Assembly: GCA_020073705.1 (NCBI GenBank)
Contig: JAIQES010000040.1
Coordinates: forward strand, 1 to 41,596
Length of the DNA stretch: 41,596 nucleotides
Reading direction: 5' to 3'
From: Terriglobia bacterium
GTDB lineage: Bacteria > Acidobacteriota > Terriglobia > Acidiferrales > UBA7541
A program made the translations under genes and the position numbers. Shown piece after piece: positions 1-41,596 of this stretch; positions within the stretch are counted from its first letter, which is position 1, and every line of letters begins with the position of its first letter. A model generated the notes under the pieces. It had not been told where the DNA came from, searched no databases, and saw nothing but the letters and a program-made list of their open reading frames with translations.

Positions 1-619
1 CGTTCACCATCGGCTCGATGGCGAGCACCATCCCGGCCCGGAGCTTCGGCCCCTGACCCGGCGGCCCGTAGTTCGGGATCTGCGGCTCCTCGTGGAGCTC
101 CCGCCCGATCCCGTGTCCGACGAGCGCGCGGACCACACCGTACCCCGCGCGCTTCACCTCCCGCTCGATCGCGTGGGAGATGTCCGTCAGGTACTTCCCC
201 GCGCGCGCCTGCTCGATCCCGCACTGGAGCGCCCGCTCGGTCGTCTCGAGCAGCCGCGCCGTCTGCGGCGTGATCTCCCCGACCGGGAACGTCCGCGCCG
301 CATCGCCGTAGTACCCCTGCCGGCGGACACCGATGTCGAGGGAGATCACGTCCCCCTCGCGCAACACGCGCTTCGGGCTCGGGATCCCGTGCACCACTTC
401 CTCGTTGATCGAGGCGCAGATGCTCGCCGGGAACCCCCGGTACCCCTTGAACGCCGGCTCGCCGCCCTCGGCGCGGATGAACTCCTCCGCCAGCCGGTCC
501 AGCGCGAGCGTCGAGACGCCCGGGCGCACCTCGCGCCCCAGCATCAGGAGGCAGCGTCCGACGATCTGGGCGCTCTCCCGGATCCGCCCCACCGCCTCGG
601 CGTCGTGGATCCGGATCAT
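1..619 (-). CDS. map: methionine aminopeptidase type I, C-terminus cut by window edge
   Basis: Removes the initiator methionine from nascent proteins in the cytosol, using a dinuclear metal centre. About 206 residues are visible, starting at ATG 619. The pita-bread fold motifs are clear: SINEEVVHGIP with the substrate histidine, the metal ligands in SLDIGV and GDAARTF, and GHGIGRELHEEP. The reading runs off the left edge just after the AIEPM segment, so roughly the last fifth is missing. It lies 10 bp after the stop of adk on the same strand, the usual adk-map order of ribosomal-protein operons. Base composition is visibly more G+C-rich than the main block from 1.8 kb on, and it probably belongs to a different organism (see the junction at ~980). 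Confidence 0.93.
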   Translation of the reverse strand, partial: MIRIHDAEAVGRIRESAQIVGRCLLMLGREVRPGVSTLALDRLAEEFIRAEGGEPAFKGYRGFPASICASINEEVVHGIPSPKRVLREGDVISLDIGVRRQGYYGDAARTFPVGEITPQTARLLETTERALQCGIEQARAGKYLTDISHAIEREVKRAGYGVVRALVGHGIGRELHEEPQIPNYGPPGQGPKLRAGMVLAIEPMVN

Positions 620-629
620 CGCCCCCGCC

Positions 630-980
630 TCACCTGGCGAGGCCCACCAGCCGTTCGATCGCAACGTACACCTCGGGCGCCGAAGCCGCGGCATCCACGT
701 TGCGGAGCAGGCCCGCGCGCTCGTAGAACGCCACGAGCGGCGCCGTGTCCCTCTCGTACACGACGAGCCGGTTCCGCACCGTCTCCGGCCGGTCGTCCGT
801 GCGCTGCTGAAGCGCCTGGCCGCACCGGTCGCAGATCCCCGCCCGCTTCGGCGGGAGCGTCTCCAGATTGAAGATCGCGCCGCAGGACCCGCACATCCAG
901 CGGTCCTTGAGCCGATTCACCACCACCTCCGCAGACGCCACCAGGTTCACGACCCGGTCCAGCCGCCGACTGTCGAGGAT
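630..980 (-). CDS. adk: adenylate kinase, C-terminal fragment truncated at a sequence junction
   Basis: Adenylate kinase interconverts ATP, AMP and ADP in the cytosol. Only about the last 115 residues are present. They begin in the segment RRLDRVVNLV, just before the LID, and continue through a zinc-type LID with two Cys-x2-Cys pairs (CGSC and CDRC), then the RNRLVVYERDT and FYERAGLL segments to the stop at 630. The N-terminal P-loop and AMP-binding half are absent: upstream of about 969-984 the same frame reads into an unrelated thioesterase gene. No start codon belongs to the original gene. It is followed closely by map. The break is abrupt rather than decayed, so I read it as a chimeric join, not a natural pseudogene. 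Confidence 0.88.
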   Translation of the reverse strand: MLDSRRLDRVVNLVASAEVVVNRLKDRWMCGSCGAIFNLETLPPKRAGICDRCGQALQQRTDDRPETVRNRLVVYERDTAPLVAFYERAGLLRNVDAAASAPEVYVAIERLVGLAR

Positions 981-984
981 CCTC
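969..984. other. chimeric junction 1: adk fragment joined to thioesterase fragment
   Basis: On the minus strand a PaaI-type thioesterase reads correctly to NINFL (988-1002) and then loses homology. An adenylate kinase reads correctly only from RRLDRVV (948-968) onward. Both genes are cut in conserved regions within about 16 bp, and a GGATCC hexamer lies at 977-982. G+C content rises sharply to the left. This is what an assembly or cloning chimera looks like. Confidence 0.8.
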
Positions 985-1290
985 CAGGAAGTTGATGTTC
1001 AGGTTGGTCGTGACGGCGAGCTCGACCTTCCCGATCTGGCTGAGCACCACGACATACATGACGAAATCCGCAAGCCCCATGAGCGCCGGGCCGGCGACGG
1101 TGCCGCCGGGCCGGATAAGATCGCGCTTGAACGGCATGCGCGCGACGGCGCGCCCGTGTTCGATCATCTCCACACGCAAACCCAGCAGCGCCGCAAGCGG
1201 CAGGCTGTCGCGGACGATCTCGTCGATCTCGGAGAGCGAAATACGGCTCGGAACGGGGGCTGGTTTCACGCTTGAATCCTCTCCGGACAT
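980..1290 (-). CDS. PaaI-family hotdog thioesterase, C-terminally truncated at junction
   Basis: Hotdog-fold acyl-CoA thioesterases hydrolyse acyl-CoA or phenylacetyl-CoA-type thioesters in the cytosol. About 103 residues are visible from ATG 1290. The hotdog helix and strand are recognisable in RPGGTVAGPALMGLADFVMY and TTNLNINFL. Family members usually run 130-150 residues, so the last part is missing, cut at the junction near 980. The gene is divergent from an enoyl-CoA hydratase gene with 67 bp between the starts, which suggests a shared fatty-acid or aromatic degradation context. Substrate is not predictable. Confidence 0.8.
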
Positions 1291-1357
1291 GACCGCAAAT
1301 ACACTGCAGAGGATCGGCGCCGGCCGCAAGTCGCGCCGAAATCCCGGGAGACGCGAC

Positions 1358-1816
1358 ATGTCCTCGCCGACCGAGCCCTTGCTTTTGCGCCACGATCGTG
1401 ACGGCGTGGCGACGCTCACGCTCAACCGGCCCGCGCAGCGCAACGCGCTGTCGGTCGCGCTGATGAGCGCGCTGCAAGCCGAGCTTGACCGCCTCAAAGA
1501 CGACCGCAGCGTCAAGGTCGTGGTCATTGCCGGCGCCGGACCCGGCTTCTGCGGCGGACACGATCTCAAGGAGATGCGGGCCAATCCCGGACGCCAGGCA
1601 TACGAAGCGCTGTTCAGCCAATGCTCGCGGCTGATGATGTCGATCGTGCGGCTGCCGAAGCCGGTGATCGCACGCGTGCACGCGGTCGCGGCGGCGGCGG
1701 GGTGCCAGCTCGTCGCGACGTGCGACCTGGCGGTGGCGGCGGAAAGCGCGCGGTTCGCCGTCAACGGCGTCAATATCGGCCTGTTCTGTTCGACGCCGAT
1801 GGTGGCGCTCACCCGG
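1358..1816 (+). CDS. enoyl-CoA hydratase/isomerase family protein, C-terminally truncated at junction
   Basis: Crotonase-fold enzyme that hydrates or isomerises enoyl-CoA thioesters. ATG 1358 has a GGGAG ribosome site 7 bp upstream. About 153 residues are visible: the substrate-binding LNRPAQRNAL segment, the first oxyanion-hole segment GAGPGFCGGHDLKEM, and the second around AAAAGCQLVATCDLAVA. Homology stops after STPMVALTR at about 1816, where the reading frame runs into the reverse complement of an aldo/keto reductase. About 100 C-terminal residues are therefore absent. It is divergent from the thioesterase fragment. Confidence 0.87.
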
Positions 1817-1820
1817 GTGC
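1811..1820. other. chimeric junction 2: enoyl-CoA hydratase joined to aldo/keto reductase
   Basis: The plus-strand enoyl-CoA hydratase is intact up to ...MVALTR (1799-1816). The minus-strand aldo/keto reductase is intact up to ...KYLVSHPG, meeting at the same bases. A CCCGGG hexamer occupies 1812-1817, and the neighbouring CACCCGGG can belong to either gene, so a short shared sequence may have driven the join. A 571-residue open frame (947-2662, minus) crosses this junction and the thioesterase; it is a fusion artefact. Confidence 0.8.
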
Positions 1821-2638
1821 GAGACCAGGTATTTGAGGAAGAACTGCGCCCAGGTCCGGCAATCAAACTGGCTGGCCCAGTCGGGCAGTTTCTGATTCTG
1901 CACGGCCTGGAAGAGCCGGCCGCGGCCGAAGGGGAGGTCGATCATGACGCCGATGCCGCGGTCGGCGGCGAGCGGAAGGACGCGGTCAGCCGCGGCGCGG
2001 CTGTCGAGCGCGTAATTCACCATAATGAAGTCGAGCTTCTGGGCTTTCATGACGCCGTCCAGCTCGGCGTGCTGGTCATCGGACGAGACGGAAACACCGA
2101 GATAGCGGATGCGTCCCTTCTCCTTCAAATCGCGCAGGGTGGCTAGTTGCGTGGTGGTGTCCAAGAGGTTGTGGACTTCGAGCAGGTCGATTCGGTCGGT
2201 GCGGAGCTTCTGGAAGGACTGGTCAATCTGGCGGAGGCCCTCTTCCTTTCCGCGGGCGCCGACCTTGGTGGCGAAGAAGTAGGATTTACGGTTGCCAAGG
2301 TCGGCCACGAGATCGCCGACGACGGTCTCCGCCTGGCCATATGAAGAAGATACTATGTCCGTTGATGGAGCGGTGTCGATGACTCTGCCGCCCAGTTGTG
2401 CGAACAGGCGGAGGACTTCTTTGAGTTCGACGCGCTCCGGCGCGTTGGGCCCCACGTCGTAGCGGCGGGCGGTGCCGATGCCGATGGCGGGAATGGATTC
2501 ACCCGACGACGGAATCTTTTTCATGACGAGCGAGGCGTCTTGGGCGTCGAGGAGGCCGGGCCCGAGCGCGGCGCACGCCCCCAGGGCAAGGCCGGCCTTG
2601 GCGAAGTCCCGGCGGGACAACTGCTTCGATACAGACAT
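1815..2638 (-). CDS. Tat-exported aldo/keto reductase, C-terminus lost at junction
   Basis: NAD(P)H-dependent carbonyl reductase of the aldo/keto reductase superfamily. ATG 2638 is chosen over GTG/ATG codons further upstream because GGAGG lies 10 bp before it and the protein then opens with a twin-arginine signal (SRRDF, followed by a hydrophobic Ala/Leu stretch to about residue 32). Catalytic elements follow: the DTAPS and SYGQAE segments (Asp, Tyr), ATKVG (Lys) and EVHNL (His). About 275 residues remain and end at KYLVSHPG. The C-terminal cofactor-binding segment normally seen in the family is missing because of the join at about 1815. It is co-directional with the metallophosphoesterase 168 bp upstream. 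Confidence 0.85.
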
Positions 2639-2806
2639 GTGATGCGCACCTCCGCTCACCATTCTAAACTAACATCGGCGCCGGAAATTGTCCCTGGTTT
2701 AGTTGGAGGTGGCGGCCCTGGACTTCGCGCACCTTACGCTACCTGCTCCTGCTGAGTCAAGGATTGGCACGCGGATTATCTGCGGGCGTAGCTATCCGAA
2801 CCTGTA

Positions 2807-3895
2807 TTATCTGGCCTTTGTATTTTCCGCGAAACACCAGTGTACGAAGTCGTGGCCATAGCGGGAGATCACCGACGCGGGAACATCCGTCTCCGCGAGC
2901 TTCTCAAACTCGAAACTAATTTCGCCGCCGGGCTGCACGGTCCCCAGTAGCGAGCCGTAGACGTTCGTCAACGCCACGTGCGCATCGGAAGAGTGCGGCG
3001 GCAGCGCGTATCGCTCTGCTCCCGCAGTCCCAACAATCCATCCCGGCAGCACGCCGCCATGCTGCTTCCAGTAGCCGGTGTTGAAGATTCCGTCCATGTA
3101 ATAATGCGAATGGCTCGCAAGAACGTATACGCGCTTGTGCGCAACGTTCTTCGCGCGCAGCAGATCGGCATAGACGCGACGTCCGCTATCGGTTCCCGCC
3201 GGCGATTCGTTCATGCCGTATCCGCCGGAAATGCTCTCGGGCAAGGGTTTGTGCATTCCTGCTACGATCGTCGTGACCGTTGCATCAGCCAAATCCTTCT
3301 CCAGCACACGCTCGAACCAACCCACTTGGGCGGCGTCAAATTGCTCGGCAGTAGCGCTGTCGAGGCTGTAGAAGGCCACTCCGCGATCGATCCAGTGAAA
3401 ATAGGTTTTCAATCGATGATCCCGCGGATCGTCCCGCAAGCGCTGCGCGCGCAGCATGGGCGTATTCAGCCAATCCGCAAACTGCACGAGAAAATCTTCG
3501 CGGGTCTTTACGGGTGGAATCGTCTCGTGATTTCCGATTCCCACCAGGAACGGGATCGAGCCAAACGGACCGATCTGGCTGTCAATGAAGTCCGGCCAGG
3601 CGATGCTTTCGTAATCCGCGATCGACAACGGCTTTGCGATGTGCTCGGGCTGATGCTGGATGTCTTCGTCGAACTTGTCGATGGCGCGCAGATCGCCCAG
3701 ATGCCAATAGAATGCGGCCTGATTCTTCTTCGCCGTTTCCGCTATCCCCGGCATCACCACATCCCCGCAATTCCGAGAATCACCGGACACAACGAAGTGC
3801 CATGCATCACTCGATCGCTGCTGCGCGGCTGCGGGCTGCGTTCCCGCCGCCGAGAGTGCGGCGGCCGCGATGACAACTAAGACTCGTCCAATCAT
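2807..3895 (-). CDS. secreted calcineurin-like metallophosphoesterase
   Basis: 362 residues from ATG 3895, preceded by GGGAGA; an in-frame upstream extension to 4234 lies inside the neighbouring gene and is rejected. An N-terminal signal peptide is evident (hydrophobic segment followed by AAAQQ near residue 25), so the enzyme should act outside the cytosol. The metal-binding blocks of calcineurin-like phosphoesterases appear in order: GDSRNCGD, HLGDLR, GNHET, AGMHKPL and SHSHYYM. The last replaces the usual GHxH, a tolerable variant. The substrate is unknown. It sits 70 bp downstream of the membrane glycosyltransferase-like gene on the same strand and may be co-transcribed with it. Confidence 0.8.
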   Translation of the reverse strand: MIGRVLVVIAAAALSAAGTQPAAAQQRSSDAWHFVVSGDSRNCGDVVMPGIAETAKKNQAAFYWHLGDLRAIDKFDEDIQHQPEHIAKPLSIADYESIAWPDFIDSQIGPFGSIPFLVGIGNHETIPPVKTREDFLVQFADWLNTPMLRAQRLRDDPRDHRLKTYFHWIDRGVAFYSLDSATAEQFDAAQVGWFERVLEKDLADATVTTIVAGMHKPLPESISGGYGMNESPAGTDSGRRVYADLLRAKNVAHKRVYVLASHSHYYMDGIFNTGYWKQHGGVLPGWIVGTAGAERYALPPHSSDAHVALTNVYGSLLGTVQPGGEISFEFEKLAETDVPASVISRYGHDFVHWCFAENTKAR

Positions 3896-3965
3896 CACTT
3901 CTCCCGGTCTTCCAGAATACTGTACGAATGCTACCAGAACGCTCTCAAGCCGCACAGCCGAAGGA

Positions 3966-5489
3966 TTAATGTATGCTGCGGGGAGCAGCGTCTTCTTTGA
4001 CGCTGCCATCCGGCAATTTCCGGACGCGATAAACCTCGAGCGCGCCGTAGGAATAAATCCGCTCGCCGATGCCCGCGAGCGCCGCGGAAAATCTCGGGAC
4101 CCCATACGCCCAGACGTAGTCGTAATCGCTCTGCACCTGTGTCCAGTCCGGGGGCTCGTCGTACGCGAGGTTCCAAAACCCATCTGGCGTGTACGAATCG
4201 TAGACGATGCGCATGGGCATCTGGCCGGGCTCATCGAACAGGTAGGGGGAAAACCACCCCCGCCGGATCACTCCATAGGCCCAGAAATGCGTGAACGGCC
4301 GCTCGATGGGGTCCTGGTCTCCTTCGACGATGGGCAACACCAGCGCACCTCGCGGGACGACATCGAACGAACGCGCAAGGCCAACGAGTTTTGGTTGCGC
4401 GCCGGCAAAATGTTGCGTCAGGCTCGCTGTTTGCGCCGCAAATAGCAGAAGCGGAATCGCGGCGAGCCATTTCGCGCGCCGCCCCACGCGTGCGGTGGCG
4501 AGAATCACGACAAACAATACAGGCAGGACGCGGATATCGAGATCCGAGTCTTCGCCCCACATCCAGGGGGTCGCCCAGAACAAGGCAAGAAGAAACCCTG
4601 CCATAGCGAGCCAGCGGCCATTCCAGCAAAATTCCGGGTTGCGCCACCACGCTGCCAAGAACCACACGCCTAATGCGGCAAGCGAAATCCAGTCCAGCAC
4701 CGGCCAATACCCGTGCAGGGTCATCCCGAGCGATTCGAGTTTTTCGACAAATCCACGAAAAATGACTGTATGCACACCGAGGCCGACGCGCGACGAGTGC
4801 AGATAGAACACCACGCCCGGCAGCGCCAGCGCGCCGCTCCAGATCCAGTCGCGGAGAGGCCGCCGGTCAAAAACGAGATACGCCGCTACAACCAATCCCG
4901 CGATGCCGAACCCCAGCAGGTGCGTGAAATACAGCGCTGTGAAGATTACGAGCACCGCAACCCACCGTGCACCCCCTGGTTTCGCGAGCCAGCGCAGCCA
5001 GAGTCTGAGCGCCAGGAATCCCACAGCGAGACTCAGGTCAAAATTCAAGAATCCCGCTAGAAAAAATGAATTGCAAGAGATCAGCAGAGCCCACAAAGCC
5101 GTCGCGTCATCACCAGGATTCACTTGTTGAAGAAAAAACCACGCCGCGGCAGGTAGTGCAAGGACACAGAGGCTCAGGAATATGCGTCCCGCCGTCTCGA
5201 TGGGAAACAGCCGGCCAAGCACCGCGAGCGAGGCATCCATTCCCAGATACGGATAAAAACCCCAGTCAGCATGAAAGAACCGGCTGAAGGTGAATGCTGG
5301 ATCGTGCAGATGGGCGAGAGCAAAGGACCGCGCCAGATGATTTGGATAATCAAGCAGCGGTGGAAACGCTACGCTCCAGATGGGAACCAACAGCAGAACG
5401 GCCAAAATCAGAACGGCAGCCAGCCGCCAAATCCTATTTGTGGGAGCCGAACGATCCAATGCGGTTCCCGGCGTATCCACGTCGCGCAC
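3966..5489 (-). CDS. polytopic membrane protein, GT-C glycosyltransferase-like
   Basis: 507 residues from GTG 5489, which follows immediately after the stop of the MgtC-like gene, so translation is probably coupled. An N-terminal membrane helix (about residues 22-42) leads into a periplasmic loop containing DYPNHLAR, and about nine more hydrophobic segments follow to about residue 355. The layout resembles GT-C fold glycosyl or mannosyl transferases that use lipid-linked sugars, where an acidic residue in the first large loop is catalytic. I see no family-defining motif beyond that, so the function is tentative. The C-terminal ~130 residues form a soluble domain. Confidence 0.6.
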   Translation of the reverse strand: MRDVDTPGTALDRSAPTNRIWRLAAVLILAVLLLVPIWSVAFPPLLDYPNHLARSFALAHLHDPAFTFSRFFHADWGFYPYLGMDASLAVLGRLFPIETAGRIFLSLCVLALPAAAWFFLQQVNPGDDATALWALLISCNSFFLAGFLNFDLSLAVGFLALRLWLRWLAKPGGARWVAVLVIFTALYFTHLLGFGIAGLVVAAYLVFDRRPLRDWIWSGALALPGVVFYLHSSRVGLGVHTVIFRGFVEKLESLGMTLHGYWPVLDWISLAALGVWFLAAWWRNPEFCWNGRWLAMAGFLLALFWATPWMWGEDSDLDIRVLPVLFVVILATARVGRRAKWLAAIPLLLFAAQTASLTQHFAGAQPKLVGLARSFDVVPRGALVLPIVEGDQDPIERPFTHFWAYGVIRRGWFSPYLFDEPGQMPMRIVYDSYTPDGFWNLAYDEPPDWTQVQSDYDYVWAYGVPRFSAALAGIGERIYSYGALEVYRVRKLPDGSVKEDAAPRSIH

Positions 5490-6761
5490 CTACCGCGCGA
5501 TCCAGAGTAGTGGCAACAGGCCCAGCGCAGTCAGACCAAGCAACAGGATTAGACTCTGCCTGCCTGTCTTTGCGCCGGCAAGAACAATTGCGATCACCGC
5601 TTTTGCAAGATTATTGCTTGCCGCCGCGATCACGACGCTTGCTGCGGCAAGACCTATCGAAGTCAGCTTGCCAGCCGTTTGCGTCAGTCCCATGATGAAT
5701 GGATCCACCGGCGCGAGGCCAGAGAGCACAGCCAGCCCGTAGATTCCGCCGCGGCCCAGATAAATGAGCGCGAAATGCGTCGCCACCAGCATCACGACAA
5801 ACCCGGCAGCCAGCACAAATGCGGACGCAAGCTCAAGTGGATTTTTCGTCAGATACCCGGCTCCCGCTCCTCCCTCGGCCCCTTCCGGCAAGCTGGACCA
5901 CATCCAGCCGCCCGCCATGCCAATGGCGCCCAGGATCAGAAACACAGGGAGAAGACGATGCATCAGTTCGCGATTGAAAAGGCCGATCAGGACGAGAAAG
6001 CGGAAATACATTACGCCCGATGCGATCAGAATTCCGCCGGAGTAAGTGTGTGGCGTTTGTGCCGGTCGCGCGCGGTTTGCCATTACAATCGTCGTGAATG
6101 TGGAGGAATACGCGCCACCTAGCAGGCCCGCCAGCCTGACGCCGCCTTTCCCCTTCAATATTTTCTCCAGCAGGTAGCTGCCATAGGACACGCCGCTAAT
6201 CGCGACAACGATTAGCCATGCCTTGAATGGATTCAAAGCGAAGGGGCCGTAGTCTTTGTCCGGCACAACGGGAAGAATGACGAACGTCAGCAGAAGAAAT
6301 TTCGTGAAAGTGAGAATTTCTTCGCCGGGAATCCTCGTCGTGAGGTTCTCGAGGAATTCTTTCAGTTCTAGCAGCAGGATGCTGAGAACGGCCAGCGTCG
6401 TCGCAATCCAGAATTGATCGCGCGACACCAGCGCGCCGACCACGTAAGTGGCCAGTCCCGACATTTCCGTTGTCACGCCGGCTTCGTTGTAGACTTCCAG
6501 CTTGTGCCGGTACGATAACCAAAGGAATGAACCGATAACCGCGAAGCCCACCGTTAAAGGCAGCAGCTGTCCTCCAGAGAGGAGCGCCATCGCGTAACCG
6601 ATCAAGCCGATCAGCGGAAATGTGCGCACCCCGCCGAAACTGTACCGCTGCCCTGCCGCGCGATGTTCCTCGCGTTCAAGTCCGATCAGGAAGCACAAGA
6701 ACAGCGTCAGGAGGATCTTGACGCCTTCCGGCGGCAACATCTGCAGAAGCTTATCGGTCAC
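5490..6761 (-). CDS. MgtC/SapB-DUF4010 family inner-membrane protein
   Basis: 423 residues, strongly hydrophobic. The N-terminal third carries the MgtC signature (FLIGLERE near residue 27, then GGVRTFPLIGLIGY). The remainder matches the DUF4010 architecture with repeated hydrophobic helices and the conserved LGGAYSSTFTT and SNNLAKA segments. MgtC proteins modulate membrane ATP synthase and Mg2+/acid stress adaptation in pathogens; the fused DUF4010 form has no settled function. It heads a three-gene minus-strand series with the GT-C-like protein and the metallophosphoesterase. A perfect CRP-type palindrome lies about 175-190 bp upstream of its start (6934-6951), suggesting control by the neighbouring CRP/FNR protein. 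Confidence 0.8.
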   Translation of the reverse strand: MTDKLLQMLPPEGVKILLTLFLCFLIGLEREEHRAAGQRYSFGGVRTFPLIGLIGYAMALLSGGQLLPLTVGFAVIGSFLWLSYRHKLEVYNEAGVTTEMSGLATYVVGALVSRDQFWIATTLAVLSILLLELKEFLENLTTRIPGEEILTFTKFLLLTFVILPVVPDKDYGPFALNPFKAWLIVVAISGVSYGSYLLEKILKGKGGVRLAGLLGGAYSSTFTTIVMANRARPAQTPHTYSGGILIASGVMYFRFLVLIGLFNRELMHRLLPVFLILGAIGMAGGWMWSSLPEGAEGGAGAGYLTKNPLELASAFVLAAGFVVMLVATHFALIYLGRGGIYGLAVLSGLAPVDPFIMGLTQTAGKLTSIGLAAASVVIAAASNNLAKAVIAIVLAGAKTGRQSLILLLGLTALGLLPLLWIAR

Positions 6762-6933
6762 GGGTTTTTCTCAGCGGCAGCGCTGCGGTTCCCTTTCCGC
6801 TTTGTCTTCGTGCCTGCAGCACCTTGCCGCCACCGTGAGACTATCCACATTTGCTGGCAAACTCAACCCCGGGGTGGAATAGGAAAGGTTCATCGTATCC
6901 CCCTAGCAACGTTGAAGTGTTTGTCACTGTGAG

Positions 6934-6951
6934 TTGTGAGGGAAATCACAA
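6934..6951. promoter_or_regulatory. CRP/FNR-type operator upstream of the mgtC-like gene
   Basis: TTGTGA-gggaaa-TCACAA is a perfect 6+6 inverted repeat matching the TGTGA-N6-TCACA CRP consensus. It lies between the stop of the crp-like gene (7001) and the start of the mgtC-like gene (6761), on the promoter side of the latter. Same family of sites as 7851, 7873, 14792, 14961 and 28061. Confidence 0.7.
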
Positions 6952-7000
6952 GGCGATAATTTTGCTCGATTGTGAATTCCAGGAAGGGGAAATGCGAAAT

Positions 7001-7738
7001 CTAATTGCCTCCAACCAGCCTTTCCATACCCGGCTTGTCCTTGATCGTAAGAATCGAACCTTTAATTTGCAGAAGTTTCTCTTTCCTAAAGTGTGCAAAA
7101 AGGCGCGTCACGGTCTCTCTGGATGCGCCGATCATTTGCGCGATCTCTTCATGTGTCAGAGTGAGCTTGGCCTTGATGGCCCCTTTTTCCGAATTGTGAT
7201 CCGCGGTCCAATCCAGGATAAACCGCGCCAGCTTTTCTCCGGCCGAATGCGAGAGTCCGATCGTGCGCATTTCGGCGAACGCCGAGTGGTAGGTTTCACT
7301 CAGCTCCTGGGCCACGCGCAGCGCCGCCTCGCCATGCTCGCGGAGGAAGGCGAGAAAATCCGTGCGGCTAATGAAATTGACCTGCGTCGGCTCGATGACG
7401 TCCGCAGTGACTTCGTAGGGCCTGTCGGCAATCGTGGCCGACAATCCCAGCAGATCACCCGGCTCGGCAATCCGGAGAATCAGAGTTTTGCCATCAGCGG
7501 AAGACGTCGAGAGCTTCACGTGACCAGCGCAAAGAATGAAAACCCCTCGCGCGGATTGACGTTCCAGAAATAGCATCGCGCCCTTCGGGTAGGTGGCCGG
7601 CCCGGTGATCTTCGAAAGATGTTGAAGGGCTGCCGGCGCAAGATTGCAGAACAGCCGGTCTTGCTTATAAGGACAAGTGACACAACTCTCGATGATCTGC
7701 AATCCGTAAGGGGAACCCATAAGGTTGTTCTCGGTCAT
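7001..7738 (-). CDS. CRP/FNR-family transcriptional regulator
   Basis: 245 residues from ATG 7738 (AAGGGGG 7 bp before it). An in-frame ATG at 7804, also preceded by AAGGGG, would add 22 residues of unremarkable sequence. The N-terminus has three cysteines in the spacing C-x2-C-x8-C (residues 19, 22, 31) and another at 70, reminiscent of but not identical to FNR [4Fe-4S] ligands. The cyclic-nucleotide-type beta-roll spans about 35-150 and a winged helix-turn-helix about 185-235. The recognition helix reads SRETVTR; Arg-Glu-x3-Arg is the CRP arrangement that reads GTGA. Twin GTGAy-N4-rTCAC sites lie 113-148 bp upstream, so autoregulation and control of the divergent genes are likely. Signal (oxygen, NO or nucleotide) is not determinable here. 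Confidence 0.9.
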   Translation of the reverse strand: MTENNLMGSPYGLQIIESCVTCPYKQDRLFCNLAPAALQHLSKITGPATYPKGAMLFLERQSARGVFILCAGHVKLSTSSADGKTLILRIAEPGDLLGLSATIADRPYEVTADVIEPTQVNFISRTDFLAFLREHGEAALRVAQELSETYHSAFAEMRTIGLSHSAGEKLARFILDWTADHNSEKGAIKAKLTLTHEEIAQMIGASRETVTRLFAHFRKEKLLQIKGSILTIKDKPGMERLVGGN

Positions 7739-7850
7739 TGTATGCCCCCTTCCGCGGCTTACAAAGTGAAAGTGGCGCTTCGAAGGTGGTTGAACTTCAG
7801 ACATTTAACCCCTTTTGGTAAGGGAATACCGGAAACCGGCTTCGCGCGCG

Positions 7851-7864
7851 GTGACCGGCATCAC
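7851..7864. promoter_or_regulatory. CRP/FNR-type operator A, crp/7938 divergent region
   Basis: GTGAC-cggc-ATCAC fits GTGAy-N4-rTCAC. It lies between the divergent crp-like gene (start 7738) and the Cys-rich gene at 7938, with its centre 22 bp (two helical turns) from operator B. Confidence 0.65.
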
Positions 7865-7872
7865 GTAGCGCC

Positions 7873-7886
7873 GTGATGCCCGTCAC
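7873..7886. promoter_or_regulatory. CRP/FNR-type operator B, crp/7938 divergent region
   Basis: GTGAT-gccc-GTCAC, the second site of the pair. It is 52-65 bp upstream of the ATG at 7938, a plausible activator position for that gene. Confidence 0.65.
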
Positions 7887-7937
7887 CGCCCTCGTTGCAG
7901 CGCCTCTCGACAATGGCGGTGTAGCTGGAGGTGGGTT

Positions 7938-8363
7938 ATGCCACGAGATCAGCGAGATATCCTGGATGTCCTGAAATTCGAACTCGATTTCCTGAAGAAG
8001 GGCGGGTATGGCCGCTCACCGCGCGAGCCCTGGAGGGCACAGTTGATTTTTGAAGATTCACCAACCTGCATGAATTACGACCGCAAACAGGTTCCAAGAC
8101 CGTGCAGCGAATGCGTTTTGATGCAGTTCGTGCCGCCCGAGCGCCGCGCCGAGAAAGTCCCCTGCCGCCATATCCCTCTGACGCAGGCCGGAGAGACACT
8201 AACCGACCTGTACCTGGGAGGGACACAGCAGGAAATTGAAGATGCGATGGCCGATTGGCTGCGCAATACAATCGCGCAGTTAGAAACTCAACGGGCGAAA
8301 GAAACAGAGGCAAAGACTGCCGCCGGACCGCAAGAAAAGATCAAGGCACTAGGAGCGCATTAA
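7938..8363 (+). CDS. small Cys-rich protein of unknown function
   Basis: 141 residues from ATG 7938 with a strong GGAGGTGGGTT ribosome site. I do not recognise a named family. The central part holds Cys44, Cys56, Cys59 and Cys76 plus His78 (PTC, RPCSEC, VPCRHIP), which suggests a metal or iron-sulfur site. The C-terminal third is helical and charged (QQEIEDAMADWLRNTIAQLE). There is no signal peptide or membrane segment, so it is probably cytosolic. It is divergent from the CRP/FNR gene, shares its twin operator region, and is followed 39 bp later by a second small Cys-containing gene, so the two likely form an operon controlled by that regulator. A role in redox or stress response is inference only. 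Confidence 0.75.
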   Translation: MPRDQRDILDVLKFELDFLKKGGYGRSPREPWRAQLIFEDSPTCMNYDRKQVPRPCSECVLMQFVPPERRAEKVPCRHIPLTQAGETLTDLYLGGTQQEIEDAMADWLRNTIAQLETQRAKETEAKTAAGPQEKIKALGAH

Positions 8364-8402
8364 GCCGGAGTTGCATCTGAATAAGAGAGAGGGAGGTCAG
8401 TC

Positions 8403-8708
8403 ATGTTCCAGAATTTCCATCCGAAGTGCGCGAATCCTGCTTGTGTGACGGCTTTTGACTGGCTGGGAGGCGGAAAACTTTTCCGGTTCCATCGCAACCC
8501 TGATCAACTCTCGGGAGCCGACGGGAGCGTGGATCATTCGGACAACTCCCATCACGTCGAGCATTTCTGGCTGTGTGAGCGCTGCTCGCAAATATTCACG
8601 CTCAGCTACGAGCCCGGCCGAGGAGTTTCGATCCGCCTGCTGCGGCCAGAACTTCCGGAGACAGAAAAGAAAATGGAACTGCCCGTCTCTAAAGCCATCA
8701 ATCGCTAG
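8403..8708 (+). CDS. small zinc-ribbon-like protein of unknown function
   Basis: 101 residues from ATG 8403 with GGGAGGT 5 bp upstream. Two cysteine pairs (Cys9/Cys14 in HPKCANPAC and Cys58/Cys61 in WLCERC) frame a His-rich stretch (HSDNSHHVEHF), consistent with a zinc ribbon whose halves are about 45 residues apart. The segment after the second pair (SQIFTLSYEPGRGVSIRLL) is beta-rich. It has no transmembrane segment and no family I can name. It is the second gene of the plus-strand pair divergent from crp. Proteins of this layout are plausible regulators or metal-storage proteins, but nothing in the sequence decides it. Confidence 0.7.
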   Translation: MFQNFHPKCANPACVTAFDWLGGGKLFRFHRNPDQLSGADGSVDHSDNSHHVEHFWLCERCSQIFTLSYEPGRGVSIRLLRPELPETEKKMELPVSKAINR

Positions 8709-8963
8709 AGATAAGCAAGGGTCACATCGGGGGGTCGCACCGAATCACGCGAATGGTGCACCTGCTGGCATTTCTTCCTCGTGCTTCTCCTATTTTGGAA
8801 ATCCCTTCCGGATCAATCCTATGTAATCTGTGTGGGCCCAAACACATCCCGCCCGGATGGACTCATTTCACCCACCTGGCCGGGTAATACCGGCGCCGAT
8901 TCGATTGCGATTTGGTTCGGCCCGCGAAAAACCAAGGCTTTCATAGTACGAGAAAAAATCTGC

Positions 8964-11684
8964 CTAAAGTTCGATGATGGCCCGCACTACGCCCATGTCG
9001 GTGTCCTTCTGTATCTTGAAGCCATGCCGGGAAGCCAGGGCGCGCATGGCCAGATTCTCCATTAGGATCGTTGCGGTGATGCGCTCCAGTTTTTCGTCAC
9101 GGGCAACCCGGATCAAACGATCCAATAGCTCGGATCCCAGCCCGGTGTGCTGAAACTTGTCCGTAACAAGCACGGCCACTTCAGCATTCTTGGTGCCCTG
9201 CAATCTGGTGAGCCTGCCAATCGCGATAATTTCGTGCTCCCCACCGGCCGGATTGACCCAGTCCGCCACCAGCGCCATTTCCCGGTCGTAGTCGATGAAG
9301 CACTTACTGATCAGCCGTTCGTGTGCTACCCGCGAGTTCAGCTTCTCCATGTGGAAGTAACGCAGATAGACGCTGCGGTCGGATAGCGTCTCATGGAATC
9401 TTGCCATTGCAGGTTCGTCCTCTGGGCCGATGGGCCGCAGCAGAACCTGCATTCCATTCTTCGCCGTCCACGGCAAAACATACTGGACGGGATAAGGCCG
9501 GATGGCGGGACGCGGCAGAAGTTCCTCCGGCATCCCCGGATTCTGGAGCACGATGCGGGCGTCGAGTGCGATGACACGCTCCGGCGAGACCAGAAGGGGG
9601 TTGATATCCATCTCTTTGATCCACGGCTGCTCGACAACAAGCCTGCTGAAATGAACAAGGACGTTTTCAAGCGCGGCCATGTCCACTGCCGCGCGCCCAC
9701 GCACGCCCTGGAAGGCTCGAAAAATTCGCGTCTGCTCCATGAGTCTCGCGGCCAGTGTCGTATTGAGCGGCGGGAGCGCCAGGGCGCGGTCGCGATAAAC
9801 CTCGACAAGTTGTCCGCCGGAACCGAATAGAATGACAGGTCCGAATTGGGCGTCCACGCTGCTCCCGACGATGAGTTCGTATCCGTCGAGTTTCAGCATG
9901 GGCTGCACAGTGACGCCGAGGAAACCCTCTTGTCCGGCTTTTTCTCGAACAGCAGCTTCAATTGCACGATAGGCCCGGCGTACGGCTCCCTCGTTCTGGA
10001 GATCCAATTTCACGCCACCCACGTCGGACTTGTGCGTAATCGTTTCGGAATTGAGCTTCAACACGACGGGAAAGCCAATTGCCTGCGCACACGACGCTGC
10101 GTCGGATTCGCTATTCGCCAGACGTGTTTCGACCGTCGGAATTCTATAGAGCGCCATGACCTGCTTGGATTCTGCCTCTGTCAAAATGGTCCGGCCGGCG
10201 GCGCGTACTTTCCCCAGCAGGGCTCTTGCTTGGGATTGTGCTTTGCCGAGAAATTCCAAATTTTCCGTCGAATAGGGGGTTTCATAAATCCCGCGGAGGT
10301 TGTAGCTGAATCTCCACATGTAGGTGAACACATGGGCCGCGGTGTCCGGATAAGAAAAAGTGGGAATCCCCGCCGCGTTCAACGTTGCGACGCCCATCGC
10401 AACCGCCTTGCCGCCCATCCAGCTTGCCAGCACCGGCTTCCGGTGAATTTTCGCGTGCGCCTTCAATCGCTCGGCCACCTGTTTCGGGTCCGTCATTCCT
10501 TGGGGCGCTAGGATGACCAGCAATCCGTCGCTATTCGGATCTTTCGCGGCGATTTCGAGAGCCTTCGAGTACCGCTCCGGATCGGCGTCGCCCAGAATAT
10601 CGATTGGATTGGCGTGGCTCCAGTAAGGAGGCAGGAGTTCGTCGAGCGCTTTCAAAGACGCGTCGGAGAGGGAAGCCAGTTCTCCGCCCGTGGCGAGAAG
10701 CGTATCGGTCGCCAGCACGCCGGGGCCGCCCGCGTTGGTGACGATCATCAGTTTCGGCCCGCGTGGCCGCGGCTGTTTGCCCAGGACTTCGGCCATGTGG
10801 AACAGATCGGAGATGCTCGAAACACGCAGGACGCCGCACCGGCGCAGAGCTGCATCGAATACTTCGTCGCTCCCCGTCAGCGCCCCGGTATGCGAGCTCG
10901 CCGCCTTCGATGCCTCCGCAGTCCGGCCCGCTTTGATCACAATGATGGGTTTGCGCAGCGCGACCTCGCGAGCCGCGGACAGAAAGGAGCGGGCATCGCC
11001 GACCGATTCCATATACAGGACAATGCTCTCGGTGGCCGGATCGTCGCCAAAGAAATCGATCAGGTCGCCCCAGCCGACGTCAAGCATAGATCCTGTGGAG
11101 ACGATGGCGCTGAACCCGACCTGTTCCTCAAAACTCCAATCCAAAATTGCCGTCAATAACGCGCCGCTCTGGCTGAGGAACGCGACGTTGCCGGGCCGGG
11201 CAATGTCCTGTGCGAACGTTGCATTCATGCCCAGGCTCGGATTCATCACGCCCAGGCAGTTCGGGCCGATCAGACGCATTGTGCCGCGGCGAAGCTGTTC
11301 CTGAACGCGGAGTTCCAGCGCCGCGCCTTCCTCGCCTCGTTCCTTGAAGCCAGCCGAAATCACAACGGCTGCGTGGACGCCTGCGTCCACGCACTCACCC
11401 ACGACGCCTGGCACGGTCGGCGCCGGTGTCACCACCACGGCGAGATCTACTTTTTCCGGGACATCGCTGATCTTCGCGTACGCGCGAAAACCGAGCACTT
11501 CAGTCCGTTTGGGGTTGACGGCATAGACCTTTCCACGAAATGTGCCGTGGCAAAGGTTTTCGAACACCGTGCGTCCTACGGTTCCTTCGCGGCCGGTTGC
11601 GCCGATGACGGCAACGGACTTCGGTGAGAATAAACCATCAAGCGCGGAACGGTTTTCTGTGACGGTGGCATCCGAGCCGTTCAT
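8964..11684 (-). CDS. NDP-forming acyl-CoA synthetase fused to GNAT acetyltransferase
   Basis: 906 residues. Domains in order: CoA-binding Rossmann domain (about 15-140, [14 protein letters not shown]), succinyl-CoA-ligase-like domains (about 150-460) with SSHTG at 263-267 containing the presumed phospho-His265, ATP-grasp domain (about 490-710), and a GNAT acetyltransferase domain (about 740-906) with the acetyl-CoA loop [10 protein letters not shown]. Two functions are possible: ADP-forming acetyl-CoA synthetase (acetyl-CoA to acetate plus ATP), or a Pat/PatZ-type protein lysine acetyltransferase, which has the same architecture. The retained SHTG histidine leaves catalytic ligase activity open. 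It is downstream of the P1B ATPase and UspA genes on the same strand, a grouping that fits energy conservation under low oxygen. An 88-bp gap holding a G+C-rich palindrome separates it from the ATPase gene. Confidence 0.88.
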
Positions 11685-11716
11685 AGTGGGCCTCTGTCTC
11701 CCGTACCAGAATGGCG

Positions 11717-11736
11717 CCCGGGGCCCGGGGGCCCGG
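11717..11736. repeat. G+C palindrome in acyl-CoA synthetase leader
   Basis: Alternating GGGCCC/CCCGGG runs form a self-complementary block of about 20 bp between the ATPase stop (11773) and the synthetase start (11684). It has no T-run after it on the minus strand. It could fold as an mRNA hairpin in the leader; its role is unknown. Confidence 0.4.
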
Positions 11737-11772
11737 AAGGAATGATACGAGAGGCGCGTGAAGCATGCACGC

Positions 11773-13647
11773 TTAGAAATCCGTCATGTGATCGAACGGA
11801 AATGCGACACGAAGCGCATTGAGAACGGCCGCCAGATCGATGACTTCCTGGGCGATGGCGCCTTCGATCGGCAAGAGCAGACCAAATGCGGCGGCAATCA
11901 TCCCGATCACACTCAGCGCCATCCCTCCCACAGCACTGAGGAGCGCGATGGCGCGCATGCGTTGGCCGATATGCATCAACTCATCCACCTTACCGAGCGA
12001 TGCTTCCAGAATCACCGCGTCAGCGGCTTCCGCGGTGATATCGCTGCTCACACCGAATGCAACGCCTACGGTAGCCGCCTGCATTGCCGGAGCATCGTTG
12101 ATGCCGTCGCCAACAAACAACGTCTTTGCAGATCTAGTCTCTCGCTGGACAATCGAAACCTTCTCTTCCGGACTCTGGGAAGCATGTATTTCCTTGATGC
12201 CCACCAGATCGGCCAGGTATCGGACCTCCGAGTCGCGGTCGCCCGAAACGAGAAGGACGCGGTTCACATGGTGGCGGGGGCGGAGATGATCCATAAAACT
12301 CCGCCCCTCGATTCGGGGAATATCGTGAAAGCGAAGCGTGGCCGCATATTCGCCATCGACGAAGACGAGGCATTCCAATCCGGCCGCAATGATTGGCAAC
12401 GCGATCTCCCGATTGGCGACCTTGCCGCGACCGGTAATCCAGACCTTTCGCCCGCCGACCGTCCCTCGCAAACCCTCTCCCTGCTTCTCGCTGACTTCCG
12501 TGACTGCATCGAGCGTGATATTTGCGCGCGATGCGGCTTCGAGGATCGCACTCGCCAGCGGGTGCTTCGAATATCGTTCTAAACTCGCCGTGATCCGAAG
12601 GATGTCTTGTTCGGATCTGCCCGAAGCACACAGAATTTCCGTGACCGCGGGACGGCCATACGTCAATGTCCCCGTCTTATCGAAGATCAAGGTCGCGCAC
12701 TGACCAATCTGTTCCAGCACCGCCGGATTCTTGATGATGATGCTGTGCCGGGCCGAAAGCGAAATGGCCCCAATCACCGCAACGGGGATGGCCAGCAAGA
12801 GCGGACAAGGTGTCGCGATCACCAGCACGGCGAGAAATCGATGCGACTCGCCGCTGACTATCCACGCTACCAGTGCGAGCGTGATGGCCAATGGGGTGTA
12901 CCAGGCGCCAAGCATGTCCCCCAGACGCCTCAGACGCGGCCTGCGTTGTTGAGTTACCTGCATGACTTGCATGATTTTTGCGTATCGCGAATCCGTTGCG
13001 AGTTTTCCGGCACGGATGGTTAGCGCGGTTTCTCCATTGACAGCTCCGGAAAGCACTTCCGACCCCGGCGTCTTGGACATCTCGAATGGCTCACCGGTCA
13101 GGTAGGCTTCATTCATTCTTCCCTGGCCTTCGAGTACCATTCCGTCGACCGGACAGATTTCGTGAGGAAAAACAACGAGGGCATCTCCGACAGCGATCTC
13201 CGCGACTTCGATATCGGTGATTCCGCTTACCGTCTTGCGGTGCGCTGTCTGCGGCATCCGGCTGGCCAGTGCCTCGAGGACCGAAGACGCGCGCCTCGCC
13301 GCAAAATTCTCAAGAGCCGTTCCACCCGATAGCATCAACACGACAATCGTTCCAACCAGGTATTGCCCCATCAACACAGCTACCACAATCGACAGACCCG
13401 CCAGCAGATCCGAACCAAATTCGCGTAACAGGATTTTTCGAATCAAACGGAACACAAGAGGAACGCCGCCCAGAATCAAAGAAATATAAAGGGGAATAAA
13501 CTGTGCCAGGGCAGGAACTTTGAAGACAAATCGCAGAAACAGATGCGTGGCGATTCCGGCGATTGCCAACACGGCAATTGCCGAATCGTTGCGGGACTTC
13601 AAGTCCACGGCTGACCCGGCGGTTACCCGGGGTTGAGGGCTATGCAT
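11773..13647 (-). CDS. P1B-type heavy-metal ATPase with TPCP motif
   Basis: 624-residue inner-membrane metal exporter. It shows the P-type set in order: TGEP (184-187), the metal-site helix [11 protein letters not shown] (TPCP at 279-282), phosphorylation motif DKTGT (Asp323), the KHPLASA nucleotide-site motif and GDGINDAPA. The TPC(x6)P signature is that assigned to the P1B-5 subgroup, whose characterised member Nia of Sinorhizobium transports Ni and Fe; CPC-type Cu or Zn pumps differ. There is no N-terminal CxxC metal domain and no C-terminal hemerythrin domain, although hemerythrin tails are common in P1B-5. It lies between the UspA and acyl-CoA synthetase genes in a probable stress regulon. 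Metal specificity (Fe, Ni or Co) is inference. Confidence 0.88.
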
Positions 13648-13826
13648 CGCGTATAAGATCCTAGTTTACCTCTCACCCCCTGGGAACCACTAGGTGTCAC
13701 AGGCGCAACTTCTCGGCCGACTTGCGCGCGAAGTCACTTCGGTCCTCCGGATTCGGGCTGAACACCCGCACACGGCGAATCGGGCGGACCGCGCGCATGC
13801 CCTGCAGTTGCGGCCACGATGCGCCT

Positions 13827-14720
13827 TCACCCGCGCACGGTGAGGACCGGACACTGGGCTTGTGTAACGACTCGATGTGCGATCGGACGGAATAGATGCG
13901 TCGTCGCGCCCATCGGGCCTTCCACGCGGCGGACGCCCAGAACGATCAGGTCGGCCCCACGCGCGTTGGCGACTTCCATGATCTTGTCTGCCGCAGCGCC
14001 ACGCTCCACCATGAACTTCGGCTCACACCACAGTTCTATCTCGGACGGCACCAGCTTTCGGAGTTGGCGCAGTGTGGAGTCCACATATTGCTCCGGATGA
14101 ACCAGTTCTCCCACTTCCGCCTCCCCGATGACGTGAAGCATCGCCAACCGCGCCTGGTTTTCCTGCGCCAGTGAGGTGGCATATGGGAGCGCCGCCAGCG
14201 ATTCAGGAGAGAAATCGGTTGCGTAGAGAATCTCCTTCATTTCCAGCCGGCCCTTCGCATCCTTGGAAACATGCGGGCCAACGGTCAGCACCGGGCATGA
14301 AGCTCTCCGGAAAATCTCCTCCGCCACCGAGCCGAGCAAGACCCTCCCGATACCGGTCCTTCCCCGTGTGCCAATCACGATCAAGTCAATCTTTTGCTGC
14401 TGCACGGTATCGTTGATCGTGGTCCAGATGTCGCCCTCACAGATGAAGACTTCATGCGGCAGGCCGGCCAACAATTCGTGCAATTGCTTGGATTCCTGTT
14501 TGGCCTGTTCCTCCGCAGCCTCCATAACCTGCGGCATCCCCTCCGGCCCCACGACCGGGTAGGTCGCTGGAAATCTGACATGCACTGCATATACTGTTGA
14601 GCCGAACCGTTTTGCCAATCCCAAAACATACGGCAATGCAGATTCCGCTGTGGGTGAAAAATCAGTGGCGTACAGAATTTTCTTGAGAGAAACCCGCGTT
14701 TTCGTGTCTATTGTGCTCAT
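13827..14720 (-). CDS. tandem-domain universal stress protein (UspA family)
   Basis: 297 residues from ATG 14720, chosen because GGAGGAGG precedes it; a longer frame to 14789 adds 23 residues with no ribosome site. Two UspA domains (about 12-148 and 152-297) each begin with the KKILYATDFS or KEILYATDFS strand. Domain 1 has the ATP-binding signature G-x2-G-x9-G-S at residues 117-131. Domain 2 has a degenerate version (GVRRVEG...), so only one nucleotide may bind. A GTGAT-N4-ATCAC operator lies 72-85 bp upstream. UspA proteins are typical members of anaerobic and stationary-phase regulons. It may lead a minus-strand unit with the ATPase, 179 bp downstream. Confidence 0.9.
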   Translation of the reverse strand: MSTIDTKTRVSLKKILYATDFSPTAESALPYVLGLAKRFGSTVYAVHVRFPATYPVVGPEGMPQVMEAAEEQAKQESKQLHELLAGLPHEVFICEGDIWTTINDTVQQQKIDLIVIGTRGRTGIGRVLLGSVAEEIFRRASCPVLTVGPHVSKDAKGRLEMKEILYATDFSPESLAALPYATSLAQENQARLAMLHVIGEAEVGELVHPEQYVDSTLRQLRKLVPSEIELWCEPKFMVERGAAADKIMEVANARGADLIVLGVRRVEGPMGATTHLFRPIAHRVVTQAQCPVLTVRG

Positions 14721-14791
14721 GTCTCGCCTCCTCCAAATCCATGAATACGCTGAATCATGTCCCGGAGATGTGATGCATGACACATTCAAAC

Positions 14792-14805
14792 GTGATCTGT
14801 ATCAC
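14792..14805. promoter_or_regulatory. CRP/FNR-type operator upstream of usp
   Basis: GTGAT-ctgt-ATCAC, a perfect 5+5 inverted repeat 72-85 bp upstream of the UspA start at 14720. Same consensus as the sites near crp and hsp20. Confidence 0.68.
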
Positions 14806-14960
14806 TTGACCGGGTTGGCTCGCCTGCCAGCGTAACTGCGCAAGTTCAGCCGGCTCGTATCAAGAGAGGGGAGACGATGGGAAAGGGCGGGAGATCGCAG
14901 TCAGAGGGTCGTTCAATCCAATTCCTAGGACCGCCATTTAGTCCGCAATCACGCCGAATT

Positions 14961-14974
14961 GTGATGGAAATCAC
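14961..14974. promoter_or_regulatory. CRP/FNR-type operator upstream of hsp20
   Basis: GTGAT-ggaa-ATCAC, perfect inverted repeat, extended by TT on the left and AT on the right. It lies 125-138 bp upstream of hsp20 (15099) and 241 bp from the divergent usp start. Confidence 0.68.
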
Positions 14975-14982
14975 ATCTACTT

Positions 14983-15000
14983 GTAACATGATTATGTTAC
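14983..15000. promoter_or_regulatory. second palindrome upstream of hsp20
   Basis: GTAACAT-gatt-ATGTTAC is a perfect 7+7 inverted repeat, 9 bp after the GTGA-type operator. It does not match that consensus and may bind another regulator. It lies 99-116 bp upstream of the hsp20 start, close to where a promoter would be expected. Confidence 0.55.
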
Positions 15001-15098
15001 CTTAAATTTTCTGGGAGGTAGTTTCGAAACCGCAATCACCATCCGGATCAAGGCCCCCCCTGAGAGGCCAGCTAAGGAGAACGAAAGGAGTCACTTCG

Positions 15099-15626
15099 AT
15101 GCCTGAGAAACCCGCAGCTGCAGTTCAAACAGCGCCTTCCCGGCCGCCCGTGAAGGCTGCCATACCCAAAAGTATTTTTGAACGCATGAACCACCTCTAC
15201 GACACCATTTCGCGCCGAGCTTTCGAATTGTTTGAGAAGGATGGCCGGGTCGACGGTCATGATCTGAACCATTGGCTGGAAGCCGAGCGCGAATTCCTGC
15301 ACCCTGTGCATATTCGAATGGAAGAAACCGATGCAGAATTCGTGGTGCACGCCGAACTCCCTGGCTTCACCGCGAGCGACGTCGAGGTCAACGTCGAACC
15401 CCGGCGCGTGACCATCACCGGAAAACGTGAATCGAAACAGGAAAGCAAGAAGGCTGGAGTCGTCTACACGGAGCAATGTTCGGACGAGATTTTCCGGACA
15501 ATGGAGCTGCCCACGGAAGTGAATACAACGAAGGTCACTGCGGCGCTCAAGGACGGCGTCCTTGACGTCCAGCTTCCTAAGGCCGCAGCAACGAAGCCTG
15601 CCCGCGTTGCGCCCAAGGCCGCGTGA
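15099..15626 (+). CDS. Hsp20 small heat-shock protein with DUF2934-like N-terminus
   Basis: 175-residue ATP-independent holdase chaperone. ATG 15099 has AAGGAG 9 bp upstream. The alpha-crystallin domain spans about residues 68-158 (EFVVHAELPGF, VTITGKRE, ELPTEVNTTKVTAALKDGVLDVQLPK). Before it, residues about 34-65 (YDTISRRAFELFEKDGR...DLNHWLEAEREF) match the short helical DUF2934 motif, an unusual leader for Hsp20. The C-terminus is Ala/Lys/Pro-rich and lacks a clear IxI anchor motif, so oligomerisation may differ from the classical type. It is divergent from usp; both promoters carry GTGAT-N4-ATCAC sites. Confidence 0.9.
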   Translation: MPEKPAAAVQTAPSRPPVKAAIPKSIFERMNHLYDTISRRAFELFEKDGRVDGHDLNHWLEAEREFLHPVHIRMEETDAEFVVHAELPGFTASDVEVNVEPRRVTITGKRESKQESKKAGVVYTEQCSDEIFRTMELPTEVNTTKVTAALKDGVLDVQLPKAAATKPARVAPKAA

Positions 15627-15657
15627 GTCATTGCTTCACAAGGAACTGGATCGCGAG

Positions 15658-15703
15658 ACAGGCCGGTCATCAGCGAGCCAGGAATTACCCCCGATCGGCC
15701 TGT
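15658..15703. terminator. inverted repeat after hsp20
   Basis: ACAGGCCG (15658-15665) pairs with CGGCCTGT (15696-15703) around a 30-nt loop, 31 bp after the hsp20 stop. It is followed only by TCTCCC, so it is at best a weak terminator. The rest of the 380-bp convergent gap up to gltD (15627-16006) shows no convincing gene. Confidence 0.35.
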
Positions 15704-16006
15704 TCTCCCAAGAAGTGATGTGATCTGTTCTCGATGGCGGCACTCGAAACGATAACGAAGCGCGGAGATCCCCACCTGTTCAACGGCATCTTGCACGCAA
15801 TGAGCGATGATTACACTTTCGTCTGCTGCACCGCAGCCGCCGCTGTCATCCGTCTTATGCTTATGACCATCGCCGGCAGCGGAAAGAAGAGGGCAAGATA
15901 AGCGTTACCCCAAATTGGCCGGCGTAACGCGCCGATCTCGCCCACCACATGCAGGGGCAGAAAGCAGGAAATCCGGCAGTGGTTTGAGTGCGGGAGGAAC
16001 CAGAAT

Positions 16007-17422
16007 CTATGCCAGACTCGAACTTCCCATGAGGTATTTGTCGATGGAGACGGCGGCTTTGCGGCCTTCCGAGATTGCCCACACAACCAGCGACTGGCCG
16101 CGGCGCATATCTCCGGCCGCAAAAATACTGGGAACAGAAGTCATGTAATCCGTCCCGGTGGCGATATTGCTGCGCGCATCCAGGTTCACGCCGAACTGTT
16201 CGATCATGCCCTGCTTCACGGGGCCAGTGAAGCCCAGGGCCAGCAGAACGAAATCGGCGTCGAGCGTCAACTCCGTCCCGGGTAAGGGCTCGAATTGGGG
16301 CGGCGGGCCTACGCGGATGGCATGCAGCTGCTTTACGTTGCCGTTCTCGTCGCCCGTGAATTTCGTCGTGGCAATAGCCCAATCCCTCAAGCCGCCTTCT
16401 TCATGCGCACTCTCGGTGCGGAGCTGCAGCGGCCACAAAGGCCAGGGAGTGCTGGGGGCGCGGTTCTGCGGCGGCATGGGCATGATTTCGAACTGGTGCA
16501 CGGACTTCGCTTGTTGCCGGTGGCAGGTGCCCAGGCAGTCCGCGCCCGTGTCGCCACCGCCGATGATCACCACGCGCTTGCCCGTAGCCAAGATCTGATC
16601 CGGCACTGCGTCCCCGGCATTGCGTTTATTCTGCTGAGGCAGAAACTGCATGGCGAAGTAAATTCCCTTGAGGTCGCGCCCGGGGACATTGAGGTCGCGC
16701 GGATTTTCAGCGCCGCCGGACAACAAAATGGCGTCGAATTCTTTGCGAAGGTCCTGCGCGGGAACGCTCCCGCCCACATGGGCTCGCGTCTGGAATTGAA
16801 CGCCCTCCGCCATCATCTGCTCCAGGCGCCGGTCAAGAACATGCTTTTCCAGCTTGAAGTCAGGAATCCCATAACGCAAGAGACCGCCTACCCTGTCCGC
16901 CTTTTCAAATACGGTGACCGCATGTCCGGCGCGATTCAATTGCTGCGCGGCCGCCAGACCGGATGGCCCTGATCCCACAACGGCGATTCGCTTGCCCGTG
17001 CGCGTCTCGGGAAGTTCAGGCTTGATCCATCCCTCTTCCCAGGCCCGCTCCACAATCGTCTTTTCGATCAATTTGATCGTGACCGGCGGTTCGCTGATTC
17101 CCAGCACGCATGCCGCTTCACAGGGCGCCGGGCAGATGCGCCCGGTGAACTCCGGGAAATTGTTCGTCGAATGCAGAACCCGGATCGCTTCCTTCCAGTG
17201 ATCGCGATAAACCAGGTCATTCCAATCCGGAATAATGTTGGTCACAGGGCAGCCGGTGTGGCAAAACGGAATGCCGCAATCCATGCATCGCGCGGCCTGC
17301 ACGCGCACCTTCTCTTCGGGGAACGGCTGATACACCTCGAAATAGTCATGGACGCGCTCTTCAACCGGGCGGCGTACCGGCATCTCGCGGGTATATTCTT
17401 TGAACCCTGTCACTTTACCCAC
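16007..17422 (-). CDS. gltD: glutamate synthase small subunit
   Basis: 471 residues from GTG 17422, giving the usual opening GKVTGFKEY and an 8-bp overlap with the gltB stop; the longer frame to 17512 lies inside gltB and is rejected. The beta subunit oxidises NADPH and passes electrons through FAD and iron-sulfur clusters to GltB. Visible are the N-terminal cysteine clusters ([15 protein letters not shown] and CPAPCEAAC), the FAD-binding [10 protein letters not shown] and the NADPH-binding GGGDTGADC, then a C-terminal FAD motif FAAGDMRRG. Length matches the family. It is translationally coupled to gltB, as expected for a 1:1 complex in ammonia assimilation. Confidence 0.96.
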
Positions 17423-20400
17423 GGACCACCTGCCCCTGCACTTGCTCCCCGGCTCGCGCGGCCAGCACGCTCGCGGGAATCCGCGGAATGCCCAGAACAC
17501 GCTTGAACTCATGCGGGAATACCTTGATGAATTTTGACAGCGTTGCTTCCCAATTTTGCAGGATCCACTTCGCCTGCGGACTGCCAGTGAGCTCGGCTTG
17601 ACGCGCGATCAGCCGATGCAGGATCTCGGCATCCTTCGGGTCGGTCACCGGCTCCAGGTCCACGTCCGTGCGGTTGCAGCAGACCTCGACGAATTCGCCA
17701 GTCTGGTCCAGCACGTAAGCAATGCCGCCGGTCATGCCCGCCGCGAAGTTGCGCCCCGTTCGCCCTAGCACCACGACCATGCCCCTGGTCATGTATTCGC
17801 AGCCGTGGTCGCCGACACCTTCCACAACAGCCGTGCCGCCGGAGTTGCGCACGGCAAATCGTTCGCCCGCCATGCCATTGAAATACACTTCTCCGCTGGT
17901 CGCGCCGTATAGACAAACGTTGCCGACCAGGATGTTCTCTTCCGGCACGAACTGGGAATTGCGCGGCGGATATATAATCAGCCTGCCGCCGGAGAGCCCC
18001 TTACCCACATAGTCATTGGCCTCGCCTTCGAGTATCAGCGTCACGCCCTTCGCCAGGAATGCGCCAAAGCTCTGCCCGGCGCAACCGTGAAACTGAATGC
18101 GAATCGTGTCGTCCGGCAAACCAGCGGAGCCATAGCGGCGCGCGATCTGTCCGCTGAGCATTGCCCCCACCGTTCGGTGCACGTTGCGGATAGGCAGGCT
18201 GAACGCGACGGGAGTGCGATTTTCGATGGCCGCACCCGCCTGTTCAATCAGTTTGCCATCGAGAGCATCGTCCAGACCGTGGTCCTGGGCCTGCGTGCAA
18301 CGTCGTCCCACGTGCCTCGGCATCGGCGGGTTGTACAGCACCGAGGACAGGTCGATACTCTTGGCTTTCCAGTGGTCGATGTCTTTGCGCTGCACCAGGC
18401 AGTCCACGCGGCCAATCATCTCATCGAGTTTTCGGAAGCCAAGTTCCGCCATGATTCTCCGCAGGTCCTCGGCAACGTAGAACAGGAAATTGATCACATG
18501 CTCGGGCTGGCCCTGGAACTTCTTGCGAAGTTCCGGGTCCTGCGTTGCCACGCCCACCGGACAGGTGTTCAAGTGGCATTTCCGCATCATGATGCAGCCC
18601 ATCGCAATCAGTGGAGTGGTGGCAAACCCAAACTCCTCCGCACCGAGCAGGGCTGCGACCGCAACGTCCCGGCCGGTCTGAAGTTTTCCGTCCACCTGCA
18701 AGCGCACGCGGCTGCGCAGGTCGTTCATCACCAGGACCTGCTGAGTTTCCGAGAGTCCCAGCTCCCAGGGGATACCGGCGTGCCGGATAGAACTGATGGG
18801 TGAAGCGCCGGTCCCGCCGTCGTAGCCGCTGATGAGGATGACGTCCGCATGAGCCTTCGCCACGCCGGCAGCTACCGTTCCCACTCCCACCTCGGCAACG
18901 AGTTTCACTGAAATCCGCGCCTTAGGATTGACGTTCTTCAGGTCGTAAATGAGCTGCGCCAGGTCCTCAATCGAATAGATATCGTGATGAGGAGGCGGAG
19001 AAATCAGGCCCACTCCAGGAATCGAATAGCGCACGCGGGCGATAATGTCGTCCACCTTGCGACCCGGCAACTGCCCGCCTTCTCCCGGCTTGGCGCCCTG
19101 CGCGATCTTGATCTGTAAATCATCCGCGTTCACCAGGTAATTGGCCGTAACGCCAAAGCGGGCCGAGGCCACTTGTTTGATCGCACTCCGGCGCAAATCG
19201 CCATTCGGGTCTGCGTGGAAGCGGCTCTCATCCTCTCCGCCTTCGCCGGTGTTGGACTTCCCGCCGATGCGGTTCATGGCAATCGCCAAAGTCTCATGCG
19301 CTTCCTTGCTGATCGAGCCAAAGGACATGGCGCCCGTCGCAAAGCGCTTCACGATTTCGGAGGCAGGCTCGACTTCCTCGAGCGGAACGGCGGGCGCGGC
19401 CGGCTGGAAATCGAACATGCCGCGGAGCATCTGGAAATCGCGGTTTTGCTGGTTCACGATCTCCGCAAACTCACGGAAAGTCTCGAATTTCGATTGCCGC
19501 ACGGCATGCTGGAGCTTGCTGACCGTCGCCGGATTCAGGAGGTGGCGCTCGCCACGCACGCGAAACTGATATTCGCCGCCAATCCGGAGTTCCGTATCGG
19601 ATTCGTGAGGCGGTTGCATCGCAAACCGATGCTTCATGAGCGCTTCGCGAGCCAAGACCTCAATGCCAATGCCTTCGATTCGCGAGGAGGTGCCCGTAAA
19701 GTATTTCTCGACGAGCGAGCGGTTCAAGCCGATCGCCTCAAAGATCTGTGCTCCCTGATAGCTCTGTAGGGTGGAGATCCCCATCTTGGAGAAGGTCTTC
19801 AGAAGACCCTTGTCGATCCCTTTCATGTAACTCTTGAAAATCTTGTCCCACGTGTACTCAGCTGGGAACGCGCCGTCCTTGTGAAGGTCCTCGAGGGTTT
19901 CGATCGCAAGATATGGGTTGATGGCGCTCGCGCCGTAGCCCAGAAGCAGCGCGTAGTGCATCACTTCGCGTGGCTCACCGGACTCGACAATCAGAGCCAC
20001 CTGATTGCGCGTTTTTTCGCGGATCAAATGATTGTGAACCGCGGAGAGCGCCAGCAGGCTGGGAATCGGCGCGTATTCTTCGTCCACGCCGCGATCGGAC
20101 AGAATCAATAGTGTGTATCCTGACTTGATCGCCAGAGATGCGCGGCGGCAAAGCCTATCGAGCGCTTGCTCGAGTCGCTCCTCGCCGCCATCCACCCGAA
20201 ACAGTATCGGCAGACTGGTGGCGAGGAAATCGCCCCAGCTCACCCGGCGCAGCTTTTCCAGTCTCCAGTTGGAGATGACCGGATGGCGCAGCTTCAGCAT
20301 GTGGCAGTTCTTTGGCGTCTCGTCGAGGATGTTTCCTTCACTTCCGATGTACGAGTTAAGCGACATCACCAGCCCTTCGCGAATCGAATCGATCGCGGGA

Positions 20401-21998
20401 TTGGTGACCTGCGCGAAAGTCTGCTTGAAATAATGGAACAGCAGTTGCGGCTTGTCGGACAAGCAGGCCAGGGGCGTGTCCACCCCCATCGAGCCGACCG
20501 GCTCCTCGCCCGACAACACCGTGGGCGACAGAATCGTCTTGAGGTCTTCGTCGGTATAGCCGAAGGCGCGCTGCCGCATCAGGATCGTATCGTGATCGGT
20601 GGGCTGAACGTGTGGCGGGCTCGGCAGATGATTGAGGGTAATCTGATTGTCTTTCAGCCATTGCGCGTAGGGTTTCCGGGCGGCCAGTTGTTTCTTGGCT
20701 TCTTCATCCGAAATCAGGCGCTTCTGTTCGGTATCCACCAGCAGGATGCGGCCGGGCGCAAGTCTGCCCTTCATGCGCACGTCTTCGGGTTTGACCGGCA
20801 GCACGCCCGCTTCCGAGGCCATGATCACCAGGCCATCCGCGGTGACCAGGTACCGTCCTGGGCGCAGCCCGTTGCGATCCAGCTTGGCGCCAATGATTCT
20901 CCCGTCGGTGAAGGCGACCGCAGCCGGCCCGTCCCACGGCTCCATCAACGAGGCGTGATATTCATAAAACGCCTTGATGTCCTCCGGCATGGTGGCATCG
21001 TGGTCCCATGCTTCGGGAATTAGCATGGACATCACGTGCGGAAGTGTCCGGCCGGAAAGCGTCAGCAGCTCCACCACGTTGTCGAGCATAGCGGAGTCGC
21101 TGCCCCCCGCCGTGATGATAGGCAGCAGTTTCTTAATGTCGTCACCAAACAGAGAAGACGCCAGCACGGATTGCCGCGCGTACATCCAGTTCATGTTGCC
21201 GCGCAAGGTGTTGATTTCCCCGTTATGGCAGAGGTAGCGGTACGGGTGAGCTAGCTTCCAGCTTGGAAATGTGTTGGTCGAGAAGCGCTGGTGGACCAGG
21301 CACAGTCCGCTGGCTAGCTCGGGATCGAGCAGTTCCTTATAAAAATCCGTGATTTGCGGCGCCAGCAGCAAACCCTTGTACACGATGGTGCGCGAAGAAA
21401 GAGACGGAATGTAGAAGAATTCCTTCTCCTTCATATCGGTTTCGGCCACGGCTGCTTCCACTCGCTTGCGCACCACGTAGAGCTTGCGTTCGAGCGCGTC
21501 CTGGTCCATGCCCGGCGCGTTCCGGATGAAAATCTGTTCAATGTACGGCTGCGTGTTGCGGGCCAGGCGTCCGATCATATTGCCGTTGATCGGCGTGTCG
21601 CGCCACCCGAGGACGGTCAGCCCTTCCTCGCGGGCTATCTTCTCAATAATTCCTTCGCACAGAAGACGGTCGTGCGGATCGACCGGAAGGAATACCATAC
21701 CCACCCCGTACTCACCGGGAGCCGGCAGGGAGAGCCCCAGACGCGCCGATTCGCGATCGAAGAAGGCATGTGGAATCTGGATCAGGATGCCCGCACCGTC
21801 GCCGGTCTGCGGATCGCAACCGCAAGCGCCGCGATGGGCGAGGTTGATCAGAATCTGCACCCCTTTGAGGACGATGTCGTGTGACTTCCGGCCTTCAATA
21901 TTCGCGACGAACCCGACGCCGCAAGCATCGTGCTCGTGCTCCGGGCGATACAGGCCTTGAGCGGCAGGCAAACCTTGAAATGGGTAGATTTCCTTCAT
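17415..21998 (-). CDS. gltB: glutamate synthase large subunit
   Basis: 1527 residues, full length. It converts 2-oxoglutarate and glutamine to two glutamates. The class II glutamine amidotransferase domain begins at Cys26 (DACGVGF) after a propeptide. The central domain and the FMN-binding synthase domain follow ([21 protein letters not shown]), then the [3Fe-4S] cysteines in [10 protein letters not shown] and the C-terminal GXGXG beta-helix domain. ATG 21998 has GGAGGG 11 bp upstream. It is divergent from a LysR gene across 340 bp, the same arrangement as GltC and gltAB in Bacillus, so control by that regulator is likely. Confidence 0.97.
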
Positions 21999-22281
21999 GT
22001 TAGCCGGGCCCTCCGTTCGGGCATTCGGGATAGCGCCACCTGCATTCCTTTTCGCTGCTTGGCTATCCCAAACTTCACCTTCCCAAACGTCCCAGCCTCC
22101 TTTTCGAGTGACCCTTCTTCGCTTACCAATCTATGCAGACCAAAAAAGCACCGCCTGCGAAAGCGGCACCTCCCACACTTCTTCGCCGCTTTCCGTCGGC
22201 CCTACGGAATGTGCCTATATTATCACTCCTCCGGCATAGTTGTCCTGTGGACAACGACTCTGCATTCTTATCCAATGCATC

Positions 22282-22306
22282 AGGATTTTGAATTCAATGC
22301 AATCCT
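22282..22306. promoter_or_regulatory. candidate LysR-type operator between gltB and lysR
   Basis: AGGATT and AATCCT form inverted arms 13 bp apart, enclosing the palindrome TTGAATTCAA (22288-22297). Dyads of this size with an A/T-rich core are typical LysR targets. It lies 33-57 bp upstream of the LysR start and about 285-310 bp from the gltB start. The remainder of the 21999-22338 gap shows no gene. Confidence 0.45.
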
Positions 22307-22321
22307 CTTTACCGCATCTGC

Positions 22322-22327
22322 TATAAT
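22322..22327 (+). promoter_or_regulatory. -10 box TATAAT of lysR, near-leaderless mRNA
   Basis: A perfect TATAAT ends 11 bp before the LysR ATG at 22339. Transcription would start about 4-6 nt before the codon, and no Shine-Dalgarno sequence is present, so the mRNA is probably leaderless. No convincing -35 hexamer is seen, which fits a regulated promoter. Confidence 0.5.
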
Positions 22328-22338
22328 CCCGCGACACT

Positions 22339-23253
22339 ATGGATTTCGACCAACTTACAACTTTTATAGAGATCGCAAAACTAGGGAGTTTCTCGCGGGC
22401 GGGTCAAAAACTGTTCCGCTCCCAGCCAGCCGTCAGCGCCCAAGTCCGCCAATTGGAGCAGGAATACGGAGAAAAACTCTTCGATCGCGGGCGGAGGTCC
22501 GTGCGGCTGACTTCCGCAGGCGAAACGCTGTACGAATACGCGGTGCGCCTGGTGAACATGCGGGCCGAATCCTTGCGCGCCGTGGCCGATAAAGCCACGA
22601 CTCCCCGCGGGGTGCTCGCTCTCGGAGCCAATGAGGCAACCTGCCTGTACGTGCTCCCCGATCTGTTTGCCGAATACCATCGCCTGTACCCATCGGTGCA
22701 GATCAGCATCTACCGCAATTTCAGCCACAAGGTCCTGCAAAAAGTCGAGGACGGGACGATTGATGTCGGGATTGTCACGCTTCCCGCCAAGTCGCCGAGT
22801 CTGAAAATCCATCCGATTTTCCGGGATCGCGTGATGCTCATGGTGAATCCGCGCAATCCCCTGGCGAAGCTCAAGAGCGTTCGCATGAAGGATATCGCCG
22901 AGCAGCCGCTGATTTTTCCTCGAACAGGATTCACCCGGCAGTTGCTGGACAAGCATTTCCGGCCCTACCGCGCGCAACTTCAGATCACGATGGAACTGAC
23001 CAGCGTGGGCATGATCAAGTGCTTTGTCGCGGCAGGTCTCGGTGTATCGCTGATCAGCGCAAGTTTTGCACGTAACGAAGTCCGGGCCGGAGAGGTGAAG
23101 TTGATTCCCATCGCGGATGTAGACCTCTGGCGCGAGCTAGGGCTCGTCTATCGCCGCGACCGCACACTGCCCCGCTCGGCCACAGCCTTCATCACACTTC
23201 TCAAGCAGCGTGCTGCTGAAAATCCCGATCTGGAAGTTGCGCGCAGCCGCTAA
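22339..23253 (+). CDS. LysR-family transcriptional regulator, candidate gltBD regulator
   Basis: 304 residues, the typical LysR length. The N-terminal winged helix-turn-helix (residues 1-60: FIEIAKLGSFSRAGQKLFRSQPAVSAQVRQLE) and a periplasmic-binding-like effector domain (about 90-295) are clear. It resembles the CysL/GltC branch. Start ATG 22339 is fixed by the normal LysR N-terminus. Its position, divergent from gltB, suggests it senses a nitrogen metabolite such as 2-oxoglutarate or glutamate and controls gltBD; this comes from context and not from effector-site residues. Confidence 0.92.
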   Translation: MDFDQLTTFIEIAKLGSFSRAGQKLFRSQPAVSAQVRQLEQEYGEKLFDRGRRSVRLTSAGETLYEYAVRLVNMRAESLRAVADKATTPRGVLALGANEATCLYVLPDLFAEYHRLYPSVQISIYRNFSHKVLQKVEDGTIDVGIVTLPAKSPSLKIHPIFRDRVMLMVNPRNPLAKLKSVRMKDIAEQPLIFPRTGFTRQLLDKHFRPYRAQLQITMELTSVGMIKCFVAAGLGVSLISASFARNEVRAGEVKLIPIADVDLWRELGLVYRRDRTLPRSATAFITLLKQRAAENPDLEVARSR

Positions 23254-23314
23254 GTACAGCCAAGAGTGATGGGGGTTTTTCCCCGCTCATCAGCGGAAGC
23301 CAATCGACGCCACC

Positions 23315-23370
23315 TTTGAGCCTGTGCCGCCTTTGATTTTCAGGGTCTCCATCATAAGAGCCGGCTCAAA
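23315..23370. terminator. convergent terminator-like inverted repeat
   Basis: TTTGAGCC (23315-23322) and GGCTCAAA (23363-23370) form an 8-bp stem with a 40-nt loop between the convergent lysR and ABC exporter genes. A smaller GGGG-TTTTT-CCCC hairpin lies just before, near 23271. Either may end transcription, but neither has a strong U-tract. Confidence 0.35.
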
Positions 23371-23398
23371 ACACAAAAGGGGGGCGTACCGGGACCCG

Positions 23399-25366
23399 CT
23401 ACGCAGTGCGGTCGCGAAGCAGGCGCAGCAGGTCCGAATCCGAATCGGCGGGCAAAGTGGTGTCTGTTTCCGAAGTCTCGGTCATCTCGCCTTCACTTGA
23501 CGGCAAGAACAGATTGCTCTCCAAACCGTACTGCTTGTCGTAGAGTTCCCGGTAACGCCCATCTGCCGCATAGAGCGACGCGTGAGTTCCGCGCTCGACA
23601 ATTTCCCCGGCCTCGACGACGAGGATCTGGTCGGCGCGGCGAATCGTCGAGAGGCGGTGCGCGATCACGAATGTCGTGCGTCCGCGCATCAATTGAGCGA
23701 GGCCCTCCTGAATCAGCATTTCAGATTCGGAGTCGAGACTGGATGTCGCCTCATCGAGAATCAGGATTCGCGGGTTGGCGAGTACGGCGCGAGCAATCGA
23801 AACACGCTGGCGCTGCCCGCCGCTTAATTTGACGCCGCGCTCGCCGATGAGCGTGTCGTATTTTTCCGGAAAACGCTCTGCGAATTCGTCCACGCGCGCA
23901 ATCCGGCAGGCGGCCAAAATTTCTTCCTCGCTCGCGCGTGGCCGCGAAAACGCGACGTTTTCGCGGATCGTGCCGTCAAACAAAAACGACTCCTGCAGCA
24001 CGACGCCCAGGCGCGTGCGGTACGAATCCAGCCGCACCGTGGCCAGGTCCACGCCGTCCACCCGCACGCGGCCATCGAGCGGCACATGAAATGCCGCTAC
24101 CAGTCCGATGATCGTGGATTTCCCCGACCCGGACGAACCAACCAGCGCCGTGACCGTGTCCGGCTTTGCAAGGAAGCTAACCTGCCGAAGCACCGGCTTG
24201 CCGGGATCGTAAGCAAAGCTGACGTTTTCGAACTCTACTTCTCCCTCGATGTCGGGCAACGTAACCGTGCGGCGCGGGTCCTCATCCTCGGGACGCTCAT
24301 TGAGGATTTCGCGCGTGCGCTCGAGTCCCGCGATCGCTTCGGTCAGTTGCGTGCCAATGCCCACGACTTGGAAGACCGGCGCCACCAGGAACGCCAGAAA
24401 CGCCATATAGCTGACGTAGCCGCCGACGGTGAGCGTACCGGCCTGGATTTCGTGCGCGCCGATCAGCATGACCAGCCCGCCGGCCACTCCCAGCAGCGCC
24501 GTCGTCGAGAAGTTCATCATCGACATCGCGGTCAGCGAGCGGAGAACGTTGTCGAGCAGGCGCTGGACCCCGTGGGTAAATACCTCGTGTTCGCGCGCCT
24601 CCGCGTGGTAGCCCTTCACCACGCGGACCCCGGAGAGCGATTCGGTAAGTCGCCCGCTGACCTCGGCGTTGATTTTCGACCTCTCACGGAAAATCGGTCG
24701 AATGAGGCCGAAGGCCTTCCGCAGCGAAAGCATGCTCATCAGGAGCAGCCCGAACGCCACGCCGGTCATCAATGGACTAATGCGCAGCAGCAGCACCAGC
24801 GCAATCGTGGCCGTCAGCAGCCCGCCCAGAAATTCCACCAAACCCGTGCCGATCAGGTTCCGCACGCCCTCGACGTCGTTCATGATGCGTGAGACAAGAG
24901 CGCCAGTCTTGTTCGCATCGTAGTAGGCCACCGGGAGCCTCCCCACATGCTCCTGCACCTTGCGGCGCAGCTCCGTAATCATACGCTGCGCCGCCTTCGA
25001 GAGCAGTTGCGTCAGCGCATAGGAGGTCACACCCTGGACCAGCGTGGCCAGCAACACGGCCCCCACCAATGGCAACAGCAAGTTCGTCTGATGTTTGCCG
25101 AACACGTTGTCGAACAGATACTTCTGCGACGCGGGGAGCGCCAGGCCCGATACGCGGTTGATGGCCATGAGCAAGAGGCCCACGGCGAGCAGGCTCCGCC
25201 GCGGGCGAAGAAGCGCCCACACTTCGGGCACTTGCTCCAGCAAACGTGACGGTTTTGCCTTGCCGGCCGCGTCTCCGGCCAGTTCACGGCCTGCCTTCGC
25301 GCCCGGACTCCGCTCCGCCATGCCGCGTTGCGTCCCAATCACTCCGAAACGACCAGACATTCTCAT
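23399..25366 (-). CDS. MsbA-like ABC exporter, fused permease-ATPase
   Basis: 655 residues from 25366 (ATG 25360 equally possible). An N-terminal cytosolic extension of about 55 residues is followed by a six-helix ABC exporter membrane domain (about 55-350) and a nucleotide-binding domain (about 375-620). The latter has Walker A GSSGSGKST, the Q-loop in VLQESFLF, signature LSGGQ, Walker B ILILDEATSSLD and the H-loop in VIAHRLST. It should act as a homodimer exporting a lipid or hydrophobic compound from the inner membrane; the substrate is not predictable. The C-terminus ends in an acidic Ser/Thr-rich tail. Flanking gene order gives no clue. The 296-bp gap upstream (25367-25662) holds no gene I can support. 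Confidence 0.9.
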   Translation of the reverse strand: MRMSGRFGVIGTQRGMAERSPGAKAGRELAGDAAGKAKPSRLLEQVPEVWALLRPRRSLLAVGLLLMAINRVSGLALPASQKYLFDNVFGKHQTNLLLPLVGAVLLATLVQGVTSYALTQLLSKAAQRMITELRRKVQEHVGRLPVAYYDANKTGALVSRIMNDVEGVRNLIGTGLVEFLGGLLTATIALVLLLRISPLMTGVAFGLLLMSMLSLRKAFGLIRPIFRERSKINAEVSGRLTESLSGVRVVKGYHAEAREHEVFTHGVQRLLDNVLRSLTAMSMMNFSTTALLGVAGGLVMLIGAHEIQAGTLTVGGYVSYMAFLAFLVAPVFQVVGIGTQLTEAIAGLERTREILNERPEDEDPRRTVTLPDIEGEVEFENVSFAYDPGKPVLRQVSFLAKPDTVTALVGSSGSGKSTIIGLVAAFHVPLDGRVRVDGVDLATVRLDSYRTRLGVVLQESFLFDGTIRENVAFSRPRASEEEILAACRIARVDEFAERFPEKYDTLIGERGVKLSGGQRQRVSIARAVLANPRILILDEATSSLDSESEMLIQEGLAQLMRGRTTFVIAHRLSTIRRADQILVVEAGEIVERGTHASLYAADGRYRELYDKQYGLESNLFLPSSEGEMTETSETDTTLPADSDSDLLRLLRDRTA

Positions 25367-25662
25367 TTCGTATCTATCTTAGAATATTAACGTGAGAGTC
25401 GCTACTGTTGCCTGTGCCCGGCGAACACACCTTTTGAATTAGATGCAACGCATGCCGTTTCAGCGCAAGAAATATCGGCGCGCAGCAGGAGCAGCTCGAA
25501 GCGGACGTGCGCGTGTATGGGACCAGCTTCCTGCCATAGAGGTCCTCTTCAGCGGCAACAGTGTCATCAACTAGCCACAGAAATGGCAGAGGTGGGCGAA
25601 AGCTGACTCGTGGGAATTGCTAGAATTTCCCCCATCAACGGTCCGATATCCTAAGTGGGTTC

Positions 25663-26067
25663 TCAGCCGGACACCTGCGAAGTGCAAAATGCACAACGAC
25701 GTGCACTAATTGGGATTTCGCTCAGGCATTCCGGGCACTTGCGTGTTGTAGGGCCGGCTGGCGGCTGTTTTCGCGACCGGGCGATCAATGCATTCACCGG
25801 CACCACAACAAAGAAATACACGGCAGCGGCAATGATGAGAAACGACAGCAGAGCATTAATGAAATCTCCATATAGGAATTTGCTGCCATTGATCGTGAAA
25901 GTTAAAGAGGAGAAATCCGGCTGTCTTGCGATCGCTGCAATCAACGGTGTCAGGAGGTCCTTCACAAATCCGGTGACGACGGCACCGAACGCTGCACCAA
26001 TTACGATACCCACCGCCATATCCACAACGTTGCCTCTGAGCAGAAACTGCTTAAAGCCTTTCAACAT
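25663..26067 (-). CDS. mscL: large-conductance mechanosensitive channel with zinc-ribbon tail
   Basis: 134 residues from ATG 26067 (GGAGGG upstream). Pentameric inner-membrane emergency valve opening on hypo-osmotic shock. TM1 (about 15-45, NVVDMAVGIVIGAAFGAVV with the gate-lining glycines) and TM2 (about 70-97) are typical, as is the N-terminal amphipathic helix FKQFLLRGN. The usual cytosolic C-terminal helix bundle is replaced by a zinc-ribbon: Cys111, Cys114, Cys125 and Cys128 (CPEC and CAFC). This tail could alter assembly or gating or bind a partner. It stands alone, with 255 bp upstream to the AsmA-like gene. Confidence 0.94.
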   Translation of the reverse strand: MLKGFKQFLLRGNVVDMAVGIVIGAAFGAVVTGFVKDLLTPLIAAIARQPDFSSLTFTINGSKFLYGDFINALLSFLIIAAAVYFFVVVPVNALIARSRKQPPAGPTTRKCPECLSEIPISARRCAFCTSQVSG

Positions 26068-26322
26068 TTGTCCCTCCTATTCCTCAAATGATGTGGCCTC
26101 TACTTCTGGTGAACTACCGCCAGGACTGCCCATCCTGGGTCTTCGCAGCCCGACTCCGAGCATTTGCACTCAGAAGAACGATCGAAATCTCCTATAGACC
26201 GCCCTTTCCATACGTTAACCGGATACCTGCTGCGTCGATGAGCTGCTGAACTGGATTGTGCTGTTGTTGCTCATGCGCTATGGTGGACATTGTTGAAATT
26301 TAGAGCTGTTGAGCCAGGGTCG

Positions 26323-27978
26323 CTACTGCTTCTTCTTGCCGAAGAGGCCGCCGACCTGCTTGCCAAGATTCTGGATATCTTGTCCGCTCGTCGGCAAGCT
26401 ACCGACGGCGCCTTTCGCAAGACTGCCAGCCATCGCGCCGACGTCGGGAAGGAACTCTGGCTTTGATGTAGTGCCCTGAATCTTAAAGGGAATCCCGGCT
26501 CCGCTGCCTTGCTGGCCGCCAATGGCCGAGGTCAGACCCGCAATCTTGCCCATCGGGCTGTTCGAAGCGCTGAGGTGCGCCACCATTTGAAAATTCAGCG
26601 CCTGATCCGCGCCGATCGTGCCGCTGCCGGTCATACTTCCGATGGCGGGCACCACTAAGTTCAGATTGTCCGCACGAATCCCCTCAGGAGCGACGCGCAG
26701 TTTGGAGCTGAATGTTTCAATCACCGTGTCCGATCCCTTCGGAATGCCCGCGAATGACGATAGCGCGCCCATCTTCGCACCCAGATCAAATCCCGCCAGC
26801 TTTCCGTTCGAGAGCTTCACCGGCCCGGTGGTCACGAGCTTGTCTATTGAGCCGTTGATCGCCAAGTCCACGTTCACCGTGCCCTCTTTGAGAGACGCAC
26901 CCGAAGGCAGCGTCACTCCCACCGCCGGCAACACCGATTCCAGATCGGAAGCCGGCATGGCCGTTCCGGTTAGCTTCATGGCCACGGACGGCGTCTCGCC
27001 GGAATTATTGAACGTCCCCGTCAGGTGCGCGACGGCCTTGCCGATGTGAACATCTCCTTGCTTCAGCGAGCCGGTCTGCGGCTTGAGCACGTAGTTCGTG
27101 TCGTAGTCCATTTGTACCGGCTGACCGGCTGGCGAGCCGCCCGGAACGAGCTTCAGCTTCGTCGCGGTGATTTTTCCTTTCGAGTTCACCCGCTGGCCGT
27201 CGGACGAGAGGGTCCCAGAGAAGTTCATTACTCCGGCGATTCCCGAGGAAGGGTCCAGGAACCCAGTCGATGTCAGATCGAGGCTGCGGATTTCCAGACT
27301 GGCTTCGACGGGCGTCTGCGCCGCGTCGGTTTGGTTCAGCGGCCCGGCTTTTCCGGTCACCTTGATGCTGCCGTTCCCCGGCGTCGCCACGGCGAACTGG
27401 AAAGGGAACTGAGAAGTATACGAAAGATCGGACGCCGTGAGGTTCATCTGATCATACTCATGCCGCTTTGCATTTGAGCCCGCTTGTCCTACCGTGAGCT
27501 TCCCGTGCTTGATTTCGATCTTCTGCACGGAAACGTTTGCAGCCGAGCCAGAAGAAGACGATGAACCGGCGGGCGAAGCAGCGCCTTTCGCGCCCAGGGT
27601 CGAGAAGTTCCATTCGCCGGAAGCGGCGCGCAGCAGCGTCACTTCGGGCTGATCGATGGCGACCCCGGTGACGTGGAGCTGTCGCGAGAAGATCAGCGGC
27701 ATCATCTCTACGCCGACGGCGACGGATTTCGCCTTCAAGAAAGAGCCAGAGCCAAACTTCGGGTCTTCCGAGATGGCGATGTCTTCGATCGAGACGCCTC
27801 CCGAAAATAGCGCTAGGCGAATGTTGCCTATCGCAACCTTGCGGCCGAGCGCGCTCTCCGCCGCCGACTTGACCTGCGGCTTAAATTTGTTCGCGTCAAT
27901 GAAGAATGGTAGCAGGACGGCCACCACGAGGAGGAGTACAATCAGTCCGCTCACGATGTAGATAATTTTGCGTGCCAT
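26323..27978 (-). CDS. AsmA-family protein
   Basis: 551 residues from ATG 27978, chosen because AGGAGA lies 7 bp upstream; the in-frame ATG at 27984 is too close to that site. One N-terminal membrane anchor (about residues 4-26) is followed by the AsmA signature DANKFKPQVKSAAESALGRKVAIGNIRLALF and a long beta-rich periplasmic body. The C-terminal part repeats the strand pattern of AsmA_2 domains (LKEGTVNVDLAINGSIDKL). AsmA proteins act in outer-membrane biogenesis and inter-membrane phospholipid transport, so a Gram-negative envelope is implied. A GTGAC-N4-ATCAC operator lies 83-96 bp upstream. Confidence 0.88.
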   Translation of the reverse strand: MARKIIYIVSGLIVLLLVVAVLLPFFIDANKFKPQVKSAAESALGRKVAIGNIRLALFSGGVSIEDIAISEDPKFGSGSFLKAKSVAVGVEMMPLIFSRQLHVTGVAIDQPEVTLLRAASGEWNFSTLGAKGAASPAGSSSSSGSAANVSVQKIEIKHGKLTVGQAGSNAKRHEYDQMNLTASDLSYTSQFPFQFAVATPGNGSIKVTGKAGPLNQTDAAQTPVEASLEIRSLDLTSTGFLDPSSGIAGVMNFSGTLSSDGQRVNSKGKITATKLKLVPGGSPAGQPVQMDYDTNYVLKPQTGSLKQGDVHIGKAVAHLTGTFNNSGETPSVAMKLTGTAMPASDLESVLPAVGVTLPSGASLKEGTVNVDLAINGSIDKLVTTGPVKLSNGKLAGFDLGAKMGALSSFAGIPKGSDTVIETFSSKLRVAPEGIRADNLNLVVPAIGSMTGSGTIGADQALNFQMVAHLSASNSPMGKIAGLTSAIGGQQGSGAGIPFKIQGTTSKPEFLPDVGAMAGSLAKGAVGSLPTSGQDIQNLGKQVGGLFGKKKQ

Positions 27979-28060
27979 GGTCATTCTCCTTTTCTCGCTG
28001 TGCTTCTTGCATGCTCAAGCTTTCCGCCTCGCAATGTAGTGATCATGCGGAAATGTTGCA

Positions 28061-28074
28061 GTGACCTGCATCAC
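28061..28074. promoter_or_regulatory. CRP/FNR-type operator upstream of the asmA-like gene
   Basis: GTGAC-ctgc-ATCAC, a near-copy of operator A at 7851. It lies 83-96 bp upstream of the AsmA-like start, much like the 72-85 bp seen at usp. Confidence 0.62.
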
Positions 28075-28242
28075 GCCCAAGAAAACTCGGTCTCAAGGTA
28101 CTCGCTGATCATTGCTCCGGTGCCTGATGGGTAAGTCTAGGAACAGAGAATCCTGTAGGGGCGTGCGTGTGAATGCTCAGGGAAGAAAAAAACGCAAAAA
28201 ACACACGAATTGGTTTGTTCCTGAATAAAACACTAAAATTTT

Positions 28243-28263
28243 GGAGGCGGGGGAAGTTGGAAA
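28243..28263 (+). repeat. tmRNA-3'-end-like repeat, copy 1
   Basis: GGAGGCGGGGGAAGTTGGAA resembles the complement of the tmRNA 3' end at 34383-34402 (one fewer G, one extra A and G). It lies in an A+T-rich stretch in the 28075-28468 intergenic gap, which otherwise shows no gene. Proposed as a remnant attachment site marking the left end of an ssrA-associated island. Confidence 0.5.
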
Positions 28264-28468
28264 AACAAGGCGTGTTGAAAATAGATAAGTTATTGAAAAC
28301 AGGACACGCATGAAACGCACAGGACTCAGGAATTGCGTTTTTCACACACGCCACACACACACCTTTTGGTTCGCTGAGAACTGTTTGTTCCAAGGAAAGA
28401 ATAATCCCGCTCGAGACCTCAGCAGCAGTCGCGCGCGGGGCGACGATGAACGGGCTATGTCAGACCGA

Positions 28469-29077
28469 TTACCAAGCACCTGGGCCGGGCAAGGAGCGCG
28501 TGTGGTTGAACGTGTATTCGCCGAGCAGACGCTCACCGCCTGCTTCATCGAAGGTGACCAGACGCGCGATTATTTTGCTCGTAGGCATGGCCTTCGCGAA
28601 TGTGATCGACTCCTGGTAGGCAACGTTGCTTGCCCCGGACTGAACGGGAATGTCCGGCAGCCGGAGCTGTTCAACGCCAAGCTCATCACAGATGCAGAGA
28701 TCGACTCGTTTTGCCCCGCTCAAGTTTGCGGCTAGGCGCCCGATGAGAATGTCATCTTCGGCTGTCACAGTGCACTGGACGCCGCCTCCCGCCGGAGGAG
28801 CGTATTCACGGATACGCAAGCCTTCCTCTGCGGCACGTTTAAGAAATGCGTCGCTCACAACCATTCGCAAGGAGCCTTCACGCGCCAAGTTGCGGACTCC
28901 TTCGGCAAGAGCAATCACTTCGCGGAGCCGCTCCCCGCATTGGTCGCAGTTGAATAGGTGCTCTTCGATGGCTTCCTCTTCGGGTTTCGCCAGCGCGGCG
29001 GTCCAATAATCGGCGAGGACTGCCGCGTCAATGGGAGTCGAGCAGATCATTGGGTCACCGTCGTTTCTGATCCTCAT
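28469..29077 (-). CDS. zinc-finger anti-sigma-like protein
   Basis: 202 residues if started at ATG 29077, which overlaps the stop of the upstream sigma gene in an ATGA arrangement and implies coupling; ATG 29050 is an alternative. The N-terminal third has the zf-HC2 type motif His-x3-Cys-x2-Cys (EEHLFNCDQCGERL), characteristic of anti-sigma factors that hold ECF sigma factors. No transmembrane helix is seen, so it should be cytosolic. The C-terminal domain (about 95-202) is beta-rich and not recognised. Pairing with the ECF sigma gene makes the anti-sigma role likely; the signal is unknown. Confidence 0.78.
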   Translation of the reverse strand: MRIRNDGDPMICSTPIDAAVLADYWTAALAKPEEEAIEEHLFNCDQCGERLREVIALAEGVRNLAREGSLRMVVSDAFLKRAAEEGLRIREYAPPAGGGVQCTVTAEDDILIGRLAANLSGAKRVDLCICDELGVEQLRLPDIPVQSGASNVAYQESITFAKAMPTSKIIARLVTFDEAGGERLLGEYTFNHTRSLPGPGAW

Positions 29078-29619
29078 ACTGCAACACCCATGCACTCGCG
29101 CAGCTGGTGGATTGCCCGATGGCGAATCACCCGTATATTGGCTTCAGAAACACCCAGAAAACTCGCGACATCCGTGCCGGTCTGCTCGTCGTAAAAAGTC
29201 ATAACGATTACCGTGCGTTCGCGCTCTTTCAGATTCTGCACACAGCGTGTGAGCCGGTCATGGTCGAGGCGTGGTATCGTCGGCTGCACTGGCGTCAGTA
29301 GATCTGCCCCAAACTTTTTGACCAGGTGTTCTTTTCTTTGAGCGCCACGACGCAGGTCGAGTACCGTCATCCGGCACGTTCCCAGCACGAAGGATGCCAG
29401 CTTCTCTGGTTCACGCAGCCGGCCCGCCCGGAGAGCTTCGAGCGTCGTGATCAGAACTTGCTGCGTAAGGTCCTCCGCGGCGTGTTCGTCTCTCAAGTGG
29501 CGTAAACCATAGAGCCGAATACGCGGGGCCATCCGGCGGAACAACTCAGCTTCGGCTTCGCGGTCGTTTCCGGAACCGATTTGCCGCACTAACTCAGCAT
29601 CGCTCAGCTCAATGTCCAT
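29074..29619 (-). CDS. ECF-type RNA polymerase sigma factor
   Basis: 181 residues from ATG 29619 (GAGG 7 bp upstream; a GTG at 29625 is in frame). Region 2 (about 12-85) has ELFRRMAPRIRLYGLRHLRDEHAAEDLTQQVL, and region 4 (about 115-175) has the helix-turn-helix TFYDEQTGTDVASFLGVSEANIRVIRHRAIHQL. The spacing is that of ECF sigmas lacking region 3. The anti-sigma-like gene follows with a 4-bp overlap. A perfect 9+9 inverted repeat at 29633-29663 lies immediately upstream and is shared with the divergent dinB. Probable target promoters are the duplicated leaders at 29638 and 30326. Confidence 0.92.
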   Translation of the reverse strand: MDIELSDAELVRQIGSGNDREAEAELFRRMAPRIRLYGLRHLRDEHAAEDLTQQVLITTLEALRAGRLREPEKLASFVLGTCRMTVLDLRRGAQRKEHLVKKFGADLLTPVQPTIPRLDHDRLTRCVQNLKERERTVIVMTFYDEQTGTDVASFLGVSEANIRVIRHRAIHQLRECMGVAV

Positions 29620-29632
29620 AATCACACCTCTT

Positions 29633-29663
29633 ATGTGTAACGAAGAGGCTGCTCGTTACACAT
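29633..29663. promoter_or_regulatory. inverted repeat between sigma factor and dinB
   Basis: ATGTGTAAC (29633-29641) and GTTACACAT (29655-29663) form a perfect 9-bp inverted repeat with a 13-bp spacer, starting 14 bp upstream of the sigma start. The spacer and right arm recur at 30330-30351, where only the inner TGTAAC/GTTACA part of the left arm is kept. It could be an operator or paired sigma-recognition elements. Confidence 0.6.
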
Positions 29664-29722
29664 CCTGGTATCAAGAGCGGACAATTGTACACAAGGCGGT
29701 CCGCTCACGGACAAGAAGAACG
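29638..29722 (+). repeat. 85-bp duplicated leader, copy 1 (before dinB)
   Basis: Matches 30326-30410 at 74 of 85 positions by hand alignment, without gaps. It includes the GAGGCTGCTCGTTACACATCC block and a downstream GAGCGGAC/GTCCGCTC hairpin (29675-29706, loop 16). Copy 1 ends 1 bp before an ATG (29724), but the better-supported dinB start is 29751. Confidence 0.8.
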
Positions 29723-29750
29723 AATGTTTATCAAAACAAAGGAGCATTTC

Positions 29751-30248
29751 ATGGATCCCAAAGAAGCCAAGACTGTCGCTGAGTTCCTCGTAGCCGATTT
29801 CACGAACGAAATGCAGACGACCCTGCGCGTCATCCAGGCGGTTCCCAACAGCCATCTCGACTACCGGCCGGACTCGAAGTCCAAGACCGGTCTAGGGCTT
29901 GTCCGTCACATCACTCTTGAAGACGAATGGCTGCTGAACTGTATCGCGAACGGCGCATTCACGCCTCCGCCCGACGATTCTGACGCCTGCGGCATTATGA
30001 ACCCTGCCGACGCTGTCGCCCGTTACAAAGAAAAAGTTCCAGCTGCCCTTGACCGCGTACGCGCCATGTCAGGCGAGAAACTAGCCAGTATCATTGATAT
30101 GTTCGGCATGATCAAAGCGCCTGGGGTCAACTTTCTTGCGATTGCGACCAAGCATTCGGTCCACCACCGCGGCCAGCTCAGCACCTACCTGCGCCCGATG
30201 GGCGGTAAGGTTCCGGGGATTTACGGACCTTCCGCCGACACTCAGTAG
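29751..30248 (+). CDS. DinB-like four-helix protein
   Basis: 165 residues from ATG 29751, with AAAGGAG 7 bp upstream; ATG 29724 just after the repeat is in frame but has a poor ribosome site. The four-helix DinB/YfiT-like bundle shows its three metal-ligand histidines: LVRHITLEDEW near residue 50, then ATKHSVHHRGQL near 135-142. DinB-fold proteins bind a metal and many are thiol-dependent transferases (bacillithiol or mycothiol enzymes); most are uncharacterised. It is transcribed from the leader shared with the ECF sigma gene and is followed by a second copy of that leader and the MBL gene. Confidence 0.85.
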   Translation: MDPKEAKTVAEFLVADFTNEMQTTLRVIQAVPNSHLDYRPDSKSKTGLGLVRHITLEDEWLLNCIANGAFTPPPDDSDACGIMNPADAVARYKEKVPAALDRVRAMSGEKLASIIDMFGMIKAPGVNFLAIATKHSVHHRGQLSTYLRPMGGKVPGIYGPSADTQ

Positions 30249-30325
30249 CAGTGATACCGAACCGACTGAAGCGCGGATCGGCAGGGAGTAACGCAAACAG
30301 GTCGTCCAGAATTGCCATTTATCTG

Positions 30326-30410
30326 TAACGGGGAGGCTGCTCGTTACACATCCAAGTATCAAACGCGGACAATGGTCCACAAGGCGGCCCGCTCACAGAC
30401 AAGGAGAACG
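30326..30410 (+). repeat. 85-bp duplicated leader, copy 2 (before MBL gene)
   Basis: The second copy keeps CTGTAAC-N13-GTTAC, the CGGACAAT and ACAAGGCGG blocks and the ribosome-site end AAGGAGAACG. It stops 3 bp before the ATG at 30414, so here the repeat supplies the ribosome-binding site. It fills most of the gap between dinB and the MBL gene. Confidence 0.8.
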
Positions 30411-30413
30411 CAA

Positions 30414-31178
30414 ATGATTGCAAATAAAGAAACAGGCACACGTGTTGACGAGGTCGCGGCTGGAATCTATCGCATCTGCACGCCGCTGGACGTGATCCCT
30501 GGGGGATTCACCGTCAATTCATATCTGATTGCCGACGACGAACCCCTGTTGTTCCACACTGGATACCGGAAGATATTCCCGTTCACCCTGGAAGCCATCA
30601 GGAAGGTTGTGCCGGTCGAGAAGCTGTGCTGGATCGGTGGATCGCACTTTGAAGGCGACGAATTTGGCGCGCTGAACGACTTCTTGACAGCCGCGCCTGA
30701 AGCGACGCCGTTTGGCAGCGAAATCGGCGTACTGACATCCCTCAATGACTTTGCCTCTCGGCCCGCTCGCGGGTTGATAGATGGCGAGGAGTTTTCCATC
30801 GGTAGCCGCCGGATGAAGTGGTTCTACACGCCGCACGTTCCGCACGGCTGGGATTGCGGCATTCTGTTCGATTTGTCCACCAAGACGTTGCTCTGCGGGG
30901 ATCTGTTCACGCAACCGGGCGCGAACATGCCGCCCGTGACCGAATCGGAGGTGCTCACCGCAAGTGAAGCAATGCGCGCGATGATGGACTATTACGCGCA
31001 CGCGACGGGTACAGCAGCCATATTGGAGCGTTTAGCGGCTTTCCGTCCTTCGATGCTCGCCTGTCAACACGGGAGCGCTTATCGTGGTGACGGAGCCGCG
31101 CTGCTCCGCAAACTGTCCGCCACAATCGATAGGGAGAATAGCAAGGTGTCCGCAGCACCTTCTGCGATGACCGCGTAG
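30414..31178 (+). CDS. flavodiiron-type metallo-beta-lactamase-fold protein
   Basis: 254 residues from ATG 30414 (AAGGAG in the duplicated leader); the longer frame to 30312 reads through that leader. It has the MBL fold with a di-iron ligand pattern like flavodiiron proteins: His78-x-Glu80-x-Asp82 (SHFEGDE), His141 or His144 (TPHVPHGW), Asp163 (CGDLF) and His219 (CQHGS). True hydrolytic MBLs have HxHxDH instead. No flavodoxin domain follows, so it is a stand-alone oxygen-binding (ODP-like) protein that may sense O2 or NO or work with a separate flavoprotein. Expression probably follows the ECF sigma through the repeated leader. The 374-bp gap after it (31179-31552) holds a 7-bp inverted repeat (TGCAGTC/GACTGCA, 31434-31455) but no gene I can support. 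Confidence 0.85.
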   Translation: MIANKETGTRVDEVAAGIYRICTPLDVIPGGFTVNSYLIADDEPLLFHTGYRKIFPFTLEAIRKVVPVEKLCWIGGSHFEGDEFGALNDFLTAAPEATPFGSEIGVLTSLNDFASRPARGLIDGEEFSIGSRRMKWFYTPHVPHGWDCGILFDLSTKTLLCGDLFTQPGANMPPVTESEVLTASEAMRAMMDYYAHATGTAAILERLAAFRPSMLACQHGSAYRGDGAALLRKLSATIDRENSKVSAAPSAMTA

Positions 31179-31552
31179 GTAGCAGCCGAAGCAGATCGCG
31201 CACGGATCGTCGGCAAACCGAAAGTTTTCATCGAACGCCTTTGCCTTGCGTTTTTGTCCGAGGAATCTGAGCGTAGACACTTCCAAGAGGCGCTCAAAGT
31301 GAAGTCTTAAACGGAGCCAGACAGGACAGACCCTCCGTCGCAAAAACGGCTGAGGGCCTCACCGTCTGGACTGGCAGCATTATTTCCGGGCACGCCATCG
31401 CTCGGGAACAATCACCAGCTGCCGAAAAAGTCATGCAGTCAAGAAGCTGACTGCAGCGTTGTAAACTGAGGCGTTCAGGCGTATTTTACGCGTTGGCCGA
31501 AAGGTCAAAACCGAAATTCTGATTTCAACGCTTCCCCCAAAAGGAGTCTTCC

Positions 31553-32395
31553 ATGAACGCCGACACAGCCAAGACCTTAGCCAATCCAAACAAAGCGTTG
31601 TGGGAGAAAGGCGACTTTACCGAGATTGCCGCCTTCATGCGTCAATCTGGAGAAGCGATCGTTAAGTCTCTCGGGATAACGCCGCCGCTGCGGGTTTTGG
31701 ACCTCGGCTGCGGAGATGGCACTACGGCGATTCCTCTGGCCCTTTTGGGGGCTGAAGTTATTGGAATCGACATTGCCAGGAACCTCGTTGACGCTGGGAA
31801 TAAAAGAGCTGCGGAGCTGGGTCTCAAGCGACTGAAATTTCAAGAGGGAGATGCGTGCAACCTGCAAGGGGTCAGCGACCATTCGTTTGATTTGACCCTC
31901 TCCGTATTCGGCGCGATGTTCGCACCCAAGCCCTTTGACGTGGCGAAGGAGATGGTCCGGGTCACAAAACCAGGTGGTCGCATTGTGATGGGCAACTGGA
32001 TCCCAAACGATACAACTTCATTCGTGTCGCAACTGCTGAAAATAAGCTCGTCGTTTATGCCTCCGCCTCCAGAAGGCTTCGTCAGCCCAATGACCTGGGG
32101 CGTGGATACTCACATCATCGAACGTTTTGGTCAGGCCGGAGTGCCCAAGGAAAAGATATCCATGGTCAAGGACACCTACTCCTTTATATCGACCGACAAA
32201 AGCCCGGCACGTTTCATCGAGCTATTGGAACAATTCTATGGGCCGACAATGAACGCTTACGAAGCGGCTCAAAAGAGCGGAAAAGTGGAGGAACTCCACA
32301 GCCAGCTTTTGGAACTGGCGAAAGCACAAAACAAGAGCACGGACGGCAGCACTTCAATACCTGCTACCTTCTTGCGAGTGACTGTTTCTCTTTGA
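31553..32395 (+). CDS. class I SAM-dependent methyltransferase
   Basis: 280 residues from ATG 31553 with AAAAGGAG upstream. The Rossmann methyltransferase core has motif I VLDLGCGDGTTAIPLA (about residues 48-63), the acidic motif II residue in VIGIDIA, the DACNLQGV segment for the adenine site and the KPGGRIVMGNW strand. No target-specific domain is apparent, so the substrate (small molecule or quinone-like) is unknown. The C-terminal ~110 residues are helical. It is followed 23 bp later by a DinB-like gene on the same strand, a likely two-gene unit. Confidence 0.85.
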   Translation: MNADTAKTLANPNKALWEKGDFTEIAAFMRQSGEAIVKSLGITPPLRVLDLGCGDGTTAIPLALLGAEVIGIDIARNLVDAGNKRAAELGLKRLKFQEGDACNLQGVSDHSFDLTLSVFGAMFAPKPFDVAKEMVRVTKPGGRIVMGNWIPNDTTSFVSQLLKISSSFMPPPPEGFVSPMTWGVDTHIIERFGQAGVPKEKISMVKDTYSFISTDKSPARFIELLEQFYGPTMNAYEAAQKSGKVEELHSQLLELAKAQNKSTDGSTSIPATFLRVTVSL

Positions 32396-32418
32396 GGACG
32401 GAAGAAAGAGGAGCAACA

Positions 32419-32901
32419 ATGAACAACCGTTCTGAAGCTCTCGCCGCCCGTCTCGAGGCCGGCGCAAAAGCACTTGCCGCATTTGCCGCCGCACTTTCCG
32501 AGACGGAATGGCAGACGCGCGTTCCCAGGGACGGACGGAAGATCGGCGTGGTGGTGCATCACGTTGCCAGCGTGTACCCGATCGAGATCTACCTCGCGCA
32601 GTTGCTGGCTTCTGGCAAGCCAGTCACCGGGGTGGATTGGGACGCCGTCCACGCGATGAACCGGGACCACGCGAAAGAGAATGACGCCGTTACAAAGGAA
32701 GCCACGCTCGCCTTGCTGGCAAACAACAGTGCTGTGGCGGCAGCGGCAATACGTGCTCTCAGCGATGTAGAACTGGATCGCGCCGCGCCCGTGTCGCTCA
32801 ATAGCGATGCTCCGCTTACCTGCCAGTTCATGCTTGAGGATCATGCGGTGCGCCACAGTTACCACCACCTCGCTCGGATCCGAGCCGCGCTCGCCCATTA
32901 G
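32419..32901 (+). CDS. DinB-like protein, second copy type
   Basis: 160 residues from ATG 32419 (AGAGGAG upstream). Four-helix DinB fold with candidate metal histidines at VVHHVAS (about 45) and HAVRHSYHHLARI (about 145-153). It shows little similarity to the dinB product at 29751, so it is a paralogous family member and not a recent duplicate. It ends an island operon with the SAM methyltransferase. A function in thiol-linked detoxification is typical for parts of the family but not shown here. Confidence 0.8.
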   Translation: MNNRSEALAARLEAGAKALAAFAAALSETEWQTRVPRDGRKIGVVVHHVASVYPIEIYLAQLLASGKPVTGVDWDAVHAMNRDHAKENDAVTKEATLALLANNSAVAAAAIRALSDVELDRAAPVSLNSDAPLTCQFMLEDHAVRHSYHHLARIRAALAH

Positions 32902-33139
32902 CAGGTGGCACCTAACTTGCGTTCGCGCTGAAGGAGCGTGGGGTGACGGTATCGCACTCATGCTCCGGATCTGGTGCGAATAACAATCTGGTCCTCTACT
33001 GGGAACAACTGATGCTCAACTCCTGTGTTGTCGCCCATCCGGAAACTATCGGGGACCAGTACAGTGAAAAGTCCAGGGCGCGCCGGAAAAGCGCACTCCT
33101 AAAATTTATGTAACATACTGATTATAAATTAGTTATATA

Positions 33140-33157
33140 GAGGCGGGGGAGTTGGAA
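33140..33157 (+). repeat. tmRNA-3'-end-like repeat, copy 2
   Basis: GAGGCGGGGGAGTTGGAA matches the complement of the tmRNA 3' end (GAGGCGGGGGGAGTTGAA) with one G lost and one gained. It lies in the 381-bp, A+T-rich gap 32902-33282, followed by TATTGAAAACA (33169-33179), also found after copy 1 at 28290-28300. Confidence 0.6.
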
Positions 33158-33221
33158 TTAAGGATGGGTATTGAAAACAAAAAGTCATAAAAATCATTAA
33201 AGTTACGAAATGAGGGAAAAC

Positions 33222-33240
33222 TGGAACGTAACTGGAACAC
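33222..33240 (+). repeat. paired TGGAAC direct repeat
   Basis: TGGAAC at 33222 and TGGAACAC at 33233, 11 bp apart, to the right of repeat copy 2. The same pair with the same spacing lies at 34308-34326, suggesting integrase arm-type sites. Confidence 0.5.
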
Positions 33241-33282
33241 GGAATTGACCGCTTTTTGTTCGCCCCGTGATAGAATTCGCCG

Positions 33283-33741
33283 ATGGCATTCCTTGTCCCA
33301 ACAAAAGTTCCTATCCCTCCATCACCGCCTCCACCGTCGAAGGACATCCTCTGGAAGCAGTACGAGCTCCACATCGGACTATATAAGACGTACCTAGAGT
33401 TCGTCCTGAAATTCAATGTATTTTATTACGCCGCAACTGGCGCGATCATTTCGTATTACTTTGCGCACTCCGATATTCTGTGGATGAAATATTCCCTACT
33501 GTTCCCCGTTCTTATGAGCTTTGGTTTTGCGACCTTCTTTATCTACGGCGCATGCAAGATAGGGGTGGTTCGGGATGAGTTAGAGGCGATAGGCAGTAAA
33601 CTCGGATTTGATACTGTGCCAGAGTACTTGGTGCTCACGATATTCCTCATCATCTCGGCAACCCTGATGGTCATCGTTGCACTTTCTCTTCTTTTTATTA
33701 TGTCGCGCGTTCACCCTTCTGTTGCTTCTCCTCGACCCTAA
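33283..33741 (+). CDS. hypothetical membrane protein
   Basis: 152 residues, not recognised. A Pro-rich N-terminus (about 8-20) precedes a helical stretch, then hydrophobic segments at about 47-63, 70-90 and 120-142, so two or three membrane passes. Start ATG 33283 has no Shine-Dalgarno sequence; TAGAAT at 33271-33276 could be a -10 box giving an almost leaderless mRNA. It overlaps the convergent gene at 33738 by 4 bp. It is flanked by the tmRNA-like repeats at 33140 and 34267, so it is probably cargo of a small integrated element. Its A+T content is higher than that of the genes around it. Confidence 0.65.
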   Translation: MAFLVPTKVPIPPSPPPPSKDILWKQYELHIGLYKTYLEFVLKFNVFYYAATGAIISYYFAHSDILWMKYSLLFPVLMSFGFATFFIYGACKIGVVRDELEAIGSKLGFDTVPEYLVLTIFLIISATLMVIVALSLLFIMSRVHPSVASPRP

Positions 33742-34058
33742 AGCGTCTCAAAAAACTCCTCCGCTCTTTTTCCAGACACAAGACAGTCGATGAAACGGTG
33801 CCAGTAATTCAAATAATCCTTTGGCTCATCGCAAAAACATGGCTCGCCATCAGACGGGTCATTCGCATGAACTCCCCTTGCATGGGGAGAGTACTGCGTT
33901 TCTTCATTAGCCCACCCCATCGCTTTTCCGAGCGATTGCCAGAACAAATGATCGAGGAATAGACCTTCAGGCCACCGCGGTACTCCCTGATAGAATTTTG
34001 AAAAGTCCTCATAGCCGCCATCTTGTACCGCTTTTTCAATTACTCGTTCTATGGTCAT
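33738..34058 (-). CDS. hypothetical protein, island cargo
   Basis: 106 residues from ATG 34058, not recognised. It is acidic and aromatic-rich, with no membrane segment or known motif; Cys residues occur in EPCFCDEP and FIDCLV. No strong ribosome site is seen. It is convergent with the membrane protein (4-bp overlap of stop regions) inside the segment bounded by tmRNA-3'-like repeats. It could be a small immunity or accessory protein, but nothing in the sequence supports a specific role. Confidence 0.6.
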   Translation of the reverse strand: MTIERVIEKAVQDGGYEDFSKFYQGVPRWPEGLFLDHLFWQSLGKAMGWANEETQYSPHARGVHANDPSDGEPCFCDEPKDYLNYWHRFIDCLVSGKRAEEFFETL

Positions 34059-34266
34059 ATTTTTCGAGGGGATTTAGGATCCCTGAATGATGTGATTGAG
34101 TTTATGCCTTTGGGAAAACGGGAGTTTGGCTTCCGATTCCGCGCTCCTTAATAGGACCAAACTTACTCGTTAATCGGCGCGCCACTAATCACATCACACA
34201 AAGAACCTCCCCTTAATCAAACCACACCCGCAGAATTCCGCAAGTTCGCCCTGTGGATAGCGTTCT

Positions 34267-34278
34267 GGAGGCGGGGGA
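34267..34278 (+). repeat. tmRNA-3'-end-like repeat, copy 3
   Basis: GGAGGCGGGGGA, the shortest copy, merges into a GGGGGA-TTTCCCCC palindrome (34273-34287). It lies about 100 bp from the true tmRNA 3' end, in the 320-bp gap 34059-34378. The palindrome could also end tmRNA transcription on the minus strand. Confidence 0.5.
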
Positions 34279-34307
34279 TTTCCCCCGGCCTCCCGATGCG
34301 CTAGTAC

Positions 34308-34326
34308 TGGAACACAAGTGGAACAC
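34308..34326 (+). repeat. paired TGGAACAC direct repeat next to ssrA
   Basis: TGGAACAC at 34308-34315 and 34319-34326, 11 bp apart, matching the pair at 33222-33240. It lies 53 bp from the tmRNA 3' end. Confidence 0.55.
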
Positions 34327-34378
34327 GAAAAGGCAAACCTGCGCTAGTAAGCTGTTTACATACAGCCAGATAGAAGGT

Positions 34379-34737
34379 TGGTGGAGGCGGGGGGAGTTGA
34401 ACCCCCGTCCGAAAAGCGCTACGGCCCGAAGCCTACATGCTTAGCTCAATTCCGTTTGTTTCGCCAGTCGCGCTCAGAATGAGCAAGAAACGCGACCGGC
34501 TAGCCCGATTGGTTCTCACCGTCTCGCCCCGGACCGAGACTTGACGGCCAGCCTACAGTGTGACGCCTCTTGCCGGGCCCGTAGGCGAAGCCCGGGGAGA
34601 CGTAGCTACGCTAGTTTAAGCTAGGCAGCCAAAGCCAACGGTTGGTTGGCAGTTCTAGTTTTCCACCCGATTGCGGGCAGGTGGCGCCCGGCATGCCTTC
34701 GAGTCGCGACAGCTTCCGTCGAAACCGTGTCGCCCCC
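34379..34737 (-). ncRNA. ssrA: transfer-messenger RNA
   Basis: 359-nt tmRNA rescuing stalled ribosomes. The 5' end (34737) begins GGGGGCGACACGG and the 3' end reads CCCCCCGCCTCCACCA with CCA encoded (34379). The ends pair into the tRNA-Ala-like acceptor stem, with a T-arm around GGGTTCAACTCCC. The tag reading frame runs GCC AAC CAA CCG TTG GCT TTG GCT GCC TAG, giving ANQPLALAA, so the full tag is (A)ANQPLALAA, ending in the LAA degron read by ClpXP. A TAGAAT -10 box on the minus strand (34746-34751) sits 8 nt before the 5' end. The gene is divergent from nadA. Its 3' end is echoed by three repeats to the left, indicating use as an integration site. Confidence 0.96.
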
Positions 34738-34745
34738 TATCAATC

Positions 34746-34751
34746 ATTCTA
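34746..34751 (-). promoter_or_regulatory. -10 box of ssrA
   Basis: Minus-strand TAGAAT, 8 nt before the first G of tmRNA. A weak TTCGAT lies 18 bp further upstream as -35. Confidence 0.5.
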
Positions 34752-34800
34752 ACACTACGAAGGTTCAGAATCGAAAAGTTAACAGTGCAGAGGTGGCAGT

Positions 34801-34829
34801 TTGTGTCCCCTGGATGCGATGGTTATAAT
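34801..34829 (+). promoter_or_regulatory. sigma70-type promoter of nadA
   Basis: TTGTGT (34801-34806), 17 bp, then a perfect TATAAT (34824-34829). Predicted start near 34836 leaves a leader of about 33 nt before the nadA ATG. Confidence 0.6.
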
Positions 34830-34868
34830 AGAAAAGAGTCAAGACGAAGACGGATTCACGACAGCACA

Positions 34869-35831
34869 ATGATTGCACCGGCACAAACCGGGAATTTGGC
34901 GTCTCTGGCGCACCTCGATCTTGAACAAGAGATCGCGCGGTTGAAGCGCGAGATGAATGCCGTCATTCTGGCGCACTACTATCAGGACTCAGAAATTCAG
35001 GACCTGGCGGATTTTGTGGGCGACAGCCTGCAACTTTCCCAGCAGGCCGCGGCCACTTCGGCGGATGTGATCGTCTTTGCCGGAGTGCTTTTCATGGCCG
35101 AGACGGCCAAGATTCTGAATCCCGATAAGCTTGTCCTGCTCCCGGACCTGAAGGCGGGCTGCTCTCTGGCCGACGGTTGCCCGGCGCATCTGTTCCGGCC
35201 GTTCCGCGCGCGCTATCCAGATCACATCGTTGTCAGCTACATCAATTGCAGCGCAGAGGTCAAAGCGCTGAGCGACATCATCTGTACATCGAGCAACGCG
35301 GAGAAAATCATCCGCCAGATCCCGCCCGAGCAGCCCATCCTCTTCGCTCCCGACCAGCATCTCGGACGCTATCTGATGAAGAAAACAGGCCGGGAACTGC
35401 GGCTCTGGCCGGGGAGCTGCATGGTCCACGAGATGTTTTCCGAGCGAAGTCTGGTGCAGTTGAAGCAGCGCCACCCTCAGGCCATGGTCCTGGCTCATCC
35501 CGAGTGCGCCGAAGCCGTCCTGCGCCACGCGGACTACGTGGGCTCGACGACCGGGATACTGAACTATGCAAAGCAGAGTCCGGCGAATGAGTTCATTGTC
35601 GCCACCGAAAGCGGCATCCTTCACCAGATGGAGAAGGCCTGCCCGGAGAAAACTTTTATTTCCGCTCCGGGCGAGGGGGGATGCGTTTGCAGCGAATGTC
35701 CTCATATGAAGCTCAACACCATGGAGAAGCTCTATCTCTGCATGAAGAACCGGAAGCCGGAAATCACGCTGGATGAAGAATTGCGCCAGCGAGCTTTGCA
35801 ACCCATCGTCCGGATGCTGGAGATGAGCTAG
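34869..35831 (+). CDS. nadA: quinolinate synthase
   Basis: 320 residues. [4Fe-4S] enzyme condensing iminoaspartate with dihydroxyacetone phosphate to quinolinate, in the cytosol. ATG 34869 gives the normal N-terminus; the longer frame reads back into ssrA. Motifs: HYYQ (36-39), [20 protein letters not shown], Cys98 in [23 protein letters not shown], and the C-terminal [13 protein letters not shown]. Cluster ligands are expected among these three cysteine segments. No Shine-Dalgarno sequence is visible. nadC follows after 20 bp and nadB after nadC, giving the complete aspartate-to-nicotinate-mononucleotide route. Confidence 0.96.
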
Positions 35832-35851
35832 AAATCGTCCCCCTTCTCCCA

Positions 35852-36718
35852 ATGTCCCCCTTACTAGACGCGTCCGCGTGCCACAACCTGTTGCGCTCAT
35901 TTCTAGCCGAAGACCTTGGCGCCGGGGACATTACCACGGACACGGTAGTGTCCGCCGCCCAGCGCGCCCGCGGCGAGGTGATCGCCAAGGCGCCGCTGGT
36001 CCTTGCAGGAATTGAATTGTTCGCTGAGGTTTTTCGCCTCCTGGACTCCACAACAGACGCGGAAATCAGCCGCCACGACGGCGAAGAAATCGAGCCGGGC
36101 CAAATCCCGGCACGCCTGAGGGCATCTGCCCGCGCGCTGCTCACCGGCGAACGCGTGGCGTTGAATCTGTTGCAGCGCCTGAGCGGCGTCGCCACACTCA
36201 CACGGCGGTTTGTGCGGGCGGTCGAAGGCACGGGCGCGAAAATTCTCGATACGCGAAAGACCACACCGGGCCTTCGCGCGCTCGAAAAGTATGCGGTTCG
36301 CGCCGGAGGCGGCCACAATCACCGCAAAGATCTGGGCGAAGCCGTCCTGATCAAAGAGAACCACATCCGCCTGGCCGGCGGCGTGGCGGCGGCGCTCAAA
36401 GCCGCGCAAGCAGCCAGGGGCCGAGCCGCATGGATCGAAATCGAGGTGACGAATCTGGACGAATTGCGCGCTGCGCTCGCCCACGGCCCGGATATCATCC
36501 TGCTCGACAACATGAGCCCGGCGCTCGTGCGTCAAGCCGTCGGGAATGTGAGGACGCATGATCCTGCACATAAGATTCGCACCGAAGCCTCCGGCGGTAT
36601 CACTCTCGAGACCGTCCGGGAATTCGCAGAAGCAGGTGTGGATTGGATTTCCGTCGGGGCACTGACCCATTCCGCCCCAGCCGTGGACTTGAGCTTCGAG
36701 ATCGAGTCACTTTATTGA
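35852..36718 (+). CDS. nadC: nicotinate-nucleotide pyrophosphorylase (quinolinate phosphoribosyltransferase)
   Basis: 288 residues. Converts quinolinate and PRPP to nicotinate mononucleotide and CO2. Family motifs are complete: EDLGAGDITTD, ALNLLQRLSGVAT, LDTRKTTPGLR, EKYAVRAGGGHNHRKDL, IKENHI, IEIEVTNLDE, ILLDNMSP, EASGGI and ISVGALTHSAPAVDLS. Start ATG 35852 is set by length and by the short distance to nadA; it lacks a Shine-Dalgarno sequence, so translation may depend on coupling with nadA. The gene sits between nadA and nadB. Confidence 0.97.
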   Translation: MSPLLDASACHNLLRSFLAEDLGAGDITTDTVVSAAQRARGEVIAKAPLVLAGIELFAEVFRLLDSTTDAEISRHDGEEIEPGQIPARLRASARALLTGERVALNLLQRLSGVATLTRRFVRAVEGTGAKILDTRKTTPGLRALEKYAVRAGGGHNHRKDLGEAVLIKENHIRLAGGVAAALKAAQAARGRAAWIEIEVTNLDELRAALAHGPDIILLDNMSPALVRQAVGNVRTHDPAHKIRTEASGGITLETVREFAEAGVDWISVGALTHSAPAVDLSFEIESLY

Positions 36719-36898
36719 GATCTTTCTGTCCACACGGCATTTGTTGTAGTCTGTGTCCCCGATTGTGCCGGGATGCCCAAACCGCGCTTCAGAGGCGTGG
36801 CCTTTGCTGATGATTCACAGAAAACCCTCGTCCCGGTCGAACCGCGACGAGCTACAACACCAGCGACGATTTCGACGGAGCAACAGGGAGCCAATGTG

Positions 36899-38464
36899 AT
36901 GCAAGACTCGATTCAAACCGACATTCTCGTCATCGGCAGCGGTCTGGGAGGTCTGGCGGCCGCGTGGGTCGCCGCAAAGCGGGGCTGCGAGGTCACACTG
37001 CTGACGCGCGCGTCGAATCCCGAGGACAGCAACACCTACCGGGCGCAGGGCGGGATCATTTATCGCAACCTCGGGGAGTCGCCCGACCAACTCATCGCGG
37101 ATATCCTCGCTGCGGGCGCTGGACTGAGTTCTCCCGAATCGGCCGCGCTACTGAGCCGTGAAGGTCCGCGCCTGGTGAAGGAAATCTTGATTGACGAGCT
37201 TCGCGTCCCGTTTGATTCCTCTCCGAAGAATCCCGCAGAGCTCGATCTGACCTCCGAGGCAGGCCATTCCCTGCCGCGCATCATCCACTACAAGGATCAG
37301 ACCGGCTTAGCGATCGAGCGGGCGTTCTTTGAACGGGTCCGTTCCCACCCGAAAGTGAAGGTGGTCTCAAGTGCCACCGCGGTGGATCTGTTGACGCCAT
37401 CGCACCACTCTGTCGAACCCACGGATGTTTATCGCCCGCTCACCTGCGTCGGGGCGTATGTGCTCGACCAGAAGACGGGGAAAATCTTTCCCATCTTGGC
37501 CAAGGAGACCATCCTCGCGACTGGCGGGCTCGGTAGCGTATTTCTGCACACGACAAATCCCCCAGGGGCGCGCGGCGACGGCATTGCCATGGCCTACCGC
37601 GCCGGGGCTCGCTGCACCAACATGCAGTACGTGCAATTCCACCCCACGGCGCTGTTAGCCCCGGATGGCTGCTTCCTAATCTCGGAGACGGTGCGCGGTG
37701 AAGGCGGCCGCCTCGTAGATCGCCACGGGAAGGAATTCATGCAACGGTTCCATCCAGCGGGCTCGCTTGCTACGCGTGACGTCGTGGCACGCGCTATCTA
37801 TCAGACGATGCTCGAATCGGGCGAGTCCTGCGTCTATCTCGACATCACGCACAAGCCTGCCGAGCAGCTTCGCGAGCGCTTCCCCGGCATCTACGCAGTC
37901 TGCTTCGAGCGCGGGATTGACCTCACACGCGAGCCGATCCCGGTCGTACCCGCGGCACACTACAGTTGCGGCGGCATTGCTACGGACGATTGCGGACGAA
38001 CGACAGTTGACCGCCTGCGAGCCGTCGGCGAGGTCGCGTGCACCGGCCTGCATGGCGCCAACCGCCTCGCCAGCACGTCTTTGCTCGAATGCCTGGTCTG
38101 GGGAACGCGCGCCGGGGCACAAGCCAGCGAACGCATCACACGAGGCGACAGCTTCTACTTTCCAGAAATCGCCGGCTGGCGCTACGAGCGTGAGTTGGCC
38201 GATCCCGCGCTCATTTCTCAGGATTGGCTCACAATCCAGCACACCATGTGGAATTACGTGGGGTTGATCCGCAGCGAGAAGAGGCTCAATCGCGCCATGC
38301 GAGTCTTGCGTGAGCTCGATCTCGAGATTGCGCGTTTCTACGAGAAGTGCGAAATTAGCGATTCCATCATCGGCCTCCGCAACGGCATCCTGACGGCGCT
38401 GTTGATCCTGGGCGCAGCCGAACAGTCTCGCGAGAGCCGCGGCTGCCACTACCGCATCGATTAA
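36899..38464 (+). CDS. nadB: L-aspartate oxidase
   Basis: 521 residues from ATG 36899 (GGGAG 10 bp upstream); a frame open to 36773 would add 42 residues without a ribosome site. FAD enzyme oxidising L-aspartate to iminoaspartate, the substrate of NadA. Seen are the FAD motif IGSGLGGLAAAW, the succinate dehydrogenase/fumarate reductase family segments YRAQGGI, ILATGGLGSVF, QFHPTAL, SETVRGEGG, AAHYSCGGI and GLHGANRLASTSLLECLVWG, and a helical C-terminal domain with RSEKRLNRA. The gap to nadC is 180 bp, so it could have its own promoter. The last 4 bp overlap the convergent amidohydrolase gene. Confidence 0.96.
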   Translation: MQDSIQTDILVIGSGLGGLAAAWVAAKRGCEVTLLTRASNPEDSNTYRAQGGIIYRNLGESPDQLIADILAAGAGLSSPESAALLSREGPRLVKEILIDELRVPFDSSPKNPAELDLTSEAGHSLPRIIHYKDQTGLAIERAFFERVRSHPKVKVVSSATAVDLLTPSHHSVEPTDVYRPLTCVGAYVLDQKTGKIFPILAKETILATGGLGSVFLHTTNPPGARGDGIAMAYRAGARCTNMQYVQFHPTALLAPDGCFLISETVRGEGGRLVDRHGKEFMQRFHPAGSLATRDVVARAIYQTMLESGESCVYLDITHKPAEQLRERFPGIYAVCFERGIDLTREPIPVVPAAHYSCGGIATDDCGRTTVDRLRAVGEVACTGLHGANRLASTSLLECLVWGTRAGAQASERITRGDSFYFPEIAGWRYERELADPALISQDWLTIQHTMWNYVGLIRSEKRLNRAMRVLRELDLEIARFYEKCEISDSIIGLRNGILTALLILGAAEQSRESRGCHYRID

Positions 38465-39507
38465 CGCCCAATCGGTTTAGAGGCCATCTGGCAAGACGCT
38501 GCGTTTAGAATTGCTGCTGGCGTCTTACTAATAATATTTTCCAGATCATCTCTGAATATATTCGGATTTCTTCGAATGACGCCTACAGGATCATCCTCTC
38601 CAAACGGATAGTCGCTACCGAAGAGGATGCGTTGCGCTCCAACACGCCGGACTAGGGCCTCCAGGACGGTTGGGTCGTAGACACATGAATCATAGTAAAA
38701 GCACTGCAAGTATTCGCTGGGAAGCCGCGTTAGATTTTGTGCGCTGACCGGATGATGGGAGGCGTTTCGGTCCAGCCTGCCGGTGTAATGTGGCAGGTAT
38801 CCACCACCGTGCACGATAATGACCGTGACGTCGGGAAACGCGTCGAAGATCCCCTCGTAGATAAGCGACGCCATCACCAAGGTCTCTTCGATGGGCTGGC
38901 CGACGCCGTTCCAGAGGGCATATTTCTGGAAGTGCGGGTCCACAACCCCGTGAGGATGAATGAGAACTGGGATGCGGAGTTGCTGGACCGCCTCCCAAAA
39001 CGGGCGGAATTTGGGATCGCCCAAATAGACGCCACCGGTGTTCGATGAAACGTTTGCGATCCTCAAACCAAGCGTGGACACGGCGTAGTCCATTTCCGTG
39101 AGAGCCAAACCCATGTCTTGCATCGGTAAAGTGAACGTGCCGGTGAAACGCTGTGGGTGCATCTGTACCCAGCGGGCGATCTGCTCATTGGCGCGCCGAT
39201 CCAGCTCTGCGGCGAGCCGCGGTTCCGCCCACCAGGTGCTTTGAGACACCAGGCTGGTGGAGATAACGTTGATGTCAACGCCGTTCCGATTCATGTCGCT
39301 GATCTGCACGGCTGGTTCCACCATGCGCGAGAATATTTCCCAGCGAGATGATCCTTTGTCCGGCAAGTTCATGGGACGAGCGCCGAATCCGCTGACGACG
39401 TTGTGGTTGACTGTTTTTGCATAGATCTCCGGTTCGACCACATGCGCGTGGAAATCGATTACAGGGAAGATTTTCCCGCTTTGTATAGGGTGAATTTCAT
39501 CGGTCAT
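38461..39507 (-). CDS. amidohydrolase 2 family (ACMSD-like) decarboxylase
   Basis: 348 residues from ATG 39507 (GGAGG 9 bp upstream). TIM-barrel metal enzyme with DFHAH (18-22), the LIHPHG histidine, VIIVHGGGY and the FGSDYPFGEDDP aspartate, the pattern of the ACMSD/gamma-resorcylate/5-carboxyvanillate decarboxylase family. These remove a carboxylate from aromatic or muconate-type acids. The exact substrate is not readable. The MFS transporter gene 25 bp upstream on the same strand supports an aromatic-acid uptake and decarboxylation unit. Its convergence with nadB is probably chance, since the ACMSD step belongs to tryptophan degradation and not to the aspartate route of NAD synthesis encoded here. 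Confidence 0.85.
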   Translation of the reverse strand: MTDEIHPIQSGKIFPVIDFHAHVVEPEIYAKTVNHNVVSGFGARPMNLPDKGSSRWEIFSRMVEPAVQISDMNRNGVDINVISTSLVSQSTWWAEPRLAAELDRRANEQIARWVQMHPQRFTGTFTLPMQDMGLALTEMDYAVSTLGLRIANVSSNTGGVYLGDPKFRPFWEAVQQLRIPVLIHPHGVVDPHFQKYALWNGVGQPIEETLVMASLIYEGIFDAFPDVTVIIVHGGGYLPHYTGRLDRNASHHPVSAQNLTRLPSEYLQCFYYDSCVYDPTVLEALVRRVGAQRILFGSDYPFGEDDPVGVIRRNPNIFRDDLENIISKTPAAILNAASCQMASKPIGR

Positions 39508-39532
39508 AAGCAGCCTCCATGGCTTTCGTTTT

Positions 39533-40933
39533 TCAGGGGGACAGCTCTTCCAGCAGCCGGCCTTTCGTTTCCGTGGCCCCTAGGACAGTCACCAGACAGC
39601 CCAGCAGAGCTATGCTTCCGAATAGAAGAAATACGGAGCGGACACCGTGCGAGGTGAGCATGTAAGCGACGACATTCGGGCCAATTGCAGATGCCAGGCG
39701 GAGCCACGCGCTGGCGATACTGCAACCGAACGCACGAATTCGGGTCGGATAGAGCTCTGTTGTATACAGATACAGGATGAGTGAGATCGTCGAGATAAAG
39801 AAAAAACTGGCGCTCGAGCACGCGAGAACTACAGTCACCCGGTCTGCGCCAAGGAACCACAGCGCGCATAACGACACGCCACCCCCGAAAAAAGCGCCTA
39901 GAAACCACCTGCGGCGCCCCACCCGGTCAATCAGAAAAGCGCAGGTTGTCGATCCCACGAATCCGATACTTTGTGTGATAAGGCCATAGCCTAACGCTTT
40001 GGCGAGTGAAACGTGAAACACAGTGCGATAGAGAGTCGGGAGCCACGTGATCAGGCCATACGTCACCACGTAGCAGGAAAACCACAACATCCATACCACC
40101 AGCGTGCGGCGAAGATAGATCCCCCTGAAGATTTCACTCCACCGAGAGATTTCGGTGTCACGAAGAACGATGGACTCGGCGGGAACCGGTGCCGGAAGCG
40201 TACCGCCCGACGCGACGATCGACTGTTCAATCTGCGTAACGATTTCGTCCGCTTCTTGGAGCCTGCCTTTGGATGCCAGCCAGCGCGGAGATTCAGGCAG
40301 CAGGCGCCTCAAAAACACGACCAGGATGGCGGGCACTGCGCCAATATAGAACATCGTTTGCCAGCCGAGCCTCGGTACGATCCAGTATCCGAGGATTGCC
40401 GTGCACAACAGGCCAAGCGGAAATACCAGCTCGTACAGAGCGAAAAAACGACCCCGGCCCTTCGCGCGCGCCATCTCGCTAATGTAAGCCGCCGCAACCG
40501 GCACTTCGCCACCGAGGCCGATGCCCTGAATGAAACGAAATACGATTAGCGAGTGAGCGTTCCAAGCCAGTGCGCAAAAGAGGCTCATAACCGCGAAGAT
40601 CAAGATCGTGAGACCCGCGATGCGAAGCCGCCCGAAGCGCTCGGCCAGCCACCCTGACAAGAGCGTTCCGATCAGCTGCCCGGCAAATCCCGAAGAAAGG
40701 ATCACTCCGATCTCTTGCGGACCTATTTTCCAGGAGACTGCGAGTACGGGCAAAACGAACGTCATCGCCAGCAGGTCGAAGCCGTCGAAGAACGTGGCTA
40801 CGCCAATAATTACTCGCGCGCGAATGTGCCAAGAGGAGACGGGGAGTCGCTCGATGCGCGCGATGATTCCTTGCGCTCCGGTTAAATCGGCGCTTTCGAC
40901 CGATCGAAGTGCCGCGACCTCATGCTCTGCCAT
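39533..40933 (-). CDS. MFS transporter, aromatic acid:H+ symporter-like
   Basis: 466 residues, 12 hydrophobic segments, start ATG 40933 with AAGGAA upstream. The AAHS-type signature in TM1, FFDGFDLLAMTFVLP, the loop 2-3 motif GWLAERFGRLRIAG and GIGLGGEVPVAAAYISE are present; the second half repeats RVGRRRW and YTTELYPTRIRAFG. This family imports benzoate-type acids with protons across the inner membrane. It is the first gene of a two-gene unit with the ACMSD-like enzyme. Upstream DNA is damaged by an IS30-type insertion, so other pathway genes may have been lost. Confidence 0.88.
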   Translation of the reverse strand: MAEHEVAALRSVESADLTGAQGIIARIERLPVSSWHIRARVIIGVATFFDGFDLLAMTFVLPVLAVSWKIGPQEIGVILSSGFAGQLIGTLLSGWLAERFGRLRIAGLTILIFAVMSLFCALAWNAHSLIVFRFIQGIGLGGEVPVAAAYISEMARAKGRGRFFALYELVFPLGLLCTAILGYWIVPRLGWQTMFYIGAVPAILVVFLRRLLPESPRWLASKGRLQEADEIVTQIEQSIVASGGTLPAPVPAESIVLRDTEISRWSEIFRGIYLRRTLVVWMLWFSCYVVTYGLITWLPTLYRTVFHVSLAKALGYGLITQSIGFVGSTTCAFLIDRVGRRRWFLGAFFGGGVSLCALWFLGADRVTVVLACSSASFFFISTISLILYLYTTELYPTRIRAFGCSIASAWLRLASAIGPNVVAYMLTSHGVRSVFLLFGSIALLGCLVTVLGATETKGRLLEELSP

Positions 40934-40973
40934 AGTTTCCTTGCACGCGTGTATGCGTTCGTCTAACCAAGGA

Positions 40974-41227
40974 TTAAGGCCGGAAATGCAGGCGACATTC
41001 TATACCCGGGGATGGGAGAGGGGACAAATTTTCCAACTCCTCAGCGCCAAACTTTTCGCAATAGAAATTAATTCGGTCCTGTTTGTGGCCATCGACACCG
41101 GTCGCCCAGCGAACAGGCGACAATAGTATTTTCCGCATTGACTGGCGGACGCCCAAAGTCCCGAAAAGCATCACCGTCGGAGCCATACACCATGCGAATA
41201 TTGGATGTGGACCACATTCCGATAAGC
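40974..41227 (-). pseudogene. possible decayed coding remnant between MFS gene and IS30 element
   Basis: Minus-strand frames here read protein-like stretches such as IRMVYGSDGDAFRDFGRPPVN (about 41138-41199) in one frame and INFYCEKFGAEELENL (about 41031-41078) in another. This suggests a frameshifted C-terminal fragment of a gene interrupted by the IS30 element. I cannot assign a family. Confidence 0.3.
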
Positions 41228-41596
41228 GGTGCCGGCTCAACCGGTCGATGCAACACCATCTGATATAAATTTTTTCTCTAAAGGTGGTGTTTATGACGCA
41301 AGAGAGACGGGTGAGGCTTTCTGCCACGCAGAAAGCCTCCCTGTGGAGCCGTTGGAAAGCGGGGCAGTCGTTGCATCAGATTGGGCGCGCGCTCGGCAAG
41401 GACCACGTGGTCATTCACTTTCTTTTGGCGCGTCATGGCGGGATTGCTCCGGCTGCCCGTCGACGATCGCTGCGAACGCTGACACTGGCCGAGCGAGAGG
41501 ACATCTCCCGCGGGATCGCTGGCGGATCGTCGCTCCGTGCAATCGCCAGAGGTCTGCAGCGTGCGGTGTCCACGGTGAGCCGGGAGGTGGCCCGCC
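41228..41596 (+). mobile_element. IS30-family insertion sequence, right part outside the window
   Basis: The probable left terminal inverted repeat begins near 41228 (CAACCGGTCGATGCAACACC at 41238-41257 resembles IS30-family ends) and lies about 35 bp before the transposase ATG. The element runs off the right edge, so the other end and target duplication cannot be seen. Confidence 0.65.
41293..41596 (+). CDS. IS30-family transposase, N-terminal part
   Basis: 101 residues visible from ATG 41293 (GGTGGT 5 bp upstream), open at the window end. Two helix-turn-helix segments are seen: KASLWSRWKAGQSLHQIGRALGK (about 14-36) and the IS30-type LTLAEREDISRGIAGGSSLRAIARGLQRAVSTVSREV (about 62-99). Both are typical of the DNA-binding half of IS30 transposases. 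The catalytic DDE half is outside the window. No frameshift or stop is visible. Confidence 0.9.
   Translation, partial: MTQERRVRLSATQKASLWSRWKAGQSLHQIGRALGKDHVVIHFLLARHGGIAPAARRRSLRTLTLAEREDISRGIAGGSSLRAIARGLQRAVSTVSREVAR

Follow-up and report, generated by a model that had tools for sequence, protein, structure and literature searches.

In the 41,596-nucleotide stretch of Terriglobia DNA analysed here (the window), a repeat stands in front of two neighbouring metal-enzyme-like genes, and this repeat is likely to be the duplicated promoter of the adjacent ECF sigma factor gene. Its conserved core, a 31-bp palindrome, would then consist of two fully overlapping, divergent ECF promoters, and expression of the sigma factor would probably be switched on jointly with that of these two genes. 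A wider reading, to which we give a little less than even weight, is that this palindromic two-way promoter may be a portable unit that equips captured metal-enzyme genes, within a cassette whose sigma gene, anti-sigma gene and palindrome stay constant and whose cargo is exchanged. Just as tentatively, the cassette may extend through the Acidobacteriota and into two betaproteobacterial records, where the palindrome takes a degenerate form. If these proposals hold, a single 31-bp element acts as an alternative-sigma promoter both ways and can be duplicated so that a local sigma switch gains new genes, and the gain and exchange of targets by one-target ECF modules becomes testable.

The repeat and its palindromic core

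The first-pass annotation had described an 85-bp leader in two copies, and the segments 29638-29722 and 30326-30410 do agree at 74 of 85 positions without gaps; the runner-up ungapped 85-mer in the whole window, on both strands, reaches 38/85. A direct-repeat search extended the match to 29631-29746 and 30319-30434 (93/116 identical). The annotation had also called for a search for more copies in the genome. When this was done with the repeat as query, copy 2 was recovered at E = 5e-26 and there was no third copy; besides the two copies and their opposite-strand palindrome matches, the best match in the rest of the whole genome had E = 0.24. The surroundings are as first described, with a divergent ECF gene adjoining copy 1 (minus strand, ATG at 29619) and unrelated genes behind the copies, one of the DinB superfamily (PF05163) and one encoding an ODP-family metallo-beta-lactamase-fold (MBL) protein (PF19583).

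What had to be revised is the conserved unit. The repeat itself stands, but the unit that is kept is not the 85-bp leader; it is a 31-bp palindrome, ATGTGTAACG-N11-CGTTACACAT, at the start of each copy. The palindrome of copy 1 (29633-29663), with the ECF gene on one side and the DinB-family gene on the other, has perfect 10-bp arms, and that of copy 2 (30321-30351) has one arm mismatch. Each strand reads TGTAAC-N17-CACAT, which is the same as TGTAACG-N16-CACAT, and each arm (ATGTGTAACG) would serve one direction as its -35 and, through the opposite strand, the other direction as its -10. In copy 1, the putative rightward (cargo) promoter would have its -35, TGTAAC, at 29636-29641 and its -10, CACAT, at 29659-29663 on the plus strand; the putative leftward (ECF) promoter would have TGTAAC at 29655-29660 and CACAT at 29633-29637 on the minus strand. 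In copy 2, the rightward TGTAAC (30324-30329) and CACAT (30347-30351) are intact, and the sole arm mismatch sits in the leftward -10 (CAGAT). As the -10 of an ECF promoter CACAT is unusual (ECF41 has CGTC), which counts against the promoter reading. CGTTA was considered as a -10 and rejected: it lies 12 nt from TGTAAC, seemingly less than the spacing of an ECF promoter, and by eye it is not kept in two of the related loci discussed below (L073 and L075).

Behind the palindromes lie the leader of the DinB-family gene (29664-29750, plus strand) and that of the MBL gene (30352-30413, plus strand), the latter a duplicate of 29664-29722 with a few bases added; over those 59 positions, 50 are common to both leaders. 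The window genome has no exact palindrome beyond the two copies. Two one-mismatch relatives of the palindrome, G000:C10:27834-27858 and G000:C34:83724-83748, are identical in sequence and opposite in orientation; one of them is 13 bases from a contig end, and they are perhaps a repeat common to two contigs.

The sigma and anti-sigma genes

The gene to the left of copy 1 (29074-29619, minus strand) encodes an ECF sigma factor of 181 aa with regions 2 and 4. Sigma70_r2 and Sigma70_r4 score above their Pfam cut-offs and TIGR02937 above its own, which places the protein in the ECF group (sigma-70 group 4). Region 4 extends to residue 175 out of 181, and there is no C-terminal extension of ~100 aa.

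We call the 193-aa product of the next gene (28469-29050, minus strand) a soluble zinc-type anti-sigma factor, with inhibition of the sigma factor predicted from adjacency. A homologue follows the ECF gene in 31 of 31 homologous loci. The protein has an Hx3Cx2C motif and, by prediction, four helices and a C-terminal beta-sandwich. The motif residues H31, C35 and C38 are invariant in the 31 aligned rows (L070 left out), and they lie over predicted helices 2 and 3 (residues 22-34 and 36-57), as in class I (ASDI/ZAS) factors; the Pfam zf-HC2 model falls below its cut-off. Searches of the PDB with the full-length protein gave nothing meaningful by sequence and mostly beta-sandwiches by fold. As these searches were uninformative, the N-terminus was folded separately. 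With the first 79 residues alone, the best 8 of 13 Foldseek matches were ChrR, RskA and RslA, at a best E of only 0.1. By structural superposition the best Z was 7.6, with an rmsd of 8.9 over 72 residues, middling by the tool's scale, and ChrR ranked first. The C-terminal half is a predicted beta-sandwich with weak Ig-like matches.

Distribution of the palindrome among relatives

Homologous loci were taken as those in which the ECF protein has at least 49% identity, which gave 31 loci; the other 16 of 47 (23-31% identity, L080-L095) were set aside. The palindrome precedes the ECF gene in 27 of these 31 loci (26 exact, and L059 with one mismatch), with constant arms and a variable centre. In the loci of Zeimonas and Lautropia the palindrome before the ECF gene carries two mismatches, and L073 and L075 are without one near it.

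The 399 genomes of the class that were also searched share some organisms with the 31 loci, and the two sets are not independent. The core TGTAACG-N11/12-CGTTACA occurs in 25 of these genomes and the ECF protein (E <=1e-40) in 28, with both in 22, an overlap for which a naive hypergeometric test, ignoring kinship, gives P = 1e-27. In the six ECF genomes that lack an exact palindrome, it is present with one or two mismatches. The palindrome was found at 28 places, 23 of them within ~100 bases of an ECF match and on its start side, and two more are second copies at the same locus (in the window genome and in G169). The reversed control pattern was found at 10 places in 9 of the 399 genomes.

The remaining three places have no adjacent ECF gene. 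In G295 (L116, on C23), the palindrome accompanies an MBL gene of the same family, with no ECF or anti-sigma gene within 3 kb and no close ECF genome-wide. In G364 (L119, on C353), it accompanies a DinB-family gene and a 47-residue anti-sigma remnant; the ECF gene is gone, and the sigma gene has apparently been lost from the module. The palindrome of G151 has no family member within 3 kb and looks like a chance match.

In a search of 15 ECF genomes allowing at most one mismatch, 13 had exact copies, and every one of these lay at the ECF locus; away from it there were 7 one-mismatch places, against 9 for the reversed control. Since exact copies are found at the ECF locus only, the regulon appears to be local. 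For the one-way form TGTAACG-N16-CACAT, again with at most one mismatch, matches outnumbered those of the reversed control in G042, G167, G163 and G098 but in none of the other 11 of the 15 genomes, and the motif is thus without confirmation from independent targets. One exact one-way site lies away from ECF loci (G200:C84). The 17 scattered one-mismatch one-way matches of G042 belong to a dispersed repeat, TGTAGCGCCGCC...GGCGGCACAT, which contains an inverted repeat and to the eye looks REP-like.

The proposal in the first-pass annotation that both genes are under one sigma factor gains good comparative support from this distribution, that is, from the company the palindrome keeps with the ECF gene in 22 genomes and the confinement of its exact copies to the ECF locus, and also from the direction-specific decay described below. 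For this ECF/anti-sigma family, TGTAACG-N11-CGTTACA beside the sigma gene would serve as a sequence rule for finding targets.

Alternative readings

The main rival to a two-way promoter, which we consider improbable, is that the palindrome serves as operator for a dimeric transcription factor encoded at an unlinked site, by which sigma gene and cargo are regulated jointly, with the sigma promoters elsewhere. Dimer operators typically show perfect two-fold symmetry, as in the 10-bp arms here, and palindromes persist without an ECF gene beside the MBL gene of G295 and the DinB-family gene of G364. The second palindromes of L049 and L050 are also still symmetric; in them the leftward promoter sequence is still perfect although no gene lies there for it to serve, which counts against the promoter reading. 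On the other side, 22 of the 25 palindrome genomes also carry the ECF gene, and among proteins recurring in at least 4 of the 31 loci no regulator family was recognised beyond the ECF, anti-sigma and cargo families, with clusters assessed on their position and leading sequence (several of them are antisense shadows). The way in which the palindrome decays also speaks against an operator. In five rows, from three lineages, in which the sigma-direction -35 is altered, the sigma-direction -10, at the opposite end of the palindrome, has two to three changes and the cargo -10, which shares an arm with that -35, at most one. Decay follows promoter direction better than half-site (Spearman 0.60 vs 0.18 over 42 rows with kinship ignored and L073 and L075 left out, and 0.51 vs 0.16 over 37 rows with near-duplicates dropped), in a test that was devised after the sites had been seen and that rests on the three lineages. 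In L111, the cargo -35 is altered too, and the sigma-direction -35 is TGTCAC, as in no other row. In the sister loci L073 and L075, where a cupin gene runs in the same direction as the ECF gene, a one-way form, TGTAAC-N18-CACAT, precedes the cupin-ECF operon, and this too stands against an operator. In G295, with its MBL gene and no adjacent ECF gene, the MBL-direction -35 is exact and its -10 has one change, against three in the opposite -10. The decay pattern, the one-way form and this asymmetry favour a two-way promoter over a two-fold operator.

Two further readings concern the cargo side. Copy 2 could be a passive by-product of local duplication, with the DinB-family and MBL genes co-transcribed from copy 1, an arrangement for which L052, L053, L054, L056 and L058 offer a precedent, having both genes behind a single palindrome with none in between. 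We think this quite unlikely, given that the rightward elements of copy 2 are intact and its lone arm mismatch lies in the leftward -10, and that L050 and L049 keep a perfect palindrome before the second cargo gene, in L050 with the rest of the second leader largely lost. More unlikely still is that the common leader forms an RNA hairpin that controls how both cargo mRNAs are translated or terminated; RNA-level control had been offered as an option in the first-pass annotation and found weak support at best. Copy 1 folds better than its shuffles (z -3.2), and in an alignment that took in 14 of 32 leaders a hairpin at positions 48-55/75-82 pairs in 68% of cells, compared with 31-49% in six slid registers, with five pairs that change on both sides. 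Yet the fold of copy 2 is unremarkable (z -1.1), the observed hairpin values are attained by 19 to 47 of 500 shuffles on five measures, and the consensus fold of the 14 leaders contains no leader hairpin. The second leader of L050 lacks the hairpin and keeps the palindrome, no Rfam family matches at the repeat, and the palindrome would be upstream of the proposed starts and hence outside transcripts from them.

Proposed mode of action and comparison with known systems

Under the two-way promoter reading, a trigger would cause the soluble zinc-type anti-sigma factor to release the sigma factor; a redox or thiol signal is a guess. Sigma-bound RNA polymerase would bind the palindrome in either orientation. 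A leftward start would give the sigma/anti-sigma mRNA, and so autoregulation, and a rightward start would give the cargo mRNA. Mutual exclusion at the one site would tie sigma autoregulation to output. The assignment of the -35 and -10 elements, transcription in two directions, the signal and the order of events are all things that we infer from sequence.

The logic of the module resembles that of ECF41. As described in PMC3426412, ECF41 also pairs one ECF factor with an adjacent, exchangeable enzyme gene as its sole detected target, its promoters have the same spacing between -35 and -10, and in many divergent pairs each of the two genes has one. The ECF41 promoter is TGTCACA-n16-CGTC, the sigma factor carries a fused C-terminal regulatory extension of ~100 aa, and there is no anti-sigma gene (PMC3426412). 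All three features differ here, where the elements are TGTAAC and CACAT in the window and in almost every relative, the extension is absent and a separate zinc-type anti-sigma gene is present; moreover, one palindrome would serve both directions. The N-terminus of the anti-sigma factor, for its part, may resemble ChrR. In SigE-ChrR of Rhodobacter sphaeroides and other ECF/class I pairs, as presented in PMC7406223, the anti-sigma factor is likewise soluble, with Hx3Cx2C over helices 2-3. The C-terminal part of ChrR has a cupin fold, whereas an Ig-like beta-sandwich is predicted here, and the promoter and cargo also differ.

The bidirectional bacterial promoters of PMC12825309 are likewise pseudo-symmetric sites at which RNA polymerase can take two mutually exclusive orientations; the symmetry is present in the sequence here. 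Theirs is a symmetry of the common -10, whereas here it would span both elements, the -35 and the -10, recognised by an alternative sigma factor, and here coding genes lie on both sides. In hrpL-hrpJ of Pseudomonas syringae (PMC5263251), an ECF gene is also divergent from its own target promoter, and the activity of that promoter feeds back on the sigma gene. Unlike the present case, the hrpL promoter is sigma-54 dependent, which makes two kinds of promoter, and the account in PMC5263251 describes no common palindrome in the parts that deal with this region. In the open-access literature we found no description of the module or of palindromic or bidirectional ECF promoters.

The cargo genes and their proposed capture

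The first cargo gene (29751-30248, plus strand) had been named dinB in the first-pass annotation. It does belong to the DinB/YfiT-type superfamily, but it does not encode DNA polymerase IV: only the DinB and DinB_2 models match, and there are no Y-family polymerase domains. The second (30414-31178, plus strand), first described as a flavodiiron-type MBL gene, encodes an MBL-fold protein of 254 aa that scores 38.4 bits with PF19583 against a cut-off of 27.2. It aligns with the MBL part of rubredoxin:oxygen oxidoreductase (1e5d), and its H, E, D, H, D and H align with positions that we take to be the iron ligands of that enzyme. The relationship with flavodiiron proteins is therefore retained, without the flavodoxin domain, which does not appear in the Pfam result for the 254 aa.

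Among the 31 loci, the gene paired with the ECF gene is an MBL gene of one of three ODP-type subfamilies in 23, a cupin gene in six (two of them co-directional with the ECF gene), a SnoaL gene in one and a long ORF in one (L076). The MBL frame of L061 is short. DinB-family genes occur alongside the MBL gene in 10 loci.

These cargo swaps, together with an apparent remnant of the MBL gene start in the DinB leader, support the view of the first-pass annotation that promoter and leader were captured. In L050, L049 and the window, the DinB leader can be aligned with the ribosome-binding site of the MBL gene and with the codons that open it. When scored against the window MBL start, 0/500 composition shuffles for L050, 1/500 for L049 and 0/500 for the window reached the observed score, the window figure also covering the part of the leader that is duplicated in any case. 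With two other MBL starts as reference, 0 to 41 of 500 shuffles did so. The extra stretch 29723-29746 alone matches the first MBL codons at 13/24 positions ungapped, and better with gaps. The same MBL ribosome-binding site and start are found in L052 and L053, with no palindrome before the MBL gene. The suggested MBL-start remnant in the DinB leader in turn suggests duplication and capture. The simplest history would have the order palindrome-leader-MBL first and the DinB-family gene entering later. As that gene came between the sigma gene and the MBL gene, the palindrome, leader and MBL start would have been duplicated, so that each cargo gene received its own copy. In the sigma/anti-sigma tree (L077 left out), 9 of 30 inner branches have good support, and the order of the cargo changes cannot be read from it.

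In L051 (JAIQGB010000017.1), the cargo gene starts 109 nt from the start of the ECF match and encodes a SnoaL-like protein, the N-terminal residues of which resemble the N-terminus of the MBL protein usual at this place, as if a new gene had joined behind an MBL start.

Downstream of the MBL gene in the window are two further genes (31553-32901, plus strand), one for a methyltransferase and the other a second DinB gene, of DinB_2 type; direct-repeat and palindrome searches placed no copy of the palindrome before them, and both were therefore left out of the module. The window also contains a tmRNA gene at 34379-34737 on the minus strand (RF00023, 179.6 bits).
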